Assembly (NCBI RefSeq): GCF_029392675.1
Contig: NZ_CP113941.1
Location: forward strand, 50,001 to 114,000
DNA: 64,000 bases
Direction of reading: 5' to 3'
From: Lactobacillus sp. ESL0684
GTDB taxonomy: Bacteria > Bacillota > Bacilli > Lactobacillales > Lactobacillaceae
Of this stretch, positions 1-64,000 are shown piece after piece. A program made the translations under genes and the position numbers. Within the stretch, counting starts at the first letter, position 1, and each line of letters opens with the position of its first letter. The notes under the pieces are model-generated. The model was not told the origin of the DNA. It saw only the letters and a list, made by a program, of their open reading frames with translations, and did no database searches.

Positions 1-775
<775 letters not shown>

Positions 776-864
776 AAAGCGAGTGCAATTTGGTAAGAGA
801 GTGGAACGGTAAAAGAGTAGATTATATTTAGTTTTGAGTGTAAAAACTCAAAGAGAATAAAAAG

Positions 865-981
865 TACGGTGGCAAGAGCAAGAAGGAAACACCTGTAACC
901 ATGTCGAACACAGAAGTTAAGCTTCTTAACGCCGAGAGTAGTTGGTGGGAAACTGCCTGCGAGGGTAGGACGTTGCCGTGC
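865..981 (+). rRNA. 5S ribosomal RNA
   Basis: This 117-base segment begins TACGGTGGC and ends TTGCCGTGC, so its ends pair as the 5S helix I. It carries the conserved CACCTGTAACCATGTCGAAC-type loop region and the AAGCTTCTTAACGCC segment. It lies about 90 bases after the 23S and is followed by a T-run and a tRNA. Confidence 0.95.
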
Positions 982-993
982 TTTTTTTAATAT

Positions 994-1066
994 TCCGGCT
1001 TAGCTCAGTTGGTAGAGCGCTTGACTGTTAATCAAGATGTCGTCAGTTCGAGTCTGTCAGCCGGAG
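994..1066 (+). tRNA. tRNA-Asn (anticodon GTT)
   Basis: A complete cloverleaf: acceptor TCCGGCT pairs with AGCCGGA, followed by discriminator G. The anticodon arm is CTTGA-loop-TCAAG with GTT at 1027-1029. The T-loop GTTCGAG is present. The 3' CCA is not encoded. It is the last gene of the rrn operon and is followed directly by a rho-independent terminator. Confidence 0.96.
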
Positions 1067-1075
1067 CAAAAGAGG

Positions 1076-1105
1076 ACCGAGGATGAATATCATCCTCGGT
1101 TTTTT
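1076..1105. terminator. Terminator of the rrn/tRNA operon, shared with the convergent LysR gene
   Basis: Ten-base arms ACCGAGGATG and CATCCTCGGT (1076-1085 and 1091-1100) flank a 5-base loop and are followed by T6. The opposite strand is symmetric enough to also end the LysR transcript whose stop codon lies at 1104. Confidence 0.9.
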
Positions 1106-2030
1106 ACTTGATTTTTGGTTTGATTTCTAGTTCATTGAATGAATTAATTAGTTTTGTTATCCCTGGAGTTTGAGGTCTTTTTGCTTTGGTGGCAATGAAG
1201 TATCTAATATTAATTAAATTTGGGTCTAGGGGTAATAGGTTAATTGGTGTTTGTGCCATGCGTTTAATAATACTTGCTGCCGAGATCGTTAAGCCAACTC
1301 CCTTGATTGCTAAATTAGTGACAGTTATAATACTGTTGCTCTCTAATACTAGGTTGGGCTTAACGTTAAAGCGGTGAAAAATTGCATCTAGTTGATGTCT
1401 GATTGCAGAATTTGAATTACTGACAACAAATGGTTCTTGTAATAGTTCTTGCAAGTCATATTCATCAGATTCTAGAATAAACTTTCCTCTTTTAAAGTAT
1501 TTTGATTTAGGTGAAATTATGATAAAGTATTTTTCACTACCATTTATGTGGAGGTCAAATTCTTGATTAATTGATTCTGGGTTTTGTCCAATATAACAGT
1601 CTATTTGTTCATTGAGAAGATTTGTTTCATTATTTCGGGGAGAAGTTTCCTTGAGTTGAATATTAATATTAGGATTTTTATCTAGAAAATCTGGTAATAG
1701 TTGTGCTAGTAAAAAGCTTCCCAGGCTTTCCAAAATGCCAATTCTAATGACTTCTGTGTTTGGTTGAATGATAGGAAGAAGCTGTCGATTTAAATTTTCT
1801 TTATCTACAATTTCTTTTTCAAGGTATTTATAGTAAATACTTCCAGCCTTTGTTAGTGTGAAAGGAATCTGCTGTCGGTCAATAATTGTTGTACCTAATT
1901 TTTTTTCGATACGTTTAATTAACTGAGTTAAATAGGGCTGCGAAATAAATAATTCTTGAGCTGCTTTGGTAAAATTACTTTCTTTTAGTAGAACATCAAG
2001 ATAGTGTAACAAGGTTTCTGGATTTTTCAT
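1104..2030 (-). CDS. LysR-family transcriptional regulator
   Basis: A 308-residue protein of usual LysR length. Residues ~3-62 form the winged helix-turn-helix (FTKAAQELFISQPYLTQLIKRIE is the helix-turn-helix stretch, starting near residue 20); the remainder is the periplasmic-binding-like effector domain. The ATG at 2030 has a good upstream AAAGGAG. It is divergent from the FMN/FAD flavoprotein gene at 2152 across a 121-bp gap, the classic layout in which a LysR protein controls its neighbour in response to that enzyme's substrate. The effector is not readable from sequence; an unsaturated carboxylic acid is my inference. L. plantarum hydroxycinnamate reductase genes have a comparable divergent LysR. 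Confidence 0.9.
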   Translation of the reverse strand: MKNPETLLHYLDVLLKESNFTKAAQELFISQPYLTQLIKRIEKKLGTTIIDRQQIPFTLTKAGSIYYKYLEKEIVDKENLNRQLLPIIQPNTEVIRIGILESLGSFLLAQLLPDFLDKNPNINIQLKETSPRNNETNLLNEQIDCYIGQNPESINQEFDLHINGSEKYFIIISPKSKYFKRGKFILESDEYDLQELLQEPFVVSNSNSAIRHQLDAIFHRFNVKPNLVLESNSIITVTNLAIKGVGLTISAASIIKRMAQTPINLLPLDPNLINIRYFIATKAKRPQTPGITKLINSFNELEIKPKIK

Positions 2031-2151
2031 TAGTGAGCTCCTTTCGATAACAAAACTATTATAACCTATTTGCTAGAAAACTATTTCACAGATTTCGGTA
2101 AAGTTAGTAAAATTTAATTAAAAGTAATCAAAGTGAAAGGAAACTACTACG

Positions 2152-4026
2152 ATGAAAACAGGAAAATATCAAGTTAAGGCTAAGGGTCATGGTTCAAGCT
2201 CTATGCCAATGGAAGTATCAATCGAAGATGATAAAATCACTAATATCACGGTTGATTCAAGTGGTGAAACTAAAGGCGTGGCTGATGAAGTATTTAAGCG
2301 TCTACCTAAAGAAATTGTTGATTATCAAACTCTAAATGTTGATGCAATCAGTGGCGCTACTATTTCCAGTAACGGAATTGTTAGTGGTGTTGCACAGGCA
2401 ATTACAGAAGCTGATGGCGATGCAAACGAGTGGCAACAAAGGGCTAAACCAGAATTGGCACAAGCTAGCGATCAAGAGCTTACGACAGATGTTGTAGTGA
2501 TTGGTGCTGGTGGTGCTGGTTTAGCAGCTTCAGCTCGTTCAATTCAAAATGGTAAAAAGGTTATTTTATTAGAAAAATATCCACAAATCGGTGGTAATAC
2601 TACTCGCGCCGGTGGCCCAATGAATGCTGCTGAACCTGACTGGCAAAAAGAGTTTAAGGCTTTGCCTGGTGAAAAGGAAACTTTAAAAGAATTAGCAGAA
2701 ACTCCAATTGCTGAAATTGATACTGAATACCAGGATGATTTTAAACAATTACAAAAACAGATTAATGATTACTTGGCAACAGGAGCGGATTATTTATTTG
2801 ATTCAAAATTACTACATGAAATTCAAACTTATTTAGGTGGTAAAAGAACGGATCTTAATGGTCAAGAAATTCATGGTAACTATGATTTGGTTAAGGAATT
2901 AATTGAAAATGTACTTGATTCTGTTAAATGGCTAACAGATTTAGGAGTTAAGTTTGATCGTAAGCAAGTTACGATGCCAGTAGGTGCTTTATGGCGCAGA
3001 GGACACAAGCCAGTTGAACCAATGGGTTATGCTTTTGTCCATGTTTTAGGTGATTGGATTAAAGAGCACGGTGCTAATGTTTTAACTCAAACTCGGGCAC
3101 AGCATTTATTAATTGAAAATGGACAAGTAGTCGGCGTAGTTGCTAAACAAGATAATGGCAGCCAAATAACGATTCATGCTAAACAAGTTATTCTAACATC
3201 TGGTGGATTTGGTGCTAATACGCCGATGGTTCAAAAGTACAATACTTATTGGACAGAAATTGCTGATGATATTGCAACAACTAATTCACCTGCAATTACA
3301 GGTGACGGGATTGCTCTAGGACAAGAAGCCGGAGCGGATTTGGTTGGTATGGGATTCATCCAATTGATGCCAGTTTCTGATCCAAAAACCGGTGAATTGT
3401 TCTCTGGACTGCAAACTCCACCTGAAAACTTTATTATGGTTAATCAAAAGGGTGAACGGTTTGTTAATGAATTTGCTGAGCGTGATACTTTGGCTAAAGC
3501 AGCGATTGACAATGGTGGCTTGTTCTACCTAATTGCTGATGATAAGATTAAGGAAACCGCTTATAATACTACACAGGAGTCAATTGATGCTCAAGTTGAA
3601 GCTGGCACTTTATTTAAGGCCGATACGCTTGAAGAATTGGCTGAAAAAGTTGGTATGGATCCAGCAACTTTAGTAGCAACAGTTAAAAAATATAATTCTT
3701 ATGTTGATGCAGGTAAAGATCCTGAATTTGGTAAGAGTACCTTTAATTTGAAATGTGAAGTAGCACCGTTTTATGCAACTCCACGTAAACCGGCGATTCA
3801 TCATACAATGGGTGGTTTACGAATCGATCCTAAGACGCGAGTTCTTGACCAAAATGGTCAAGTAATTGCTGGTCTGTATGCTGCTGGTGAAGTGGCTGGC
3901 GGATTACATGCCGGTAATCGGTTAGGTGGAAATTCGTTGGCAGATATTTTTACGTTTGGCCGAATTGCAGCAGATACGGCTTGTGCGTCAATCCCAGATA
4001 CTGCTTCTGGCGCCTCAACACATTAA
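2152..4026 (+). CDS. FMN-binding/FAD flavoprotein, fumarate/urocanate-reductase type
   Basis: A 624-residue soluble reductase of the flavocytochrome-c/fumarate-reductase flavoprotein family. Residues ~1-90 are an FMN_bind domain with the covalent flavinylation motif DAISGAT, T70 being the likely acceptor made by an ApbE-type transferase. A Rossmann GAGGAG at 118-123 opens the FAD domain. Active-site hallmarks are RRGHKP (R283, H285), HHTMGG (H550, H551) and RLGGNS (R590), the positions used for substrate carboxylate binding and proton donation in fumarate and urocanate reductases. No haem CxxCH motif and no signal peptide are seen, so it should act in the cytoplasm. The likely role is reduction of an alpha,beta-unsaturated acid as an electron sink. 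The substrate (fumarate, urocanate, a cinnamate) is undecided. It is monocistronic, controlled by the divergent LysR, with a terminator downstream. Confidence 0.88.
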
Positions 4027-4044
4027 AAATTAAATTTAATCATT

Positions 4045-4077
4045 AAAAAGAAGTTGATCAAAGTCAACTTCTTTTTG
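4045..4077. terminator. Bidirectional terminator between the flavoprotein and citG genes
   Basis: Arms AAAAAGAAGTTGA (4045-4057) and TCAACTTCTTTTT (4064-4076) form a 13-bp stem with A- and T-runs at both ends, so it can stop transcripts from either side. Confidence 0.9.
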
Positions 4078-4078
4078 T

Positions 4079-4903
4079 TTATAAATAATTACGCTCTAAT
4101 GCTACAAAAATGGTCACGATTAACAGGTCAGCACAGCCACCTAGACTATAATTTTTATCAGTCATTTCTTGGTTAAATGCCAGTAAAAATTCCTTTCCTT
4201 GTACAGTTTGATATCCACCTAAAGCAAGATACTTTTTAGCTTGTTCTTGGATCCAAGTTACAGCACTAATGTCACCACCTGCTCGTTTAATCAAATTACT
4301 GTCAATTGCAACCGAGGCAATCTTCATTAGAGTATCCAAAATTCGCGCTTGGATAGGACCAGTTTGCTCCTTTAAGAAAGGCAGAGCGACTCGTTCAACA
4401 ATTGGATAACCACTTTGTGCCTCTTGTCTGGCACCACCATAACCGTATTTTTGATAGGTTTTTGCTCCAGCAGTTTGAAGATCACGATTTTTATTTAGAT
4501 CATGTTCGACTAAACCTGCGCACATTCGTCTAATAGTAGTGAATAATTCAGCTTGCTGCGTTTGTGCGTAACTTTCGGCGCAAACGAAAATTCCTAATGC
4601 AAAAATTGCACCCTTATGAGTATTGACGTTATTAGTGGCGGCATACATCTCTTGTTCAGCAGCAAGACCTTTTTGGCGTAATTCAAAGAACATGTCGGTT
4701 AAATTATCTTGTCTGAATGTTTGCCCTAGCATTTCAGCTGCTTTTAAATAGCTTTCTAGACTTAGGCTACTGTCAATAAAGGTATAGATATCCATGTCAG
4801 GATGTGGACCTGAGCTAACAGGGTCAACTAAGCCAGGTTTAGGCTGAGTGGCAACCTCATATAAAAGTGCGCGTAAGGCATTTTGTGTGATTGAATTAGT
4901 CAT
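4079..4903 (-). CDS. citG: Triphosphoribosyl-dephospho-CoA synthase (CitG/MdcB family)
   Basis: CitG makes 2'-(5''-triphosphoribosyl)-3'-dephospho-CoA, precursor of the prosthetic group of citrate lyase (or malonate decarboxylase). Diagnostic motifs are the N-terminal EVATQPKPGLVDPVSSGPH block, MDIYTFIDS, and NTHKGAIF. I take the ATG at 4903 (274 residues), which gives the conserved start region; an upstream ATG at 4930 adds nine residues unlike the family. It overlaps the 3' end of the LysR gene at 4896 by 8 bp, so the two are probably co-transcribed and coupled. No citrate lyase subunits (citDEF, citC, citX) are present in the window, so its partner enzyme must lie elsewhere or the gene is a remnant of such an operon. 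Confidence 0.85.
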   Translation of the reverse strand: MTNSITQNALRALLYEVATQPKPGLVDPVSSGPHPDMDIYTFIDSSLSLESYLKAAEMLGQTFRQDNLTDMFFELRQKGLAAEQEMYAATNNVNTHKGAIFALGIFVCAESYAQTQQAELFTTIRRMCAGLVEHDLNKNRDLQTAGAKTYQKYGYGGARQEAQSGYPIVERVALPFLKEQTGPIQARILDTLMKIASVAIDSNLIKRAGGDISAVTWIQEQAKKYLALGGYQTVQGKEFLLAFNQEMTDKNYSLGGCADLLIVTIFVALERNYL

Positions 4904-5825
4904 GATAATTACTATCCATAACAGATTCATCGGCTAAGTCTTGAATCATTTGTCTGCTTCCTTTTAAAAAATTAATCAAATCAAATATTTCTGGCGAAAG
5001 CTGATTAACAGGATCATAAACTAAATATAATTGTCGAGTATTTTTCGGTAAATCAATTTTTATTTTATGGATGTCGAAACCACTAAGATAAATAGTATTA
5101 GCAACAATTCCAACTAGATTATTGGTAATTACTTGACCAGCAATCGCTAATTCGTCATGAAGTCGATTGGTAATTGTTAAATCAGAAGCGGCAGCTAACA
5201 GTGCATCGGTAACATCTTTACCAATTTGAATTTTCTGGGAATAGGTAATGATATTTTCACCACGTAATTCTTCTGGTGAAATTTGTTTAATCTTTGTAAG
5301 GCTGTTTTCTTTAGCAACGATAGCAATTATTTCTTCGGTATAAAGTGGGATATAGGTAAAAGAGCGATATTTAGGGACAAAAGAACAAATTCCAATGTCA
5401 TACCAACCGTTTTCAATCCCTTCACAAACTTGGTATGAAGGATTGTCATGGTAAATAAAATGGGCTGAAGTATTACTTTCTTGTTGATAAACTTTAATGA
5501 TTTTAGGCAAAATAGTACCAATTGCAGTAGGGATGCTGGCGATATGAATGTTTCCTTGGTCTTGGCTAATTTTTTGTTTTAGCTTTTTTTTGCCATTATC
5601 AAGTGTATCTAATGAATTGACGACTGTGTCGTAGAAGATTTGTCCATAGGGCGTTAATTTTACATAATGACCAGCATGTCTAAATAGTTGACAGTGAAGC
5701 TCGTTTTCCAATTGCTTAATTGAAACGGATAAGGTAGGTTGACTAATAAAAAGTTGATTCGCTGCTTTAGTATACTGTCCTTGATCAGCTAACTCGCGAA
5801 AATAGTAAAGTTGATTTAAATTCAT
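4896..5825 (-). CDS. LysR-family transcriptional regulator
   Basis: A 309-residue LysR protein. The N-terminal helix-turn-helix is at residues ~14-45 (YTKAAN, LFISQPTLSVSIKQLE), followed by a dimerisation helix and an effector-binding domain. It is transcribed away from the MFS-flavoprotein-aroE-aroD operon (next start 6109) across a 283-bp divergent promoter region, so it is the obvious candidate regulator of that operon, probably sensing quinate, shikimate or a dehydro derivative (inference). It is followed by citG with an 8-bp overlap. It is clearly distinct in sequence from the LysR protein at 1104. Confidence 0.9.
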   Translation of the reverse strand: MNLNQLYYFRELADQGQYTKAANQLFISQPTLSVSIKQLENELHCQLFRHAGHYVKLTPYGQIFYDTVVNSLDTLDNGKKKLKQKISQDQGNIHIASIPTAIGTILPKIIKVYQQESNTSAHFIYHDNPSYQVCEGIENGWYDIGICSFVPKYRSFTYIPLYTEEIIAIVAKENSLTKIKQISPEELRGENIITYSQKIQIGKDVTDALLAAASDLTITNRLHDELAIAGQVITNNLVGIVANTIYLSGFDIHKIKIDLPKNTRQLYLVYDPVNQLSPEIFDLINFLKGSRQMIQDLADESVMDSNYHD

Positions 5826-6108
5826 TTTTTACCTCAAAAGTTTTTGTATGATACCTAAATTATAAATGTTAACTATAAAATCGCAAAGATAATTTATATT
5901 AACTAATCAAAATAATAGTGTAAAGTTCAGTAAATGAATTTTAGTAGTAAGCAGTGCAATTTCTTAAATGGTAAAATCCTAGAGTTAAAGCCTTGATAAG
6001 ATATAGTTTTATTAAATAAAGTCTAGAACAAAACTAATTGTTGTTTTTATTTAGAAAGCGGTATATTGATACTGATTAAAAAAACAAATATTTTTATAGG
6101 GAGAGTTT
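5826..6108. promoter_or_regulatory. Divergent LysR/MFS-operon control region
   Basis: A gene-free 283-bp A/T-rich stretch between two divergent starts. It holds GTTAACTATAA- and ATTAACTA-like dyads (about 5870-5905), typical of where a LysR protein would bind, and a weak cre-like AAAGCGGTAT near 6054-6063. The operon's ribosome site TAGGGAG lies just before the ATG at 6109. Individual promoter hexamers cannot be assigned with confidence. Confidence 0.4.
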
Positions 6109-7302
6109 ATGAAACGACAACGTTATGTTGGCGCAGCAACTTCTGTGTATTTGAATTATGCAGTAGTTGGTGCGGCGACAATCTTTATTAGTCAGTATCG
6201 GCAAGTCTTGGCTCAAGCTTGGCATGCTAGTGAAGCGGCTATTTCAATCGTGATGGCAATGGTTGGTTTAGGTCGAATTATTACAATTCTGTTTGCTGGT
6301 TCAATTTCTGATCGTATTGGACGTAAGCATACTTTACTGATTTCACTTGCTTGTGATATCGTTTTCTTATTAGGTGCAGCTTTTGCTAATAATGTTTGGT
6401 TAGCTGGAATTGCAGCCATGTTTTTTGGAGCAACTAATTCCTTTGGTGATACTGCTGGGTATCCTGCCTTAGCTGATGCTTTTCCAGATAAAACTGCAAC
6501 GATGAATTCGTTTGTTAAGGCAGCTATGCAGGTAATGCAAATGTTGTTTCCGTTTTGGGTTAAATTGATTAAGGATCCTAAAATTACTGCTAGTGTTTTA
6601 GTAGTTATTTTATTGCTAGATATAGTGTTAACATTAAAAGTAGCTTATGCACCACAGACTCAAGATGAAACCTCAAGTGACCAAGCTGAAGTTGAGGCAA
6701 CTGGCCAAACCGGTAATCAGCCTAAGCTGGCAGTTGATGGAGTTATGATTATTACTTTAGGTTTTACCCTTTGTTTTACTTTTTATATTTTTTCACTATA
6801 TGCGCCGTACTATGGACAGTATGTTTTAAATGAATCAGCAGCTAATGCTAATCAACTAGTGTCATGGTATTCAATTGCATCGCTAATTTCTGTGTTTGTG
6901 ACTTCAGCTTTGGTTACAAAAGTGAAGCGGCTATATTTAATTTTGACTTATGCTGCTATTTCAGCTTGTGGTTTGCTATTAATGGTACTTAATCCATCTG
7001 CTATTTCTGGTGAAATTGGTGCGGTTTTAGTTGGTTTCTTTGCGGCTGGTGGTGTTTGGCAGGTTGGTTTGTCTGTTTTGACTTCATATTTTCCACAAGG
7101 TCACGGGAAAATTACATCTTATTATAGTTTTGCACCAGCAGTGGTTTATTTTGTTGCCCCACTAGTGGCAGCCTTTGTCTTAAAAGCCAACTCGGCCAGT
7201 ACATTAATGGTTTTCTGGATTACCACGATTATCGCTATTATTTCAGTAGTTTTAACTGGTGTTTTAATTATGCGGGGACGTAAATTTAATATCGCTGAAT
7301 AA
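6109..7302 (+). CDS. MFS transporter, probable quinate/shikimate-type organic acid permease
   Basis: A 397-residue major facilitator protein with about 12 membrane segments. The MFS loop 2-3 signature GSISDRIGRKHT is at residues ~64-75, and a central cytoplasmic loop rich in Asp/Glu/Gln (~182-207) separates the two six-helix halves. It is the first gene of an operon continuing into a flavoprotein (30-bp gap), a shikimate/quinate dehydrogenase and a dehydroquinase. From that context I infer import of quinate, shikimate or a related cyclohexane carboxylate; the sequence alone does not fix the substrate. A good TAGGGAG ribosome site supports the start. Confidence 0.85.
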   Translation: MKRQRYVGAATSVYLNYAVVGAATIFISQYRQVLAQAWHASEAAISIVMAMVGLGRIITILFAGSISDRIGRKHTLLISLACDIVFLLGAAFANNVWLAGIAAMFFGATNSFGDTAGYPALADAFPDKTATMNSFVKAAMQVMQMLFPFWVKLIKDPKITASVLVVILLLDIVLTLKVAYAPQTQDETSSDQAEVEATGQTGNQPKLAVDGVMIITLGFTLCFTFYIFSLYAPYYGQYVLNESAANANQLVSWYSIASLISVFVTSALVTKVKRLYLILTYAAISACGLLLMVLNPSAISGEIGAVLVGFFAAGGVWQVGLSVLTSYFPQGHGKITSYYSFAPAVVYFVAPLVAAFVLKANSASTLMVFWITTIIAIISVVLTGVLIMRGRKFNIAE

Positions 7303-7331
7303 ATAGGCACAATTAAAAAGAAAGGTTCAAT

Positions 7332-9044
7332 ATGACAACTAAAAAAATTAAAGCACAGGCTCAAGGGCGTAATGGTCAAATTGATTTTGATATTGCTGTA
7401 GATGGAAATAAAATTACCGATTTGCAGGTAACAAAGAGTTCAGAAACTCCAGCTATTTTTGATCAAGTTTTTGGTAAATTAAAGCAGAATGTACTGGATG
7501 AACAGAGTTTTGCTGTTGATGCAGTTTCAGGTGCTTCAATTATGACGCAAGCTATGCTTGATGCAGGACAAAAGGCACTTAAGGATAATGATATTAAACC
7601 TGCCCAGTCGCAGAATAAGCCAGAACATAAAAGTGTTACTCTAGATGTTGATGTTGCAGTCGTTGGATCTGGAATGGCTGGCCTAATGGCTGCATCGCGG
7701 GCATTAGCAATGGGTAAAAAGGTTTTAGTATTAGAAAAGAACGGCTACTTAGGTGGTGCAACTGCCTTAAACGGTTCAAACGTGGTTGGTACAGGTTCAA
7801 AAGTCTCTGCTAGGTTATTGGGTGCAGAAGCTCAAAAAGATTCTGTTAGCCGCTTAGTCAAAGATATTGCGCGTGAATGTCGCGGGACTAATTATCCAAT
7901 GTTGTCAGATTTACTTGCCAATAATATTGGTAAAGCAGTTGATTTTATTACTGAATTTGCTGATTTACAATATCAAAAGGCTGAAACACAAACAGTAGAG
8001 CACTCGGTTGATCGGCAGATTGAAATGCCATCTGAAAGTTCGTATGAAGTTATAACTAAGGTGGCCAAGGCTTTTGAAGCAAAAGGCGGGAAGATCTTAT
8101 TGGATGCGCGTGTTGAAGAACTAATTAAAAATGATAGTGATAAATTAGTATCCTTAGTTGCAGAGGGTAAGCATCAGACAACTACAGTTAATTTTAAGTC
8201 ATTAATTTTAGCGGCTGGTGGCTGGGGTGCACGTGATTATCGCGAACACAAGACGAATATTCCTTACTATGGGCCAATGACTTCGACTGGTGATTATTTT
8301 GATTTTGCTAAAAACATGAACTTAGTAACACGTAATCTGGATTGGTATAAGGTATATCCACATGGCTTGGAAGTAGAACCGGGCATTGCTAAATTAACCA
8401 CATATTCTACTAAAGAAGCTACTGATATGGGTGCAATCTTTGTTAATCATGCTGGTAAACGAATTGTCAATGAATCTGCGCCGTATACTCATTTTAGGGA
8501 TGCCATTGTTGCTCAAAAAGATCAAACAGCCTACATTGTAATGGATGAGCGAATTTGGCAGAGATTCTATGCCTTATTACTAAAATATGGTTTTACTGCT
8601 GAAGAAATTGCTGGCTATTTTGCTTTGGAAGGAAAACAGAGTCCAGTTTTGGTTAAAGGTAACTTAGCCGAGGTTGCCCAAAAAGCTGGAATAGATTATG
8701 CTAATCTACAAAAGACGCTAGCGGATTATACGGCTGCAGTTAAGACAGGTTGCGACACAGAATTTGGTCGTCCGGCTAAGTTTATGCATGAGTATGAGGG
8801 TGATACCTATTATGTTATTGAACAAAAGTTGCGTTTTTGTACAACCTTAGGTGGCTATGAAACTACACCGCAAATGCAATTATTGGATACAGAACTAGAA
8901 CCAATTACTGATTTTTATGCTGCTGGTGAGATTGTGGGCGGAGCTAATGGTAAGGATTCAATGCCAAGTATGATGAATTCCTGGAGCTATGCTTCTGGTT
9001 TTGTTGCTGGTACAGCAGCAGCTGATAATACTAACGCTGATTAA
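7332..9044 (+). CDS. FMN-binding/FAD flavoprotein reductase of the shikimate/quinate cluster
   Basis: A 570-residue protein with the same layout as the flavoprotein at 2152. The N-terminal FMN_bind domain carries the flavinylation motif DAVSGAS (S69 the probable acceptor), and the FAD-dependent domain starts with GSGMAG at 112-117. The fumarate-reductase HHTMGG motif is missing: the equivalent place reads TTLGGY, and the C-terminus reads SMPSMMNSW instead of RLGGNS. It should therefore use a different substrate. Located between the transporter and aroE-like/aroD-like genes, it most likely reduces the ring double bond of shikimate or 3-dehydroshikimate, or catalyses a related enoate step. Reduction of quinate and shikimate to hydro derivatives has long been known in some lactobacilli; assigning it to this enzyme is my inference. 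Confidence 0.82.
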   Translation: MTTKKIKAQAQGRNGQIDFDIAVDGNKITDLQVTKSSETPAIFDQVFGKLKQNVLDEQSFAVDAVSGASIMTQAMLDAGQKALKDNDIKPAQSQNKPEHKSVTLDVDVAVVGSGMAGLMAASRALAMGKKVLVLEKNGYLGGATALNGSNVVGTGSKVSARLLGAEAQKDSVSRLVKDIARECRGTNYPMLSDLLANNIGKAVDFITEFADLQYQKAETQTVEHSVDRQIEMPSESSYEVITKVAKAFEAKGGKILLDARVEELIKNDSDKLVSLVAEGKHQTTTVNFKSLILAAGGWGARDYREHKTNIPYYGPMTSTGDYFDFAKNMNLVTRNLDWYKVYPHGLEVEPGIAKLTTYSTKEATDMGAIFVNHAGKRIVNESAPYTHFRDAIVAQKDQTAYIVMDERIWQRFYALLLKYGFTAEEIAGYFALEGKQSPVLVKGNLAEVAQKAGIDYANLQKTLADYTAAVKTGCDTEFGRPAKFMHEYEGDTYYVIEQKLRFCTTLGGYETTPQMQLLDTELEPITDFYAAGEIVGGANGKDSMPSMMNSWSYASGFVAGTAAADNTNAD

Positions 9045-9080
9045 TGGTAATTAAATTATTTAAATAAAGGAGAAAAAATT

Positions 9081-9995
9081 ATGGCTAATAAAATTACAGG
9101 TATAAATGGACCAATTACAGGTTGGTTAGATGGACATACGTATTTAATCGGACTGATGGCAGATCCAATTCGGCACTCAATGTCACCGACGATGCACAAC
9201 AATGCATTTGCTAAGTTAGGGTTAAATTATGCTTACCTTTGTTTTGAAGTGGGTAATGACAAATTGGGTAAAGCAGTTGATGCAATTAGAACGTTAGATA
9301 TGCGTGGTTCGAATGTGTCAATGCCGAATAAAAATGCAGTTATGCAATATTTGGATAAGCTATCACCAGCATCAAAAATGTGTGATGCAGTTAATACGAT
9401 TGTTAACGATCACGGGACGTTGACCGGTTATACAACTGATGGAATTGGCTTTGTGCAAGCTTTAAAGGATGAAGGCATTTCTGTTAAAGACAAGGTAATG
9501 ACTTTAACTGGCGCTGGTGGTGCTGCTACTCCAATTGCAGTTCAATCAGCTCTTGATGGAGTTAAGGAAATTAAGATTTTCAATATTAAAGATGCTAAAT
9601 GGGAACAAGCGGAAAAGACTGTTAAAACTATCCAAGAAAATACCAATTGCAAAGCTTCATTGACTAATCTTGATGATCAAGAAGCATTTAAAGCGGCAAT
9701 TGCAGCTAGTGATATTTATTGTGACGCAACTGGCGTGGGGATGAAACCATTAGAAGATAAAACTTTAGTTGAAGATCCAACTTGGTTCCATAAGGATATG
9801 GTTGTTTTTGATACAGTATATTCTCCGCGAACAACTAAACTGATGAAGGTTGCACAAAAAGCCGGAGTTGAACATGTTTTTGACGGAATTGGAATGATGA
9901 TCGAACAAGGTGCTGCTTCGTTTAAGTTGTGGACGGGTCAAGATATGCCTACTGATTATATTAAACAAATTATGTTTGCTGATGAAGACAAATAA
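9081..9995 (+). CDS. Shikimate/quinate dehydrogenase (AroE/YdiB family)
   Basis: A 304-residue NAD(P)-dependent dehydrogenase interconverting 3-dehydroshikimate and shikimate, or quinate and 3-dehydroquinate. Substrate-site residues are visible: SMSPTMHN (S33, S35), NVSMPNK with catalytic K84, AVNTI (N105), and TTDGIGF with D120. The nucleotide loop GAGGAA is at 144-149, and the C-terminal helix has GIGMMIEQGA. It is somewhat longer than typical AroE (~280), closer to YdiB-type enzymes. The aroD-like gene follows after 12 bp. No other aromatic-biosynthesis genes (aroA, aroB, aroC, aroK) are near, and a transporter and flavoprotein precede it, so a catabolic or redox-balancing role is more likely than biosynthesis. 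Confidence 0.92.
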   Translation: MANKITGINGPITGWLDGHTYLIGLMADPIRHSMSPTMHNNAFAKLGLNYAYLCFEVGNDKLGKAVDAIRTLDMRGSNVSMPNKNAVMQYLDKLSPASKMCDAVNTIVNDHGTLTGYTTDGIGFVQALKDEGISVKDKVMTLTGAGGAATPIAVQSALDGVKEIKIFNIKDAKWEQAEKTVKTIQENTNCKASLTNLDDQEAFKAAIAASDIYCDATGVGMKPLEDKTLVEDPTWFHKDMVVFDTVYSPRTTKLMKVAQKAGVEHVFDGIGMMIEQGAASFKLWTGQDMPTDYIKQIMFADEDK

Positions 9996-10007
9996 TTGAG
10001 GTAACCC

Positions 10008-10769
10008 ATGGCAACTGTAAAAATCAGAAATATAATTTTAGGTGAAGGCTTACCTAAAATTGCTGTCCCCAATGTTGGTAAAACCAAGGCGGAAATCATT
10101 ACTAATGCCAAGGAAATAGTTGCGGCTAGTCCTGATCTTATGGAGTGGCGGATTGACTACTATACTGAAGGTATTGAAGATAATGAGCAATTGGTTGCTA
10201 CTGCACAGCAATTACGTGAATTAGTTGGTGAATTACCTATTTTGGTAACTTTTAGAACTAAGAACGAAGGAGGCGTGTGTGATTTAGCAGAATCCGCCTA
10301 TCTTGAATTGTTGCAGACGATTATTACCAATCGCTTAGGTGATGCGGTAGATATTGAACTTTTTCATAATGAAAAACAGATAGTGGAACTAGTTGAGTTA
10401 GCTCATAAGTATAATGTGGTGGTAATTATGAGTAATCATGACTTTGAAAAGGTTCCTGGGCAAGATGTGATTGAGTTCAGGTTAAAAAAGATGGCACAAT
10501 TAGGTGCGGATGTACCTAAATTAGCATGTATGCCGCAAACACCACAAGATGTCTTAACGCTTTTAGCAGCAACTACAAATGTCCATGACCAACTACCCAA
10601 TCCATTGATTACGATGGCGATGGGAGATTTAGGTAAGGTAAGTCGGATTGCAGGGCAAGTCTTTGGATCGAGCTTATCGTTTGGAGCTGTTGGTCAAACT
10701 TCAGCTCCAGGACAACTTTCAATTGTTGATTTGCGTAACGCAGAAAAGTATTTACAAATGAATTCTTAA
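10008..10769 (+). CDS. aroD: Type I 3-dehydroquinate dehydratase
   Basis: A 253-residue class I dehydroquinase converting 3-dehydroquinate to 3-dehydroshikimate through a Schiff base. Family motifs are all present: MEWRIDYY (46-52), TFRTKNEGG (81-89), general base H144 in SNHDF, Schiff-base lysine K171 in KLACMP, and the C-terminal FGAVGQTSAPGQ. Length and residue numbering match E. coli AroD (H143, K170) almost exactly. It is the last gene of the MFS-flavoprotein-dehydrogenase operon and is followed by a strong terminator. Together with the upstream dehydrogenase it links quinate, dehydroquinate, dehydroshikimate and shikimate. Confidence 0.95.
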   Translation: MATVKIRNIILGEGLPKIAVPNVGKTKAEIITNAKEIVAASPDLMEWRIDYYTEGIEDNEQLVATAQQLRELVGELPILVTFRTKNEGGVCDLAESAYLELLQTIITNRLGDAVDIELFHNEKQIVELVELAHKYNVVVIMSNHDFEKVPGQDVIEFRLKKMAQLGADVPKLACMPQTPQDVLTLLAATTNVHDQLPNPLITMAMGDLGKVSRIAGQVFGSSLSFGAVGQTSAPGQLSIVDLRNAEKYLQMNS

Positions 10770-10788
10770 AGTCAATCTTTTTGAGCCC

Positions 10789-10832
10789 AAAGGGTATGAT
10801 ATTGCTATGTTGAGTGATATTGTACCTTTTTT
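10789..10832 (+). terminator. Terminator of the MFS-flavoprotein-aroE/aroD operon
   Basis: A 14-base-pair stem with G-U pairs (10789-10802 with 10817-10830; AAAGGGTATGATAT against ATATTGTACCTTTT), followed by T's to 10832. Confidence 0.85.
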
Positions 10833-10858
10833 GTTATATAACAAATCAAAATAAATAT

Positions 10859-10886
10859 TTGATAAAGTTAAGTTATACTGTATTAT
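10859..10886 (+). promoter_or_regulatory. Probable promoter of the SLAP protein gene
   Basis: TTGATA (10859-10864) and TATTAT (10881-10886) are separated by 16 bp, about 34 bp before the start codon. It sits between the upstream operon terminator and a GAAAGGA ribosome site. Confidence 0.55.
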
Positions 10887-10919
10887 ATAACTTAGGAAAC
10901 TAATTGAAAGGATATGATG

Positions 10920-11840
10920 ATGTTGGGAAAGATAAAAGATATTAAAGTTAGCACATTGGTAGTTGCTAGCTTAGGTTTAACTGGTGTTGCTGCAGGCAGC
11001 ACACTAATGCTTAATAATCAAGTAGTTAAGGCAGCCGATACTACGAATACAGCCACTAAAACTGCGACTGCTGACCAAGGGGTCGAAAAAGAATTATTTC
11101 ATAATGCTTATATTTATGATCAAAATGGTCAACGAACTAACGACGTTGCTTTGAAAACTGGTACTAAGGTTGCAACTTATGGCACTAAGATTATTAATGG
11201 ACGTAAGTTTTATAGTTTAGGTCAAGATTTATATTTGGCTGCCGGTAATATTGATAATAAAACTTGGACTGTGACTCACAATTCTGTTATTTATAATCAA
11301 TATGGTGAGGCTACTAGTCAGGGTAAACTTAAAGGTGGCACTAGTATTGCGACTTATGGTGATCCTGTAGTCATGCATGGCGAAGAATATTATAGTATTG
11401 GCAATGATCAATTTGTTAAAAAGGCAGATCTTAATGATAACGCTGCTACACCGCAGCGTCCTGGCTATATTGAGGGAATTGTAGTCAATGGCAATGTTAA
11501 GCGAGATACTTATATCTATGATCAAAATGGTCAGCGGACTAATAAATTAATTCTTAGTGTAGGGTCAATGTGTTATGCTGCTGTATCTGAAACGATTAAT
11601 GGTCAAGAATTTTATGAATTCGGTAATGGTGAACGAATTCCGGCAGATAACATTGATGGCACTAAACGTGGGCTTACTCATAATGCTTATATTTATAATC
11701 GGTATGGTCAACGAGTTGGTCGGCAGGTTGTCAAGGCAGGTCAAACATTGCGTACATACGGCAAGCCGGTAACTATTAAAAATAAAGCTTACTATACAAT
11801 TGATAATAATCGCTATGTTAAGCAAGCTAATTTTAACTAG
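10920..11840 (+). CDS. Secreted SLAP-domain surface protein
   Basis: A 306-residue secreted protein of the Lactobacillus S-layer-associated type. A signal peptide (residues ~1-38, ending near VVKA) is followed by four related units of about 60 residues, each starting HN(A/S)-x-IY(D/N)-x-(N/Y)GQR-like and ending in a YxxG-N-x-xY motif; these are SLAP (S-layer protein A) repeats that bind the cell wall non-covalently. Almost the whole mature protein is wall-binding repeats, with no separate effector domain. Three in-frame ATGs stand in tandem; the third (10920) has the right 7-base distance from GAAAGGA. It has its own promoter and terminator. Confidence 0.88.
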   Translation: MLGKIKDIKVSTLVVASLGLTGVAAGSTLMLNNQVVKAADTTNTATKTATADQGVEKELFHNAYIYDQNGQRTNDVALKTGTKVATYGTKIINGRKFYSLGQDLYLAAGNIDNKTWTVTHNSVIYNQYGEATSQGKLKGGTSIATYGDPVVMHGEEYYSIGNDQFVKKADLNDNAATPQRPGYIEGIVVNGNVKRDTYIYDQNGQRTNKLILSVGSMCYAAVSETINGQEFYEFGNGERIPADNIDGTKRGLTHNAYIYNRYGQRVGRQVVKAGQTLRTYGKPVTIKNKAYYTIDNNRYVKQANFN

Positions 11841-11866
11841 TTAGTATAAAATAACAAACCAAAACA

Positions 11867-11914
11867 AAAATGTCTGAATAATCCTTATAAAGAGGAAGTA
11901 TCCAGACATTTTTT
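11867..11914. terminator. Bidirectional terminator after the SLAP gene
   Basis: AATGTCTG (11869-11876) pairs with CAGACATT (11903-11910), flanked by A- and T-runs. It serves both the SLAP gene and the convergent cytochrome b5-like gene. Confidence 0.8.
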
Positions 11915-11933
11915 GTTATTATATTAAACTTAA

Positions 11934-12167
11934 TTAGTCTTCGCTGTATGTGCCAACTTCTTTTAAGTTACCTAATACACTCTTACCGTGAGGAGATTGA
12001 GCAATTGCCTCAGTCAAGTCACGACCAGCTTCAACACCGTGATGTTCACCATCAGTCCAATGAGAATTGCCAGTTACATCGTAAACAGTACCGTCAATCG
12101 CAACGTATGCAGGGTTACCATTCTTACCATCAAATTTTGCTAAAGATTCTTTTGTGAATTTTTCCAT
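11934..12167 (-). CDS. Cytochrome b5-like haem/steroid-binding domain protein
   Basis: A 77-residue single-domain protein of the Cyt-b5 family. It has F-T-x-E-x-L-x-x-F-(D)-G at the start, then AYVAIDGTVYDVTG, HWTDGEHHG and AGRDLTEAIAQSPHG, typical of short bacterial b5-like proteins. The HHG and SPHG histidines correspond to the haem or ligand pocket. No signal peptide or membrane anchor is seen, so it is cytoplasmic. The physiological partner is unknown in lactobacilli. ATG at 12167 is preferred over 12176, which sits too close to the purine-rich ribosome site. It is a single gene. Confidence 0.85.
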   Translation of the reverse strand: MEKFTKESLAKFDGKNGNPAYVAIDGTVYDVTGNSHWTDGEHHGVEAGRDLTEAIAQSPHGKSVLGNLKEVGTYSED

Positions 12168-12258
12168 TAAAAACATCTCTTTCTCTTTTATTCAAACGTT
12201 ATTCTTATGATTATGATAATCTTTTAACGGCATAAAGTCTATTAATTAGCTTATATAT

Positions 12259-13122
12259 TTATTCATTACACCAACCAGCGATGTCCCATGGTGTAAAGCG
12301 ATAGTCTAGTTTTTTATGATAACACTTCTCATAAGCTGCTACCTTTTGTTGGTAGTCTTTTTCAAGCATCTGCTGCGAATTTTGTTTAAGACTTAGCTCG
12401 GGTTGCGGATAAATTGGTGGCAAAACATGGACTATATACTTGGTTTTGTAAAAGTTAGGGTGATCTTTTTCTTTCTTATTTATAGTTTGAATTTCAATAA
12501 AAGTTGAAATAATAGGAACATTTTGTTTAGCTGCAAAATAATAGGCGCCGCGCTGTAACTTGCGTGGTTTGCGATAGTTCCACCACATTTCTTGCTCTGG
12601 GTAAATTAAAACCCAATTATTTTTGGCAAGTGCATCATGCAAGTGTTTAGGAAATTCGTTACCCATATAGTTAGTGCTTCTAATTAGGGGAATAGTTCCG
12701 ACATAGTGCATTAAATAACTTAAAAAACCAGGCAATTTTAAATTGGTATCTTCAATTACAATTGCTAATTGATGGTGAGTTTTACTTGCAAGGTGTTTAA
12801 TGGCAAATTCGTCAATTTGATTAAAGTGATTAGCTGTAACAATTGCACCGCCAGTAGGGATATCTTTGAGGTTTTCTAATCCATCGAATTTGGTAGAAGC
12901 AGTTAATGTATGTACCAAAATATTAAAAATTGCATGGCCAATTTTGTTATTTATCTTACCTTTTAAGCTACTTTGATCCTGCCAAAAATCACTGACTAAT
13001 CTTGTTCGCTCATTTAAAGACAAAACAGGATCTCCAATTTCAGTTTTAGCGGTAAAGTGTTCGTGATTAGCTGCTTGCTTGATATTTTGAATTACTTGTT
13101 CGCGCTTGTCGCCGATAATCAT
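12259..13122 (-). CDS. PlsC-like 1-acyl-glycerol-phosphate acyltransferase family protein
   Basis: A 287-residue lysophospholipid acyltransferase family protein. The catalytic HX4D block is NHFNQID (H99, D104), and the acceptor-binding block corresponds to LIYPEQEMWW with following arginines. A hydrophobic stretch near residues 63-75 may touch the membrane. The N-terminal ~60 residues are extra compared with minimal PlsC. Its start codon overlaps the stop of the preceding GT8 gene as ATGA (13119-13122), so translation is coupled. It is the last gene of a four-gene minus-strand operon with two GT8 glycosyltransferases and a second acyltransferase, suggesting synthesis of an acylated glycolipid or surface glycan. 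Classical PlsC for phospholipids is less likely given this setting. Confidence 0.82.
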   Translation of the reverse strand: MIIGDKREQVIQNIKQAANHEHFTAKTEIGDPVLSLNERTRLVSDFWQDQSSLKGKINNKIGHAIFNILVHTLTASTKFDGLENLKDIPTGGAIVTANHFNQIDEFAIKHLASKTHHQLAIVIEDTNLKLPGFLSYLMHYVGTIPLIRSTNYMGNEFPKHLHDALAKNNWVLIYPEQEMWWNYRKPRKLQRGAYYFAAKQNVPIISTFIEIQTINKKEKDHPNFYKTKYIVHVLPPIYPQPELSLKQNSQQMLEKDYQQKVAAYEKCYHKKLDYRFTPWDIAGWCNE

Positions 13123-14069
13123 AAATTAACTGGTCCTTGTTCTTTGATCCGTGCCCAATTATTGGGATCATTGATAGTTTGATCTTTTTTGGTTAACATT
13201 TTATCAAGTTTTTGTCGATCATCAGTGCGCTGCTTGTCAGTGTAGTTGCTGCGCTCGGCTTGTAGCTCGTCATAAAACTTAGTTTCTTTAGCACTGTCCC
13301 AGAAATATTGGTCATATTGCACGTCATAAAAATGCCATGGCTTAAAGAAAAGATTGTAGTGAATTAGACTAGGATCTGTAAGAGGCTCCGTATTATCGTT
13401 TGGCATTGCATCCCATTTAGGATCAAGGTGCAAAATCCGTCCATCACAGATTTCATTCAAGTAATCTTGATCAGGCGCAATACAGTCAAAGTGATATTTG
13501 GTTAAAAGGCTCATGAAGTGATCGATAAACCCTTCTTCACGAAAGGCACGACAGTTTAGTACAAGCATTCCAGAATTAATGTATTTTTTGGGATCAAGAG
13601 CTAAGACCTCTTTAATATAAGTCACCATTTTGTCAACATATTGGATTGACAAATCTGTACAAGCTGCAAATAAGTTATTATTTAGCTCAGTGTTATATAG
13701 CTTAGCAATGTCATCATTAATGATGGTATCACTATCAATATAGATGGCCTTATCATATTGAGGAAATAGGTCAGGGATAAATAATCGGTAGAAAATCGAC
13801 ATTGTAAAAAAGTCTGCTCGTAAATAGTTTTCTTTGCGATTTTGAATCGGAGCAACTAATTCATCGTTAATTTTACAAAACTCAATATGAACGTTATCAC
13901 TGCCTAACTCTTGTAGATCATGCTGATGCTTGGCAGTTAAATCTTGACTCAGAAAATGTACAGTGTAGTCGTTAGTGCTGTTTGCATGTTTAACTAGAGA
14001 ATTAAGCGAGATAGCGGCATATTTGGTAAAATCGTCACTAATTGTATAAAAAACTGGGATAGTCATCAT
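13119..14069 (-). CDS. Family 8 glycosyltransferase
   Basis: A 316-residue GT8 glycosyltransferase (retaining, UDP-sugar dependent, cytoplasmic). It shows the N-terminal IPVFYTISDDFTKY nucleotide-sugar start, the metal-binding DxD in IYIDSDTI (D112, D114), NSGMLVLN, APDQDYLN, and a C-terminal HYNLFFKPWH supplying the third metal ligand. The family includes lipopolysaccharide- and accessory-Sec-type galactosyl/glucosyl transferases. AGAGGAG precedes the ATG. It shares a 4-bp ATGA overlap with the downstream acyltransferase and follows another GT8 gene by 18 bp. The acceptor is unknown. Confidence 0.9.
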   Translation of the reverse strand: MMTIPVFYTISDDFTKYAAISLNSLVKHANSTNDYTVHFLSQDLTAKHQHDLQELGSDNVHIEFCKINDELVAPIQNRKENYLRADFFTMSIFYRLFIPDLFPQYDKAIYIDSDTIINDDIAKLYNTELNNNLFAACTDLSIQYVDKMVTYIKEVLALDPKKYINSGMLVLNCRAFREEGFIDHFMSLLTKYHFDCIAPDQDYLNEICDGRILHLDPKWDAMPNDNTEPLTDPSLIHYNLFFKPWHFYDVQYDQYFWDSAKETKFYDELQAERSNYTDKQRTDDRQKLDKMLTKKDQTINDPNNWARIKEQGPVNL

Positions 14070-14087
14070 GTAATCTCCTCTAAAATA

Positions 14088-14927
14088 TCAACTTTTAACT
14101 AAATTATCTTTAATAGCAAGGTAATCGTCTAATAAATCATCATATTCGTGTAATTTTAACACATCGTGAACGCGGTCAACCTCCCAAGGTTTGACTGTTT
14201 GTGTATGGAAAAATGGCAAGAAACGAAAACTAGTAGTGAAGTGTTGTATAACAGTATCGGGTTTTAGTTTGTATTGCTCATTGTAGCGGCGTGGCAGGAT
14301 CCTTTTTTCGCGTGCTAAGCGATTAAGTGCTGCTTGATCAGGCATTAAGACAGTTTTGGTTTGTAATAGTTGCCTGATTCTGGCAAATAAGCGGGTACGT
14401 TTAATTTCTGCTAAATTTAACAGCAGAACTCCAGAATTGATATAGTCAAATGCTTTGTGTTCGTGTAAGTTGTGATAAAAGAAGCGACCCCAATAGTCAA
14501 GTACGCCGGCAAATTCAGTATTGGTTAGATCATGTTCGTAAAGCTCGGATAAATTTTGTCTAATAATTACATCTGCATCAAGGTATAAAACCTTGTCTGG
14601 TAATTGTGGAATTTGATCCGCAAATAAGCGCAACATGGCATAAGGAGTAAAGTGAGTTCCCATATTGGCTAGAGGTGGCTCCTTAACAAAGACACCAGTA
14701 CAATCAATTAGCTTTAATGTGTTTTTGGAATTTTGTTTAGTTAAAAGTGAATTTAAATAATCTGCGGTGTGTTTGCTAAAAGGCTGAAACTGCTTTTTGT
14801 AGCTTTGAGCATACATTGTAAAAATATAAATATGTAGTTCTTTAGCTCCAGAATTTTTTAATAAAGATAGGATAGCAATCAAGATACCGTCTTCAGCGTG
14901 ATGATCGCCGCAAAAAAGAATATTCAT
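14088..14927 (-). CDS. Family 8 glycosyltransferase
   Basis: A 279-residue GT8 protein, only distantly similar to its neighbour at 13119. The DxD is in VLYLDADVI (D117, D119); NSGVLLLN and MPDQAALN follow, and a C-terminal HFT…PW provides the expected histidine. It starts MNILFCGDHH, a GT8 variant with CGD instead of the usual xxxDD entrance. AAGGAG lies 7 bases before the start. It lies between an acyltransferase gene (11 bp upstream) and the second GT8 gene, all in the same direction, so the four proteins probably act on one product. Confidence 0.88.
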   Translation of the reverse strand: MNILFCGDHHAEDGILIAILSLLKNSGAKELHIYIFTMYAQSYKKQFQPFSKHTADYLNSLLTKQNSKNTLKLIDCTGVFVKEPPLANMGTHFTPYAMLRLFADQIPQLPDKVLYLDADVIIRQNLSELYEHDLTNTEFAGVLDYWGRFFYHNLHEHKAFDYINSGVLLLNLAEIKRTRLFARIRQLLQTKTVLMPDQAALNRLAREKRILPRRYNEQYKLKPDTVIQHFTTSFRFLPFFHTQTVKPWEVDRVHDVLKLHEYDDLLDDYLAIKDNLVKS

Positions 14928-14937
14928 TTAGAACTCC

Positions 14938-15702
14938 TTAATCTTTCTTTGTGTAAGTGCAATATTGATAGTCACTCAATGCTGCTCGTTTCTGCATCAT
15001 TGTATAAATTTGCTTGTGCAATTTATTTTGAGCTTGTTTCTTATTTAAATTATTATCAGGATAAAATGGACCATCAAGATAAACTATGATTTGTGGCTGC
15101 TTACCTCTTTTAGGACGATGATAAGTGGTTGTCATGACAAAACTTGGTGCATTAAGTGCAATTGGGAAATGCATACTAGTTGCATTAAATGGTCTAATTT
15201 TAGTGTAATAAGGCCAAACGTGCGCTTCGGGATAAATGACCACTGTTTTGCTGGCTTTAATAATTTTTTTAACAGCCTTAACTAGTTTACCAGATTCCTG
15301 TAAGTTATAACCAACTGGTAAGCCGAAATAGGGCACGACTAGTTTACCAAGTATGGGAATACTCCAATTAGCTTGGGCACAGATTGCGTAATAATTATTA
15401 GCTGGTAAAAAGCTTAGTGGCAAAATCGCATCGCCAAAGGCTTGGGTATGATTGCCATAAATAAAATATCCCTGTCCATGAGCTGCTGCTAGTTTTTCTT
15501 TTCCTATTATATGGACGCGTACAATTACTCGATTATAAATTATACTGGCTAAATGAGCAACCCGCTTGATGATTGCTGACCAAAACCTATGTCCAGTAGA
15601 AGTAGGAAGAATAGTGTAGTTAGAAGCTAAGTGATAGTCTTGATCTTTAGTTGTGACCAGATCATCGCTTAGATCGTGATAGTAATATTGGTGCTTAACC
15701 AT
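14938..15702 (-). CDS. PlsC-like acyltransferase family protein
   Basis: A 254-residue acyltransferase-like protein and first gene of the four-gene operon. The catalytic block reads GNHTQAFGDA, with His-X5-Asp rather than the family's usual His-X4-Asp; a second conserved block reads VVIYPEAHVWPY, similar in pattern to the PEQEMWW block of the operon's other acyltransferase. A long hydrophobic segment surrounds residues ~48-66. The ATG at 15702 has a perfect AAGGAAGG at correct distance; an ATG 42 bases further upstream has none. The spacing oddity in the catalytic block could mean altered activity. Confidence 0.8.
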   Translation of the reverse strand: MVKHQYYYHDLSDDLVTTKDQDYHLASNYTILPTSTGHRFWSAIIKRVAHLASIIYNRVIVRVHIIGKEKLAAAHGQGYFIYGNHTQAFGDAILPLSFLPANNYYAICAQANWSIPILGKLVVPYFGLPVGYNLQESGKLVKAVKKIIKASKTVVIYPEAHVWPYYTKIRPFNATSMHFPIALNAPSFVMTTTYHRPKRGKQPQIIVYLDGPFYPDNNLNKKQAQNKLHKQIYTMMQKRAALSDYQYCTYTKKD

Positions 15703-15744
15703 GGATGCCTTCCTTACAATAATGTTACTAAGTAATTTTATCAT

Positions 15745-15974
15745 GAATTACTTAATAAGAAAAAGAGCTGCTGTGTAAAGCATAACGATTGTAATTATAT
15801 CCACGTAAATTTATAAGCAAATTTTTATTATTACTTGATTGCTAAAGCTGCTAATGTTTAATGCAATAGTTATAAAATTGTGTTATATTAATAATATGTA
15901 ATTACAAAAAATAGTAATTTCAAATATTTACAGCTACACCATTAAAATATGTAATAACAAAAGGAGACTTGGAA
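15745..15974. promoter_or_regulatory. Divergent control region before deoC with palindromic operator candidate
   Basis: A gene-free A/T-rich region between the acyltransferase operon and deoC. It contains the perfect palindrome TGTAATTACA (15897-15906), and related half sites TAGTAATTTC (15912-15921) and ATGTAATAAC (15949-15958). These resemble operators for a deo or GntR-type regulator. The deoC ribosome site AAGGAG lies at 15961-15966. Confidence 0.45.
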
Positions 15975-16682
15975 ATGAAATATACAGTTGATGACTTTGC
16001 GCGTTTAATCGATCACACTAATTTGCATGCTGACGCGACTGAGGCAGATATGAAGCAACTTTGTGCTGAAGCTAAGAAATATCATTTTAAGATGGTGGCA
16101 ATTAATCAGGTGCAGTCAAAATATTGTTCAGAGCAACTGCAGGGAACTGATATTGATACTGGTGCGGCAATTAGTTTTCCACTAGGGCAGACATCAATTG
16201 CTGCTAAGGTAGCTGAGACTAAGGATGCTATCCAAAATGGTGCCAATGAAATTGATTATGTAGTTAATCTAACTCAAGTACGGGCGCACAATTGGGCATA
16301 TCTAGAAGATGAAATGACACAAATGGTGACTACTTGTCACGACCAACAAGTGCCTTGCAAGGTGATTTTTGAAAATTGTTATTTAACCAAAGCTGAAATT
16401 GAACAATTAGCTTTGGTTGCGAAAAAAGTTAAGCCAGATTTTATTAAAACGTCAACTGGTTTTGGCACATCGGGAGCTAAAGTAGAAGACGTTAAATTAA
16501 TGAAGCAAACGGTTGGCTCGACGGTTAAAGTCAAGGCAGCAGGTGGAATTAGAAATACTGATGACTTCTTGGCGATGATTAGTGCAGGGGCAGAACGAAT
16601 TGGGACTAGTTCTGGTATCAAAATTATTGATGCGTTGAAGAAACGTTTTGCTGAAGATAAGGTAAGTTTTTTAGAAGTTTAA
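15975..16682 (+). CDS. deoC: Deoxyribose-phosphate aldolase
   Basis: A 235-residue class I aldolase that splits 2-deoxyribose-5-phosphate into glyceraldehyde-3-phosphate and acetaldehyde, the last step of deoxynucleoside salvage. DeoC motifs are present: [13 protein letters not shown] at the start, [16 protein letters not shown], the Schiff-base lysine K158 in [10 protein letters not shown], and VKAAGGIR. The ATG at 15975 lies 8 bases after AAGGAG; an in-frame TTG two codons upstream is too close to it. It is alone here, without deoB, deoD or pdp, and is followed by a GntR regulator that may control it. Confidence 0.95.
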
Positions 16683-16732
16683 AAGTTGTAACTGCTTTTA
16701 AAAAGGTCGATGTAAGCAATGGAGATTTTGCT

Positions 16733-16780
16733 TTAACACCGGCTTTTTGCATGGTATAGTATTTATGTCATAACATAAAT
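16733..16780 (+). promoter_or_regulatory. Promoter and palindromic operator of the GntR regulator
   Basis: TTAACA (16733-16738) and TATAGT (16755-16760) are 16 bp apart. Immediately downstream is a perfect inverted repeat, ATTTATGT-CATA-ACATAAAT (16761-16780), with 8-bp arms. A site at the transcription start suggests repression by the GntR protein itself. Confidence 0.65.
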
Positions 16781-16807
16781 TAACAAGTTAGAAAGCAGAG
16801 AATCTAT

Positions 16808-17527
16808 ATGGCAATACCGAATCTTCCCAAATATAAAATAATCGCAGATGATCTTTTGCAGAAAATCCAGACAGGTATTTATCCATTAGGAACCATTATT
16901 CCTGCTGAAACTGAATTGGCACAAAAGTATCAGGTTAGCAGGCCAACCGTGCGTCAGGCAATTTCTAATTTGGTTAATCAGGGCTATTTGGAGCGTCGCC
17001 GTAAACGGGGAACTTTAGTAAAAAAGACCAAAATTGAGCAAGAATTCACGCATCTAATCGAAAGTTATAGCAGTGAAATGAGTGCTAAAGGTATGTATCC
17101 CAAAACTAACTTGCTTTACTTTAAAGAAGAAGCAGCTAAAGAAGAAGTGGCAAATAGTCTACATATCAAAGAAGCAGAGGCTGTTTTTAAACTAGTAAGA
17201 CTGCGTTATGCAAATGATCAGCCTACTGTTTTAGTTACGACATATATTCCCCAAAAAAGGGTGCCAGAGTTAATCAAGTATGATTTTGCTAAAGATTCCT
17301 TATATAAAGTGCTGGAAAAATATGACTTAAAAGTTACCCATGTAATTCGTAAGTTGGAAGTACTTGAAGCCGATGAAACAATAGCAAGTTTATTGAATGT
17401 TGCTCAAGGTAAGCCAATTTTTAATTTTCATACTCAGGGGATGACGATTGATGAGCAACCAATTGAGTATTCGATCGCTAAGTATCGCGGTGATATTAAT
17501 TCCTTTGTGATTGATGTTCAGCAGTAA
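16808..17527 (+). CDS. GntR/HutC-family transcriptional regulator
   Basis: A 239-residue regulator. Residues ~8-75 form the GntR winged helix (PAETELAQKYQVSRPTVRQAISNL, positions ~35-58, then the wing GYLERRRKRGTLV), and ~95-235 a UTRA effector domain of the HutC/NagR subfamily. It is preceded by its own promoter with a 20-bp dyad. The effector is probably a sugar phosphate or amino sugar as in other UTRA proteins; the adjacent deoC is a possible target but a palindrome of different sequence lies there. Confidence 0.92.
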   Translation: MAIPNLPKYKIIADDLLQKIQTGIYPLGTIIPAETELAQKYQVSRPTVRQAISNLVNQGYLERRRKRGTLVKKTKIEQEFTHLIESYSSEMSAKGMYPKTNLLYFKEEAAKEEVANSLHIKEAEAVFKLVRLRYANDQPTVLVTTYIPQKRVPELIKYDFAKDSLYKVLEKYDLKVTHVIRKLEVLEADETIASLLNVAQGKPIFNFHTQGMTIDEQPIEYSIAKYRGDINSFVIDVQQ

Positions 17528-17696
17528 GTAAATGAGAAAATTATAGTTGGTAATGAAGCCTAGTATAGCCAGACTTTTAAGCAATTGAGTTAATTAATTC
17601 TTAGTTTGACTAAAAATAACAAGTGTTGTATTATTTGTAGATGTAATATACTTAAAATGGAAAATATAGTTGATTTAATTTTTAGGAGGGGATATA

Positions 17697-18905
17697 ATGC
17701 GTCGAAATACTGTTCCAATAGCTATTGCAGGCTCACTAGTTGCTGCATCACTAATGTTTATGTCAAATGACAATTCAAAAGTATATGCAGCACAATCTGA
17801 CAACGATATAGTGCAGACTACAACAGCTATTTCGGATGAAAATCAGGCTACTAGTGTTGCTGAACCAGATTCTAATGCAAATGAGAATACTGATTCAGCA
17901 GCTCAAGAGCCAGAAGTTGTTGATAGTAATCAAGAACCAACAGCTAATCATGACAATGAATCAGATGTTGATACAACTGATAATTCGTCAGCAGTAGATA
18001 GTACTAGTTCATCTAATACTGCTACTGATCAAGATAAGCCGGCAGAAAATACTACCAATAATGAAGAAGCTCACACAGCAGCTACTACTGATGAAGATGC
18101 AAATGAGACTGCAACTGATCCGAGTAATCAAGGTAAATCTGACAAAGCAATGTCAGAGGCAGATGCTATCTGTAGTTCACTTGCTGTCGCAAATGGGATT
18201 AACTTAGCGGCTGATGTAGTTGAAAGCTTAGTCGCAGAACCAATTAATGCTGTTGCGTATGCGGCAATGATCGTTTTAGGAGTTGCTAGTGCAATTCCTG
18301 TTGTTGGTATTGCACCATTAATTGTTGATGGGGTATTAATAGGAGTAGACTCATTGTGGCATGGATTCCAATATGCTTGGAGTACAATTCGCCGCTCTCT
18401 TGTTTTAGCACCAGTTGCAGCACTATCTATTGTCGGTCCATTGAAGATCTATGATGAAAATCAAAAGGCTAAAGAAAACGACCCTGATTTAGATATGACT
18501 GATGAAGATGGTGAGGATGAAGAAGAGGATACTACTGAAGCTGACGAAGCTGACGAAGCTGATAGAGAACTAGCTGAAAGTGTTTATGGCTCTGTTGTAA
18601 ACTTAGCTTCTATCGGAATTGATGCAGCTGCACAAGGTGTTACTTTTATTGCTCATGCTATAACTGAAGTAGTTTTTGATGTAGCTGAATGGGTACTCGG
18701 TGTATTCAGTGCAATTCCTGTTCTTGGAATCGCTCCATTAATTGTTGATGGTGTTGTAATTACTGTTCACTCATTAGTAAATGTTGGCCAACGTCTTTTA
18801 GATGAAGCTAGACGTGCAGTTATTTTAGGAATTGGTGGCGCCGCATCTTTTGCCGCTCCAGTTGCTCATGCTGCTAGTGAAAGTAATTCTCAAAGTCAAA
18901 ACTAA
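17697..18905 (+). CDS. Secreted protein with acidic linker and two copies of a hydrophobic AIPVxGIAPLIVDGV module
   Basis: I do not recognise a family. The 402-residue protein begins with a signal peptide (~1-32, cut after VYA), then ~120 residues of Ser/Thr/Asp/Glu/Asn-rich low complexity. Two similar hydrophobic domains follow, each containing SAIPVxGIAPLIVDGV (from residues ~198 and ~338, 140 residues apart) preceded by helices such as INLAADVVESLV and followed by an Arg-rich amphipathic stretch. A very acidic segment (EDGEDEEED region, ~265-290) separates them. No LPxTG or SLAP domain is seen. The hydrophobic, Gly/Ala-rich repeats could insert in membranes, as in bacteriocin-like or pore-forming proteins, but that is speculation. 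AGGAGG precedes the ATG and a strong terminator follows, so it is monocistronic. Confidence 0.75.
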   Translation: MRRNTVPIAIAGSLVAASLMFMSNDNSKVYAAQSDNDIVQTTTAISDENQATSVAEPDSNANENTDSAAQEPEVVDSNQEPTANHDNESDVDTTDNSSAVDSTSSSNTATDQDKPAENTTNNEEAHTAATTDEDANETATDPSNQGKSDKAMSEADAICSSLAVANGINLAADVVESLVAEPINAVAYAAMIVLGVASAIPVVGIAPLIVDGVLIGVDSLWHGFQYAWSTIRRSLVLAPVAALSIVGPLKIYDENQKAKENDPDLDMTDEDGEDEEEDTTEADEADEADRELAESVYGSVVNLASIGIDAAAQGVTFIAHAITEVVFDVAEWVLGVFSAIPVLGIAPLIVDGVVITVHSLVNVGQRLLDEARRAVILGIGGAASFAAPVAHAASESNSQSQN

Positions 18906-18944
18906 GATAAACTTATGTATATTACACATAAAAGATAATGTTTT

Positions 18945-18976
18945 AAAAAACCAATCCATTGCGGATTGGTTTTTTG
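18945..18976 (+). terminator. Terminator
   Basis: AACCAATCC (18949-18957) pairs with GGATTGGTT (18963-18971), followed by a T-run. It ends the transcript of the duplicated-module protein. Confidence 0.92.
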
Positions 18977-19316
18977 CTGTTTTTTAGTGTAATATTCCAT
19001 ATTTTTAGTGGTTTATAGTATATAGGCTAAATTTTCATGTTTTCATAATTAAATCATCAAGTGGTATGATTTTTAAAAAATAAAAATCCTTTAAATTGGT
19101 AAGTCAAAAAAGTGCTTTATTATTAAGCCCATTGTTTAAAAGATGTCAAGATGAGATTATAGAAAAAATTGTTGTATAGCCAATAATTTTAGAATTGGTC
19201 TACAATTATTTTATGTTTTTATTGAAAGCGCTTATTTAAAATGGTATATTATAAATATAAAGGTAATACGTATAAGAAGTTGGATTAATAACTTATAGAG
19301 AAAGTAGATGTAACTC
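18977..19316 (+). promoter_or_regulatory. Intergenic region with cre-like promoter at 19222-19250
   Basis: No gene is visible in this 340-bp A/T-rich stretch. It contains a good promoter, TTGAAA (19222-19227) and TATATT (19245-19250) with a 17-bp spacer. The -35 box overlaps TGAAAGCGCTTATT (19223-19236), matching 12 of 14 positions of the CcpA cre consensus. This would drive the small membrane protein and perhaps the secreted protein after it, under carbon control. Confidence 0.6.
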
Positions 19317-19577
19317 ATGAAGAAGCTAAAGAAAGTCCAAAATAATTCTAAAAAATTGCTACACTTTGAATTTGCTGTACATTTTGTTGTTACCGTATTA
19401 GTTTTGGCAGTAACTGATTTCTTTGACTATCAAATACAGATACTTATTCATAATATAAATATTTTTAGTGAATTACCAAATGTCTTGATAAAATTTTGCT
19501 ACTTATTATTAATCTTTTGTGCTTTAGAAAAGATCTACCCAAAAGTCTTCAATTATTTTTCCAATAAAATATGTTGA
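19317..19577 (+). CDS. Small membrane protein, unknown function
   Basis: I recognise no family. The 86-residue protein has a Lys-rich N-terminus (MKKLKKVQNNSKK), then two hydrophobic helices at ~18-35 and ~53-70, and ends in a short basic tail, so it is probably a two-pass membrane protein. The ribosome site is weak (AGAAAG, about 13 bases upstream), but a good promoter lies 70-95 bp before it. A secreted-protein gene follows 47 bp downstream in the same direction and may be co-transcribed. Immunity or accessory proteins of peptides often look like this, but nothing here proves such a role. Confidence 0.55.
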   Translation: MKKLKKVQNNSKKLLHFEFAVHFVVTVLVLAVTDFFDYQIQILIHNINIFSELPNVLIKFCYLLLIFCALEKIYPKVFNYFSNKIC

Positions 19578-19624
19578 ACTATAAATTTTGGCAATCACAT
19601 TAATGGTACTAGTGAGGTAAGCAT

Positions 19625-20260
19625 ATGAAAAAAATAATTAAAGTTTTAGCTGTACTAACAATGGTATCAACAGGACAGCTATTAGCTATCACAAGTAATA
19701 CTCCGGTTCAAGCTGCGCAAGTAGAGAACCCTAAGCGTGTAACTGATAAAGCTTGGACTAAAAAGTTAGCTAATGCAGGATACGTTTTTGAATTACCTCA
19801 TGCTACTAAAGGAGCACTGTATAAGAATACAGCAGCTAATGGTGGTAAATCATACAGTAAAAAGGTGCTAAAGAAGCTTGTTAAGAATCATACACTATTT
19901 AAAGTAAAGCGGCTTTCGACTATTAAAAATGGTATTTCTGTTGATTTAGTCTCTAAGGATGGTAAATATAAAGGCTACACTAATTATATTAATGGGATTC
20001 GTAACAAAAACCTATCCAATAAAGCTTTACAGCCATTGATTAAAGCGGAATTACGTGTAATGACTGCTAAGGATAGCAATGAGCCTACTTCAGACCTGTT
20101 AAACCAAGTTCAAGTATTAGCAAGTAAATTAACTGGTAAAAATAGAAAAATTGCTAATACTTCAGTTAAACAATTGAAGCAGTTCCTTAAAAATAATACG
20201 TTATCGGAAACGCCAGTACTATTAATTGGGAAATATCCGGATGGTTCATTAGAAAAATAA
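19625..20260 (+). CDS. Secreted protein of unknown function
   Basis: A 211-residue protein with a signal peptide (residues ~1-30, cut after VQA) and a Lys-rich mature part (many KK and KxLKK clusters) with no cysteine. It has no SLAP repeats of the type in neighbouring genes, but it contains a two-part Lys-rich fold: residues ~35-120, then a helical C-terminal half. I cannot assign a function. GTGAGG precedes the ATG, and a terminator hairpin (20263-20299) follows at once. The same terminator sequence, slightly changed, follows the truncated SLAP-like copy at 20302-20979, so the two units probably arose by local duplication. Confidence 0.7.
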   Translation: MKKIIKVLAVLTMVSTGQLLAITSNTPVQAAQVENPKRVTDKAWTKKLANAGYVFELPHATKGALYKNTAANGGKSYSKKVLKKLVKNHTLFKVKRLSTIKNGISVDLVSKDGKYKGYTNYINGIRNKNLSNKALQPLIKAELRVMTAKDSNEPTSDLLNQVQVLASKLTGKNRKIANTSVKQLKQFLKNNTLSETPVLLIGKYPDGSLEK

Positions 20261-20262
20261 AC

Positions 20263-20299
20263 AAAATATCGTTAGGTCAGAAGCCTTGCGATATTTTTT
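20263..20299 (+). terminator. Terminator after the secreted protein gene
   Basis: AAAATATCG (20263-20271) pairs with CGATATTTTT (20289-20298). It resembles the terminator at 20978-21018, indicating duplicated DNA. Confidence 0.8.
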
Positions 20300-20301
20300 A
20301 T

Positions 20302-20979
20302 GATGACAATGAGAATAGTTCTTATTTACCATACAAAACTATTAAGGGAAAAGAATATTATAGTATCGGTCATGACGGATATATTAAATCTATAAATGTT
20401 GCAGAGATTAATGTCCATTATCTTATAACTAATTATGCTACAGTTATTGTTAAAATGAATAGTAAAAATAAAATTTATGCTTATGATTTTGCAAATGGAG
20501 CACCAAAAAAGCTTTTAAAAAAGGGAGAGAAGGTTCTGGTTGATCGTGAATCAAGTACATTTGATCTGATGGGAGATGACAATGGTAATTTGACTTATTC
20601 TACAGCAAATTATCGAATAAAGGGTACAGATGGCTTCTTTATTGACGATGTTAACCTGGATAATAGACCTAGACAGCATCTTTTGCTTTATAGTGTTTAT
20701 CCGCATGTATTTTTTATAAATAATTCGTATGTTTATAATAAAAACGGAAAAGCCCAAAAACCTACGAACATTCAAAACTTAAATGCTTATCGTTTTGATA
20801 AAGGAAGCTCAGTTGAAGTGACAAAGTTGGTTAATATTTGGTTTCCAGATGAAAATAAATATGAGCTTTGTTACGAGTTAGCTCCTCAAGGAGATGCAGG
20901 GGGCTACGATTATATTAAAGCTTCAGATGTTAAGTATGGTTATGGACCTCAGATAACTAATGTAAGTCCATTGGAATAA
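20302..20979 (+). pseudogene. N-terminally truncated SLAP-like surface protein
   Basis: The frame is open from 20302 to the stop at 20977-20979 (about 225 codons), but no signal peptide or start codon with ribosome site precedes it. The first part (YLPYKTIKGKEYYSIG) matches the intact secreted protein at 23447-24481, where the same text lies about 110 residues into the protein. The tail (NIWFPDENKYELCYEL, FIKASD-like YIKASDVKYGYGP) matches its C-terminus too. The break coincides with the terminator of the preceding gene, so this is a copy whose 5' third was lost by recombination. A shorter product starting at the ATG at 20455 is conceivable but would have no secretion signal. The protein type is described under 23447. 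Confidence 0.8.
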
Positions 20980-21018
20980 AAAATATCCGTTAGAGTGAAT
21001 TCTGCGGGATATTTTTTG
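20978..21018 (+). terminator. Terminator of the truncated SLAP-like copy
   Basis: AAAAATATCC pairs with GGATATTTTT (21007-21016) across a loop. The IS4-type element is inserted immediately behind it. Confidence 0.8.
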
Positions 21019-21024
21019 TTATAA
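21018..21024. repeat. Target site duplication, left copy (GTTATAA)
   Basis: The 7-bp direct repeat GTTATAA stands directly outside the left inverted repeat of the IS4-type element and recurs at 22579-22585 outside the right end. Confidence 0.9.
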
Positions 21025-22578
21025 CTGAAACTTGAAAGCTAGAAATCACCTCAAAAGAGCGTGATTTCTAGCTTTTTTGCCTAAAAAATAAAAACGCAAG
21101 CCCTCTCTGCGTTATACTTTAAATAACCAAAACTAAAGTTACAGGAGTTCTTACGTTATGAACAGTATACCGCAATTCAATCAAGAAAAGGACACTTCTT
21201 CCTTAATTTCATCTTTTACAAAATTAATTGGTCTAGCTGACTTAAGTAAACAGGTTAATTTTAAACGTCATTCTTTAGTTAGCCTGCTCATGGTAGTCAA
21301 ATGGTTAATCCAATCACGTTTTGCCCGTAAATCACTGTATCGTTTTGACCAACCAGCTGAATTTACCTCTAAGACTGGCAGAAATATCCTTAATGATGGC
21401 CGCATCAATTGGCAAAAACTGCTTTGCTTAGCTGCTGCCAAACTAATTAAGGTACTTAAACCGGTAATCGACAAGCGTAGAAGACTAGCTTTGATTGTAG
21501 ATGATACTTTGCTAGCACGTTCCTATTCTAAGAAAGCGGAATTACTTGCCAAAGTTTACGATCATAATGAGCATAAATATGTTAATGGTTATCGTGGCTT
21601 GACCGTTGGTTGGAGTGACGGCAATACTTTTTTGCCAGTTAATTTTGCTTTGATGTCCACCAAGAGAAAACAAAATCTGCTTGGCAGTAAAGCCACTACA
21701 ACCGATAATCGTTCTATTGCAGGCAGAAGAAGAACCCAAGCCCAAAGGCAAATGAATGATGTCACGGTTGAATTGCTTAAGCAAGCTATCAATGAAGGTG
21801 TACCAGCAGACTATGTACTGTTTGACAGCTGGTTTGCCTCGCCCAAAATGTTCTGGCAGTTAAAGCAGTTAGGATTAGACAGTGTCTCGATGCTTAAGTT
21901 GAGCAAGAAGGTATACTACTGCTATCGTGGTCGCCTTTATGATGTAAAAAGTTTGTATGAACGCTTAGCTGGCTCAAAGCTGAAAGCCAAAGATGACTAT
22001 CTTTATAGTTGTGTAGTCGAGGCAGAGTATCAAGGACATAGTTTTCCTATCAGATTAGTATATGTTACTAAACGTGGTAATAAGGGAAAGTACTTGGTCT
22101 TGGCTACCACCAGATATCAGCTGCAACCTAAAGAAGTCATTCAGCTTTATGGTCGTAGATGGCAGATAGAAACCTACTTTAAAGCAGCTAAGCAATACCT
22201 AGCTTTAGATAAATCACAAATTCAAAGTTACGATGGTCAGTGCGGATATTTTGCAATTACCGCCTTAACTTATGACTTGCTGGCTTGGCAAGAGAGACAA
22301 GCAGTTGATGAGCGAACAATTGGGGATTTATTCTATTTGATGAATGATGCGTTGCCGGATTTGGCGTTTGAAGAAGCATTGGTCTACCTGCTAAGTGCCC
22401 TAAAAGCAGTTAAAGAAGAAATAACTACAGAAGTCGAGCGGATAATAAATAATTTTATTAAATTACTGCCAGGATTTATTCAAAAGCAGCTGCAGAGAAG
22501 CGTTTAAAATATAATTAAGAACCAAAAAAGCCAGACTCAATAAGGAATCTGGCTAGTTTTACTGCTTTCAAGTTTCAG
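21025..22578 (+). mobile_element. IS4-family insertion sequence, complete (1,554 bp)
   Basis: Inverted repeats CTGAAACTTGAAAGC (21025-21039, and reverse complement at 22564-22578) are perfect over 15 bp. The 7-bp target duplication GTTATAA flanks both ends. The element carries a single full-length transposase gene. Just inside the left end, a 15-bp hairpin followed by T's (21035-21077) should stop outside transcription from entering the transposase. Another hairpin follows the gene (22529-22560). The intact ends and duplication imply a recent insertion. Confidence 0.95.
21158..22507 (+). CDS. IS4-family transposase
   Basis: A 449-residue DDE transposase. The catalytic acids are in LIVDDTLLARS, VLFDSWFASP and the C-terminal YREK signature of the IS4 family: YGRRWQIETYFKAAK, with Y-(2)-R-(3)-E-(6)-K spacing. 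The frame is intact over the usual length. ACAGGAG lies before the ATG. The element's inverted repeats and target duplication lie outside it, so it is probably functional. Confidence 0.95.
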   Translation: MNSIPQFNQEKDTSSLISSFTKLIGLADLSKQVNFKRHSLVSLLMVVKWLIQSRFARKSLYRFDQPAEFTSKTGRNILNDGRINWQKLLCLAAAKLIKVLKPVIDKRRRLALIVDDTLLARSYSKKAELLAKVYDHNEHKYVNGYRGLTVGWSDGNTFLPVNFALMSTKRKQNLLGSKATTTDNRSIAGRRRTQAQRQMNDVTVELLKQAINEGVPADYVLFDSWFASPKMFWQLKQLGLDSVSMLKLSKKVYYCYRGRLYDVKSLYERLAGSKLKAKDDYLYSCVVEAEYQGHSFPIRLVYVTKRGNKGKYLVLATTRYQLQPKEVIQLYGRRWQIETYFKAAKQYLALDKSQIQSYDGQCGYFAITALTYDLLAWQERQAVDERTIGDLFYLMNDALPDLAFEEALVYLLSALKAVKEEITTEVERIINNFIKLLPGFIQKQLQRSV

Positions 22579-22585
22579 GTTATAA
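22579..22585. repeat. Target site duplication, right copy (GTTATAA)
   Basis: Second copy of the 7-bp GTTATAA direct repeat next to the right inverted repeat. Together with the next base it supplies a TATAAT at 22581-22586. Confidence 0.9.
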
Positions 22586-22696
22586 TAAAACAGCGTAGAA
22601 AAGTTAAAAAGGGCGGTGGCTACCGTTTGAAAGAAGATGATGCTTATGGCATTCAATGGACTAATAATCCAATTTCTTAGTAGAAAGGTAGTCATT

Positions 22697-22786
22697 GTGA
22701 GTGGATACGAAGTAGCAACATTAGTGTTGTTATCAGTTACGTTTCTCATTGATTTGTTGACGTATATCGACAATCGCAAGAAATAG
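22697..22786 (+). CDS. Putative type I toxin, Fst/holin-like small membrane peptide
   Basis: A 29-residue peptide starting from GTG (V)SGYEVATLVLLSV and ending in DNRKK. A single hydrophobic helix (~residues 7-22) is followed by a charged tail, the pattern of Fst/par-type toxins annotated in lactobacilli as putative holin-like toxins. GAAAGG lies 8 bases before the GTG. Convergent to it is a strong minus-strand promoter (22932-22960) whose transcript would run into the 3' end of this gene, and GGTGGCTACCGT / GGTAGCCACCGT repeats sit at both ends (22615-22626 and 22854-22865), as expected for a toxin mRNA/antitoxin RNA pair. If expressed unchecked it would damage the membrane (family knowledge). 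Confidence 0.7.
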   Translation: MSGYEVATLVLLSVTFLIDLLTYIDNRKK

Positions 22787-22792
22787 TCGCAA

Positions 22793-22925
22793 ACAAAAAC
22801 GCCCTGAATAATAACTTGGTAGTTACAGGACGTATTTGTTTCAAATATTGTTTGGTAGCCACCGTCCTTTGAAGACGGTTCTACGTTGAGAAGCTCTATT
22901 AACAGTAGAGCTTCTTTTGCTTTAC
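22793..22925 (-). ncRNA. Candidate antisense antitoxin RNA of the Fst-like locus
   Basis: Read on the minus strand, TTGCAT and TACAAT with an exact 17-bp spacer (plus-strand 22955-22960 and 22932-22937) form a strong promoter. The predicted ~130-nt RNA starts near 22925, folds first as a 9-bp hairpin (22890-22898 with 22906-22914), contains the repeat shared with the toxin mRNA leader, and ends at a hairpin (22799-22806 with 22826-22833) followed by T's. This is the convergent arrangement of par/Fst loci. No open frame in it is worth calling. Confidence 0.65.
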
Positions 22926-22985
22926 ACTGGTATTGTAGCATGTTTAAAAGTGGTATGCAATTTTGATATTATTTTTATTATAAAA

Positions 22986-23014
22986 TTGAAATCGCTTTAT
23001 ATGTATGCTAAAGT
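22986..23014 (+). promoter_or_regulatory. Promoter with cre-like -35 region
   Basis: TTGAAA (22986-22991) and TAAAGT (23009-23014) have a 17-bp spacer. TGAAATCGCTTTAT (22987-23000) matches 12 of 14 cre positions and covers the -35 box, the same layout as at 19222 and 62813. It would drive the small gene at 23058. Confidence 0.5.
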
Positions 23015-23057
23015 GACGATATTCTGATATTTGATTTTGTAAGTATCAATATAGTAA

Positions 23058-23354
23058 ATGATAGGTAAAACTGTTAAGGATGATTATATTAAACTGGCAC
23101 TTAAAAAGGATGGTAAGCTCAAGTTGATTCTTAAAGGTGCTACGGAACTAAAAAATGATCAAAAAATTGGTGTTGTTTCAGTGATATATATAACTAGGGA
23201 TGTAGAGTTAGCAAAAAAGCAATTTGAAAAATTAACTAAACATAAAGAAAATGATGATTTTTATATGATCTATAGTTGTGATGAGGATACATATTTGCCA
23301 GAATTAGAACATTATCCGTCTATAGAAATCAGTAAAGAAGATTTACAAGATTAG
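23058..23354 (+). CDS. Hypothetical small cytoplasmic protein
   Basis: A 98-residue, Lys- and Glu-rich soluble protein without signal peptide, membrane helix or recognised motif. An alpha/beta pattern is plausible: strand-like KLILKG, VVSVIYITRD and FYMIYSCDED around a helix ELAKKQFEKLTKH. There is no clear ribosome site before its ATG, but a promoter with good spacing lies ~45 bp upstream. It sits between the toxin-antitoxin locus and a SLAP-like gene, so it is accessory. Function unknown. Confidence 0.5.
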   Translation: MIGKTVKDDYIKLALKKDGKLKLILKGATELKNDQKIGVVSVIYITRDVELAKKQFEKLTKHKENDDFYMIYSCDEDTYLPELEHYPSIEISKEDLQD

Positions 23355-23446
23355 GCGGGAGTGCTGATCCTGTAAGAATGGACAAGTAAGCGGATAACTA
23401 CTAAACTAAAAATAGAAAGCTACAAAATGCTATAAGGAGAATCAAT

Positions 23447-24481
23447 ATGAAAAACAAGAAGACTCTGCTAGGACTAGCGGCAACATTGCTGCTAACTACT
23501 CCGGCAGTATCATTAATGACCAACACTAATCAAGCTCACGCAGTGGAAAGTACAACTCAAGATCCAGTTAATGAACAGGGGACTTTAGAGCTTAATCATA
23601 ATGCTCGGGTATACAACAAAAAAGGCAAGAAACTAAAAAAATTCCAAGGTAAAAGTTCATTACTAAAGAAGAACAAGTCAGTTGAATACGCCAAAGAAGT
23701 CAAGCCAATTGCTGATCCAAGTACTAAACGATATTCCTTCCATGATGATAAATGGAATTGGTTCTATTTGCCATATAAGACGATCAAGGGCAAGGAATAT
23801 TATAGCCTAGGACATGGTGGCTATATTAAGGCTGTAAATGTTGATAAGCTTAATGGTAACGATTTGTATACGAATTATACTACTGGAGTAATTAAAGATG
23901 TAGAGCACCTTAATCCACCTAAAAAAATACCAGTTTTTGATAATGATGCTAAGCAAATGAGTAAATATTATAACCCCGGCAAAGAAGTTATTGTTAGCCG
24001 ATATACTACTCAAAGCTTATTAAGTAATAACGGAGGTGGCAGTGATGATAATCCAGAGTATTATGGTATACAAAACAAAAAAGAATATCTTTGGAAGAAT
24101 GCAGTAACAGTTAAGAGTAGACAGTTGCTGTTACCATTTAGTAATTTTATGAATGTAGCTACCATCCGCGATGCACAAGTTTATAGAGAAAATGGTGAAC
24201 CCTATATATCATATCCTAAGAGTAATGAAATTATTTTAAATGATGGGTCTAATCAGTCGAGTGCGATTGCTCCTGCAAAGAATATTGTTATTCCTAAAGG
24301 TGTACAAGAAGTTACTCTTAAAGCAGTTAATTTGTGGCTACCTAGTGAACAAAGATTTGAGTTATGCTATCAGTTGAGGTCATTGTATCCATATAATGGC
24401 TATAATGAGTCAGAGTCTGGATTTGTTAAAGCTTCTGATACTCGATATATGTATGGACCTAAACTAGCCTCTAAACAATAA
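23447..24481 (+). CDS. Secreted SLAP-like surface protein
   Basis: A 344-residue secreted protein with a signal peptide (residues ~1-32, cut after AHA). The mature part starts with a SLAP-like unit (LELNHNARVYNKKGKKL, then PYKTIKGKEYYSLGHGGYIKAVNVD) and continues into a second half with another YRENG-type unit and the conserved ending LWLPSEQRFELCYQL … FVKASDTRYMYGP. The same architecture is seen in the intact protein at 51666-53210 and the truncated copy at 20302. It probably attaches to the wall non-covalently; no LPxTG. TAAGGAG precedes the ATG. What the second half binds is unknown. Confidence 0.8.
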   Translation: MKNKKTLLGLAATLLLTTPAVSLMTNTNQAHAVESTTQDPVNEQGTLELNHNARVYNKKGKKLKKFQGKSSLLKKNKSVEYAKEVKPIADPSTKRYSFHDDKWNWFYLPYKTIKGKEYYSLGHGGYIKAVNVDKLNGNDLYTNYTTGVIKDVEHLNPPKKIPVFDNDAKQMSKYYNPGKEVIVSRYTTQSLLSNNGGGSDDNPEYYGIQNKKEYLWKNAVTVKSRQLLLPFSNFMNVATIRDAQVYRENGEPYISYPKSNEIILNDGSNQSSAIAPAKNIVIPKGVQEVTLKAVNLWLPSEQRFELCYQLRSLYPYNGYNESESGFVKASDTRYMYGPKLASKQ

Positions 24482-24542
24482 TAAGTTTTTGTAATTTTCT
24501 CTTGCAAAGTATTCTAATGATGTATCTAGAAAAAATAAATGC

Positions 24543-24600
24543 AAAAAGCAGTCAATTGCGACTGCTCCAGACGTCTTACGATTGATTGGATTGCATGCAC
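24543..24600 (-). ncRNA. Small-RNA-like module with terminator, copy 1
   Basis: On the minus strand this reads GTGCATGCAA …, GGAGCAGTC…GACTGC followed by T5: hairpin GCAGTC/GACTGC at 24560-24565 with 24548-24553. It shares order and sequence blocks with the module at 24770-24876. No promoter is recognised for this copy, so it may be a decayed duplicate. Confidence 0.4.
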
Positions 24601-24732
24601 GTTTTTTACTGATGCTAAAAACGCATTAAATTCTTCATAACATACATCTTTCTTAAGCAAATAACTAATTTATTAAATGCATTTCGTTGTATTTTAAACG
24701 ATTTAGTAAAATTATTTAAGTAGAGTATACAA

Positions 24733-24764
24733 GGCAACCTAGACTTTTGTCTAGGTTGTTTTTT
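24733..24764 (+). terminator. Plus-strand terminator-like hairpin
   Basis: CAACCTAGAC (24735-24744) pairs perfectly with GTCTAGGTTG (24749-24758), followed by T6. The transcript it ends is not evident; the nearest upstream gene on this strand is the SLAP-like gene ending at 24481. Confidence 0.75.
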
Positions 24765-24769
24765 GCATC

Positions 24770-24876
24770 AAAAAAGCAGTCGATTAAGGCTGCTCCAGGT
24801 ACCCTACAAGCGGTCAAACTTGCATGCACACTCTATTTCGTACATGACGAAATATATTACTTATTCTGATGAAATT
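24770..24876 (-). ncRNA. Small-RNA-like module with promoter and terminator, copy 2
   Basis: A minus-strand promoter TTTACC (24898-24903) and TATAAT (24874-24879), 18 bp apart, leads into ~100 nt. This contains an ATTTCGT/ACGAAAT hairpin, the shared GTGCATGCAA block, and a terminator GCAGCC…GACTGC with T6 (24776-24793). Copy 1 at 24543-24600 has the same blocks. It could be an antitoxin-type antisense RNA or another regulatory RNA; the family is not recognised. Confidence 0.5.
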
Positions 24877-24910
24877 ATACCATAGATAAATAAATCTGGT
24901 AAACTAATTA

Positions 24911-24919
24911 AGCACGCTC
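24911..24919. repeat. Target site duplication of ISLre2, left copy (AGCACGCTC)
   Basis: A 9-bp direct repeat, identical to 26487-26495, bracketing the ISLre2-type element; 9 bp is the usual duplication length for this family. Confidence 0.9.
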
Positions 24920-26486
24920 GTTAGTGTCAACTTTTTGTGGGTAATAAACTTTTAGCCTTTACCTGCTGCTTTTCGTAGTTTTTGCTTTTTTAAATTATTT
25001 GTTCTGGCAGCTCAATTAATTGTCCACCATTGATAATTCCCTGATTCCAATAATGGGGCTTGGCTGCTTCGCCAAACTCAGCCTGCAACTCTTCATAGTA
25101 CGGTAAGCTCTTGGCTTTAAACCGCCGATCTACTTGCATAATTCTTTGCGCTTTAGCTGTTTCTTTTTGCTTTTTAAGCAAATACTGCATAATATCGCCA
25201 CCGTTTAACTGGAAGATAATACTCCTAGCTACACCTTCAGCGCCCCTTTTACTCCAACCCATTGGTCTTGAGCTTAGGCGTTCTGACAAATAATGACTAA
25301 TATGTCCTTCAGCCGTACAGCGCTGATAATCTAGATCCTGGGTGTTTAGAATGGCTTGCCAATTGCCTAATAGATAGGTCTTTGCCTGCTTTAGCGCCTC
25401 TATTTGTGTTCTGGTTAATTCTGGATCACTAAAACGGGTTTTAAAGTATAACGCTACTTTATCCCGCTGACCTGTTAAAGCCCAACGATATAACCGATAA
25501 GCCGCACTGGCTTTAGTATTAACGGTTGCTTTACGGCAATACTTTAACAAGTGAAACCGATCCAAGACAAATTTGCAGTTAGGTAAATATTTAGCTCCAG
25601 CTTTAATCCAGGGTGCACCATCGCCAGCCAGATAAACTTGTTTAGCCTGGGGATAATTAGCTTCTAAATAACACAAGACTTCGTCCCAAAGTTGTTCATT
25701 GGCTACTCCAGGATAAGTACCGGTAAAATACTTCGGATTGATTAAATGATGCCGCTTCTGCCTTTCATCATAACCTTCATGGACATAAACCAGCTTCATA
25801 AAATGATTACTGCCATCTTGAAAGGCCACGTGATCTTCATCAGCTTCTAAATAAATGATTTGATTATCACGCGATCGCACCTGATCTGGCTGATTAGGTA
25901 ACAGCTGTCCCTCACGATGCACAATATTCATGACTGTGGTTTTAGAATGAATTTCACTGTATTTAATCATGTCAATGGCTGCTTGATAATGATACTTAGC
26001 CACATTTTCTAAGACAGCTGCCTTAAAGCCTAGAGTCATACGGCTATATTTTTCAAAGGATAATGCTCGATCTAACCAAAAGAAATATTGCTTAGACTTC
26101 TTATCTTGGTAATAAGTTCGCTTAAAGCTAAGTTGACCATACAGGGTTTGTTTAATACATGTTCGCGTAGCTTTAACGGTATATTTCTGTTTACGACTGG
26201 GCAACTGCTTATAATTATCATCGAGCTGCTCAAGATAAGACCTAATTAAGTTTAAGCCCCAATGGCGTAATTCTTGCATAAAGGCTTCTAACAAATCATC
26301 AAAAGTAAGCTGGTTACCAAGCAGCTTATTAGTATTAGCAGTCAAATTATCTAACAAAAGTTGTAAGTCTTGTAGTAAACTAATCATATAGAAGAAAACC
26401 TCTCTTAATGTAATCTTGTTCAAACTACATTTTAGCAGAAGCTAATCTTCTATTTTTTGTTTTCCCCACAAATACTTTACACTAAC
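24920..26486 (-). mobile_element. ISLre2-family insertion sequence, complete (1,567 bp)
   Basis: The ends GTTAGTGT…TTTGTGGG form imperfect inverted repeats of ~22 bp (24920-24941 against the complement of 26465-26486; about 3 mismatches). They are flanked by the 9-bp direct repeat AGCACGCTC. A single intact transposase gene lies on the minus strand. The joined flanks read AATTAAGCACGCTCTGCGC, so the insertion separated the minus-strand small-RNA module from the small peptide gene at 26548. Confidence 0.93.
24990..26387 (-). CDS. ISLre2-family (UPF0236) transposase
   Basis: A 465-residue UPF0236-type transposase. Family features include YLEADEDHVAFQDG, the long central LAGDGAPWIKAGAKYLPNCKF-like region (key residues D, G, D, G, W) and FVLDRFHLLKY, with a C-terminal segment rich in Arg and Tyr. 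The frame is complete. The ATG at 26387 is preferred; an in-frame TTG 12 codons upstream would give 477 residues. It is the only gene of the element bounded by the repeats at 24920 and 26486. Confidence 0.92.
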   Translation of the reverse strand: MISLLQDLQLLLDNLTANTNKLLGNQLTFDDLLEAFMQELRHWGLNLIRSYLEQLDDNYKQLPSRKQKYTVKATRTCIKQTLYGQLSFKRTYYQDKKSKQYFFWLDRALSFEKYSRMTLGFKAAVLENVAKYHYQAAIDMIKYSEIHSKTTVMNIVHREGQLLPNQPDQVRSRDNQIIYLEADEDHVAFQDGSNHFMKLVYVHEGYDERQKRHHLINPKYFTGTYPGVANEQLWDEVLCYLEANYPQAKQVYLAGDGAPWIKAGAKYLPNCKFVLDRFHLLKYCRKATVNTKASAAYRLYRWALTGQRDKVALYFKTRFSDPELTRTQIEALKQAKTYLLGNWQAILNTQDLDYQRCTAEGHISHYLSERLSSRPMGWSKRGAEGVARSIIFQLNGGDIMQYLLKKQKETAKAQRIMQVDRRFKAKSLPYYEELQAEFGEAAKPHYWNQGIINGGQLIELPEQII

Positions 26487-26495
26487 AGCACGCTC
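26487..26495. repeat. Target site duplication of ISLre2, right copy
   Basis: AGCACGCTC, identical to 24911-24919. Confidence 0.9.
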
Positions 26496-26547
26496 TGCGC
26501 GCCATCTTGAGAAGTTTGGTCAACTTCTCTTTAAGGAGGTGATTATC

Positions 26548-26658
26548 GTGCATGAGTTTGTATTACTTATTCTACTGTGCTTTCTTTTTGCTAAGACAGA
26601 AAGTATTCTTGATGCTCTTAATGACATTTTGGATAAAATACTGAATTTGTTTAAGTAA
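26548..26658 (+). CDS. Small hydrophobic peptide, possible type I toxin
   Basis: A 36-residue peptide from a GTG start with a perfect AAGGAGG 8 bases upstream. Residues ~4-15 (FVLLILLCFLFA) are very hydrophobic and the rest is an amphipathic helix (ILDALNDILDKILNLF). The leader holds a hairpin GAGAAGTT/AACTTCTC (26509-26516 with 26522-26529) that ends three bases before the ribosome site, as in regulated small-toxin mRNAs. A terminator follows at once. A competing frame from an ATG at 26552 (30 codons, MSLYYLFYCAFF…) is less well placed. Family not recognised; Fst/TxpA-like toxin or secreted peptide are the options. Confidence 0.55.
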   Translation: MHEFVLLILLCFLFAKTESILDALNDILDKILNLFK

Positions 26659-26663
26659 GTTGC

Positions 26664-26697
26664 AGAAAAAGGCGTAAAATTTCTTGCGCCTTTTTTA
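26664..26697. terminator. Bidirectional terminator between the small peptide and MFS genes
   Basis: AAAAAGGCG (26666-26674) pairs with CGCCTTTTTT (26687-26696); A- and T-runs on both sides serve the convergent genes. Confidence 0.85.
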
Positions 26698-26703
26698 ATT
26701 GGT

Positions 26704-27972
26704 CTAGTTGTTTACTTCAACTTCAGGATCAATCTCACTACTTTTTTGAGATTTGAGCATTACATAAAAGGTAACAATAAAAATTATCACACCTACTACA
26801 AGTAACCCATACAAGGCATAATTGAGACTACTTGCACCAACAATGCTAGTAAAAATGGTAGTCATTATTGGCCCGGCAATTGCAAGAATAGTATTAACTG
26901 CCCCCATTGAAGAAGCTAAGATTTTACGATCAACTGAGGTAACTAGCCATTGAATTAGTTTAGGTCCAGCAGTTCCGGCAAAGAAGCCCAGCATAGCCCC
27001 AAAAATTAGGCAGGCAATGGTATTTTTGTTAATCATGGCGATTATCATACAGGTACTGGCAATAGTATCCAGTAAAATGATAATAAATAGTGAGGTTTTT
27101 TCGAGTAATTTTGTTCCGATTGCACTGCCTAGAGCTGTTCCGATGGAAACAACTGCTCCAAAAAGAGCGATGGTAAAACTATAGGTTCCAAGTAGCATAC
27201 CTCTGTTAGCGGCAAAGGAAATTGAGATTAGCGGTTCAATGGCACTTAGTAAGCCATTTAGTAATGCGACAACTATGACAACAGTCAATAAGCCATGAGC
27301 TTCGCTAGCTTGCTTAATTGAAGTTTTAAAGGTAGTGAAAAAGTTTCGTTCATTAACTGTTTGAATTGTTTTTGTAGTTTGGCTCTTTTTAAGACTAGCT
27401 GCAATATTGGCAAACATAAGACCGGCCATTAAGAACGTTAAGGCATTAACTATGGCTAAAGTGGAATAGGACATAAATAATAATAAAGCAGAGCCAACAA
27501 ATTGAGCTCCCATAGTAATTAATTGGAAAATTCCACCAGTAAAGCCTTGAGCTTCAGATATTTCATTTTCACCAACAAGATCGACAATGATAGGGGTCTG
27601 TAAGCCACTAGAATACATACCTGCAAGGTCGGAAATGAAGTTGATCCCAATTACCATTAGGACTAGGTTCCAGCCTGCAAGGTTAGTAACAAAAAGAATT
27701 CCAACAGCTACGTATAGTACAAAGCGAATAATGGCCAACCAAATCATGACTTTAAACTTGTTTCTAGTTTTATCAGCAAAATAGCCACTAATACTTTGCA
27801 ATAGATCAGGAATTGCTTCAGTGATGGAAATTAACGACAATGCTAAAGCATAGTTTTTAAGTTTACTAGCATAGGTCATTAAAGCTAAGTAAAATAAAAT
27901 ATTTCCAGCATTTGATAACCAACTAGCAACTGTAAATTTACGATAATTCTTATTTTTTAAAAAAATGCCCAT
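26704..27972 (-). CDS. MFS transporter, drug/macrolide efflux-like
   Basis: A 422-residue major facilitator with ~12 membrane helices. It has the Lactobacillus-typical start MGIFLKNKNYRKFTVASWLSNAGN, AGxFADKxRNK-like loop 2-3 (YFADKTRNKFKVM), and a C-terminus ending EVEVNN. The general pattern fits MFS exporters of the MefA/macrolide type. The ATG at 27972 has GGAGGAG behind it; longer versions lack a ribosome site. Upstream lies a control region that is duplicated at 29275-29370 in front of an Rgg regulator, and a deletion remnant of a second copy of this gene lies at 29093-29265. It was probably once divergent from its own Rgg-type regulator. Confidence 0.85.
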   Translation of the reverse strand: MGIFLKNKNYRKFTVASWLSNAGNILFYLALMTYASKLKNYALALSLISITEAIPDLLQSISGYFADKTRNKFKVMIWLAIIRFVLYVAVGILFVTNLAGWNLVLMVIGINFISDLAGMYSSGLQTPIIVDLVGENEISEAQGFTGGIFQLITMGAQFVGSALLLFMSYSTLAIVNALTFLMAGLMFANIAASLKKSQTTKTIQTVNERNFFTTFKTSIKQASEAHGLLTVVIVVALLNGLLSAIEPLISISFAANRGMLLGTYSFTIALFGAVVSIGTALGSAIGTKLLEKTSLFIIILLDTIASTCMIIAMINKNTIACLIFGAMLGFFAGTAGPKLIQWLVTSVDRKILASSMGAVNTILAIAGPIMTTIFTSIVGASSLNYALYGLLVVGVIIFIVTFYVMLKSQKSSEIDPEVEVNN

Positions 27973-28024
27973 AATTTTCTCCTCCATTAACGTTACTTTT
28001 AGTATATTTTGTTTATAATAAGTT

Positions 28025-28075
28025 GGGAGAAATTGGCATATTTGACATTTAGCAACCATATTTGAAAAACTAAAG
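28025..28075. promoter_or_regulatory. Direct-repeat control region shared with the rgg locus
   Basis: GGCATATTTGACAT … CATATTTGAAAA (28034-28066) holds two CATATTTGA repeats one helix-turn multiple apart. The equivalent stretch before the Rgg gene (29336-29370) has CATATTTGACA … TATATTTGACA. The sequence and spacing are conserved between the two copies, suggesting regulator binding sites. Confidence 0.55.
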
Positions 28076-28149
28076 GGAAAATCGAAAAATTTCTAAATGA
28101 GTATAAATAAAGTTACAAGATGATGAACAATATAGAGAAATAAAAAAAG

Positions 28150-28198
28150 TTGAATAACTTAATTTTATGCTATAATTATACGTATTAGAGCGTATTAT
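28150..28198 (+). promoter_or_regulatory. hicA promoter with repeated operator half-sites
   Basis: TTGAAT (28150-28155) and TATAAT (28171-28176) precede hicA. ACGTATTAG (28180-28188) and GCGTATTAT (28190-28198) repeat just after the -10 box. The same ACGTATTAG motif recurs, inverted, in the internal hicB promoter. Confidence 0.6.
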
Positions 28199-28251
28199 GA
28201 AAACGCCATTTTTAGCAAATAACTTTATTTTAAAGTAAAGGGATAAATCTT

Positions 28252-28449
28252 ATGACCCAATATACGGCAGCAGATGTATTAAAACTTCTGAAGGAATACG
28301 GTTTCTCAGAACGCAACATAACTGGAGATCACCATAACTTTAAAGATGCAGCTGGTCATCTTGTTACGGTGCCCTATTCAAGTCGCAAAGATAGCATTGG
28401 CACGGGTCTTTATAAGGCAATACTTAAGCAAATAAAGGGAGAAGTTTAG
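28252..28449 (+). CDS. hicA: HicA-type mRNA interferase toxin
   Basis: A 65-residue HicA toxin with the double-stranded RNA-binding-like fold. Conserved features are VLKLLKEYGF at the start, the catalytic histidine region GDHHNFKD, and VPYSSRKDSIGTGLYKAILKQI at the end. HicA cleaves mRNA and is held inactive by HicB. The start has AAAGGGA at a good distance. hicB follows after 93 bp with its own promoter in the gap, as in other hic loci where excess antitoxin is made. Confidence 0.92.
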   Translation: MTQYTAADVLKLLKEYGFSERNITGDHHNFKDAAGHLVTVPYSSRKDSIGTGLYKAILKQIKGEV

Positions 28450-28462
28450 GTAATCTTTGCTT

Positions 28463-28491
28463 TTGACAAGGTGCGTACTAATACGTAAAAT
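28463..28491 (+). promoter_or_regulatory. Internal hicB promoter with operator dyad
   Basis: TTGACA (28463-28468) and TAAAAT (28486-28491) have an exact 17-bp spacer. The spacer contains the inverted repeat CGTA-CTAA-TACG (28474-28485), sharing CTAATACGT with the hicA operator, so HicB probably represses both. Confidence 0.7.
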
Positions 28492-28542
28492 AAAAAACAA
28501 GATAATATAAAAATGTAATTAAATTTAATAGGGGGATATAAA

Positions 28543-28950
28543 ATGACAGCTTATACTGAAGACAGATATTATGCATTTCCAGCAGTGATTGATGATTCTG
28601 AAGATGCTAAAGGTGATTACACTGTAACTTTTCCTGATGTTCCAGGAGCATATGGTTATGGCACAGGTATTGCGCAAGCTATAACAAGTGGCAAAGAAGG
28701 ATTAGAAGGTATTCTTATTAATTCGGATAAAAAATTTACTAGTAGTACGCTGGAAGAGATTCAAAAGGCTAATCCTGGTAAAATTGTCAGTTATATAACA
28801 GCTGATATGCTGGAAGCAAAAGCAATTACTAAGCCAGTTATGGTTAAGAAAAACACGTCGATTCCTAGGGATCTAGCTCTTAAAGGAGAAAAAATGGGCA
28901 TCAATTTTTCAAAAGTATTAACTGATGCGCTTAGAGTAAAATTGGGTTAA
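28543..28950 (+). CDS. hicB: HicB-type antitoxin
   Basis: A 135-residue antitoxin. Residues ~8-60 form the partial RNase-H fold of HicB (YYAFPAVIDD … GDYTVTFPDVPGAYGYGTGIAQAI), and the C-terminal ~45 residues (PVMVKKNTSIPRDLALKGEKMGINFSKVL pattern) look like a ribbon-helix-helix DNA-binding domain. It binds HicA and its own promoter. GGGGG ribosome site before the ATG. A terminator follows at 29005. Confidence 0.9.
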   Translation: MTAYTEDRYYAFPAVIDDSEDAKGDYTVTFPDVPGAYGYGTGIAQAITSGKEGLEGILINSDKKFTSSTLEEIQKANPGKIVSYITADMLEAKAITKPVMVKKNTSIPRDLALKGEKMGINFSKVLTDALRVKLG

Positions 28951-29004
28951 AAATTATTGGAGCAGCTAAAATTAACTATTTTTTATTAGTCTAACTGTAA
29001 AAGA

Positions 29005-29031
29005 AAGAGTCCGCATTGGCGGACTTTTTTT
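29005..29031 (+). terminator. Terminator of hicAB
   Basis: AGTCCGC (29008-29014) and GCGGACT (29019-29025) with a 4-base loop and T7. Confidence 0.92.
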
Positions 29032-29092
29032 AAATAGATCATTCATTTTTCACAAAGGACAGAAGTTAGTCAATTAGTTTTGAACGTTTGAT

Positions 29093-29265
29093 TTATTCTG
29101 CGGGCTTATCTGTTGTTAATTGCTGAATACTTCTTGTTTTGAACATAACAGTTAAAGTAACAAGAAATACTACTATGCTAATTATTATTAATCCGAATAA
29201 AGCATAGTTCAGCCTAACTAGCAATTGTAAATTTACGATAATTCTTATTTTTTTAAAATGTCCAT
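29093..29265 (-). pseudogene. Internally deleted remnant of a second MFS transporter gene
   Basis: Both ends of an MFS gene like that at 26704-27972 survive, joined by a large deletion. The minus strand from 29265 begins ATGGACATTTT and continues, after a one-base frameshift, into the equivalent of NYRKFT(V/I)AS. Near 29213 it jumps to the C-terminal segment LNYALFGLIII…, ending at the stop 29093-29095. The intact gene has LNYALYGLLVV at the same place. More than 1 kb of coding sequence is missing. It lies divergent from the Rgg gene, the position the intact transporter must once have held. Confidence 0.85.
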
Positions 29266-29387
29266 AATTTTCAGCTTCTCTTAATTCGATGTTATATATA
29301 AGTATGTTTTGGTTATAATAAGAGTTAGTAAAGACGGCATATTTGACAATTAATAACTATATTTGACAAATTAAGGAGGAATGAATA

Positions 29388-30233
29388 ATGACGATTGGTG
29401 AACTGTTAAAAGATTATCGTATCCAGCAACGAAAAACACAAAAAGAATGGGTTGGTGATGTGATAAGTTCATCATTTTACGCAAAAGTTGAAAAAAATAT
29501 TAGTAGAATTTCAGCAGATGATTTACTGGCTATCCTAAATCATAATAATATTTCAATTGTAGACTTTTTTAGTGAATTAAATAAAAAAAGGCAGTCAAAA
29601 TATGACCAAGAACGTGATTTAATCCACTTGATAAATGATGCTTATTATCGGAATTCTAAAGCAGAACTTTTAAAGATTAGAAAAGTCATTAGTGAAAATG
29701 ACTTTCCAAACCAAAAAGATGATTTACTTTATATTGATGCATATATTGCTGATGTAGATAATGAGGATTTGAATGAAGAAGAAAAGGAATTACTCAAAGA
29801 TAAAATCTTCAGTAGTCCCAGTTTTGATAAAGCAACTTTATTGCTGTATTGCAACTTTATGATGTTCTATGACTTAGAAAGCAATTTATTAATATGTAGA
29901 AATATAACTAAACAGGTTTCAAATAGTAATGATGTTAAAGTTCAAACAATCTTGCTTAGTATCATAGCTAATTTGGTAATTCAATGTATTGAAAATAAAA
30001 AATATGATGAAACAAAATATTTTATCGCTGCGGCTGATCAGATAGAAACTAAACCAGAATTGTTTTTTTACAAGAATGTCTTGGTTATGCTTAAAAATAT
30101 GATTAATTATCAATATGATCGTAAAGAAGCTTACTTAAATCAATGTACTAAGGCAATTGATAATTGTGCTTTCTTAGGTATGCCAGAGTACGGAGAAGAA
30201 TTAGCAAAATTTTTTAAGAAGAATAAACGTTAA
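29388..30233 (+). CDS. Rgg/GadR/MutR-family transcriptional regulator
   Basis: A 281-residue regulator. An N-terminal XRE helix-turn-helix (TIGELLKDYRIQQRKTQKEW … SSSFYAKVEK, residues ~2-40) is followed by ~230 residues of helical repeats, the C-terminal Rgg/MutR domain that usually binds a short hydrophobic pheromone. Length and pattern fit the family. AAGGAGGAATG lies before the start. It is divergent from the deleted MFS remnant; the intact MFS gene at 26704 lies 1.4 kb away behind hicAB and has a similar control region, so this Rgg may still regulate it. No obvious pheromone gene was seen nearby. Confidence 0.88.
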   Translation: MTIGELLKDYRIQQRKTQKEWVGDVISSSFYAKVEKNISRISADDLLAILNHNNISIVDFFSELNKKRQSKYDQERDLIHLINDAYYRNSKAELLKIRKVISENDFPNQKDDLLYIDAYIADVDNEDLNEEEKELLKDKIFSSPSFDKATLLLYCNFMMFYDLESNLLICRNITKQVSNSNDVKVQTILLSIIANLVIQCIENKKYDETKYFIAAADQIETKPELFFYKNVLVMLKNMINYQYDRKEAYLNQCTKAIDNCAFLGMPEYGEELAKFFKKNKR

Positions 30234-30264
30234 AAGCAGACTAGCGAAATCTAGCCTGCTTTTA
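30232..30264. terminator. Bidirectional terminator between the Rgg and DUF4097 genes
   Basis: AAAAGCAGACTAG (30232-30244) pairs with CTAGCCTGCTTTT (30251-30263) with one mismatch; flanked by A and T runs. Confidence 0.88.
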
Positions 30265-30288
30265 AAATCTTGTTTGCTCAATTGTTAA

Positions 30289-31374
30289 TTAATAAATGAT
30301 AATGTCACCAGTATTGGCAGTTACCTTAAGCCAGTCATTCAGAGAGGTTTTGCTGTCAAATTTAGTTCCAATGCTTGACCTGTGATAAATAATGTTGCCA
30401 TGTTCAGTTGCCAATTGATAACTAATATCATGCGCCAATTGGTTCAAATATAGATCCCCAGCAGCTAAGATGATAGTAGTTTTGTTGATAAATTGACTTT
30501 GTTTGATTTTGATATCACCATTTTTAGCCTGAAATTTTAGGGTAAGATTGCATTGGCTAAAGCTAGCATCGCCGTTTGTACTTTCTAAAGTAAATCGTTT
30601 TAAAATGCTACGCTTAATGTTAGTATCGCCATTGTGAATGTCAAAAATTCCTTTGACAATCTTGGTTTGAACTAAAGTTAAGTCACCGTTTTTTGAGGAT
30701 AACTGAAAGTTTCTGTTAACATTGACATTGTTAATCAGGGTATTACCGTTTCTTTGAGTTAGAGAAATCTCACTCAACTGTAGATTCTGTAAAATGATAT
30801 CACCATCAATATTTGTACCACTAATCTTAGTTATTGAATTTTGTTTAGGGATGATCACTTCAATCCGGCTGCCGCCGGTTTGCCAATTAAGTAGGAGGTG
30901 ATGATTTTCTTCTTTGCTAGGCAATTCATCGATTAGTAGAGTTTGATTGGCTACCACTGCATTAACTGGACGACTGTTATAATCAGCAATAAAAATTGCC
31001 AAGCGCTCACCTTGATGAATAAAGACATCTGCGTTGATCAAACTGAGTTTGATTTTGCCAAATTTAGTTGGTAAAATGGTGCGTTTACGTAAAGGGTTCT
31101 TCTCCACATGAAAGCCGCGTACATAATTGTCACTGGCTGATGCTTCATTTTTAGAAACTGCTGTTTTCGCTTTGATTCGCTCGTAGTCTTGTTTAATTAA
31201 CTTGGCTAATTCAGCAGGGGTTCCCAATTCTTTTTCAATTTCTTCTTTGGTTTGAAAGTCACCATCCAGCAAAAATTCACGGTAAAAATTAAGGTTATTT
31301 GTTCGCTCGATATCAGACAAATCTGTTAAATATTTTGCTAAATTCGTAATGTAATTATCAGTTATTTGGGACAT
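30289..31374 (-). CDS. HAAS/DUF1700-DUF4097 fusion protein
   Basis: A 361-residue protein joining two families. Residues ~1-65 (ITNLAKYLTDLSDIERTN … FYREFLLDG … LGTPAELAKLIKQDY) match the HAAS/DUF1700 start of the protein at 32379. Residues ~95-361 are a DUF4097 beta-helix of ~20-residue rungs (… NGDTNI, NGDASF, NGDIKI …). No signal peptide or membrane helix is evident, unlike the partner proteins. It lies downstream of the padR-DUF1700-DUF4097 operon with a 113-bp gap, so it may have its own promoter. These proteins form PadR-controlled envelope-response operons; a sensing or scaffold role is inferred only. Confidence 0.82.
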   Translation of the reverse strand: MSQITDNYITNLAKYLTDLSDIERTNNLNFYREFLLDGDFQTKEEIEKELGTPAELAKLIKQDYERIKAKTAVSKNEASASDNYVRGFHVEKNPLRKRTILPTKFGKIKLSLINADVFIHQGERLAIFIADYNSRPVNAVVANQTLLIDELPSKEENHHLLLNWQTGGSRIEVIIPKQNSITKISGTNIDGDIILQNLQLSEISLTQRNGNTLINNVNVNRNFQLSSKNGDLTLVQTKIVKGIFDIHNGDTNIKRSILKRFTLESTNGDASFSQCNLTLKFQAKNGDIKIKQSQFINKTTIILAAGDLYLNQLAHDISYQLATEHGNIIYHRSSIGTKFDSKTSLNDWLKVTANTGDIIIY

Positions 31375-31487
31375 TTTTCCCCCTACAATGAAAAGATAAA
31401 ATAACTTACTTTATCAAAAATCCTTTAATTTAATTATATGCTTTTTACCAAGTAAGTGACTATTTAAGGAACCAAGCTTTTTGCTTA

Positions 31488-32375
31488 TTACCTAATTATA
31501 ATCTCCCCGTCATCAGAAGTAACCGCTAACTTATTTTTAGAATTATTAGTGTTCTTGATGAAGTGGCTAGAAACATGTCTGTTGCCAAAGATAATCGTGT
31601 CATCATCAGTTCTAAGATTGAAACTAGTGTTTTTTGGTAATGGATTAAGCCTAAAATCGCCTTCGGAAAGCGTGGCAGAATTATGCCCACTTAGAGAACA
31701 GTTTCTAAAAGTAAGATCTCCTTCATCTTGAGTAGTTGAAATAGCTTGAATTTTGCTATTCTTAATGTCAATGTCACCCTCATCGCTATCAAAATCACTG
31801 TTAGTTAGTCGGGATGAGTCGATGGTAAAATTCCCTTCGCTAGAGTTAAAAGTCCCTTTCTTGTTAATCGTAACATTATTTAGGCTGATGTCTCCTTCAT
31901 CGATATCTAAGTCCAGTTGATCCATTGTCAAATATTCTAAAATTAAGTCCCCTTCGTCGTTTTTACTAGTAATTTTAGTTAAAGCAGCCTTTTTTGGCAG
32001 TGTAATTTCGATGCGAGAGTTGTGATTGGAGTTGCCAAAGTTAATCCAATAAGATGATTCTTTACCACTTATTGAGAGCTGCTTCTGGTTAGAAACTTTT
32101 GCTGTAATAGGTGTATCTGAGTAGTTGGTAGTGGTTACCTGAAATTTATTACCTCGATGAATATAAACATCGGCTTCATCAACATCGATATCAATTTGCT
32201 TAAATTTCGGAACATTAATTACCTTTTTCTTAGGTTTAGGCCTTTGCGTGACAACATGAAAATTGTTAAATTTGTTACCAGAGATGGTTTTAAATCCGTG
32301 ATTAGCAAAGCCAATAATCGCTAGAATTATGCCGATAACTATGGTAAAAGCACCGATTTTGTAAAATTTCTTCAT
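31488..32375 (-). CDS. Membrane-anchored DUF4097 protein
   Basis: A 295-residue protein with an N-terminal membrane helix (~residues 7-25, FTIVIGIILAIIGFAN) and a DUF4097 beta-helix outside. Its rungs carry DEGD/SEGD motifs in nearly every turn (DEGDLIL, DEGDISL, SEGNFTI, DEGDIDI, DEGDLTF, SEGDFRL), a striking regular acidic ladder. It is the third gene of the padR operon, 3 bp after the DUF1700 gene stop, with good ribosome site. Paralogues are at 34307 and, as a fusion, 30289. Probably an envelope-stress adhesin-like scaffold, exact function unknown. Confidence 0.85.
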   Translation of the reverse strand: MKKFYKIGAFTIVIGIILAIIGFANHGFKTISGNKFNNFHVVTQRPKPKKKVINVPKFKQIDIDVDEADVYIHRGNKFQVTTTNYSDTPITAKVSNQKQLSISGKESSYWINFGNSNHNSRIEITLPKKAALTKITSKNDEGDLILEYLTMDQLDLDIDEGDISLNNVTINKKGTFNSSEGNFTIDSSRLTNSDFDSDEGDIDIKNSKIQAISTTQDEGDLTFRNCSLSGHNSATLSEGDFRLNPLPKNTSFNLRTDDDTIIFGNRHVSSHFIKNTNNSKNKLAVTSDDGEIIIR

Positions 32376-32378
32376 TGG

Positions 32379-33029
32379 TTAGTTCTCCTTGTTATGTGAG
32401 GTGGTTTGGTAGTATTGTTTTTTAAATAACTTGCTACCGAGATAACGGGCAAATTGCGTGCATTTATTAATTAAAAATCTAATAACGATAATGATGGCAG
32501 GACATAAGAAACAACCAATCCCAACTAAGATTAAACCTACGCCAAGATAAAAAACGCCTACGGGCCAACTCGCAGTAAAGATAAAACCACAGGCCACATA
32601 GCCAATAACAATTCCAGCCACTGTTAATGCAAAAATCACGCCAATTAGGCCAAGAAAAATGCCGAATAAGGCACATAGCAAGGCAATTAGTACAGCGATA
32701 ATTGGAATAATGAGAATTAGTCCTGTCGGAATAGCGCAAATACCGACAATAATGTGCCAAATGGTCTTCATATTGCTTGAAGAAGATGGCTCAGTTTGTT
32801 CTTGTTTATCGTTTGTTTCACGTGAATCATTAATCGAATAATCTGCGACAATTTTGTGTGCCAGTTGGGTTGGCGTTCCTAAGTTTTGTTCGATAGCAGC
32901 GCGATCAGTAAAATTACCATCAAGTAAGAATTCTCGGTAAAATTCGCACACGTCTTTACGATCATTTTCAGGTAAAGTCGCTAAGTTCTGTTCGACTTCT
33001 AAAATATAGTCATTAATTGCTTGTTCCAT
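32379..33029 (-). CDS. DUF1700/HAAS-domain membrane protein
   Basis: A 216-residue protein. Residues ~1-65 form the HAAS signalling helices (YILEVEQNLATLPENDRKDVCEFYREFLLDG … LGTPTQLAHKIVADY), then three to four hydrophobic helices (~85-190), rich in Gly/Ile. It overlaps the 3' end of padR by 17 bp, so translation is coupled. PadR-DUF1700-DUF4097 operons are typical of Firmicutes, where the membrane protein is thought to sense or transmit an envelope signal. Its N-terminal domain is duplicated in the fusion protein at 30289. Confidence 0.9.
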   Translation of the reverse strand: MEQAINDYILEVEQNLATLPENDRKDVCEFYREFLLDGNFTDRAAIEQNLGTPTQLAHKIVADYSINDSRETNDKQEQTEPSSSSNMKTIWHIIVGICAIPTGLILIIPIIAVLIALLCALFGIFLGLIGVIFALTVAGIVIGYVACGFIFTASWPVGVFYLGVGLILVGIGCFLCPAIIIVIRFLINKCTQFARYLGSKLFKKQYYQTTSHNKEN

Positions 33030-33336
33030 GTTTTTCTCCCAAAATTGTGTTAACTTTTTGACTGAATTGCCACCATTCTAATTGGATCGATTGCAGTAAT
33101 GTTAAGCCTAGAGAAGTTAAGCGATAATATCGCCGATTACGTCCTTGAAAGGGTTCATCGTAAGTCTCTAAGTAGCCATTCTTTTTTAACCGCCTTAAAA
33201 CTGGGTAGATAGTTGATTCAGAAATGTCGAAAACCGCTTGAACTTTTTGGGTTAACGCATAGCCATAGAGGTCTTCAGTCTTAAGAAATGCTAATACTGC
33301 ACCATCTAACAGGCGTGTCGGAATTTGAATTGCCAT
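33013..33336 (-). CDS. PadR-family transcriptional regulator
   Basis: A 107-residue PadR repressor with the winged helix (AVLAFLKTEDLYGYALTQKVQAVF … STIYPVLRRLKKNGYLETY, residues ~13-57) and the C-terminal dimer helix (SLGLTLLQSIQLEWWQFSQKV). It begins the padR-DUF1700-DUF4097 operon. AAAGGAG precedes the ATG at 33336. The dyad at 33353-33375 just upstream is its likely operator. Usually such PadR proteins respond to small molecules or antimicrobials acting on the envelope. Confidence 0.95.
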   Translation of the reverse strand: MAIQIPTRLLDGAVLAFLKTEDLYGYALTQKVQAVFDISESTIYPVLRRLKKNGYLETYDEPFQGRNRRYYRLTSLGLTLLQSIQLEWWQFSQKVNTILGEKHGTSN

Positions 33337-33352
33337 TGCTTTGCTCCTTTCT

Positions 33353-33375
33353 AATATTATACAAGATATAATATT
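33353..33375. promoter_or_regulatory. PadR operator candidate
   Basis: A perfect 9-bp inverted repeat AATATTATA-CAAGA-TATAATATT directly upstream of padR. It contains a TATAAT on each strand, so it can overlap the -10 region of a divergent promoter. Autoregulation is likely. Confidence 0.7.
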
Positions 33376-33474
33376 GTCTGAAGCTTATTTTGTCAAGTGG
33401 TTTTTATCAAGAAAAGTAAATTAAATAACTAATAAAAAATTATTTTGTGTTATTTAATGGCTTTTATTAATTTG

Positions 33475-33533
33475 TTGTATACAAATATAAAATAACCACT
33501 TGACAGCGGAAACATTCTACAATATATTTGTAG
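33475..33533 (+). promoter_or_regulatory. Promoter with two dyads before the twin peptides
   Basis: TTGACA (33500-33505) and TATATT (33523-33528) have a perfect 17-bp spacer. The -10 box is enclosed by CTACAA (33517-33522) and TTGTAG (33528-33533). A second palindrome TTGTATACAA lies upstream at 33475-33484. This is a strong, probably tightly regulated promoter for the peptide genes at 33583 and 33706. Confidence 0.75.
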
Positions 33534-33582
33534 ATAACGTATGTAATTTAATTTAAAAGCATCGAAGGGAGGGTATATAAAG

Positions 33583-33660
33583 ATGATTCTTAAAGGATTT
33601 TTTGCTATTGCAGCCTTAGTTCTTGATGGCATTAGTGCATTTTTTGATGTATTTAAATAA
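33583..33660 (+). CDS. 25-residue hydrophobic peptide 1
   Basis: The peptide starts MILKGFFAIAALVLDG and ends with FFDVFK. It has no leader or double-glycine site, a strong AAGGGAGGG ribosome site 9 bases upstream, and a canonical promoter. Nearly all residues are hydrophobic except Lys4, Asp15, Asp22 and Lys25, giving an amphipathic helix. It resembles phenol-soluble modulins or leaderless bacteriocins in size and make-up, or a type I toxin. It forms a two-gene unit with the peptide at 33706 and a shared terminator. No dedicated exporter or immunity gene is recognisable; the DUF4097 genes lie nearby. Confidence 0.6.
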   Translation: MILKGFFAIAALVLDGISAFFDVFK

Positions 33661-33705
33661 TTACCTATATAGGAGTATCATTTTATTTATGAAGGAGATG
33701 ATTTC

Positions 33706-33783
33706 ATGTCTTGGGTTGCTATCGTACAAGCTGCATTGGGTATGGCATCAGGTATTTGCAAGATCTTGAGCCTGTTTCTCTAA
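33706..33783 (+). CDS. 25-residue hydrophobic peptide 2
   Basis: The peptide starts MSWVAIVQAALGMASG and ends ICKILSLFL. It lies 45 bp after peptide 1 with its own strong AAGGAG 8 bases upstream, and the terminator follows. One cysteine (residue 18) and one lysine are the only notable polar residues, so it is a very hydrophobic helix. The equal length of the two peptides (25 each), tandem order and matched ribosome sites suggest a two-peptide system. I know no named family for it. A membrane-active secreted pair or a toxin pair are the options. Confidence 0.6.
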   Translation: MSWVAIVQAALGMASGICKILSLFL

Positions 33784-33807
33784 TTATTAGGCAAAAGAAA
33801 CATAATA

Positions 33808-33846
33808 AAAAAGGAGCGTTAGACTAAAGTTTAACGTTCCTTTTTA
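33808..33846 (+). terminator. Terminator of the twin peptide unit
   Basis: AAAAGGAGCGTTA pairs with TTAACGTTCCTTTT (33831-33844) with one mismatch, ending in T's. Confidence 0.85.
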
Positions 33847-33926
33847 TGTGGGTAAGTTTAAAGACAATATGTATGATGATTAATAAATTTGGCGATTTAT
33901 TAGTACTTATTTCTAAAATTGGGTAT

Positions 33927-33952
33927 AAAAAAAGCACCGACTACTTGCAGTG
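33927..33952 (-). terminator. Terminator of tRNA-Lys copy 1
   Basis: On the minus strand GGCACTG pairs with CGGTGCT (with G-U pairs; plus-strand 33933-33953 region), followed by seven T's from the A-run at 33927-33933. Confidence 0.75.
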
Positions 33953-33964
33953 CCATTTCTATTA

Positions 33965-34040
33965 TGGTGGGTGGCCAGGGGCTCGAACCCTGGACCCACG
34001 GATTAAGAGTCCGTTGCTCTACCAACTGAGCTAGCCACCC
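33965..34040 (-). tRNA. tRNA-Lys (anticodon CTT), CCA encoded
   Basis: Minus-strand cloverleaf: acceptor GGGTGGC with GCCACCC, anticodon arm ACGGA-CTCTTAA-TCCGT with CTT, T-loop GTTCGAG, discriminator A followed by an encoded CCA (plus-strand TGG at 33965-33967). It is identical in its body to the tRNA at 35173-35245. A DUF4097 gene lies between the two. Confidence 0.96.
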
Positions 34041-34306
34041 ATGTCAATATTTCTGTTGACAATTAAATATGTTAACAATTAATTGGCTCTTTGGCAAGTC
34101 ATTTTGCTAAAAAAGTGCAAAATGTCTAGTAAACTACTCAGGATAAAATTTTTAAAGCCCATATAGCAACAGTTAATAATAGCCTTGATAGTTTGAATAG
34201 TGTCATTTTATGATCTAAAAGTATTTCATTTTGCTATTTTATTGTGATAAGATAATAATACAGTGAAGTGAACTCGACTTAACTTTATATAGGAGCTTAA
34301 ACAATC

Positions 34307-35083
34307 ATGAAGAAATTTATAAAAAACAGTGTTATCGTTATCGCTATTGGGTTATGTCTAATTGTAATAGGAGGCGTTATCCATCACCATGATGAACATG
34401 CTATACAGCATTCACCAAGAATTGCAAAGCATTTCAAGAATAGACACATTAGAACAGCTAACATAGAGCAAACAAGTACAAAAAAGCCTAAGTTAGGAGC
34501 CCAACGAAAACGGACTGTTTCAACAGCTAAATTTGATAAAATCAAACTAAATCTAGCAGCAACTGACGTTGATATCCATCGCGGTGATAAATATCAAGTC
34601 AAAGTAACTGACTTTGAAAATGTTACTGTTTCGGCAAAAGTTAAGCAGGGGACCCTAGAAATTAGTGATCACGGTCCTGGAAGACCCTTTGGCAAGCATG
34701 GTTGGGCTAATCAAGGCTTTGACTATGCACTTAAGATTGAAGTTACTGTTCCAACTAACGCAATCTTGTCAACAATTACTGGTAAAGATAATGCGGGAGA
34801 TTTTAGCTTGCAGGGGTTACAACTGCAAAAGTTAAATCTTAAGACGGATGTAGGTGATTGCAAATTATCAGATTCACAGCTGCAAGACCTAAATTTCAAG
34901 ACAGACACAGGTGATTTCACTATGCATCAAGCTTCTAAAAAAGTTAATTACCAATTGGGAGCAGTTGACTGCGACATTAACTTCTTTGGCAAGCAATATG
35001 ATAATAAATTTAATCAGAAGATTGTTGAGAGTAATAGTTTGATCAAGGTTGAATCAGATTGCGGTGATATCCTGATTAATTGA
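34307..35083 (+). CDS. Membrane-anchored DUF4097 protein
   Basis: A 258-residue paralogue of the DUF4097 proteins at 31488 and 30289. It has an N-terminal membrane helix (~residues 8-25, VIVIAIGLCLIVIGGVIH), a basic linker, and then a beta-helix of rungs such as AGDFSLQ, VGDCKLS, TGDFTMH ending in GDILIN. It stands alone between two identical tRNA-Lys genes, outside the padR operon and on the opposite strand, so it was probably translocated or duplicated there. AGGAG lies upstream of the ATG. Function as for the other DUF4097 proteins, an envelope role is inferred. Confidence 0.8.
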   Translation: MKKFIKNSVIVIAIGLCLIVIGGVIHHHDEHAIQHSPRIAKHFKNRHIRTANIEQTSTKKPKLGAQRKRTVSTAKFDKIKLNLAATDVDIHRGDKYQVKVTDFENVTVSAKVKQGTLEISDHGPGRPFGKHGWANQGFDYALKIEVTVPTNAILSTITGKDNAGDFSLQGLQLQKLNLKTDVGDCKLSDSQLQDLNFKTDTGDFTMHQASKKVNYQLGAVDCDINFFGKQYDNKFNQKIVESNSLIKVESDCGDILIN

Positions 35084-35127
35084 TGCTGAATAAGAGTAAA
35101 TAGTTTTAGTTGAAAATCCAAAAAGTG

Positions 35128-35160
35128 CAAAAAAAAGACGATCAACTTAATGATCGTCTT
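35128..35160 (-). terminator. Terminator of tRNA-Lys copy 2
   Basis: AAGACGATCA (35135-35144) and TGATCGTCTT (35151-35160) form a perfect stem. On the minus strand it is followed by eight T's (A-run 35129-35136). No U-run on the plus strand. Confidence 0.88.
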
Positions 35161-35172
35161 CCTTTAGGTTAA

Positions 35173-35245
35173 TGGGTGGCCAGGGGCTCGAACCCTGGAC
35201 CCACGGATTAAGAGTCCGTTGCTCTACCAACTGAGCTAGCCACCC
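35173..35245 (-). tRNA. tRNA-Lys (anticodon CTT), CCA not encoded
   Basis: Same body sequence as the tRNA at 33965-34040 (acceptor GGGTGGC/GCCACCC, anticodon CTT), but the base after the discriminator A is not followed by CCA. The two copies therefore share sequence only over the mature body, typical of duplicated tRNA genes. Confidence 0.96.
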
Positions 35246-35382
35246 AAGTGTTGCAATAAATAATCAACAGAAACTATTATGCTATTATTTACTAAGAAAT
35301 GCAAGTTTTTTTATTAAATTCCGGTGACTTTTTTGCTAATGGCGCAAAAACCAGTATAATAAGTAGCAAAGGAGGATTTCCG

Positions 35383-36099
35383 ATGCCAAAAAAGATTTTT
35401 GTGGTCGATGACGAGAAGCCAATCTCTGATATTATCAAGTTTAACTTGACTAAAGAGGGTTTTGAAGTTGAGACTGCTTACGATGGCGAGGAAGCCGTCA
35501 AAAAAGTTGATGAGTACAATCCTGATTTAATGATTTTGGACTTGATGTTGCCCAAAAAAGATGGATTGGAAGTTGCACGTGAAGTACGTCAGAAGCATGA
35601 TATGCCAATTATCATGGTCACTGCCAAGGATACCGAAATAGATAAGGTTCTGGGGCTAGAAATGGGAGCTGATGATTATGTCACCAAGCCATTTTCTAAT
35701 CGTGAATTAGTTGCCCGAGTTAAGGCTAATTTACGTCGCCGGGCAATTGTCAAACAAGTTGAAACCACTAACCAAGATAATTCTACTAAGAATATTACTA
35801 TCGGTAATCTGGTAATTATGCCAGATGCCTATATCGTTGAAAAAGATGGCAAAAAAATTGAGCTTACTCACCGTGAGTTTGAACTGCTGTATTATTTAGC
35901 TCAACATATGGGACAAGTGATGACCCGAGAGCATTTATTGCAAACTGTTTGGGGATACGACTACTTTGGTGATGTGCGCACCGTTGATGTGACAGTTCAC
36001 CGATTACGAGAAAAGATTGAAGATAATCCGATTCAACCGCAAGTTCTGGTGACACGTCGCGGTGTCGGCTATTATGTTAAACATCCAAATGAAGAATAA
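35383..36099 (+). CDS. walR: Essential response regulator WalR (YycF)
   Basis: A 238-residue OmpR-family response regulator. The receiver domain has the acidic pocket DDE (D9, D10), phospho-acceptor D53 in [16 protein letters not shown] and K at the usual place. The C-terminal winged helix ([32 protein letters not shown] pattern) is typical of WalR. The ATG at 35383 has AAAGGAGG and starts [10 protein letters not shown] as in the family; an upstream in-frame start would add 28 unrelated residues. It controls cell-wall hydrolases and starts the conserved wal operon. A terminator hairpin separates it from walK. Confidence 0.97.
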
Positions 36100-36101
36100 C
36101 C

Positions 36102-36147
36102 AAAGAAAGCCCGCAGATATTATTTTTGATGCGTGGCTTTCTTTTTA
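36102..36147 (+). terminator. Hairpin terminator between walR and walK
   Basis: AAAGAAAGCC (36102-36111) pairs with GGCTTTCTTT (36135-36144), then T's. It must be partly read through, or walK has its own promoter (TATAAT at 36152-36157). Confidence 0.8.
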
Positions 36148-36159
36148 TCTCTATAATAT

Positions 36160-38025
36160 ATGATTATGATTAAAAAGATTAAGAGCAAGTTCAAACATTT
36201 ATTTATTTCCATTAATACCACGTTAGCAATTGTCTTTATGGCGATGATTATTGCCACGATTGAAGTTATCGGGGCTTATTTCACTAGGCAGCTAGAACAA
36301 AGTAGCATTGAAAACTTTCAGTCAACCATTCAAGTGCCACCAATTGTTACTAATCAAGTGGCGATGCAGTTGTTGCGTGACAACAAGCATACGGATAGTA
36401 GCATTAATCGGATTGTCAATGATTATGGCAACGGCACTAGTGCAATTAGTCAAATTATCATTGTTGACAATAAGGATATTATTCGCGCAGTATCTAACTT
36501 TAATGACAAAAGCCGAGTTGGTCAGCGAGTCAATAATGCTTTGGTTAAGCAGGTGACTTCGACTGGCAAGCAAGCGACCAAGGTGGTTGAGGATCATGGC
36601 GATTACATGGTGCAAGTTACACCGCTCAATGCGGGCAATGGGTCCGCTAATACTGTTGGTGCAATCTATGTTCGTGCGTCAATGCAGGGTGTCTTTGATA
36701 ATCTGCGTAATGTTTCGTTAATGTTCTTAGTGACCTCGCTAATTGCAGCTGTTTTAGGAGCAATTTTGTCACTAGTAGTTTCACGTGCAATTACGCGACC
36801 GATTGAAGAAATGCAATCACAGGCGTTAAATATTGCCGAAGGGGATTATTCTAGCCAAGTAAAGATTTACTCAAATGACGAATTGGGGCAATTGGGCCAG
36901 GCTTTTAATACCTTATCAGTTAGAATTGAACGTTCCCAAGAAGAGTCAGAAAGTGAACAGCGTAGACTTGATAGTGTCTTGTCACATATGAGTGATGGCG
37001 TGTTGGCTACAGATCGTCATGGCAATATTAGTGTTGTTAATCAAATGGTGCTTAGTTTTTTTAATACTACTGAAGAGCAGATTATTAACAAGCCAATTGC
37101 GGTGGTTTTGGGAATTGATGAAACTTCACAAGACTTAATTGCCGAGCAAAAAGGCATTGTCCTAACTGTTAACAAAGGAACACGTGATGAAGTAATTTTG
37201 CATGCAAGCTTCTCACTAATTAAGCGGGTAACTGGCTTTGTTTCAGGTAGTGTTTGTGTCTTGCATGATATTACGGAACAGCAGAAAAATGAAGATTCGC
37301 AAAAACAATTTGTGTCTAATGTGTCTCATGAACTGCGAACGCCGCTAACAAGTTTACATGCCTATATTGAGACCTTGAATGCTGGCGCTTGGAAAGATCC
37401 CGAGGTTGCTCCACAGTTTTTGCAGGTTACTCAAGAAGAAACCGAACGTATGATTCGAATGATTAATGACTTGCTTAGTTTGTCACGGATGGATCGAGGC
37501 GTTTCTAAAGTTGACTTTGAGTGGGTTAATTTTAATGATTTTGTTGCGCATATTTTGGATCGCTTCGATATGATTGTGAAAAGCGATCAAAAAGCGGGTA
37601 AGAAGAAATACACGATTAAACGACATCTAGCCCCGCAAGCACTATGGGTTGAGATTGATACTGATAAAATGGCGCAAGTAATTGATAATGTTGTAAATAA
37701 TGCGATTAAATATTCACCTGATGGCGGTGTGATTACTGTTAAGTTGCAACAAGATCAACAGCAGATTATTTTGAATATTGCTGATCAGGGATTAGGTATT
37801 CCGCGTGAAGATTTACACAAAATCTTTGACCGTTTTTATCGGGTTGATAAGGCACGTTCACGAGCTCAAGGTGGTACGGGTCTTGGTTTAGCAATTGCTA
37901 AAGAAATTGTTGAAGATCATCATGGCCAGATTTGGGCCACCAGTAGTGAGGGAAAAGGATCAGTCTTTCATATTGCACTACCGTATGAGCCAATGAGTGA
38001 AGGGGATGATTGGGATGAAGTTTAA
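36160..38025 (+). CDS. walK: Sensor histidine kinase WalK (YycG)
   Basis: A 621-residue membrane kinase. Two membrane helices (~residues 18-40 and 183-205) enclose an extracellular domain; then HAMP (~207-260), PAS (~270-370, DSVLSHMSDGVLATD), HisKA with phospho-His390 in VSHELRTPLTSL, and HATPase_c (N-box NNAIKYSP, G-boxes IADQGLGIP and GTGLGLAI). It pairs with WalR to monitor peptidoglycan. No ribosome site stands before either ATG (36160 or 36166), and a TATAAT lies directly upstream, so the mRNA may be leaderless. The overlap with yycH shows the rest of the operon is coupled. Confidence 0.96.
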   Translation: MIMIKKIKSKFKHLFISINTTLAIVFMAMIIATIEVIGAYFTRQLEQSSIENFQSTIQVPPIVTNQVAMQLLRDNKHTDSSINRIVNDYGNGTSAISQIIIVDNKDIIRAVSNFNDKSRVGQRVNNALVKQVTSTGKQATKVVEDHGDYMVQVTPLNAGNGSANTVGAIYVRASMQGVFDNLRNVSLMFLVTSLIAAVLGAILSLVVSRAITRPIEEMQSQALNIAEGDYSSQVKIYSNDELGQLGQAFNTLSVRIERSQEESESEQRRLDSVLSHMSDGVLATDRHGNISVVNQMVLSFFNTTEEQIINKPIAVVLGIDETSQDLIAEQKGIVLTVNKGTRDEVILHASFSLIKRVTGFVSGSVCVLHDITEQQKNEDSQKQFVSNVSHELRTPLTSLHAYIETLNAGAWKDPEVAPQFLQVTQEETERMIRMINDLLSLSRMDRGVSKVDFEWVNFNDFVAHILDRFDMIVKSDQKAGKKKYTIKRHLAPQALWVEIDTDKMAQVIDNVVNNAIKYSPDGGVITVKLQQDQQQIILNIADQGLGIPREDLHKIFDRFYRVDKARSRAQGGTGLGLAIAKEIVEDHHGQIWATSSEGKGSVFHIALPYEPMSEGDDWDEV

Positions 38026-39346
38026 GCATAAAATTGGTGATACACTGCTCTTTTTGGGTACAGGTGCAGCTTTTATATTATCAATCGTGCTGTGGATTTT
38101 TATTATGACTAATGATCAATATTTTAGCCATATTAAACAAGACAATAATGTTACTCAGCAGTCACGAATGCATAAGACTCAATCAGTTAATGACTTATAT
38201 ATCCCAACTAGTTCTTATGGTTATCAAGATGGTCAACTGTGCAGATTATATGATGCTAAGAACAACTTGCCTTTAGAATTTACCAAAGAATTAAAAGGTG
38301 CTAAATATCAGCAGGTAAAAAAAGTTAGCAGTAGTCAGCTAAAGTATGAGCAGTTACTGAAAGATCCAGATTACTTGCAGTTAACATTTCCAGATGAAGT
38401 TAATTTAAATTTACTGACTAAGCGAAATTTACAAAAAACTGGTCAGCAGTTTCGCCGTGTCTTTGTTTCCAGCAGTAACAAATATCTGTATTTAGGTAAT
38501 GATGAAACTTATACTGTATTAAAACTTGAGCTAGCTAATGTTAATTTTAAGCGGCTGCGCGGGTACGCCAAGCAAGCACGCAGCAAGATTCCGGTTAAGT
38601 TTGAGCACCTAAAGGGATGCTACGAAGTTTTTTATCTTAATAATGAAGACTGGCGCGTTTACAGCTACCTTACTAATAGCCAAACGGATTCCTATTTTGT
38701 TTCACGTTTATTAGGCACAACCAATGTTACTACTCATACTGGCAAAGGCCCCTGGACGATCTATTCGCTAAATTATTATACTAAGCTGCGGGTACCTAAG
38801 ACTAAGTCTAACCGTCATGACTTCTTATATACTAATTATGAAAAAAGAAAGAATATGACTGTTAATGAGCAGCTGCTTGATAGTGTTGATTACGTGCATA
38901 AGACTGGCTTAAATGAACAAGATTTACGCTTTTTTGATACTAACGGTGCCATCACCAACTATACTAATTATGTTGAAGGTATACCAGTCTTTTTAAATAA
39001 GCATGATTTACAAATTAATACTAATTACAGCCAAGATGCTGTTGAAGTGACTTTTAATAATTTGGAATTACAGATTCCGATTCCCTTTGATGGACAAACT
39101 CGTAATTTGCAGTCAACAGATTCAGTGGTGCAAAACTTAGTTAATAGTGGACTTAAGAGAACAGAGATTCAACGTGTAGTGGTTGCTTTTCAAGTAGAAA
39201 AAGATAACAGTCATGATAACTTGGTTAACTTGATTCCAACATATTATGTTAAAGCGTATGATCAATGGAAAAGCTTGTCTGAATGGAAAAAGCAAGACTT
39301 TAGTGTATTAGATAGAGTAGGTAAAAAGCAAGGAGGAACGCAATAA
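38015..39346 (+). CDS. yycH: WalK-associated membrane regulator YycH
   Basis: A 443-residue protein with one N-terminal membrane helix (~10-32) and a large extracellular domain, the YycH fold that interacts with WalK and tunes its activity together with YycI. It overlaps the end of walK by 11 bp; ATG 38015 has GAAGGGG 9 bases upstream and gives MKFKHKIGD as in relatives. A GTG 18 bases upstream is a less likely start. YycI follows after 1 bp. Confidence 0.92.
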   Translation: MKFKHKIGDTLLFLGTGAAFILSIVLWIFIMTNDQYFSHIKQDNNVTQQSRMHKTQSVNDLYIPTSSYGYQDGQLCRLYDAKNNLPLEFTKELKGAKYQQVKKVSSSQLKYEQLLKDPDYLQLTFPDEVNLNLLTKRNLQKTGQQFRRVFVSSSNKYLYLGNDETYTVLKLELANVNFKRLRGYAKQARSKIPVKFEHLKGCYEVFYLNNEDWRVYSYLTNSQTDSYFVSRLLGTTNVTTHTGKGPWTIYSLNYYTKLRVPKTKSNRHDFLYTNYEKRKNMTVNEQLLDSVDYVHKTGLNEQDLRFFDTNGAITNYTNYVEGIPVFLNKHDLQINTNYSQDAVEVTFNNLELQIPIPFDGQTRNLQSTDSVVQNLVNSGLKRTEIQRVVVAFQVEKDNSHDNLVNLIPTYYVKAYDQWKSLSEWKKQDFSVLDRVGKKQGGTQ

Positions 39347-39347
39347 A

Positions 39348-40157
39348 ATGGACCATAAACGAATAGAATGGCTATTTTTTATTATTTTCTTGTTAATTGA
39401 CTTATACCTAGGAATAGAAATTTGGCGTTCTCCAATCAGTTTGAGCAGTAGTTCAGGGACGACAACTACTAGTATTCGTAATGAGATGAGGGCAGACGGG
39501 ATTGATATTCCTCGCCACATATCGCATAAACAGCGTTCGGGTTATTATTTGGCGGCTAAGAACAAAGATTATTTAGGTAATAAAACAAACGATTTAACTC
39601 AGATGACTACTCATTTTTCCAAAAATGACAATACTCTAACTGTGACACCTAAGAATCCAATTATGTTAAGTGGCAATCAAAAACAAATATTGCAGCAGCT
39701 AAATAATTTTAAAAATGACTCACAGAATGTTCCGTTTGGCGCTAAATTTAATTATGATGCCGGCATGTCCAATAAAAGTACTTATTGTTATGTTCAAAGT
39801 TCACCTTATGGGCAAATCTATGATAGTAGTGCGCAACTAACGATTAATGTTCATAAAAATCAGATCACTAATTATATGATTACGTATCTCGGGCCAATTC
39901 ACGCGGTACGTGAACCACAATTAATTATCAGTGCGTGGCATGCGGTTAAAGCAATGTATACTGATCGTGAAATTGCCAATAATTCACGAGTAATGCAAGT
40001 TAAACTAGGATATTCTAAGTTAACGGAAGTGCGTGGCAGTACAATTTTATTGCCGACATGGATTATTTGGATTGAAAGTAAGGCCACTAAGAATGTTACG
40101 ATAAAGCGAGTGAATGCTTTTACTGCTCAGTTATTGCAAGTTGGTAGCTCATATTAA
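39348..40157 (+). CDS. yycI: WalK-associated membrane regulator YycI
   Basis: A 269-residue protein with a single N-terminal membrane helix (RIEWLFFIIFLLIDLYLG, residues ~4-21) and an extracellular YycI domain. It partners with YycH to regulate WalK. AAGGAGG precedes the ATG, which follows the yycH stop by 1 bp. Confidence 0.92.
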   Translation: MDHKRIEWLFFIIFLLIDLYLGIEIWRSPISLSSSSGTTTTSIRNEMRADGIDIPRHISHKQRSGYYLAAKNKDYLGNKTNDLTQMTTHFSKNDNTLTVTPKNPIMLSGNQKQILQQLNNFKNDSQNVPFGAKFNYDAGMSNKSTYCYVQSSPYGQIYDSSAQLTINVHKNQITNYMITYLGPIHAVREPQLIISAWHAVKAMYTDREIANNSRVMQVKLGYSKLTEVRGSTILLPTWIIWIESKATKNVTIKRVNAFTAQLLQVGSSY

Positions 40158-40184
40158 TAATGAATATTTTAGAAGGGGAAAAAT

Positions 40185-40982
40185 TTGCAAGTTTCTATTT
40201 TAGCTAGTGGTTCAACTGGAAATACCAGTTTAATCGAAACGAGGCAGCACAAGATTTTGATGGATGCTGGACTGTCTGGTAAAAAGACGCAGCAGTTATT
40301 GGCGCAAGTTGGAGTTGATATTGCGGATATTGACCTAGTTTTTTTAAGCCATGATCATTCTGATCACAGTAAAGGATTAGGGGTATTAATGCGGCGGTAT
40401 CCGCAAATTGCGGCATATACTAATGAAGCGACTTGGAACTATCTATCGCAAACCAATAAGATTGGTAAGTTGCCAATGCCACAAATTAATGTCATTGAAC
40501 CTGGACAGACATTAACTTTAGGTGATCTTGACGTTACAGCGTTTGCTACTAGTCATGATGCGGCTGCGCCGCAATATTATGTGTTTGCTAGTCAGGGCAA
40601 GCGAATGGCTTTTTTGACAGATACCGGTTATGTTTCGCAAAAAGTTGAAGAGGTAATCACAGATGCTGATGCCTACTTAATGGAATTTAACTATGATGAC
40701 ATGATGCTGCGTAATGGGCCATATTCGTGGGAATTGAAGCAGCGGATTCTTTCAGATGTTGGTCATTTGTCCAATGAAGAAGCTGGAGAGGCTTTACGAG
40801 ATGTTGTAAGCAATAAAACTAAGCAAATTTTTTTGGCTCATTTAAGTCAACATAATAATACTGCGCAGTTAGCTAAAGACAGTGCTGAAAAAATCTTGCT
40901 GTCCGGGGATACGAATTTACCCAGTGATGTTAAAATTAACTTGACTGATCCACAACAACCTACTAATTTAGTTGAAATTTAG
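40185..40982 (+). CDS. walJ: WalJ (YycJ) metallo-beta-lactamase fold hydrolase
   Basis: A 265-residue single-domain metallo-beta-lactamase-fold protein. The metal-binding motif HDHSDHSKG (~residues 52-60) and ASGSTGNTSLIE near the start are characteristic of WalJ. WalJ proteins have been linked to DNA-end processing/cell division coordination. It starts at a TTG (40185) with GAAGGGG at good distance. It lies in the conserved place after yycI. Confidence 0.93.
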   Translation: MQVSILASGSTGNTSLIETRQHKILMDAGLSGKKTQQLLAQVGVDIADIDLVFLSHDHSDHSKGLGVLMRRYPQIAAYTNEATWNYLSQTNKIGKLPMPQINVIEPGQTLTLGDLDVTAFATSHDAAAPQYYVFASQGKRMAFLTDTGYVSQKVEEVITDADAYLMEFNYDDMMLRNGPYSWELKQRILSDVGHLSNEEAGEALRDVVSNKTKQIFLAHLSQHNNTAQLAKDSAEKILLSGDTNLPSDVKINLTDPQQPTNLVEI

Positions 40983-41052
40983 CAGCATTGTTCATAATTT
41001 GTTCAAAATTTATTAGTATATTAGAAAGTATAGACAAAGGAGATAATTAATC

Positions 41053-42249
41053 ATGAAAAATGGTCTTGTTAAAACAGCGGTAGTTGGCGTTGTTGCAGGG
41101 ATCATTGGCGGCGGGGTTTCTTATGTTGCCATTGATCAAATTAATAATGCTAACTTAAATAATAACAGTGCCCAGACTAGTGTTACTTCTAATAGTGCTA
41201 AGCTCTCTAAAAAGAGTGCTAAAACTAGTGGTGCAATGACCCCAGCTTATAACAACGTTAAGGGTGCAGTTGTGTCTGTTATTAATATGAAGCGACAGGC
41301 AAATAATAAGAGTAATTCTTTGTTTGATCTATTTGGTGATGATGACGACAATAATAGTAACAGTCAGGGCAAAGGTAAGTTACAGACTTATAGTGAAGGT
41401 TCCGGCGTTATTTATATGAAGTCGGGCAAAAAAGGTTATATTGTAACTAATAATCACGTTGTCTCTGGTAGTGATAAGGTGCAAGTGATGCTGACCAATG
41501 GTAAGACTGTCAATGCCCGAATCGTTGGTACTGATGAAACAACCGACCTTGCTGTGCTAGCCATTGATGCTAGTTATGTAAGTCAAACAGCTGAATTTGG
41601 CGATTCTAAGAGCCTAGCTCCTGGACAAAATGTGATTGCGGTTGGTTCACCTTTAGGTAGTGAATACGCGTCTACGGTCACTCAAGGGATTATTTCAGCA
41701 CCAGCACGTAACATTACTACGTCATCTGCTAATGAGCAGACGGTTATTCAAACTGATGCGGCAATTAATCCAGGGAATTCCGGTGGTGCTCTAGTCAACT
41801 CGGCTGGCCAAGTAATTGGAATTAACTCAATGAAGTTAGCCCAATCTAGTGATGGTACTTCAGTTGAAGGAATGGGCTTTGCGATTCCATCTAACGAAGT
41901 GGTTACGATTGTTAACCAGCTAGTTAAGAAGGGTAAAATTACGCGGCCACAATTAGGTGTTAAGGTAATTGCCCTAGAAGGAATTCCTGATAGCTACAAG
42001 AAGAGGCTCAATATAAAATCTGATTTGAAGAAGGGGATTTATGTTTCTTCAGTAACTAAGAGAGGTTCTGCTGCGGAAGCTGGGATTAAATCGGGTGATG
42101 TTATTACCAAGGTTGACAATAAATCTGTTTCAGATGTCGCTTCGTTACACAGCATCTTGTATAGTCATAAAGTCGGTGATACCGTCAATTTATCTGTTAA
42201 TCGGGATGGAAAAATGCTGAATTTAAAGGTTAAGTTGCAGGCTAATTAA
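41053..42249 (+). CDS. htrA: HtrA/DegP-type serine protease
   Basis: A 398-residue membrane-anchored quality-control protease. N-terminal anchor at ~residues 7-28, then a Ser/Asn/Lys-rich linker. The trypsin-like domain has catalytic H135 (NNHVV), D165 (TDLAVL) and S243 (GNSGGAL). A single PDZ domain (~295-390) follows. It degrades misfolded secreted proteins. In lactobacilli it always follows walJ. A terminator follows at 42276-42323. Confidence 0.97.
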   Translation: MKNGLVKTAVVGVVAGIIGGGVSYVAIDQINNANLNNNSAQTSVTSNSAKLSKKSAKTSGAMTPAYNNVKGAVVSVINMKRQANNKSNSLFDLFGDDDDNNSNSQGKGKLQTYSEGSGVIYMKSGKKGYIVTNNHVVSGSDKVQVMLTNGKTVNARIVGTDETTDLAVLAIDASYVSQTAEFGDSKSLAPGQNVIAVGSPLGSEYASTVTQGIISAPARNITTSSANEQTVIQTDAAINPGNSGGALVNSAGQVIGINSMKLAQSSDGTSVEGMGFAIPSNEVVTIVNQLVKKGKITRPQLGVKVIALEGIPDSYKKRLNIKSDLKKGIYVSSVTKRGSAAEAGIKSGDVITKVDNKSVSDVASLHSILYSHKVGDTVNLSVNRDGKMLNLKVKLQAN

Positions 42250-42275
42250 AGTTGCTAATATTCTTTATTTAAATA

Positions 42276-42323
42276 AAAAAAGGCTATGCTGGCTAGGTTT
42301 TATCCGCTAACATAGCTTTTTTA
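42276..42323 (+). terminator. Terminator of the wal-htrA operon
   Basis: AAAAAAGGCTATG pairs with CATAGCTTTTTT (42311-42322) across a 22-base loop. Confidence 0.8.
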
Positions 42324-42407
42324 TTAATAATTTTATTGCGAAACATCATTATGTTCGGAATTATAACTTGTCAAGTTTTTTAAAAGCAATAAAACGATGT
42401 TGATAAC

Positions 42408-42696
42408 TGTGTATAACTTTGTGGATTGTGTATAACTTTGCCAAAAAGGCTGCTAGATAGCTGTGGATAATCTGTTGATTGTGTGTAGATTACAGGTACT
42501 ATTTTTAGGAATAATTAGTCAAATATCCTAGTATAATAGCATTTATTGCCATACGTTTGTAAATTTGCGAATTAGAGATAATATGTGGGCAACTTTTTAA
42601 CAAAAAAATTTTAAAAAATCTGCAATCACAAATTAGGTGGCGAACAGAAGTTTTGACTACAAAATGTAGATTTTGCTTTTACACAGTTGTGGAAAA
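42408..42696. other. Cluster of DnaA-box-like sequences upstream of rlmH
   Basis: Six 9-mers in one orientation: TGTGTATAA (42408, 42427), TGTGGATTG (42420), TGTGGATAA (42462, a perfect complement of the TTATCCACA DnaA box), TGTGGGCAA (42584) and TGTGGAAAA (42688). The stretch from 42324 to 42738 holds no gene. Clusters of such sites are usual at or near origins or as DnaA-titrating loci. rlmH is often near the origin in Firmicutes. Confidence 0.55.
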
Positions 42697-42738
42697 CTGG
42701 GGTGGAAACAATGCGAATTAGGGGATAAAATAGAAGTT

Positions 42739-43218
42739 ATGAAGATTAAGATTGTATGTGTAGGTAAATTAAAAGAGAAGTATTTTCAGGCTGCCATTGC
42801 GGAATATTGCAAGCGTTTAAGTCGTTTTGCAAAAGTAGAACTAATACAAGTTGCAGATGAAAAGGCACCAGAAAAATACAGTTTAGCTCAGCAAGAACAG
42901 GTTAAAGCAATTGAGGGTAACCGAATTTTGAGTAAGATCCAGCCAAAAGACTATGTTTATGTAACTGCAATTAAGGGAAAAGAACGTAGTAGTGAGGAGT
43001 TTGCCCATGAATTGCAAGATTTGGCTACTTATGGACATTCAACGCTAACTTTTGTGATAGGTGGTAGTCTGGGGACTAGTCAGGCAGTGAATCAGCGTGC
43101 CGATAGTTTGCTCAGCTTTGGTAAGTTGACTATGCCGCACCAATTAATGAGGGTGGTCCTAATTGAACAGATTTATCGTGGTTTTATGATTAATAGTGGC
43201 AGTCCATATCATAAGTAA
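42739..43218 (+). CDS. rlmH: 23S rRNA (pseudouridine1915-N3)-methyltransferase RlmH
   Basis: A 159-residue SPOUT methyltransferase, exactly the family's length. It starts [15 protein letters not shown], and the AdoMet/knot region contains [18 protein letters not shown] and [19 protein letters not shown]. It methylates m3-pseudouridine 1915 of 23S rRNA. ATG 42739 gives the conserved start; upstream in-frame extension is not family-like. It stands alone. Confidence 0.97.
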
Positions 43219-43371
43219 TTGAATTACTGATGGTTAATTGCAAGTTGCTTAATCAAAAATTTGGTTGAACAATGAAGCTAGTGGAAGTATTATTAACAGA
43301 TAAGTAAATACCAGTAGATATAATGTAATAATGATTGTGAAATATAAGTTTAAAAGAATAAAGGTGATTAT

Positions 43372-43692
43372 ATGGTAGATAAGTATTCTGACTTTGATTA
43401 TGTTGGGTTGGCTAACAACTTGGCTGATGATATTTCTAATTGTGGTAATTTTGTTGTTTGGGCTTATTGGTATACAACTTATGATAAGCAAGAAGTATTT
43501 TTTGAATACTTTTATTTAGACAATCTTGAAGCTGCCATAACTAATCCGAAGTATCGTAGTGTAGCAGAAGTGGACCAACTGGTAATTGCAGAGTTACCAC
43601 TATTTTTCCGAAAGAAGATGGAGGCTGTAGATTTATTGCAGATCTTTGTTAAGGAAAATAGAGAATGGGGACAAAAGCAGTCACGGGATTAA
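43372..43692 (+). CDS. Hypothetical protein
   Basis: A 106-residue soluble, acidic, aromatic-rich protein (many Tyr, Phe, Trp near VVWAYWYTTYDK), without signal peptide. I recognise no family. AAAGGTG lies before the ATG and a bidirectional terminator follows. It sits between rlmH and an ECF transporter. Function unknown; the start could also be slightly shifted. Confidence 0.6.
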   Translation: MVDKYSDFDYVGLANNLADDISNCGNFVVWAYWYTTYDKQEVFFEYFYLDNLEAAITNPKYRSVAEVDQLVIAELPLFFRKKMEAVDLLQIFVKENREWGQKQSRD

Positions 43693-43708
43693 AAGGTTAA
43701 TAACTAGC

Positions 43709-43743
43709 AAAAAGACAGCAGGAATTAAACTGTTGTCTTTTTG
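43709..43743. terminator. Bidirectional terminator
   Basis: AAAAAGACAGCAG (43709-43721) pairs with CTGTTGTCTTTTT (43730-43742) with one wobble, between the hypothetical gene and the convergent ECF operon. Confidence 0.92.
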
Positions 43744-43744
43744 C

Positions 43745-44398
43745 TTATTTCAATGTAAAGAGGAAGAGGTTCGTTAAACAGAGTAAAAGTATACTCCATA
43801 ACCAATCACTGCGTTTAACTGTGATTGGCGCAATTATAGAACGCTGACCGCCTTCGCGGTATCCATGTGATTCCATTCCTTGGGCCAAATTATCGGCTGA
43901 ATTAAGGGCAACCAGAATGGCTTTAAAATAAAGTACTGGTGACCAAAAACTCAGATAAACACCGCGCATCATACCAGCAGTTCGGATTTGTTTAACCGCA
44001 TGCTTCATTAAAGGGATAATATTAAGAGCAGCTAGCACACCATAAGCAAATTTGCTTGGCAGCTTAAAATTTTGTTCAAATGAACGTGCCAATGATTCAG
44101 CACTAGTATTGCAGCTAACACAGGCAATCGAGAGCGTATAAACATAAATTCGACTTGATAGGCTCAAAGCATTATTAAGATTTGGCTGGGTGGTAAACCA
44201 GTATAAAGTAGCAAAAACGGTGATAGCAGCAATTAATGGTGCAAGTAGCAAAGTTAGCAGTTTTTTTATCGTAGTGTGGTGAACTAACAAGTAACCAATA
44301 CAAAATAAAATAATTAGTAAGTTAGTGGTTAGACTGACCTTGATGGAGATTTCGATAGAAATAATTAACGCTAAAATAAATTTGAAACTAGGATTCAT
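43745..44398 (-). CDS. ECF transporter T component (CbiQ/YkoC family)
   Basis: A 217-residue transmembrane protein with ~5-6 helices, and in the C-terminal third the conserved coupling-helix motifs of EcfT/CbiQ proteins, AGMMRGVYL and ADNLAQGMESHGYR. It would join the ATPase and a substrate-binding S component. It lies directly after the two-domain ATPase gene (stop at 44407); ATG 44398 has a GTGAGG ribosome site. TPP-riboswitch control upstream suggests thiamine or a thiamine precursor as the cargo, as for YkoEDC systems. Confidence 0.88.
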   Translation of the reverse strand: MNPSFKFILALIISIEISIKVSLTTNLLIILFCIGYLLVHHTTIKKLLTLLLAPLIAAITVFATLYWFTTQPNLNNALSLSSRIYVYTLSIACVSCNTSAESLARSFEQNFKLPSKFAYGVLAALNIIPLMKHAVKQIRTAGMMRGVYLSFWSPVLYFKAILVALNSADNLAQGMESHGYREGGQRSIIAPITVKRSDWLWSILLLCLTNLFLFTLK

Positions 44399-44406
44399 GA
44401 TTGACC

Positions 44407-45765
44407 TCACTTAGTAGAATAGCTCAAATGCTGATGTTGCAAGACTAGATGATAGTCGCACCAAGGGGCTAAGTTATGTAAATCATGACTGATAATTAAA
44501 AAGGTTTGGTGGCGAGCTTGCTGACTTTCTTGCATGAGCTGGACAACTTTTTTACTGGAGGCTTCATCTAATCCACTTAATGGTTCGTCAAATAGCAATA
44601 CGTCTTGATTAGTTAGTAGCATTAAAAAGATTTGTAGTTTCTTTTGTTGACCTCCCGAAAGTGTGTAAACAACTTGATCTAGGTGCTGGTCTAAATCAAG
44701 ATAGTTCAATGTTTGATTGATTTTTTCAGAGGTAAAGAATGGATTTAATCCTTGTTTTTTACTCAAAGCAATTTCGTCGGCAACTGTGACACTTAAGAAT
44801 TGATCCGTGGCATTTTGAAAAACTTGTGCCACGTTAAGCAAGTATTTTCGAGCGCTTAACTTGCTAATCTCCTGATCATAATATGCAATACTGCCAATGT
44901 AAGGGATCATCTTGGTGAGTGCATTAAATAATGAAGTTTTACCAGTACCGTTAGCCCCAGTAATGAGAGTTGTTTTTCCAGCAGCAATTTTAAGCTCAGG
45001 TTGTTGTAATAGCAGTCGCTTGTGAGCAATTTGGACATTAGTTAAGGTGAAACAAGCAGCCTTGTTATTTGGGACAGCGAAGCAGTAGGAGGCAGCAGTC
45101 TGCCCCTGTGTCAACAGCTGGTCTTTTTCATGATCAGATAGTTTAGTGATTGTACCATTTTTGAATTGAAAGAGATAATCGCAAATGCCGGCATAATCGT
45201 TTAATAGGTGGTCACTAACAATAATAGTTTTACCCTGAGTTTGTAATTGTCCGAGCTTGTCAATTAGAAATCTGCGTGCTTCAGGATCACAACTGGCAAA
45301 AGGCTCGTCTAATAGAAAAAGGTCAAGGTCCATTGCGACCAAAACAGCGAGGGCAACCCGTTGTTGTTCACCGCCTGACATAGTATTAATCTTTTGATCA
45401 AGTAGCTGCTTAATTTGGGTAAATTCTACACCGTGAGCCAATCGCTGGGAATATTGTTCAGGAGAGACTTGTAAATTTTCAAGTGCAAAGATGATTTCTT
45501 CACGAGGTGTGGCCATAGTAAACTGTTCACCAGCGTGTTGAAACATCATGCCGGCTTGTAATCCATCAAGATCAACGTTTCCAGTAGTTTGACCAGCGTA
45601 TTTAGGATACAAACCAGCAAGAATTTTTAAAATAGTTGATTTACCACAGCCAGTTGGTCCAATTAAAAGCGAAAATTTAGCTGTTGGGATTGTTAAATTA
45701 ATTTGATTAAGAATTTTGGTATTTTGATTATATGAAAAACAGAGATTGTTAGTTGTGATTGACAT
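44407..45765 (-). CDS. ECF transporter ATPase with two ABC domains (YkoD type)
   Basis: A 452-residue protein with two tandem ABC ATPase domains. Walker A GPTGCGKST (~36-44) and GANGTGKTS (~270), ABC signatures MSGGEQQR and LSGGQQKK, and Walker B LFLLDEPFAS and VLLFDEPLSG. This fusion of the two ECF ATPases is typical of the YkoD-like branch. A TPP riboswitch with a terminator platform lies directly upstream on the same strand, so the cargo is thiamine, HMP or a related compound. No S component (ykoE, thiT) is encoded in the window. Confidence 0.9.
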   Translation of the reverse strand: MSITTNNLCFSYNQNTKILNQINLTIPTAKFSLLIGPTGCGKSTILKILAGLYPKYAGQTTGNVDLDGLQAGMMFQHAGEQFTMATPREEIIFALENLQVSPEQYSQRLAHGVEFTQIKQLLDQKINTMSGGEQQRVALAVLVAMDLDLFLLDEPFASCDPEARRFLIDKLGQLQTQGKTIIVSDHLLNDYAGICDYLFQFKNGTITKLSDHEKDQLLTQGQTAASYCFAVPNNKAACFTLTNVQIAHKRLLLQQPELKIAAGKTTLITGANGTGKTSLFNALTKMIPYIGSIAYYDQEISKLSARKYLLNVAQVFQNATDQFLSVTVADEIALSKKQGLNPFFTSEKINQTLNYLDLDQHLDQVVYTLSGGQQKKLQIFLMLLTNQDVLLFDEPLSGLDEASSKKVVQLMQESQQARHQTFLIISHDLHNLAPWCDYHLVLQHQHLSYSTK

Positions 45766-45777
45766 TTTTTCACCAAA

Positions 45778-45893
45778 TAAAAAGTCGTCAAGGAAAAACT
45801 CGACGACGCAAAAACGTTAATTTTCCCTTCGCTGGTATTAGCCATAGCAGGTTCAATGGGTATCTTCTCAGCCAAACGGCACCCCGATGTTGT
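45778..45893 (-). promoter_or_regulatory. TPP riboswitch (THI element) with terminator platform
   Basis: On the minus strand the aptamer reads CGGGGTGCC … GGCTGAGA … ACCCATTGAACCTG … TAATACCAGCGAAGGGA (plus-strand 45823-45893), carrying the CTGAGA and GCGNAGGGA marks of the THI box. A GTCGTC…GACGAC hairpin with T5 (plus 45779-45808) follows just before the ATPase start, giving premature termination when thiamine pyrophosphate is bound. Confidence 0.95.
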
Positions 45894-46004
45894 TTGGCTA
45901 AATTGTACAAGAAAAAATGTCCTTTGTCTAGTTTTTCATCATTAAACTGCTTTTTTGTTATATAATTGAACTATGAAAATAAACTAAGATTAGGTGGTGA
46001 AATC

Positions 46005-46943
46005 ATGGCAGTAGTTAAACTGGAACAATATTTACTCAGTATTTTGCATGCAACTACAGCAGATACCAATGAGTTACGGTTAAATTCAGGAAATAAAAAT
46101 TTTGACCTATTTACAATTTTGCTTGAAAATCATAATACTGGTGTCCATCGTTATCAAGCAAGCAGCTATCAACTGCTTTATGTGGCAGCAGGTGAAATAA
46201 AAATTAAGGTCGATAACTATGAATATCGGCTCAAGCCGGGAAATATGCTTTTTTTGTTGAATAAGTGTGAATATGAGATACAACAGCAAACAAATAGTGG
46301 GGTATTGGTTAAACTAGAATTTAGTTTACAAAAGCTAGGGCAGTATTTCCCAGGAAATACTGGTTCGCGTACTGCGTCAGAGCGGGAAATTATCAAGCAG
46401 TTGGAACAGAAATTGGAACAACAGCGATTTTTATATCTTAAAAATACTGAATTATCAGAACCAGTTCAATTAATAAATAAAATAATTGATGAATATCTAC
46501 AAGCAAATTTATTTGCTAAAGAAATTATTGCGGCCGAATTAAAATTGTTGTTGATTACTACTATCAGAAAGCAAGACTTGAACGCTGCACCAGCAACAAC
46601 TATGGAATTTGCCGGAACAGAACTTGATCGCTATATTGATGCCAATTTTGCTGATATTACTTTAGCAGAAGCAGCCAAACATTTTGGCTTAAATCCTAAT
46701 TATTTTTCAAGCCTAGTTAAACAAAAAACGGGGAAGAGTTTTGTCGAACATGTTGATGAGCGAAGGATGCAAGAAGCCCGTAATTTGCTAGCCCGACCAG
46801 ATATCTCGGTTAAGGAAATTATCACTTTAGTGGGATATCAAGGAAAATCCTTTTTTTATAAGAAGTTTAATGAATATTATCATCAAACACCGGTTCAGAT
46901 GAGGTCGGAGTTATTTAGACAAGCTAATATTAATTTAAAATAG
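46005..46943 (+). CDS. AraC-family transcriptional regulator
   Basis: A 312-residue regulator with an N-terminal AraC-type cupin arm (~20-140, YRLKPGNMLFLLN the most conserved strand) and a C-terminal double helix-turn-helix (~205-305, LAEAAKHFGLNPNYFSSLVKQKTGKSF and VGYQGKSFFYKKF). It opens divergently to the ECF operon. ATG 46005 has TTAGGTGG and follows a promoter TATAAT at 45961-45966; an earlier ATG at 45973 would precede the transcription start. Effector likely a sugar. No target gene lies next to it. Confidence 0.88.
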   Translation: MAVVKLEQYLLSILHATTADTNELRLNSGNKNFDLFTILLENHNTGVHRYQASSYQLLYVAAGEIKIKVDNYEYRLKPGNMLFLLNKCEYEIQQQTNSGVLVKLEFSLQKLGQYFPGNTGSRTASEREIIKQLEQKLEQQRFLYLKNTELSEPVQLINKIIDEYLQANLFAKEIIAAELKLLLITTIRKQDLNAAPATTMEFAGTELDRYIDANFADITLAEAAKHFGLNPNYFSSLVKQKTGKSFVEHVDERRMQEARNLLARPDISVKEIITLVGYQGKSFFYKKFNEYYHQTPVQMRSELFRQANINLK

Positions 46944-46956
46944 AATAGTATCAATG

Positions 46957-46985
46957 GTGATTCGGTCAGAATCGCTATTTTTGTT
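46957..46985 (+). terminator. Terminator of the AraC gene
   Basis: TGATTC and GAATCG(C) arms around GGTCA are followed by T5; moderate stability. Confidence 0.6.
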
Positions 46986-47035
46986 GCACTAAAAAACCGA
47001 TCAAAGAATAAGTTCTCTGGTCGGGCAGTGAAAAA

Positions 47036-47920
47036 TTACATTTTTTCTAGTCGCTTAATTCGGTCTGCAGTTGCTGGATGGCTGTCAAATAAGTTTTTCT
47101 TATGTAATGGATTCTCAATATATAATCCACGACTGCTTGGATCAGCCTGTTGCATTGGCTCACTGTGTTCAATCTTAGTTAAAGCAGAAATTAGTCCCTG
47201 TGGATTTCGGGTTAGTTCAACTGATGAAGCATCGGCTAAATATTCGCGATTACGTGATAACGCCATTTGGGCCAGACTGGCACACAATGGACCGAGAATT
47301 AACACAAATAAAATTGCAATAATTTTAAATATTAAAACCGCCTTGTTGTCATCATGATCGTCATTGTCGCGATCATCATCAAACCACCAGATGTAACGAC
47401 TAGCAATACCTGAAATATAGGAAATAACGCCCACTAAAACAGTAGCTACGGTTGAAAGGCGAATATCATAGTTTCGAATGTGTGAAACTTCATGACCTAG
47501 AACTCCCTCGAGCTCTTCACGATTCATCATGGTTAATAAACCTTGAGTGACTGCAATAGCGCTGTGCTCGGGATCACGACCAGTCGCAAAAGCATTAGGG
47601 CTAGGATCATTAATAATAAAAACTCGCGGCATTGGCACGCGACCCACTAAGGCCATATCTTGTACAATATGCCATAATTCTGGATTGTCTGATTCGTGAA
47701 CTTCTTGGGCATGATTAAGGTTCATTACCATATTTGCAGGATCATGCATAACTATCAATAGATAGATTGCACTAACAATTAGGGCAAGGATTAAACCGCT
47801 CCAAGGTGTCCCACCAAAAAGATAGCCTAATCCTGAACCAACTAAAGCAAGAATAATTATGAATAACACCATAATCAAGCCTGTTTTACGCTTATTACTG
47901 GCGATTTGTTGAAATAGCAT
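47036..47920 (-). CDS. htpX: Zinc metalloprotease HtpX
   Basis: A 294-residue membrane protease with two N-terminal membrane helices, a zinc motif HEVSH (H143, E144, H147), another glutamate in NREYLADASSVEL, and two further membrane helices before it. It degrades misfolded membrane proteins. It lies 14 bp after lemA, a conserved pair in Gram-positive bacteria. Confidence 0.95.
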   Translation of the reverse strand: MLFQQIASNKRKTGLIMVLFIIILALVGSGLGYLFGGTPWSGLILALIVSAIYLLIVMHDPANMVMNLNHAQEVHESDNPELWHIVQDMALVGRVPMPRVFIINDPSPNAFATGRDPEHSAIAVTQGLLTMMNREELEGVLGHEVSHIRNYDIRLSTVATVLVGVISYISGIASRYIWWFDDDRDNDDHDDNKAVLIFKIIAILFVLILGPLCASLAQMALSRNREYLADASSVELTRNPQGLISALTKIEHSEPMQQADPSSRGLYIENPLHKKNLFDSHPATADRIKRLEKM

Positions 47921-47934
47921 GGTTGATCCTATTA

Positions 47935-48495
47935 TTAAAACTTAACTTTAGGTGCTTCTTTTTCAGCTTCACTTGTTTGCAAATAATCGACTTTTTGGAA
48001 GCCATGAATTCGCGCAACCATATTAGATGGAAAAGTTAATAGCTTTTGATCATAAAGGGCAGCTGAAGAATTATAAAGTTGCCGAGAATAAGCAATTTTA
48101 TTTTCGGTATTGGTCAATTCTTCTTGTAGTTTCATGAAGTTTTGGTTGGCTTTTAAATCAGGATAATTTTCCTGTAAAGCAAAAACTGATTTCAGCGCAT
48201 CTGAAATCTGGTTTGATACCTTTAACGCTTGCGCCCGGTCATCACTAGGAATCGCAGTCAATTGATTCCGTAATTGCACCACTTCGGCTAAAGTACTTTT
48301 TTCATGTTTAGCATAGCCTTTAGTGGTTTCTACAAGATTGGGAATTAAATCATTACGCCGCTTTAGCTGCACGTCAATTTGACTCCAAGATTCATCAGTA
48401 TATACCTTAGATTTTTGTAGTGAATTATAGCTGGTAATATAGATAGCAACTAACAGAATAATGATAATTAGAATTATCCACATTAATGGTGACAT
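47935..48495 (-). CDS. lemA: LemA family protein
   Basis: A 186-residue LemA protein with an N-terminal membrane helix (~6-24, IILIIIILLVAIYITSY), then helical coiled domain with YTDESWSQIDVQLKRRNDLIPNLVETTKGYAKHE-type conserved patches (partly). It anchors a coiled domain outside or inside the membrane; function poorly defined. A good AAAAGGAG precedes the ATG. It is in an operon with htpX. Confidence 0.93.
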   Translation of the reverse strand: MSPLMWIILIIIILLVAIYITSYNSLQKSKVYTDESWSQIDVQLKRRNDLIPNLVETTKGYAKHEKSTLAEVVQLRNQLTAIPSDDRAQALKVSNQISDALKSVFALQENYPDLKANQNFMKLQEELTNTENKIAYSRQLYNSSAALYDQKLLTFPSNMVARIHGFQKVDYLQTSEAEKEAPKVKF

Positions 48496-48571
48496 ATTTT
48501 TCTCCTTTTAATCTAGCTTAATCTAATTATAACTAACTTCTGCTTTTTTTGGAAATAGTAACGAACTGGTT

Positions 48572-49672
48572 TTAAATGAGTAATAAAATTCCTCCGATAA
48601 TTGTTAAGATAACTAAACCAGCGATTTGCATCAATAGCCATTTCTTAAAGAATTCACCTTTTGAAACTGTCCCATTTTCAGTAAAGGTTTTTAGAACTAA
48701 CATGTTCGCCATTGAACCAATTGGCGAGCCAAAGCCACCAATATTTGATCCCAAAAATAGGGCTTCAGCGTACGGCGTGAACTTCCCAACTAAAATCGTA
48801 GCTGGCACATTACTAATAATCTGGCTAGAAACAATCGAGGTAAGATAAGTTGACCCCTCTGAATTAATCATGGTGTGAATTAAGGTCACAATGACCGGAA
48901 TCTGTTGGATATCACTAATAAAAATAAAGAAACAGGTAAAAGTTAGCAATAAAGCATAATCAACTCTAAGTAGTATCTTAGGATTGATTAATAGTGCCAA
49001 AATGATGGCAGCTATCATTGGCCAAGCTACATTAACCACCTTAAAAACGCCCAAAAAGAAAAAGGCAAAAACCATTGTAGTGATGATTGTTGGCCGAACA
49101 CTTATTTTAACTGGTGTAGTTTTTTGAATTGGAATCTGTTTACGAGGAATAAAGTGAAAAATAATAAAGGCAATAATTAACGAAGCAATCAGATAAGGCA
49201 GCGACCAAGAAAAGAATTTTAGGGCACTGACTGAATATTTACTGACTAAAAAGATGTTATGTGGATTACCCCAAGGCGTAAATGCCGCTCCAATGTTTGC
49301 TCCCATACCAATTAAGGTAACAGGCAATATTTGCGGTAAATTATACTTTTTGGCAATATTGAGATATAATGGAATTAGTGTAAGCGCTGTTATGTCGTTA
49401 CCTAAAAACATCCCAGCAATAATAGCTAATAGCGTAAATAGAATATTTAGTTTACGTGTGTTATCTGCAATACTCGTTAATTTATACGCCAGCACGTCCA
49501 AAACATGCAAGTAGGCATATATTTGAATAATGACTAGCATCGCGGCTACCGAAAATATCGTGTGTAAGTTAATGTCCTCGAGCCGCGGTCTAGCAAAAAA
49601 AAGGCTGATTATAGTTACTACAGCAGTAATTTGTAAGATTCTGTCGTTAGCGATTTTTTTCAAGACGGTCAT
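48572..49672 (-). CDS. Anion permease of the ArsB/NhaD (ion transporter) superfamily
   Basis: A 366-residue protein with 10-11 membrane helices and the ion-transporter-superfamily motif GMGANIGAAFTPWGNPHNIF in the middle and a matching GSNIGGFGSPIGSMANML near the C-terminus (two pseudo-symmetric halves). The family transports dicarboxylates, citrate, arsenite or Na+. ATG at 49672 has GAAAGGGG; a longer start would lack it. Substrate unknown. It is monocistronic, and points away from its neighbours. Confidence 0.8.
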   Translation of the reverse strand: MTVLKKIANDRILQITAVVTIISLFFARPRLEDINLHTIFSVAAMLVIIQIYAYLHVLDVLAYKLTSIADNTRKLNILFTLLAIIAGMFLGNDITALTLIPLYLNIAKKYNLPQILPVTLIGMGANIGAAFTPWGNPHNIFLVSKYSVSALKFFSWSLPYLIASLIIAFIIFHFIPRKQIPIQKTTPVKISVRPTIITTMVFAFFFLGVFKVVNVAWPMIAAIILALLINPKILLRVDYALLLTFTCFFIFISDIQQIPVIVTLIHTMINSEGSTYLTSIVSSQIISNVPATILVGKFTPYAEALFLGSNIGGFGSPIGSMANMLVLKTFTENGTVSKGEFFKKWLLMQIAGLVILTIIGGILLLI

Positions 49673-49858
49673 AAAATGTCCCCTTTCGCAAGTTACAATC
49701 ATCTAAAGTCATTACTTCTATTTTGAGCTTTTTTTTTGCTGTATGCAATAATAAATTTGTAATCATAATGAAGTCTGGCTAATAAACAAGAACTTTGCTT
49801 TCCTATATTATTATATACTATACTTTAGTTAGTAGTTAAAGATAAGGGGGATTTAGTT

Positions 49859-50254
49859 ATGGATAATGTTCAAATGAATTTAAAGCCAGCTGCCGAAAAG
49901 AAGCTTAACAGACGTGTTCAAGCTGGTCAGGTGGTTTTACTAACGTTAAATGACGGTTCTAATGAATATTCTAAAGTTGGTGGTACCTGCTCAATTGGAG
50001 CTAATTTTCAATTTGTTATTTTAGCTGCCAAAGATCCAGCTTTCACAATAAAGGTAACCAATAATGCTGGTCTTGACCTATATACTAGTCCGGCTGAGAT
50101 GCAATTTTTAGGCAACGATTTAGTTGTTGATGAAAAAGATGCTACGTTGAATTTAGCTGATGACAGTGGCGTAATTGACGGTGCAGTTTCGATTAATGAA
50201 TATGAACCATCGGCAGTAACTGCTAAAGATATGCAAGAGGGTAAGACTTGCTAG
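49859..50254 (+). CDS. Iron-sulfur biosynthesis-like (HesB-type) domain protein, provisional
   Basis: A 131-residue soluble protein. The all-beta pattern (VVLLTLNDGSNEYSK … FQFVILAAKD … TIKVTNNAGLDLYTSPAEMQFLGNDLVVDEKDATLNLADDSGVID-type region) resembles the Fe-S biosynthesis family as annotated in lactobacilli, but the Cys ligands of true IscA/HesB are not conserved: it has Cys57 and a C-terminal Cys131 only. AAGGGGG precedes the ATG. A terminator follows (50276-50308). Treat the family as tentative. Confidence 0.5.
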   Translation: MDNVQMNLKPAAEKKLNRRVQAGQVVLLTLNDGSNEYSKVGGTCSIGANFQFVILAAKDPAFTIKVTNNAGLDLYTSPAEMQFLGNDLVVDEKDATLNLADDSGVIDGAVSINEYEPSAVTAKDMQEGKTC

Positions 50255-50275
50255 TTTAAAAAGATGTAACTTTAT

Positions 50276-50308
50276 AAATAATCTGCAATTACGGCAGGTT
50301 ATTTTTTT
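50276..50308 (+). terminator. Terminator
   Basis: AATAATCTGC (50277-50286) and GCAGGTTATT (50294-50303), followed by T7. Confidence 0.85.
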
Positions 50309-50423
50309 GAAATCCTACTTTCTGCTGGATCTTACTTATTAAAATCGGTTAAATCTTGCCTAGAAAGCTTTAACATGGTAAACTAAGTGAGATTTTCGAA
50401 AATCTGAAAGGAAGTATAGTACT

Positions 50424-50564
50424 ATGCGTAAAGGTGAAAATTACAACACTGGTTGTGAACCAAACCAAAGACCTAAGAACAAGAAGAACGCTAAGAAGCG
50501 TGTTGCTCACGTTGCAGCTGTTGTTTCTTTCTTGAACAAGGCTAAAGCAGACGAAACTAAGTAG
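50424..50564 (+). CDS. Small basic protein (46 residues)
   Basis: A 46-residue, very basic protein: starts MRKGENYNTGCEPNQRPKN, then a KNKKNAKKR cluster and an Ala/Val helix VAHVAAVVSFLNKA. It has no signal peptide. A ribosome site GAAAGGAAG lies before its ATG, and a hairpin terminator follows at 50587. It could be a nucleic acid-binding or ribosome-associated peptide. Family not recognised. Confidence 0.55.
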   Translation: MRKGENYNTGCEPNQRPKNKKNAKKRVAHVAAVVSFLNKAKADETK

Positions 50565-50586
50565 TTTGTTCCAAATCTATAAAAAA

Positions 50587-50623
50587 TAAAAGTCGACTTA
50601 CGAAAGTAATGCGGCTTTTTTTA
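50587..50623 (+). terminator. Terminator after the small basic protein gene
   Basis: An AAAGTCG… / …GCGGCTTT hairpin with G-U pairs and a loop, followed by T7 (50616-50622). Confidence 0.7.
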
Positions 50624-50680
50624 TTTGTTTAACTTGAGTAGAATTAAGATAAATAATTAACACTATCAAAGGAGACCTAA

Positions 50681-51595
50681 GTGAAATTCCAATGCAGTGC
50701 ATGCGGCTTACGCATGAATTCCGTTCATTTTAAGCAGGAAGGATTAATAAATCCTAAACTGACTAGTGTTTGTGATCTGTGCCTGGAGCGAGGTCAAAGG
50801 CCCGAAGATTTTGCCAATATTGCAGTACAGATTTTTGCGCAAAGTATGCTATATACCTTTACCGGCAGTGATGCTAGCGAAGATAGGCAATTTTTGATTA
50901 CTGATAAACAACAACGAAAATGTTATGAGGCTCTGATTCAAGACTATGACGGTAATAGTCTAGCACAGCAGCAATTACCGCGATCCGATTTTAATAAGGC
51001 GGTAATTGCTAGTGAAACAGGAAAAATAAGTTTTGTGCCGCGCAAAGATTTAACTTTTGCTGAAAACTTAGAAAAATTGGGCTTAGCAGTTAACTTCCAA
51101 TTAAATGAAGTTGATTATATTGATCGTGAAAGAGTTCGCGCCAAGTATCATTATCGTTGTCAATATTGTGGTCGCCGTGGTCATAGCGTGGATCATAAGG
51201 ACCCAGTATCGCTATCGCATAATAATGACTTTGATAATTTGATACTGTCGTGTAAAGAGTGCAATCGAATAAAATCCAACATGCCGTTTAAATTATTTAT
51301 GCAGTTAAATAACCAGATTTCGCAGGTTAATCAAAAGCTAGTAACATATGAGAATACGCTGGCAACCTTAAAAGGTGAGTTTGAGGAAAGAAGACGTTCG
51401 CTAGCTGCAACAATGCATCTTAAAGGAGTGGTTAACGATCCTGAATTGAATGAAATACGCAGACAAAACAAGCAGCTTCAGGATGCGATTGATAGCCTGG
51501 AAAGTGATTATCACGACTTGTGTAATTTGCGTGAGCAGCATTTTGTTACTGGCTGGAAGTTAGTCCAAGAGGAAGGTAAGACTAATATTATTTAG
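50681..51595 (+). CDS. HNH endonuclease domain protein
   Basis: A 304-residue protein. An N-terminal four-cysteine zinc site (CSAC…CDLC, residues ~5-33) is followed by a middle region and an HNH core (YRCQYCGRRGHSVDHKDPVSLS … NLILSCKECNRIKSN, residues ~152-195), in which CxxC, DHKDP and CxxC are visible. The C-terminal third is a coiled coil (~203-275). It starts at GTG (50681) with AAAGGAG. HNH proteins can act as nucleases, in repair or in mobile elements. No neighbouring partner gene identifies the role. It is not part of a phage or restriction cluster here. Confidence 0.85.
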   Translation: MKFQCSACGLRMNSVHFKQEGLINPKLTSVCDLCLERGQRPEDFANIAVQIFAQSMLYTFTGSDASEDRQFLITDKQQRKCYEALIQDYDGNSLAQQQLPRSDFNKAVIASETGKISFVPRKDLTFAENLEKLGLAVNFQLNEVDYIDRERVRAKYHYRCQYCGRRGHSVDHKDPVSLSHNNDFDNLILSCKECNRIKSNMPFKLFMQLNNQISQVNQKLVTYENTLATLKGEFEERRRSLAATMHLKGVVNDPELNEIRRQNKQLQDAIDSLESDYHDLCNLREQHFVTGWKLVQEEGKTNII

Positions 51596-51611
51596 TTTAC
51601 CAAGATCTAAT

Positions 51612-51649
51612 AAAAAAGAACCAGTCTACTTTGGTAAACTGGTTCTTTT
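51612..51649. terminator. Bidirectional terminator
   Basis: AAAAAAGAACCAGT… pairs with …ACTGGTTCTTTT, with A- and T-runs at the ends, between the HNH gene and the convergent SLAP gene. Confidence 0.9.
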
Positions 51650-51665
51650 AAATGTTGTGTGAGCT

Positions 51666-53210
51666 TTAGCTCCAATCTTCGAAGTCAAGTGTCGTTAATT
51701 GAGTTTGTGTTGTTTTAAGTAGCCAGATAGCTTCTTTAGCCTGGGCAACAGTAGCTTTATTAGACTTAAGTAGATTGCTTGCATAAGTTAATGCATTATC
51801 GTAATTGTAGCGAACAACTGAATGATAAGCATCACTGTTTTTAATAGTTTGGCTTTGGGCAATCAGGTCTTGCAATTCTTTCTTGGTACTATCAGTGATT
51901 GGTTTTTGTGCCTCATCAGTTACTTCTTTAGCCGTATTGATTGGTGTCAGCTTAATACCATTAGTAAAAGTAACATCACTAGCTTTAATAAATCTGTTGG
52001 TTAGACTAGGGTCTGCAGCTTTAGGCTGCTGCGTACTTACTGGAGTCGCTATTACAGTATTGGGATTGCTATTAGTAGGAATGTTTGGCTTGTCAGCGGG
52101 GTTAACAGTGTCACTGCTAGTATCATTATGATCATAAAACAGGTGGTAGAATAATTCTGCTTTCTTTTCACTGGCATTCCAAAGATAAATTAAGCCATCA
52201 ACTGAAATAGTAGCATCTTGATGATATTTAATACTGCTATCGGTAGCTTTACCATTGACGTCATAGATTTGGACATTATTAGTTGTATTAGGCTTAACAA
52301 AGCTATAGGCAAGGTTGGTGTAGTCAGTTACAGGTAAAGCAGCACGAGGTTGAACGTAAAATTCATTAACATATTCATTTGGATAATCATGCAATCTGTA
52401 AATGTAACCGCCAAAGTCTTCAGACCATGGCGTAACTGTTAGATCCAATTTGATTTTTTGTCCCTTTTTCAGAATATGCTTGGTCCTGGCATTAGTTAAA
52501 GTTTGAGTTTTTGTGTCACTAATAACTTTAGCTGTGGTAACGCCATTATAGCGTGCGGGTTCACCATTAATGCTATCAACGTTATAGGCATTGAGATAGC
52601 GATTGTGACCAAGGGCATAATAATCATGACCCTTAATTTGGTGAGTAGTCAAATATGAGTACGTTTTAGTTTCAGCTTGCGAAAAGAAGTACTTAGGCAT
52701 CTCAGTAGTAGTTTTAACTTTGCCAGCATAGTTGATAATTGAATTTTTGGCATAAGTTTGTCCAACTTTTTGCCCTTTTTTATTGTAAACAGCTGATTTG
52801 TGGTTAAGAACTAACTTACCCTGTTTAATATTTTTGCCGTTTATTTCTTTAACATCAGCTGCATTAACATAATAATTTTTACCTGTATCATAATAAGTTT
52901 GCCCGTTAATTATGCGTGTCTTGCCAGTATATGGAAAATTAGTAACATCATAATTTTCAAGATAATAATAGCCATTAGGATCATTGCTAGTAGCAGCATC
53001 GGGTGGATTAATCACCATATTATTTTCATCAATCTTTTCCTTAACTTTGTGACCATTTTTATTATAGAGATAGGCGGGATGGGTTAATACTATTGTTTGT
53101 TCTTGTGTTTTAGCTTCAACCGATTGTAAATTAGCTGTACTGGTTGCTAAGGAACTAATTGTCATTATCATAGCAGCTAAACCGATACTTAGCTTAGTAG
53201 ATATTTTCAT
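51666..53210 (-). CDS. Secreted SLAP-like surface protein
   Basis: A 514-residue secreted protein. Signal peptide ~1-33 (cut after VEA); then three SLAP-like units starting HPAYLYNKNGHKV and HKSAVYNKKGQKV, and a large domain with YNAYNVDSINGEP and LIYLWNASEKKAELFYHLF. The domain ends in FIKASDVTFTNGIKL, as in the proteins at 23447 and 20302. A C-terminal ~70-residue helical FIVAR-like tail (DSTKKELQDLIAQSQ, YDNALTYASNLL, KEAIWLLKTTQTQL) is specific to this one. Probably wall-associated, no LPxTG. Its function is not known; the second half may bind a ligand. Confidence 0.82.
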   Translation of the reverse strand: MKISTKLSIGLAAMIMTISSLATSTANLQSVEAKTQEQTIVLTHPAYLYNKNGHKVKEKIDENNMVINPPDAATSNDPNGYYYLENYDVTNFPYTGKTRIINGQTYYDTGKNYYVNAADVKEINGKNIKQGKLVLNHKSAVYNKKGQKVGQTYAKNSIINYAGKVKTTTEMPKYFFSQAETKTYSYLTTHQIKGHDYYALGHNRYLNAYNVDSINGEPARYNGVTTAKVISDTKTQTLTNARTKHILKKGQKIKLDLTVTPWSEDFGGYIYRLHDYPNEYVNEFYVQPRAALPVTDYTNLAYSFVKPNTTNNVQIYDVNGKATDSSIKYHQDATISVDGLIYLWNASEKKAELFYHLFYDHNDTSSDTVNPADKPNIPTNSNPNTVIATPVSTQQPKAADPSLTNRFIKASDVTFTNGIKLTPINTAKEVTDEAQKPITDSTKKELQDLIAQSQTIKNSDAYHSVVRYNYDNALTYASNLLKSNKATVAQAKEAIWLLKTTQTQLTTLDFEDWS

Positions 53211-53288
53211 TATTTCACCTCATAAAATTAATTTAGTATGTAATTATTATAGTTCTTTTTTTTGGGGGGTAAACCGATAACTAAAAAA

Positions 53289-53924
53289 TTATCTTTGCCA
53301 ACCGTTATTTTCGGCATAATCGCGTTTTTTCATTCTGGAAACGTAAGGATTACCAGCAACATAATAGCGCAGCGGCTTATTGGCCCATTCAAGTTCAGAT
53401 TGGTTTACGCCAATTCGGGTCCCAGCAGCTATCTCAATGGCGCGCTTTTTTTGCGTTTCGGATAAATCAATTGAAAAGGGTGAGTCACTTAAAAAATGTA
53501 AGTTCCACTTTTTGTCGTGAATACCAAACGCTTGCATCATTTTAGCCGGGCCATTTGTTAGTAAGACGCCACTTTTACCTGAGCGATTAGTAGTCATTTG
53601 TTCAATGCCCCAAGCGGGTTCAATTGCCCTGATTAAAACCCCTTGTGGCTCATCTAATGCTTGGGTGGCAACGTCAAAGAAGAAATACTGCCGCTGGCTG
53701 TAAATGTAAATGGTCCCACCTGTCCGATAAAGTCCTTCGTTGGCGGGACTGCGGTGGCCGCCATAGGAGTGGGCAGCACGATCGTGAATGCCAAGATAGG
53801 CCTCGGCTTCAACGATGTAACCACCGAGTAAATGAGCACCATCATGATATGTTAAAGGCCGGCCAATTAAGTCAGCAGCAATTGCCGATGTAGTATTATT
53901 GGTAAAGTATGTTGAATAATCCAT
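53289..53924 (-). CDS. mpg: DNA-3-methyladenine glycosylase (AAG/Mpg family)
   Basis: A 211-residue DNA glycosylase excising 3-methyladenine and other alkylated purines. Family motifs are present: IAADLIGRPLTY at the start, the catalytic glutamate region GGYIVEAEAYLGIHDRAAHSYGG-type with E39 in VEAEAY, and NGPAKMMQAFGI further on. Length is normal. Start ATG at 53924 has only a weak ribosome site. It stands alone. Confidence 0.93.
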   Translation of the reverse strand: MDYSTYFTNNTTSAIAADLIGRPLTYHDGAHLLGGYIVEAEAYLGIHDRAAHSYGGHRSPANEGLYRTGGTIYIYSQRQYFFFDVATQALDEPQGVLIRAIEPAWGIEQMTTNRSGKSGVLLTNGPAKMMQAFGIHDKKWNLHFLSDSPFSIDLSETQKKRAIEIAAGTRIGVNQSELEWANKPLRYYVAGNPYVSRMKKRDYAENNGWQR

Positions 53925-54017
53925 TTTGTGTTTTCCATTAGTTAATAAAGAATATTTTGAGATACCAAAGTTAATTATTGCATATTTTGGTTTACTAAAA
54001 TACTAATTTAAGCAAGC

Positions 54018-54042
54018 AAAAAGGCGAGGATCTTTCTCGCCT
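54018..54042 (-). terminator. Terminator of the gatD gene
   Basis: On the minus strand AGGCGAGA…TCCTCGCCT is followed by T5 (plus AAAAAGGCGAG at 54019-54028). Confidence 0.8.
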
Positions 54043-54047
54043 AATTG

Positions 54048-54713
54048 TTAATCTGCCAAACGCTTGCCATGCCAAGAAAGGATCATTTGCATAATTGCTT
54101 GGGCTATATTAAGATTTTTCAAAATCGGACCGTGGGAGTAGCTGCCAATAAAATTGCGGTAATGCAAACCCTCAACACCGTCTTGAGGATTGTTCCCATA
54201 ACCTGTGATCATTTTACCAAGTGGCTGCAATTGCGAATCATCAAAATAAGTTTGGCCCGAGTGATTTTCAAATGCTCGAACGTCACCCCATTGGGTTGTA
54301 TAGTAGGTATCGCCAATCATCCGGTTGTCAGCCTTAAAAACTGTGTGGAATGGTAAAATATCAAGGCCTTTGATGGTGGTACCAGAACTGGTCTTGTAAT
54401 ATGTTCCGATTAATTGGTAGCCTCCGCAAATCCCTAGCATGGGATGACCCGAATTAATATATCGCTCCAGTGTTTTTTGATGTCGTTGTAAATCTTGGGC
54501 AATGACAGTCTGTTCAAAATCTTGTCCACCGCCAAAAAAGACAAAATCATAATTAAAGGCGTCGAAAGGGTCGCCTAATGAGATATTATCGACTTGTGTT
54601 TGATAGTCCTGTTTTTTTAGTAAAAATTGTAAGATTTTAACGTCGCCTGAATCACCATAGGTATTCATCAAGTCTTCATATAAATAGGCAATTTTAATTG
54701 CTTCGTTGTTCAT
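54048..54713 (-). CDS. gatD: Lipid II isoglutaminyl synthase glutaminase subunit GatD
   Basis: A 221-residue class I-like glutamine amidotransferase of the CobB/CobQ type. Catalytic C96 in LGICGGYQ and H194 in YSHGPIL are visible. GatD releases ammonia for MurT, which amidates the D-Glu of lipid II. MurT normally sits next door but no MurT gene adjoins here: upstream (minus strand) is a ThiD-like kinase and downstream a glycosylase. So MurT must be coded elsewhere. The frame is intact. Confidence 0.88.
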   Translation of the reverse strand: MNNEAIKIAYLYEDLMNTYGDSGDVKILQFLLKKQDYQTQVDNISLGDPFDAFNYDFVFFGGGQDFEQTVIAQDLQRHQKTLERYINSGHPMLGICGGYQLIGTYYKTSSGTTIKGLDILPFHTVFKADNRMIGDTYYTTQWGDVRAFENHSGQTYFDDSQLQPLGKMITGYGNNPQDGVEGLHYRNFIGSYSHGPILKNLNIAQAIMQMILSWHGKRLAD

Positions 54714-54774
54714 TATTTATCAACCCCATAATTAATTTGGTTAAAGTATAACTGATATTGCTATCTAGAAAAAA

Positions 54775-55587
54775 TCATTTTATTTCTTGTTGCGCTGCTA
54801 GATGATTAATTGGACCATATTTAGATCCAACTGCAATTGGATGAGCGATTGCTTCATAAGTAAAATCTTTAGCAATTTTGACGCTATTAAACATTGACGA
54901 GCCTTTAGCTAGCTCTGCAGCAATGACGGCAGACAAGGTATCGCCAGTACCATTAATTCTATCAGTATTAATAAATGGCTTGGTAAACTCGTAGAATTGG
55001 CCATCAGCAGCTAAGAAAATATCGGTGACAGTATCTTGACTGGTATCATCATGCCGACCTTTCATTAATACGTTTTTAGCACCCATCTTTTGTAATTTGA
55101 TAGCTCCTTGCTTAATTGCTGCTTTGTTGCCTAGGGTAGAAGCAGTAAGTCTTTGTTGTTCATAAAAATTGGGAGTAATAATGTCGGCTAGTGGCAATAA
55201 TTCTGTCAAAAAGGTTTGGTAGGCATCGTCGTCAAGTAATGTATCGCCATGCTTAGTCATAATTACTGGGTCAATGACTATCTTCCCCATATGATAATTG
55301 CGCAAATTTTTAGCTACGCAACTAATGACCGCTTTGTTAGCTAGCATCCCAGTTTTTAATGCATTAATAGTAAAATCAGCATTAAGTACTTCAAATTGTT
55401 TTTGGATAAAGGCAATTGGCAAGACTTCTTGGGCATAAATGCCAGTGGTATTACCAGCAACTGCTGCAGTAAGCAGTCCCATACCATAGACTTCGCGTGC
55501 ATAGAATGAATGTAAATCCGCGCTCATCCCGGCACTACCATCACTATCGTTACCGGCAATTGTTAGAGCAATAATTTTTTCTTCCAT
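54775..55587 (-). CDS. ThiD/PdxK-like phosphomethylpyrimidine/pyridoxine kinase
   Basis: A 270-residue ribokinase-fold kinase. It shows AGNDSDGSAGMSADLHSF at the start, TGMLANKAV, VIDPVIMTKHG, LADIITPNFYE, LMKGRHDD and the anion-hole RINGTGDTLSAVIAA near the C-terminus. The pattern suits HMP-P kinase (ThiD) better than true pyridoxal kinase, but substrate is uncertain. ATG at 55587 has AGAGGTG; a GTG at 55596 is less likely. It could act on the thiamine pyrimidine, which would fit the TPP-controlled ECF transporter 9 kb away. Confidence 0.85.
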   Translation of the reverse strand: MEEKIIALTIAGNDSDGSAGMSADLHSFYAREVYGMGLLTAAVAGNTTGIYAQEVLPIAFIQKQFEVLNADFTINALKTGMLANKAVISCVAKNLRNYHMGKIVIDPVIMTKHGDTLLDDDAYQTFLTELLPLADIITPNFYEQQRLTASTLGNKAAIKQGAIKLQKMGAKNVLMKGRHDDTSQDTVTDIFLAADGQFYEFTKPFINTDRINGTGDTLSAVIAAELAKGSSMFNSVKIAKDFTYEAIAHPIAVGSKYGPINHLAAQQEIK

Positions 55588-55661
55588 ATTGAACACCTCT
55601 TTTAATGATCTCTTTATCCGCTAGTATAACTTTAAAAAGGCGATAATGATATAATTATTTC

Positions 55662-55707
55662 TTGTAAAACTGCAACTTGGTAGTAAAATTATTCTAAAAC
55701 GCTTTCC
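55662..55707 (+). promoter_or_regulatory. glpK promoter and cre-like site
   Basis: TTGTAA (55662-55667) and TAAAAT (55684-55689) have a 16-bp spacer. CTAAAACGCTTTCC (55694-55707) matches 11 of 14 cre positions at about +1, as expected for CcpA repression of glycerol use. Confidence 0.6.
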
Positions 55708-55710
55708 TAG

Positions 55711-57231
<1,521 letters not shown>

Positions 57232-57245
57232 GTAATGGGGGCAAA

Positions 57246-58013
57246 ATGGCACAGGAGAGAATTGTTGCATTTGACGGGCCAGTAAACTTTCGAGATCTTG
57301 GCGGTTATCAAAATGAAGCAGGGAAAAGACTTAAGTGGCATAAAATATATCGTTCTGATTCACTTAGTGCACTATCTGATGCTGATCAGGCTAAGCTAAC
57401 TGCAATGAATGTGAGCGTTGATTGTGATTTGCGTTCGGCTTATGAAAAAGAAACTGCACCAGATAAATTGTGGTCAGGGGTAAAGTTTATTGATGTGCCA
57501 ATCTACGCCGAAGATACTAGTCCCAGAAAGCACCAAGTTTATCGCTTTTTACATCATATTCCAGATATGAAAGATAATTTTATTGGTCAAATTTATCAGC
57601 AAACTTTGTTGGATAAGCATAGTCAGCAGATGTTTAGTCAAATTTTTATGCAGTTATTGACTTTGCCAACTGATGCAGCCCTAGTCTATCATTGCAGTGC
57701 GGGTAAGGATCGAACTGGCATGGTATCAGCATTAATCTTAATGGCATTGGGGATGGATGATGATACGATTGCTCGCGATTATTTATTAACTAATGAACTG
57801 TATGGTTTTGCGGTGTCTCATCAATTGCCTACTAACGATGAAATTGCCAATTTGGTTGCTAAAATGAATGTGACTAAAGGTGAAGGAACCGCGATTCGCG
57901 GTATTACGGAAACAATTCGTGGTGGCTGGGGCGATTTTGCAACCTTTTTTGAAAAAGAATTGGGTTTTAGTAAAGCTGATTTAACGAAATTGCAACAGTT
58001 GTATTTAGAGTAG
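57246..58013 (+). CDS. Tyrosine-specific protein phosphatase family protein
   Basis: A 255-residue protein of the Y_phosphatase3 (LipA/PtpB-like) family. Start VNFRDLGGY, SDSLSALSDADQAKL, and the CX5R loop HCSAGKDRTG with C150 and R156 are clear. It may act on phosphotyrosine, phospholipids or phosphoserine. Starts ATG after TAATGGGG, 14 bp behind glpK, so co-transcribed. A terminator follows. Confidence 0.92.
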   Translation: MAQERIVAFDGPVNFRDLGGYQNEAGKRLKWHKIYRSDSLSALSDADQAKLTAMNVSVDCDLRSAYEKETAPDKLWSGVKFIDVPIYAEDTSPRKHQVYRFLHHIPDMKDNFIGQIYQQTLLDKHSQQMFSQIFMQLLTLPTDAALVYHCSAGKDRTGMVSALILMALGMDDDTIARDYLLTNELYGFAVSHQLPTNDEIANLVAKMNVTKGEGTAIRGITETIRGGWGDFATFFEKELGFSKADLTKLQQLYLE

Positions 58014-58031
58014 CAAGTAATAGGACAAACT

Positions 58032-58076
58032 AAATAAGACAACCTCGAACTATAAGTTGTGGTTGTCTTATTTTTA
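58032..58076. terminator. Bidirectional terminator
   Basis: AAATAAGACAACC (58032-58044) and GGTTGTCTTATTT (58061-58073) form a 13-bp stem between convergent genes. Confidence 0.93.
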
Positions 58077-58090
58077 GTTGTTAATAATGA

Positions 58091-59164
58091 TTAAAGACCT
58101 AGTTCTGTTTTAAGCTGGAGTGCTTGTCGATCGTTTCCTAACTTGTTCAAGGCATCTTTTAGCGATAACATTGGCTTGCCTTCACGGTCTAGCGTAGTTT
58201 CGGCATGGACTAGAGAACTTAAGATGGCTTCGTTAACAATGTCAACAGTCATGCGGAAGTAGCGATCAATCTTGTCATCGGTAATTGCCTGAATATTACT
58301 TAATTCATCTTTAGGAAAATGGCTAACACGATTAGCAGTAGAAAAGGCTAGCGTGATTTCACCACTACCGTTACCAGTGAAGGATCCTGTCCGAGTGATA
58401 CCAACACTTGAGCGTTTAGCAATCCGCTTAAGTTGGCGTGAGTTAAAAGGAATATCGGTAGCAATTATTGTAACAATGCTACCTTTTTCTTTTTCCTTTT
58501 TTAGTTGCGTGATTTTTTGGCCAATAGCATGACCATAGATGTTCAAGTCTTCGCCAAAGCCAAAATTAGACATAACTAGTGCTCCCATGGTAAAAGTCTT
58601 ATCATCAATTTTAACTTGGCGGGAAGCAGAACCGATGCCGCCTTTAAGGTCATAGCAGCTCATTCCTGTACCACTGCCGACAGCTCCTTCAGTAAACTTT
58701 ATTTTGGCATTATCAAAAGCCTCAGTAACATCAGTCTCAGTTACCCCTAGATCTCGAATATGATTAATGGTACTGTCATTGCATTCCATTACGATTGGAT
58801 TAACGCTACCAGTAGATAAGCCGATTTCTGGATTTTGAGCCAGCATTCTTTTGACTAAAGCAGTATAAGCCGTTCCAACGCTAAGTGTATTGGTTAAAAC
58901 AATTGGGGTTTCAATTGTGCCTAATTCTTCAATTTGTACTAGACCGGTGCTTTTACCAAAGCCATTAATTACGTGGACAGCAGCTGGCATCTTTTCTCTA
59001 AAGATATTGTCTTGACAGGATTCAATTACAGTAACACCTGTCTTGAATTTGTCATTGCTGATGGTTTTGTGACCAACAGTGATTCCAGCTACATCAGTGA
59101 TTAAGTTGTTGATACCTGGTTGTGTATCGCTATTAGCGTTTAAAAGTGGTTTATTAAGTCCCAT
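58091..59164 (-). CDS. P1-family (DmpA/BapA-like) aminopeptidase
   Basis: A 357-residue Ntn-hydrolase of the peptidase family S58. Typical blocks are ITDVAGITVGHKT, the long middle GAVGSGTGMSCYDLKGGIGSASR, and GALVMSNFG, in which the serine after MS-type turn would be the nucleophile at the auto-cleavage site. It cleaves small peptides or beta-amino acid amides. ATG 59164 has AAAGGAAG; a longer version does not. A C39-like peptidase gene lies upstream (24 bp) on the same strand. Confidence 0.88.
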   Translation of the reverse strand: MGLNKPLLNANSDTQPGINNLITDVAGITVGHKTISNDKFKTGVTVIESCQDNIFREKMPAAVHVINGFGKSTGLVQIEELGTIETPIVLTNTLSVGTAYTALVKRMLAQNPEIGLSTGSVNPIVMECNDSTINHIRDLGVTETDVTEAFDNAKIKFTEGAVGSGTGMSCYDLKGGIGSASRQVKIDDKTFTMGALVMSNFGFGEDLNIYGHAIGQKITQLKKEKEKGSIVTIIATDIPFNSRQLKRIAKRSSVGITRTGSFTGNGSGEITLAFSTANRVSHFPKDELSNIQAITDDKIDRYFRMTVDIVNEAILSSLVHAETTLDREGKPMLSLKDALNKLGNDRQALQLKTELGL

Positions 59165-59188
59165 AATATTACTTCCTTTTCTCAATTA

Positions 59189-60412
59189 TTAATAAATTTC
59201 AATGGCCCATTTTCTGACTTGATAAGCCTGCCCAAATTGCTGTTTACTAATCCAATAATGACCATTAATTGGATCAGAAACGTGGAATAGATCTTGGCTA
59301 AAGCCGTCAAGCAAGGCTGCATGATTATTCTTATAAGTTTTACCCCAAGGATACGTATCTGGTTCTGGTTTGTCAAAGTTGATTGTTACATAAACTAGAA
59401 CGGGATTGCCACGCTTTAAAGCGGTAATTAAACCTGACTCAGTTACGCCAGTTAGATCTCGCAGGTAAGTATAATTGCGTCCCCATCTCAGCAATGCAGG
59501 TGGAAAGATTGCTTCAAATCTACCCTTAACATTTTTGTAGGGTGATCCGCCGAAACCATGATAAGGATTGTAATCTGGTGCAATTGGCATTTTATCAATG
59601 AAGCTTTGATAGTCAGTTGATTCTAGATGGTGGTGATAGTGCAAACCCATTAATAAGGCTGCAGCTTCGCAACCATTTTCAATTTGCCAAAACATTTGGT
59701 TAATGTTTTCAGTTGGTAATTGCCAGAGATCTTGGTTGGGCAGTTCAGCAGGTAGCTGACCTAATAGGCAGTCTGTTGTAGGCAAGAATTTATTTTCGCC
59801 AACTTGCAAGAACTCGTTACCAAATTGATCATCCATTACTGCTAGTACTTTAAACTTGGTTTTGGCAGGAATGATATTTATTGGCTGACCTGCTTGATTA
59901 AAACAACACGTTCCTTGCGGATTAATAACCATGGTAGCTTGCTGGATTAAGTCATGCTGATGTGTAATTAAAGGTTCATTATCGAGCCAAATATCAGCTT
60001 GCTTTAGCCAGCCACCATCGATTGTCTTAAGCCATGGTTGGTGGAACAGATCGTACCCATTGCCGATTATTTGGACAGGACTTTTTAGTGGTAAATGATC
60101 TAATAATTGGTGCTGGTCAGAATAGAGCTGACTACCATGACTCCGCTTTATACGTCCCCACTTTGATTGTGGATAAAGTTTGACTTCATGAAAAAAGTTA
60201 AAGTTGCGAAAATAAGCCTGCGAAAAAGCTACTAGGCCAGTCGTTGTTGAAAAATAGAGTTTACCGTCGTTATCTTGGACTAGCTCTTGTGCTGATAATT
60301 GACTGGCATACTCGAGACTGTCGATTACTTGTAAATGATTACTCATTAAGGTAGCAGAGTAACTATTAATCACTATTAGCTGTTGCTTTTTAAAATGATA
60401 GATTGTTTTCAT
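59189..60412 (-). CDS. C39-like cysteine peptidase
   Basis: A 407-residue protein with a C-terminal peptidase C39-like domain (~235-400): catalytic Cys in ENGCEAAALLMGL and His in NNHAALLDGF, and a DP…Y at the end. The N-terminal ~220 residues look like repeats of a beta-type domain (e.g. YDQHQLLDHLPLKSP, WLKTIDGGWLKQADIWLDNEP) resembling SH3-like units of surface proteins. No signal peptide is seen, so it may be cytosolic or use another export route. Function unknown. Confidence 0.75.
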   Translation of the reverse strand: MKTIYHFKKQQLIVINSYSATLMSNHLQVIDSLEYASQLSAQELVQDNDGKLYFSTTTGLVAFSQAYFRNFNFFHEVKLYPQSKWGRIKRSHGSQLYSDQHQLLDHLPLKSPVQIIGNGYDLFHQPWLKTIDGGWLKQADIWLDNEPLITHQHDLIQQATMVINPQGTCCFNQAGQPINIIPAKTKFKVLAVMDDQFGNEFLQVGENKFLPTTDCLLGQLPAELPNQDLWQLPTENINQMFWQIENGCEAAALLMGLHYHHHLESTDYQSFIDKMPIAPDYNPYHGFGGSPYKNVKGRFEAIFPPALLRWGRNYTYLRDLTGVTESGLITALKRGNPVLVYVTINFDKPEPDTYPWGKTYKNNHAALLDGFSQDLFHVSDPINGHYWISKQQFGQAYQVRKWAIEIY

Positions 60413-60549
60413 ATAAGACTCCTTTCTAGAATTGATTAGCTTAATAATAGCATAATTGACTTGCTAATTTTGCCAATTATTAATTAGATAAGGCTTATTG
60501 ACAAAGTAAGATATTGAGTCTAGTATTTTTATTACAATAGAGGTTGCAA

Positions 60550-60706
60550 TGATTATTAGCTTTACTTGAGCGTGCGAAGAGCGAAGATGGTTAAGTTAAG
60601 AGTTATTGCCGAAACTGAAATATTGTTCGCAAAGTATTTTGGTTGGGCTACAAGAGCATATCTTGTAGACTGTCCCAAGCTTTTTGGGGAGTGCTATCTA
60701 ATTAGG
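60550..60706 (+). promoter_or_regulatory. Lysine riboswitch (L-box)
   Basis: Shared blocks with the B. subtilis lysC leader are GTGCGAA…GAGCGAAGATGG, TTATTGCCGAAACT, TTTTGGTTGGGC…, a CTACAAG/CTTGTAG hairpin ending ACTGTC, and a closing GGGGAGTGCTATCTAAT. The order and spacing match the lysine aptamer. A terminator (60719-60746) follows and an APC permease gene starts at 60797, so lysine abundance should switch it off. Confidence 0.92.
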
Positions 60707-60718
60707 ATTTCAATTTTT

Positions 60719-60746
60719 ACCTCATTGTATTTACAATGAGGTTTTT
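60719..60746 (+). terminator. Terminator of the lysine riboswitch
   Basis: ACCTCATTGT (60719-60728) and ACAATGAGGT (60733-60742) form a perfect stem followed by T5; 33-50 bp before the permease start. Confidence 0.92.
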
Positions 60747-60796
60747 ATTTTGATCAAAATTTTTAAATTATCGTTATTATGTTAGGGAGCAGGATA

Positions 60797-62161
60797 TTGA
60801 AAGCAAAACAAGAAGAAAATACCCCACATTTGAAACGCTCGATTGGGGTTTTTGGTGGAAGTAGTATTTTAGTCGGTATAATGATTGGTTCAGGTGTGTT
60901 TTACATCGGATCGTATGTTTTACAACGTTCGCACATGTCAATGGGTTATGCGTTATTGGCTTGGTTAGTTGGCGGATTAGTTACCTTATTGGGCAGTCTT
61001 TGCTTTGCAGAACTGGGAGCAATGAATCCAGAAACTGGTGGAATTTATGTTTATCTTTCAGATGCCTATTCACCAGTCGTTGGTTATATGTTTACCTTCC
61101 AAAGCATGGTCATTGGTGGTCCAGGTTCTATTGCTGCGATTGCAATTGCCTTGCCGATGGCATTAACGAGCTTTTTTCATTTTAATGATTTAACGGTCAA
61201 AATGATCGCGATTTTGTTGATAATTATTTTTACAATTGTCAATTACTTTGGCGTAAATATCGGTGAAGTAGTGCAAAACTTTTTTACGGTATTAAAAATC
61301 TTACCGTTAGTTTTAATTATTGGCTTAGGAATTTTTGGCGGTCACTATTTACCAGACTTATCTTTAAAGATGCCTGTAGGTAATGGCAATTTAATGGATA
61401 TTGTTCAGATGATTGCCTTTGCGGTAATTGCTTCATTATGGGCATTTGAAGGCTGGACCAATTTAAATACAGTGGCTGGAGAGATGAAAAATCCCCAAAA
61501 GAATTTACCTAAAGCATTGATTCTGTCGGTAGGTTTTACGACAATTGTTTATGTCTTATTTAATTTTGCTATTTATCGCTCATTACCAGCTAAAGCCATT
61601 GCTAAATCGATTAAAGCTGGTCAGTTATATTTAGGGACAAATGTTGCCCAGAGTTTTATGGGTTATGCTGGGACTATTTTGGTTGCAGTAACCATGGTTT
61701 TGGCTATGATTAGTTCATTAAATGGGATGATTCTAGCATTTTCACGTTATTATTATGCAGTTTCTAAGGATGGATTATTATGGAAAACTTTTGGTCATAT
61801 TCATCCTAAGTACCGCACTCCTGATCATGGTCTATTAATGCAAATGATAATTTCTATTATCTTAGTATTAACACGTGATCTAAATGAACTGACTTCTTTA
61901 GTAGTCTTTAGTGGGGCAATCTTTAACCTATTATCAATTTTGGCTGTACCAGTTTTACGTCATCGTAAGCCAGATGCTATAAGACCATATAAGGTTTGGG
62001 CATATCCTTGGACCGTGATTATTGCAGTAATTGCGTTTTTAATTATTTTGATTAATAATTTCTTTGATGATCCAGTAACTTCATTACTAGGGCTATTAAT
62101 TCCAGCACTTTCGGTAGGGGTTTATTATTACTTTAGACACAAATATCCAGTTAACGAATAA
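60797..62161 (+). CDS. APC-family amino acid permease, probably lysine-regulated
   Basis: A 454-residue permease with ~12 membrane helices and the APC consensus near the start (GIMIGSGVFYIGSYVLQ, GLVTLLGSLCFAELGAMNPETGGIYVYL). Its class is nearest to SteT-like exchangers by the GGIYVYL motif, while the L-box predicts lysine or an amino acid related to lysine. TTG at 60797 (with AGGGAG 7 bases upstream) is better placed than ATG 60779. A VanX-like dipeptidase follows at 16 bp. Confidence 0.85.
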   Translation: MKAKQEENTPHLKRSIGVFGGSSILVGIMIGSGVFYIGSYVLQRSHMSMGYALLAWLVGGLVTLLGSLCFAELGAMNPETGGIYVYLSDAYSPVVGYMFTFQSMVIGGPGSIAAIAIALPMALTSFFHFNDLTVKMIAILLIIIFTIVNYFGVNIGEVVQNFFTVLKILPLVLIIGLGIFGGHYLPDLSLKMPVGNGNLMDIVQMIAFAVIASLWAFEGWTNLNTVAGEMKNPQKNLPKALILSVGFTTIVYVLFNFAIYRSLPAKAIAKSIKAGQLYLGTNVAQSFMGYAGTILVAVTMVLAMISSLNGMILAFSRYYYAVSKDGLLWKTFGHIHPKYRTPDHGLLMQMIISIILVLTRDLNELTSLVVFSGAIFNLLSILAVPVLRHRKPDAIRPYKVWAYPWTVIIAVIAFLIILINNFFDDPVTSLLGLLIPALSVGVYYYFRHKYPVNE

Positions 62162-62177
62162 AGTTAGGTAGTTTTGA

Positions 62178-62765
62178 ATGAACATAAAACAGATAGAGGC
62201 TCAAGTAGCTGCAATTAAGCCAGATCCTGGATTTTTAAATATTCAAAAAGTTGATTCGAACATAATCGTCGATTTAAAGTACGCAACACCAGATAATTTT
62301 ACTGGACATAAAATTTATGACTTTACTACTGCCATTGCTAGGGCGGGTACGGCTAGAAAGCTAGGCATTGCTGCTAAAATATTGTATGAGCGAGGTTATC
62401 GCATTAAGGTTTGGGATGCTTTTCGTCCTAACAGTGCGCAAAAAAGAATGTATCAGATTTATCCACACGATGAATGGGTGGCGGCTCCTAATCCTAATTA
62501 CAGTCATGAAAAAGGTGTTACTTTTGATTTAACAATTACGGATCTAGCTGGCAAGGAACTGCCGATGCAAAGCGGTTTTGATGATTTTACGGGTAAGGCA
62601 TTAAGGAATTATCCCAGAACTGGGCAGCAAGAGCGTAATTACCAAATTTTGGATAATGCGATGCAGCTAGCTGGTTTTCATGGGTATGAAAGTGAATGGT
62701 GGGATTATCAAGATAACGATGCAGATAGGTATCAACCTGCCCAAGCTAACCCTAATGACTACTAA
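62178..62765 (+). CDS. VanX-like D-alanyl-D-alanine dipeptidase (M15D)
   Basis: A 195-residue protein of the VanX/DdpX peptidase family. Substrate and catalytic residues: VDLKYATPDNFTG at the start, R83 in WDAFRP, zinc ligands H110 and D117 in SHEKGVTFDLT, catalytic E173 in ESEWWDY. The third zinc ligand, normally His in EWWH, is Asp (D176) here. This may be a subfamily feature or lower activity. It follows the lysine-regulated APC permease by 16 bp. It could release D-Ala from D-Ala-D-Ala or cut related dipeptides. Confidence 0.85.
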   Translation: MNIKQIEAQVAAIKPDPGFLNIQKVDSNIIVDLKYATPDNFTGHKIYDFTTAIARAGTARKLGIAAKILYERGYRIKVWDAFRPNSAQKRMYQIYPHDEWVAAPNPNYSHEKGVTFDLTITDLAGKELPMQSGFDDFTGKALRNYPRTGQQERNYQILDNAMQLAGFHGYESEWWDYQDNDADRYQPAQANPNDY

Positions 62766-62812
62766 AACGTAGCACTAATTTGCAATACTTAAAATTTTTT
62801 TGCAAATAAGTA

Positions 62813-62841
62813 TTGAAATCGCTTTAACACTTGTTTATAAT
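62813..62841 (+). promoter_or_regulatory. bgl promoter with cre site
   Basis: TTGAAA (62813-62818) and TATAAT (62836-62841) have a perfect 17-bp spacer. TGAAATCGCTTTAA (62814-62827) matches 13 of 14 cre positions, over the -35 box. Confidence 0.8.
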
Positions 62842-62852
62842 TAAAAAAGTAT

Positions 62853-62936
62853 TGAGCGTGTTACTGATTCGATCAGGCATTAACCTATGAATAAGCATTA
62901 CCATAATTGGAATGGTTATTTGTAGGCTTTTTTATT
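62853..62936 (+). promoter_or_regulatory. RAT antiterminator and terminator before bglG
   Basis: GAGCGTGTTACTGATTCGAT…CAGGCATTAACCT (62853-62887) follows the BglG/LicT RAT consensus and overlaps a terminator hairpin (CCTATGAATAA…TTATTTGTAGG, then T6). The protein coded at 62956 should bind it and let transcription pass. Confidence 0.88.
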
Positions 62937-62955
62937 GGAAAAGGGAGTTGGCTGA

Positions 62956-63825
62956 GTGAAATTTATTAAGAATTTTAACAATAACGCTGCTTTGGTGTCA
63001 GATGAATCTGGGGTTGACTGGGTTGTAATTGGTAACGGAATTGGCTTTGGCAAAAAAGCAGGCGATGCGATTGATGAAGCGAAAATTACTCGGCGTTTTG
63101 TCGCTGTCCAAAAGAATATCAAAATGATTGATAGTGTCAGCAATATTGATGCAAGGACTTTGAATTTAACTACTGACGTCATTGATTTAGCTTCAAAAGA
63201 ATTAAATATTACCTTTTCTGATTATCAATACCTATCTCTAGCTGATCACATTGATTTTATGTTTAAGCGTGCCGATGAGCATTTGGAATTAGGTCAAGAA
63301 ACTGTGCGTTGGGAAGTAGGAAAATTATTTCCTAAAGAGTTTCAAGTTGCTAAGAAAGCACTGCAGTTAATGCGTGATGAGAGCAAATTAGATTTGCCCA
63401 AAAGTGAGACAGTTTTGTTAACCTATCACTTTATTAATGCCGATTCGGACCAGACCAAGCTGCAAGATACGATTAAAATCACTAAATTGGTGCGTGGTGT
63501 GGTTGCAATTATTGAATACCAATATGGAATTCAATTAGATACAGAATCGTTTAATTTTAGTCGCTTTATGACACATCTACGTTCATTCATGGTACGTCAT
63601 ATCACTAGTAGCGATGATGATATTGGTAGTGGTCAAGAATTGGATAGCGCGTTGCTAAAACTAATGCAGGATAAATATCCGAAGGCTTATGCTACGGTAT
63701 TAAAAATTGGAACTTACTTGCATAAACAAGCCGGATGGGACTTGCAACCTGATGATGAAGTTTATCTAACCTTACATGTTTGGCGAGTTACCCATAGACA
63801 AAGTGATATTAAAGAAGTAAAATAA
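62956..63825 (+). CDS. BglG/LicT-family transcription antiterminator
   Basis: A 289-residue antiterminator. An N-terminal RNA-binding CAT domain (~1-55, FIKNFNNNAALVSDESG, VIGNGIGFGKKAGD) is followed by PRD1 (~65-165, LADHIDFMFKRADEHLE with His) and PRD2 (~170-280). The PRD histidines are phosphorylated by PTS proteins. GTG start at 62956 with AAAGGGAG. It precedes a PTS beta-glucoside gene and controls two RAT/terminator elements, its own and that at 63846. Confidence 0.95.
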   Translation: MKFIKNFNNNAALVSDESGVDWVVIGNGIGFGKKAGDAIDEAKITRRFVAVQKNIKMIDSVSNIDARTLNLTTDVIDLASKELNITFSDYQYLSLADHIDFMFKRADEHLELGQETVRWEVGKLFPKEFQVAKKALQLMRDESKLDLPKSETVLLTYHFINADSDQTKLQDTIKITKLVRGVVAIIEYQYGIQLDTESFNFSRFMTHLRSFMVRHITSSDDDIGSGQELDSALLKLMQDKYPKAYATVLKIGTYLHKQAGWDLQPDDEVYLTLHVWRVTHRQSDIKEVK

Positions 63826-63845
63826 CAAATGTTTTTTAGCCAAAA

Positions 63846-63945
63846 GGCGTGTTACTGTAATTAACAGGCATTAGCCCGAAGGTTTAGAGAAGATTCTTTT
63901 ACATGTTAGTAAAGGGAGTTTCTTTAAGCCCTCGGGTTTTTGTTT
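63846..63945 (+). promoter_or_regulatory. Second RAT/terminator element before the PTS gene
   Basis: GGCGTGTTACTGTAATTAACAGGC (63846-63869) has the RAT core GTTACTG…CAGGC. It overlaps a terminator whose arms CCCGA (63875-63879) and TCGGG (63932-63936) are followed by T5. It permits bglG-dependent read-through into the PTS gene. Confidence 0.88.
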
Positions 63946-63966
63946 TGTAAATTTAAGGAGGAAGTT

Positions 63967-64000
63967 ATGGCTTACGAAGAATTAAGTCAAAAGATTATCG
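63967..64000 (+). CDS. PTS beta-glucoside EIIBCA component, 5' end only
   Basis: Only the first 11 codons (MAYEELSQKII) are inside the window. The start YEEL…I pattern is that of BglP-type PTS EII proteins, whose N-terminal IIB domain begins with a Y-x-E-L-A motif. A strong AAGGAGG precedes the ATG. The bglG antiterminator and RAT element upstream back up the reading. The rest lies beyond the window. Confidence 0.7.
   Translation, partial: MAYEELSQKII

Follow-up and report, generated by a model that had tools for sequence, protein, structure and literature searches.

Lactic acid bacteria have been described as converting quinate, by way of shikimate, into dihydroshikimate as a hydrogen-acceptor route (PMC13204703, in the part of that source available), and the claim of an earlier note on this DNA that some lactobacilli reduce quinate and shikimate to hydroaromatics corresponds to that phenotype in print. 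No gene for the reduction step to dihydroshikimate was found in the literature searched. Quinate use by bee gut bacteria is presented, in the available portion of another paper, as common to several members, without species resolution (PMC5726620). In Lactiplantibacillus (L. plantarum), changes of lp_3490 and lp_3491, including rises of both, accompany cranberry proanthocyanidins (PMC8004764), and lp_3491 goes up in carrot juice (PMC4895336), as far as the accessible excerpts of these papers extend; both genes were considered as orthologs of the flavoprotein described below and set aside, since the mapping gave no ortholog assignment. The FMN_bind/FAD superfamily to which this flavoprotein belongs is already known; in the literature searched, the apparent novelties are the clade linked to shikimate, the signature K-x-YP[HN]G / RFxTT[LM]GG that marks it and the function assigned to it.

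The window, that is, the whole stretch of DNA analysed, covers 64,000 nucleotides of Lactobacillus sp. ESL0684 (GCF_029392675.1), from positions 50,001 to 114,000 of NZ_CP113941.1, and all coordinates refer to it. Our main reading, which we hold with a probability of about 75%, is that, through the operon listed here, quinate and shikimate serve a fermenting Lactobacillus as external electron acceptors.

2152..4026, plus strand: fumarate-reductase-type FMN_bind/FAD flavoprotein with HHTMGG (FRD1), a neighbour outside the operon
4079..4930, minus strand: CitG (triphosphoribosyl-dephospho-CoA synthase), overlapping the LysR gene by 35 bases
4896..5825, minus strand: LysR-family regulator, divergent from the operon
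5826..6108, no strand: divergent promoter/operator region of 283 bases between the LysR and MFS genes
6109..7302, plus strand: MFS permease, presumed quinate/shikimate importer (PF07690, E 7e-32; 29% identity to E. coli YdiM and YdiN)
7332..9044, plus strand: FMN_bind/FAD_binding_2 flavoprotein of 570 amino acids, presumed from domains and motifs to be a dehydroshikimate/shikimate ene-reductase
9081..9995, plus strand: AroE, YdiB-type quinate/shikimate dehydrogenase by family similarity and residues
10008..10769, plus strand: AroD, type I 3-dehydroquinate dehydratase by family model and catalytic residues
10789..10830, plus strand: terminator-like hairpin of 18 pairs (3 G-C), directly after the last operon gene

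Gene calls and domain matches agree on the single operon behind a divergent LysR gene that the earlier note had described, with four genes on the plus strand separated by only 29, 36 and 12 bases. Terminator-like hairpins number 6 against 3.3 expected by chance in the 5.3 kb scanned, so the argument for the terminator is its placement and not the number. Promoter-like matches between positions 5700 and 11000 (14, with 17.3 expected by chance) do not rise above chance, and no clear operator site emerged when six such divergent regions were aligned, their AT content being too high. The CitG gene probably lies outside the pathway. In five related loci, a LysR protein 72-76% identical to that of the window occupies the same divergent place next to an MFS protein 75-77% identical, and in three loci (L085, L101 and L146) an FRD1-type neighbour lies inside the same conserved block; in other lineages, identity to the window MFS protein mostly drops to just 25-35%.

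The AroE protein is of the YdiB type by its sequence: it is 49% identical to E. coli YdiB, finds 3tnl and YdiB entries as its best PDB matches, and has the Ser pair, the Lys and the Asp of this type (K84 and D120, equivalent to YdiB K71 and D107). It scores 472.8 with the shikimate dehydrogenase model NF001313 (cut-off 431) and 326.6 with the quinate/shikimate dehydrogenase model NF009390, under the cut-off of 349, and its activity on quinate is a prediction. Positions R156 and D158 of YdiB, which we take to bear on the choice between NAD and NADP, read I169 and D171 here; the loss of the Arg, shared by 48 of 64 aligned AroE sequences, together with the Asp, kept in 61 of the 64, suggests that NAD is used. 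AroD, predicted to be a type I dehydroquinase, scores 228.6 with TIGR01093 (cut-off 139.3) and has the Schiff-base Lys with its His and Glu (E87, H144 and K171, equivalent to E. coli E86, H143 and K170), all invariant in 61 sequences.

The host genome (1,889,244 bases in one contig, 99.97% complete) holds a single type I AroD match (PF01487) and a single AroE match (PF08501), both in this operon, and gave no match to a chorismate synthase model that did match all 14 control genomes. With no further match to AroE or type I AroD and none to chorismate synthase, the operon is not a supplier of aromatic biosynthesis, and these profile searches bear out the idea that no full shikimate pathway is encoded elsewhere; this Lactobacillus apparently cannot synthesise aromatic amino acids itself.

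Both domains of the flavoprotein exceed the Pfam cut-offs (FMN_bind, 49.0 bits; FAD_binding_2, 124.6 bits). The flavinylation motif DAVSGAS, reported at first sight, is indeed present at residues 63-69, and the pattern D..[STA]GA[ST] occurs in 69 of 70 clade proteins, so covalent FMN should be carried. No signal sequence was seen in the protein, and the only ApbE match in the genome lies away from the operon. None of the fumarate-reductase hallmarks is found: the HHTMGG position reads CTTLGG, the Arg of NRLGG is Ser543 (in a stretch that reads DSMPS) and the Arg after NE..T is Tyr385. Since these fumarate-binding residues are replaced, active-site chemistry is not transferable from fumarate reductases, and TIGR01813 scores the protein at 194.7 bits, under its cut-off of 285.45. 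The reported lack of HHTMGG is thus correct, but it is not distinctive in this genome: among the nine proteins aligned from 13 further FMN_bind places (the other four being short or not fetched), only FRD1 shows the motif, and it is absent in eight, possibly cut by locus ends. The protein carries instead a signature of its own, K340-x-YPHG and RF-x-TTLGG, and HH.MGG occurs in none of the 70 clade proteins.

Orthologs within the clade are 48-79% identical, and their linkage to AroE and AroD is far beyond chance: of the 61 loci whose flanks are long enough, 52 have both genes no more than 8 kb from the flavoprotein. At any locus length, the 76 loci fetched have AroE in 63 cases, AroD in 62, LysR in 61 and MFS in 58, counts that score broken reading frames as present. 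In nine of these 61 loci, AroE or AroD is missing; there the flavoprotein is either broken (L148, L150, L154) or long (L122, L128, L132, L136, L139, L096), and remnants persist as two AroE paralogs in L132, one AroE in L128 and in L139, and one AroD in L096. Type I dehydroquinase, counted by eye, is found in 33 of 34 genomes with orthologs (genome G210 has the flavoprotein and no match genome-wide) and in 133 of 267 without, a co-occurrence that is only supportive because this enzyme is also biosynthetic. A C-terminal extension of the length of FMN_red occurs in 16 of 31 sequences and 26 of 76 loci (Pfam names the domain on one extended protein, that of L057, and at the N-terminus in L188), and an ApbE gene is nearby in 26 of 76 loci. 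Lactobacillus pastorianus, the classical dihydroshikimate maker, is placed by NCBI taxonomy under Secundilactobacillus paracollinoides, and a draft locus of this species (L121) has the flavoprotein, AroE, ApbE and MFS; its AroD and another MFS gene are split there, and its LysR is short.

A sister clade, about 30% identical to the first and found in other Lactobacillales families, shares both K-x-YP[HN]G and RF-x-TT[LM]GG, and the two clades group together with L153 in a FastTree tree (support 0.94); the window flavoprotein is 25-32% identical to the aligned sister and fumarate-reductase-type proteins. Both AroE and AroD lie near the sister flavoprotein in 7 of 12 loci, which are all the places in that score range of the search; of the others, L183 has AroD only, L181 an AroE paralog with an SDR and an AP_endonuc_2 protein, and L180, L182 and L190 neither. 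AroE or AroD is found at none of 21 fumarate-reductase-like controls, which comprise 4 of 33 lower-scoring places and 17 from a phylum-wide search. That search (398 genomes, E 1e-90) gave no further clade member, and its 17 other places are fumarate-reductase-like, with HHTMGG in 16 and K.YP[HN]G in none. Conserved linkage of the flavoprotein to the quinate/shikimate enzymes, the synteny asked of the operon, is seen across most of the loci fetched and again in the sister clade.

Twenty AroD loci without the flavoprotein were compared. In 12 of them, AroD has near it an AroE that is 65-71% identical and belongs to the same type, and in L170, the sole one of these scanned for it, chorismate synthase lies two genes beyond the pair; since the pair occurs without the flavoprotein, once near chorismate synthase, it is no proof of catabolism. 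In three of the 20, from three genomes, a BaiCD-like old-yellow enzyme (Oxidored_FMN/Pyr_redox_2) adjoins AroE-AroD; BaiCD is its best NCBIfam model (477, with a cut-off of 825), and the window genome has no match to it at E 1e-120. Such an enzyme also occurs close to the flavoprotein in L136 and L139 and, at a greater distance, in the MAG loci L152 and L153, and some sister-clade members have the two fused; the old-yellow enzyme may thus serve as an electron partner instead of replacing the flavoprotein. The earlier interpretation as a quinate/shikimate reduction operon is supported by the lack of another aromatic pathway, by the synteny and by this second reductase family beside AroE-AroD.

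We are highly confident that the operon handles quinate and shikimate. Both would be brought in by the MFS protein; the YdiB-type AroE would oxidise quinate to 3-dehydroquinate, which AroD would convert to 3-dehydroshikimate, while the same dehydrogenase would lead from shikimate to 3-dehydroshikimate. The steps of AroE and AroD are known chemistry of these families. The flavoprotein likely reduces a ring C=C, although the direction of the reaction and its substrate are read from sequence; 3-dehydroshikimate, in which the double bond is in conjugation with the ketone as well as the carboxylate, is somewhat favoured over shikimate. AroE, or else another dehydrogenase, could then reduce the keto group, giving dihydroshikimate. 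Electrons would come from NAD(P)H; some relatives would pass them through the fused FMN_red domain, and the window protein presumably depends on a separate flavin reductase. FMN would be attached by the lone ApbE encoded elsewhere. By our count, the net yield would be one NADH re-oxidised per quinate or shikimate; the effector of LysR is presumably quinate, shikimate or an intermediate.

Alternatively, the operon could just interconvert quinate and shikimate while the flavoprotein acts as a reductase of an accompanying plant acid, e.g., the hydroxycinnamate of chlorogenic acid, as does HcrB, whose architecture we take to be the same. This is unlikely in our view: the superfamily does include the hydroxycinnamate reductase HcrB of L. 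plantarum (PMC10295242) and chlorogenic acid supplies quinate and caffeate together (PMC12248444), according to the available parts of both sources, but two clades repeat the association of the flavoprotein with AroE and AroD, and loci that lack it can have a different reductase family next to this pair, which points to a step of this pathway. Quite improbable is a flavoprotein running as a dehydrogenase, which would desaturate a hydroaromatic acid toward protocatechuate or catechol. A weak match to the profile of oxocyclohexanecarboxylate dehydrogenases (NF053677; E 1.5e-27, far under its cut-off) and the AP_endonuc_2 protein of some clusters, whose L106 copy faintly matches the dehydroshikimate dehydratase QuiC (E 7e-5), would fit it; however, the fused FMN_red or Oxidored_FMN domains point to an NAD(P)H donor, AP_endonuc_2 is absent from the window operon, and a fermenting host offers no obvious acceptor. 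That the genes are remains of an aromatic biosynthesis locus with an ordinary fumarate reductase alongside, as the biosynthetic families of AroE and AroD and the L170 pair might recall, is rejected on both counts, given the lack of a chorismate synthase match, the intact catalytic residues of AroE and AroD, the missing HH.MGG of the clade and the controls without AroE or AroD.

Under the preferred reading of quinate and shikimate as electron acceptors, a long-known lactobacillus reaction would gain its likely gene, with a signature predicting which species perform the reduction. If true, annotations that read fumarate reductase need correcting, dietary quinate use by plant-associated and gut lactobacilli is in part accounted for, and a ring reductase becomes available for making chiral cyclohexane acids. 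More tentatively, at somewhat short of even odds, the signature-bearing flavoproteins of Lactobacillales could form an unrecognised family of 3-dehydroshikimate (hydroaromatic enone) reductases whose electron input is modular (some plain, others fused to FMN_red or to an old-yellow enzyme) and whose place a BaiCD-like enzyme could take; clusters with AP_endonuc_2, SDR and extra AroE would go on to remove a ring hydroxyl, yielding dihydroxycyclohexanecarboxylate.

Among known systems, ydiM-ydiN-ydiB-aroD of E. coli K-12 shows, like the window, MFS genes, then a quinate/shikimate dehydrogenase and then a type I AroD in one direction, with products 49% (AroE), 44% (AroD) and 29% (MFS) identical; in the 15 kb of this ydi region that were read there is no annotated FMN_bind/FAD flavoprotein, and ydiF, ydiO and electron-transfer flavoprotein genes come next. 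The closest solved chain to the flavoprotein (PDB 2lfc, E 5e-49 over residues 348-501), presumably from L. plantarum, is a 160-residue fragment named by homology 'Fumarate reductase, flavoprotein subunit', and among the longer PDB matches the top ones are flavocytochrome c3 fumarate reductases and urocanate reductase. BaiCD-type old-yellow enzymes (Oxidored_FMN plus Pyr_redox_2) belong to another protein family and yet stand beside AroE-AroD. With the flavocytochrome c and FMN_bind-FAD_binding_2 reductases of fumarate, urocanate and hydroxycinnamate, the window protein shares its domains and flavinylation motif, and unlike the fumarate reductases it has CTTLGG, Tyr385 and Ser543.

The genes lie where the earlier note had placed them, within bases 50001-114000 of a single-contig genome of 1,889,244 bases:

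4896-5825, minus strand: LysR gene, facing the four genes of the operon
6109-10769, plus strand: MFS, flavoprotein, AroE and AroD genes, separated by 29, 36 and 12 bases
10789-10830, after the operon: terminator-like hairpin of 18 pairs (6 such sites in the scanned stretch against 3.3 expected by chance)

Positions 1104-4930 hold a second flavoprotein, which has HHTMGG and is of the fumarate-reductase type; it has a divergent LysR gene of its own, and CitG follows on the minus strand. The LysR-FRD-CitG-LysR-MFS-flavoprotein-AroE-AroD block is conserved in three loci of other genomes (L085, L101, L146). Immediately 3′ of the operon lies the gene of a SlpA surface-layer domain protein (10914-11840, plus strand), and 11934-12176 (minus strand) encodes an 80-residue protein that by eye resembles a cytochrome b5-type haem domain, unusual in a lactobacillus.

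A role in aromatic biosynthesis can be dismissed: the only genome-wide matches to the shikimate dehydrogenase N-domain and to type I dehydroquinase fall inside the operon, and chorismate synthase gave no match in the genome with a model that is positive in 14/14 control genomes. Both AroE and AroD retain their catalytic residues, and therefore neither gene is decaying. AroE is YdiB-like; it passes the NCBIfam shikimate dehydrogenase model and misses the quinate/shikimate one (326.6 vs 349), so its use of quinate is likely, the sequence being no proof.

By known chemistry, quinate is oxidised with NAD+ to 3-dehydroquinate, which loses water to give 3-dehydroshikimate, and the latter is reduced to shikimate with NADH. 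The flavoprotein would reduce 3-dehydroshikimate to a dihydro form, which a dehydrogenase could convert into dihydroshikimate; on balance, every quinate or shikimate consumed would re-oxidise one NADH. Whiting and colleagues reportedly studied hydroaromatic metabolism in L. pastorianus and L. plantarum, with dihydroxycyclohexanecarboxylate among the end products, and are said to have described a NAD-dependent hydroaromatic dehydrogenase. The name L. pastorianus leads in the NCBI taxonomy to Secundilactobacillus paracollinoides, which carries a flavoprotein locus (L121); in this draft AroD is split, as is one of its two MFS genes, and LysR is short. L. plantarum (L115) has the gene set plus an additional AroE pair and SDR. 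The conversion of chlorogenic acid to dihydroshikimic acid in lactic acid bacteria has been reported (PMC7427622).

The closest flavoproteins, 71-79% identical, come from records named Lactobacillus. In the family-level survey, 42 of 301 genomes match at E 1e-30; by our own reading 34 hold orthologs, 45-75% identical (broken or partial in G118, G019 and G078), and 8 only distant relatives. A contig scan gave 76 loci, 74 at 48-79% identity and two from Bacillota MAGs at 33-34%. The synteny for which the earlier note had proposed a search is indeed conserved: where flanks are full (one of 5 kb or more, the opposite one of 3 kb or more), AroD and an AroE of 60% identity or higher both lie within 8 kb of the flavoprotein in 52 of 61 loci, which include near relatives (e.g. 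three Furfurilactobacillus milii), so these counts are not independent events. The flavoprotein is broken in three (L148, L150, L154) of the nine exceptions, the others being L096, L122, L128, L132, L136 and L139. Over all 76 loci, with frames broken in two scored as present, the partners are AroE (63), AroD (62), LysR (61), MFS (58) and ApbE (26), and 26 flavoproteins are long enough for an FMN_red fusion. Partners stay constant while gene order differs between lineages.

Broken or incomplete operons or flavoproteins in five loci (L096, L148, L150, L151, L154), from L. kitasatonis, Periweissella beninensis, Tetragenococcus halophilus, Bombilactobacillus apium and L. pasteurii, suggest repeated loss of the pathway. 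Eight clusters (L106, L115, L120, L127, L131, L140, L141, L143) contain AP_endonuc_2-like and/or SDR genes, possibly for further steps of hydroaromatic metabolism; in L106 the former faintly matches the dehydroshikimate dehydratase QuiC, and the SDR matches a hydroxycyclohexanecarboxylate dehydrogenase below cut-off.

The flavoprotein combines FMN_bind and FAD_binding_2 domains, with no signal sequence seen by eye, and carries the motif DAVSGAS; the ApbE motif is given as [S/T]GA[S/T]-like in PMC10979944. The genome has one ApbE match and three FMN_red matches elsewhere, ApbE and two of the FMN_red clustering at ~1.651-1.654 Mb. There, an FMN_bind flavoprotein lies together with them (genome positions 1645843-1653659), possibly as a shared flavinylation and electron-supply station. 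Compared with fumarate reductases, at what we take to be their substrate-binding residues, CTTLGG stands in place of HHTMGG, Tyr385 replaces the Arg after NE..T, and Ser543 the NRLGG Arg. The absence of HHTMGG pointed out by the earlier note is real, but alone means little and is not distinctive, since 8 of 9 other aligned FMN_bind/FAD proteins of the genome also lack it (some cut by locus ends; 11 of the 13 other FMN_bind places were covered, two of them short). The 14 FMN_bind matches in this 1.9 Mb Lactobacillus genome, mostly in long frames resembling FAD flavoproteins with varying motifs, may be a large set of electron-acceptor reductases. Among clade proteins of more than 540 residues, 69 of which are orthologs and one, L153, comes from a MAG, K.YP[HN]G occurs in 70/70, RF.T[ST][LM]GG in 66/70 and HH.MGG in 0/70.

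When 395 genomes of the order were searched with a profile, proteins ~30% identical to the window flavoprotein turned up in other families, and all 12 places within that score range were taken as a sister clade. AroE-type and AroD genes accompany seven (L184-L189, L191); L183 has AroD without AroE, L181, at a contig edge, an AroE paralog accompanied by genes for SDR and AP_endonuc_2 proteins, and L180, L182 and L190 neither AroE nor AroD. The window protein's signature, except Tyr385, is common to this clade. A FastTree tree built from 40 sequences, nine of them untrimmed, gives each clade a support of 1.0, and the 0.94 for their grouping covers the two together with L153. AroE and AroD are absent from all 21 fumarate-reductase-like control loci, several cut by contig ends (17, plus four from 33 lower-scoring places of the order-wide search); of the 20 compared for HHTMGG (all but L199), 19 have it and L204 does not.

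In 20 AroD loci from flavoprotein-negative genomes, among the highest-scoring ones, AroE of the window type is nearby in 12, and an enzyme of 672-678 residues directly adjoins AroD in three (L160, L161, L165). It is an Oxidored_FMN/Pyr_redox_2 protein by Pfam in the two copies scanned, and the nearest NCBIfam model for the L161 copy is BaiCD, under its cut-off (477 vs 825). BaiCD-like enzymes occur in 7/301 family genomes: three with AroE and AroD, two beside the flavoprotein (G122, G271), one with AroE but no AroD within the stretch seen (L195), and one broken, without AroE (L196). BaiCD is an enone reductase. This occurrence of a reductase from a different family in the same neighbourhood is arguably the strongest sign that the missing step would be reduction of the ring double bond, and it favours the enone 3-dehydroshikimate as the probable substrate. 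Alternatively, the BaiCD-like enzyme could be an electron partner of the flavoprotein and not a stand-in, which is compatible with the old-yellow-enzyme domain fusion in part of the sister clade: eight sister proteins scanned by Pfam have an N-terminal Oxidored_FMN (4), FMN_red (1) or neither (3). The fusions to FMN_bind and FAD_binding_2, ~970 aa long, are those of L183, L185, L187 and L190, the first three with AroD within the locus.

As to the proposed reduction of 3-dehydroshikimate by the flavoprotein, the literature searched, with subscription papers mostly outside it, names no gene for quinate/shikimate reduction in lactobacilli, a silence that is weak evidence of absence. The flavoprotein superfamily is already known, as is the dehydrogenase-dehydratase pair, from ydiN-ydiB-aroD of E. 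coli; what seems to be novel is the shikimate-linked clade, together with its signature.
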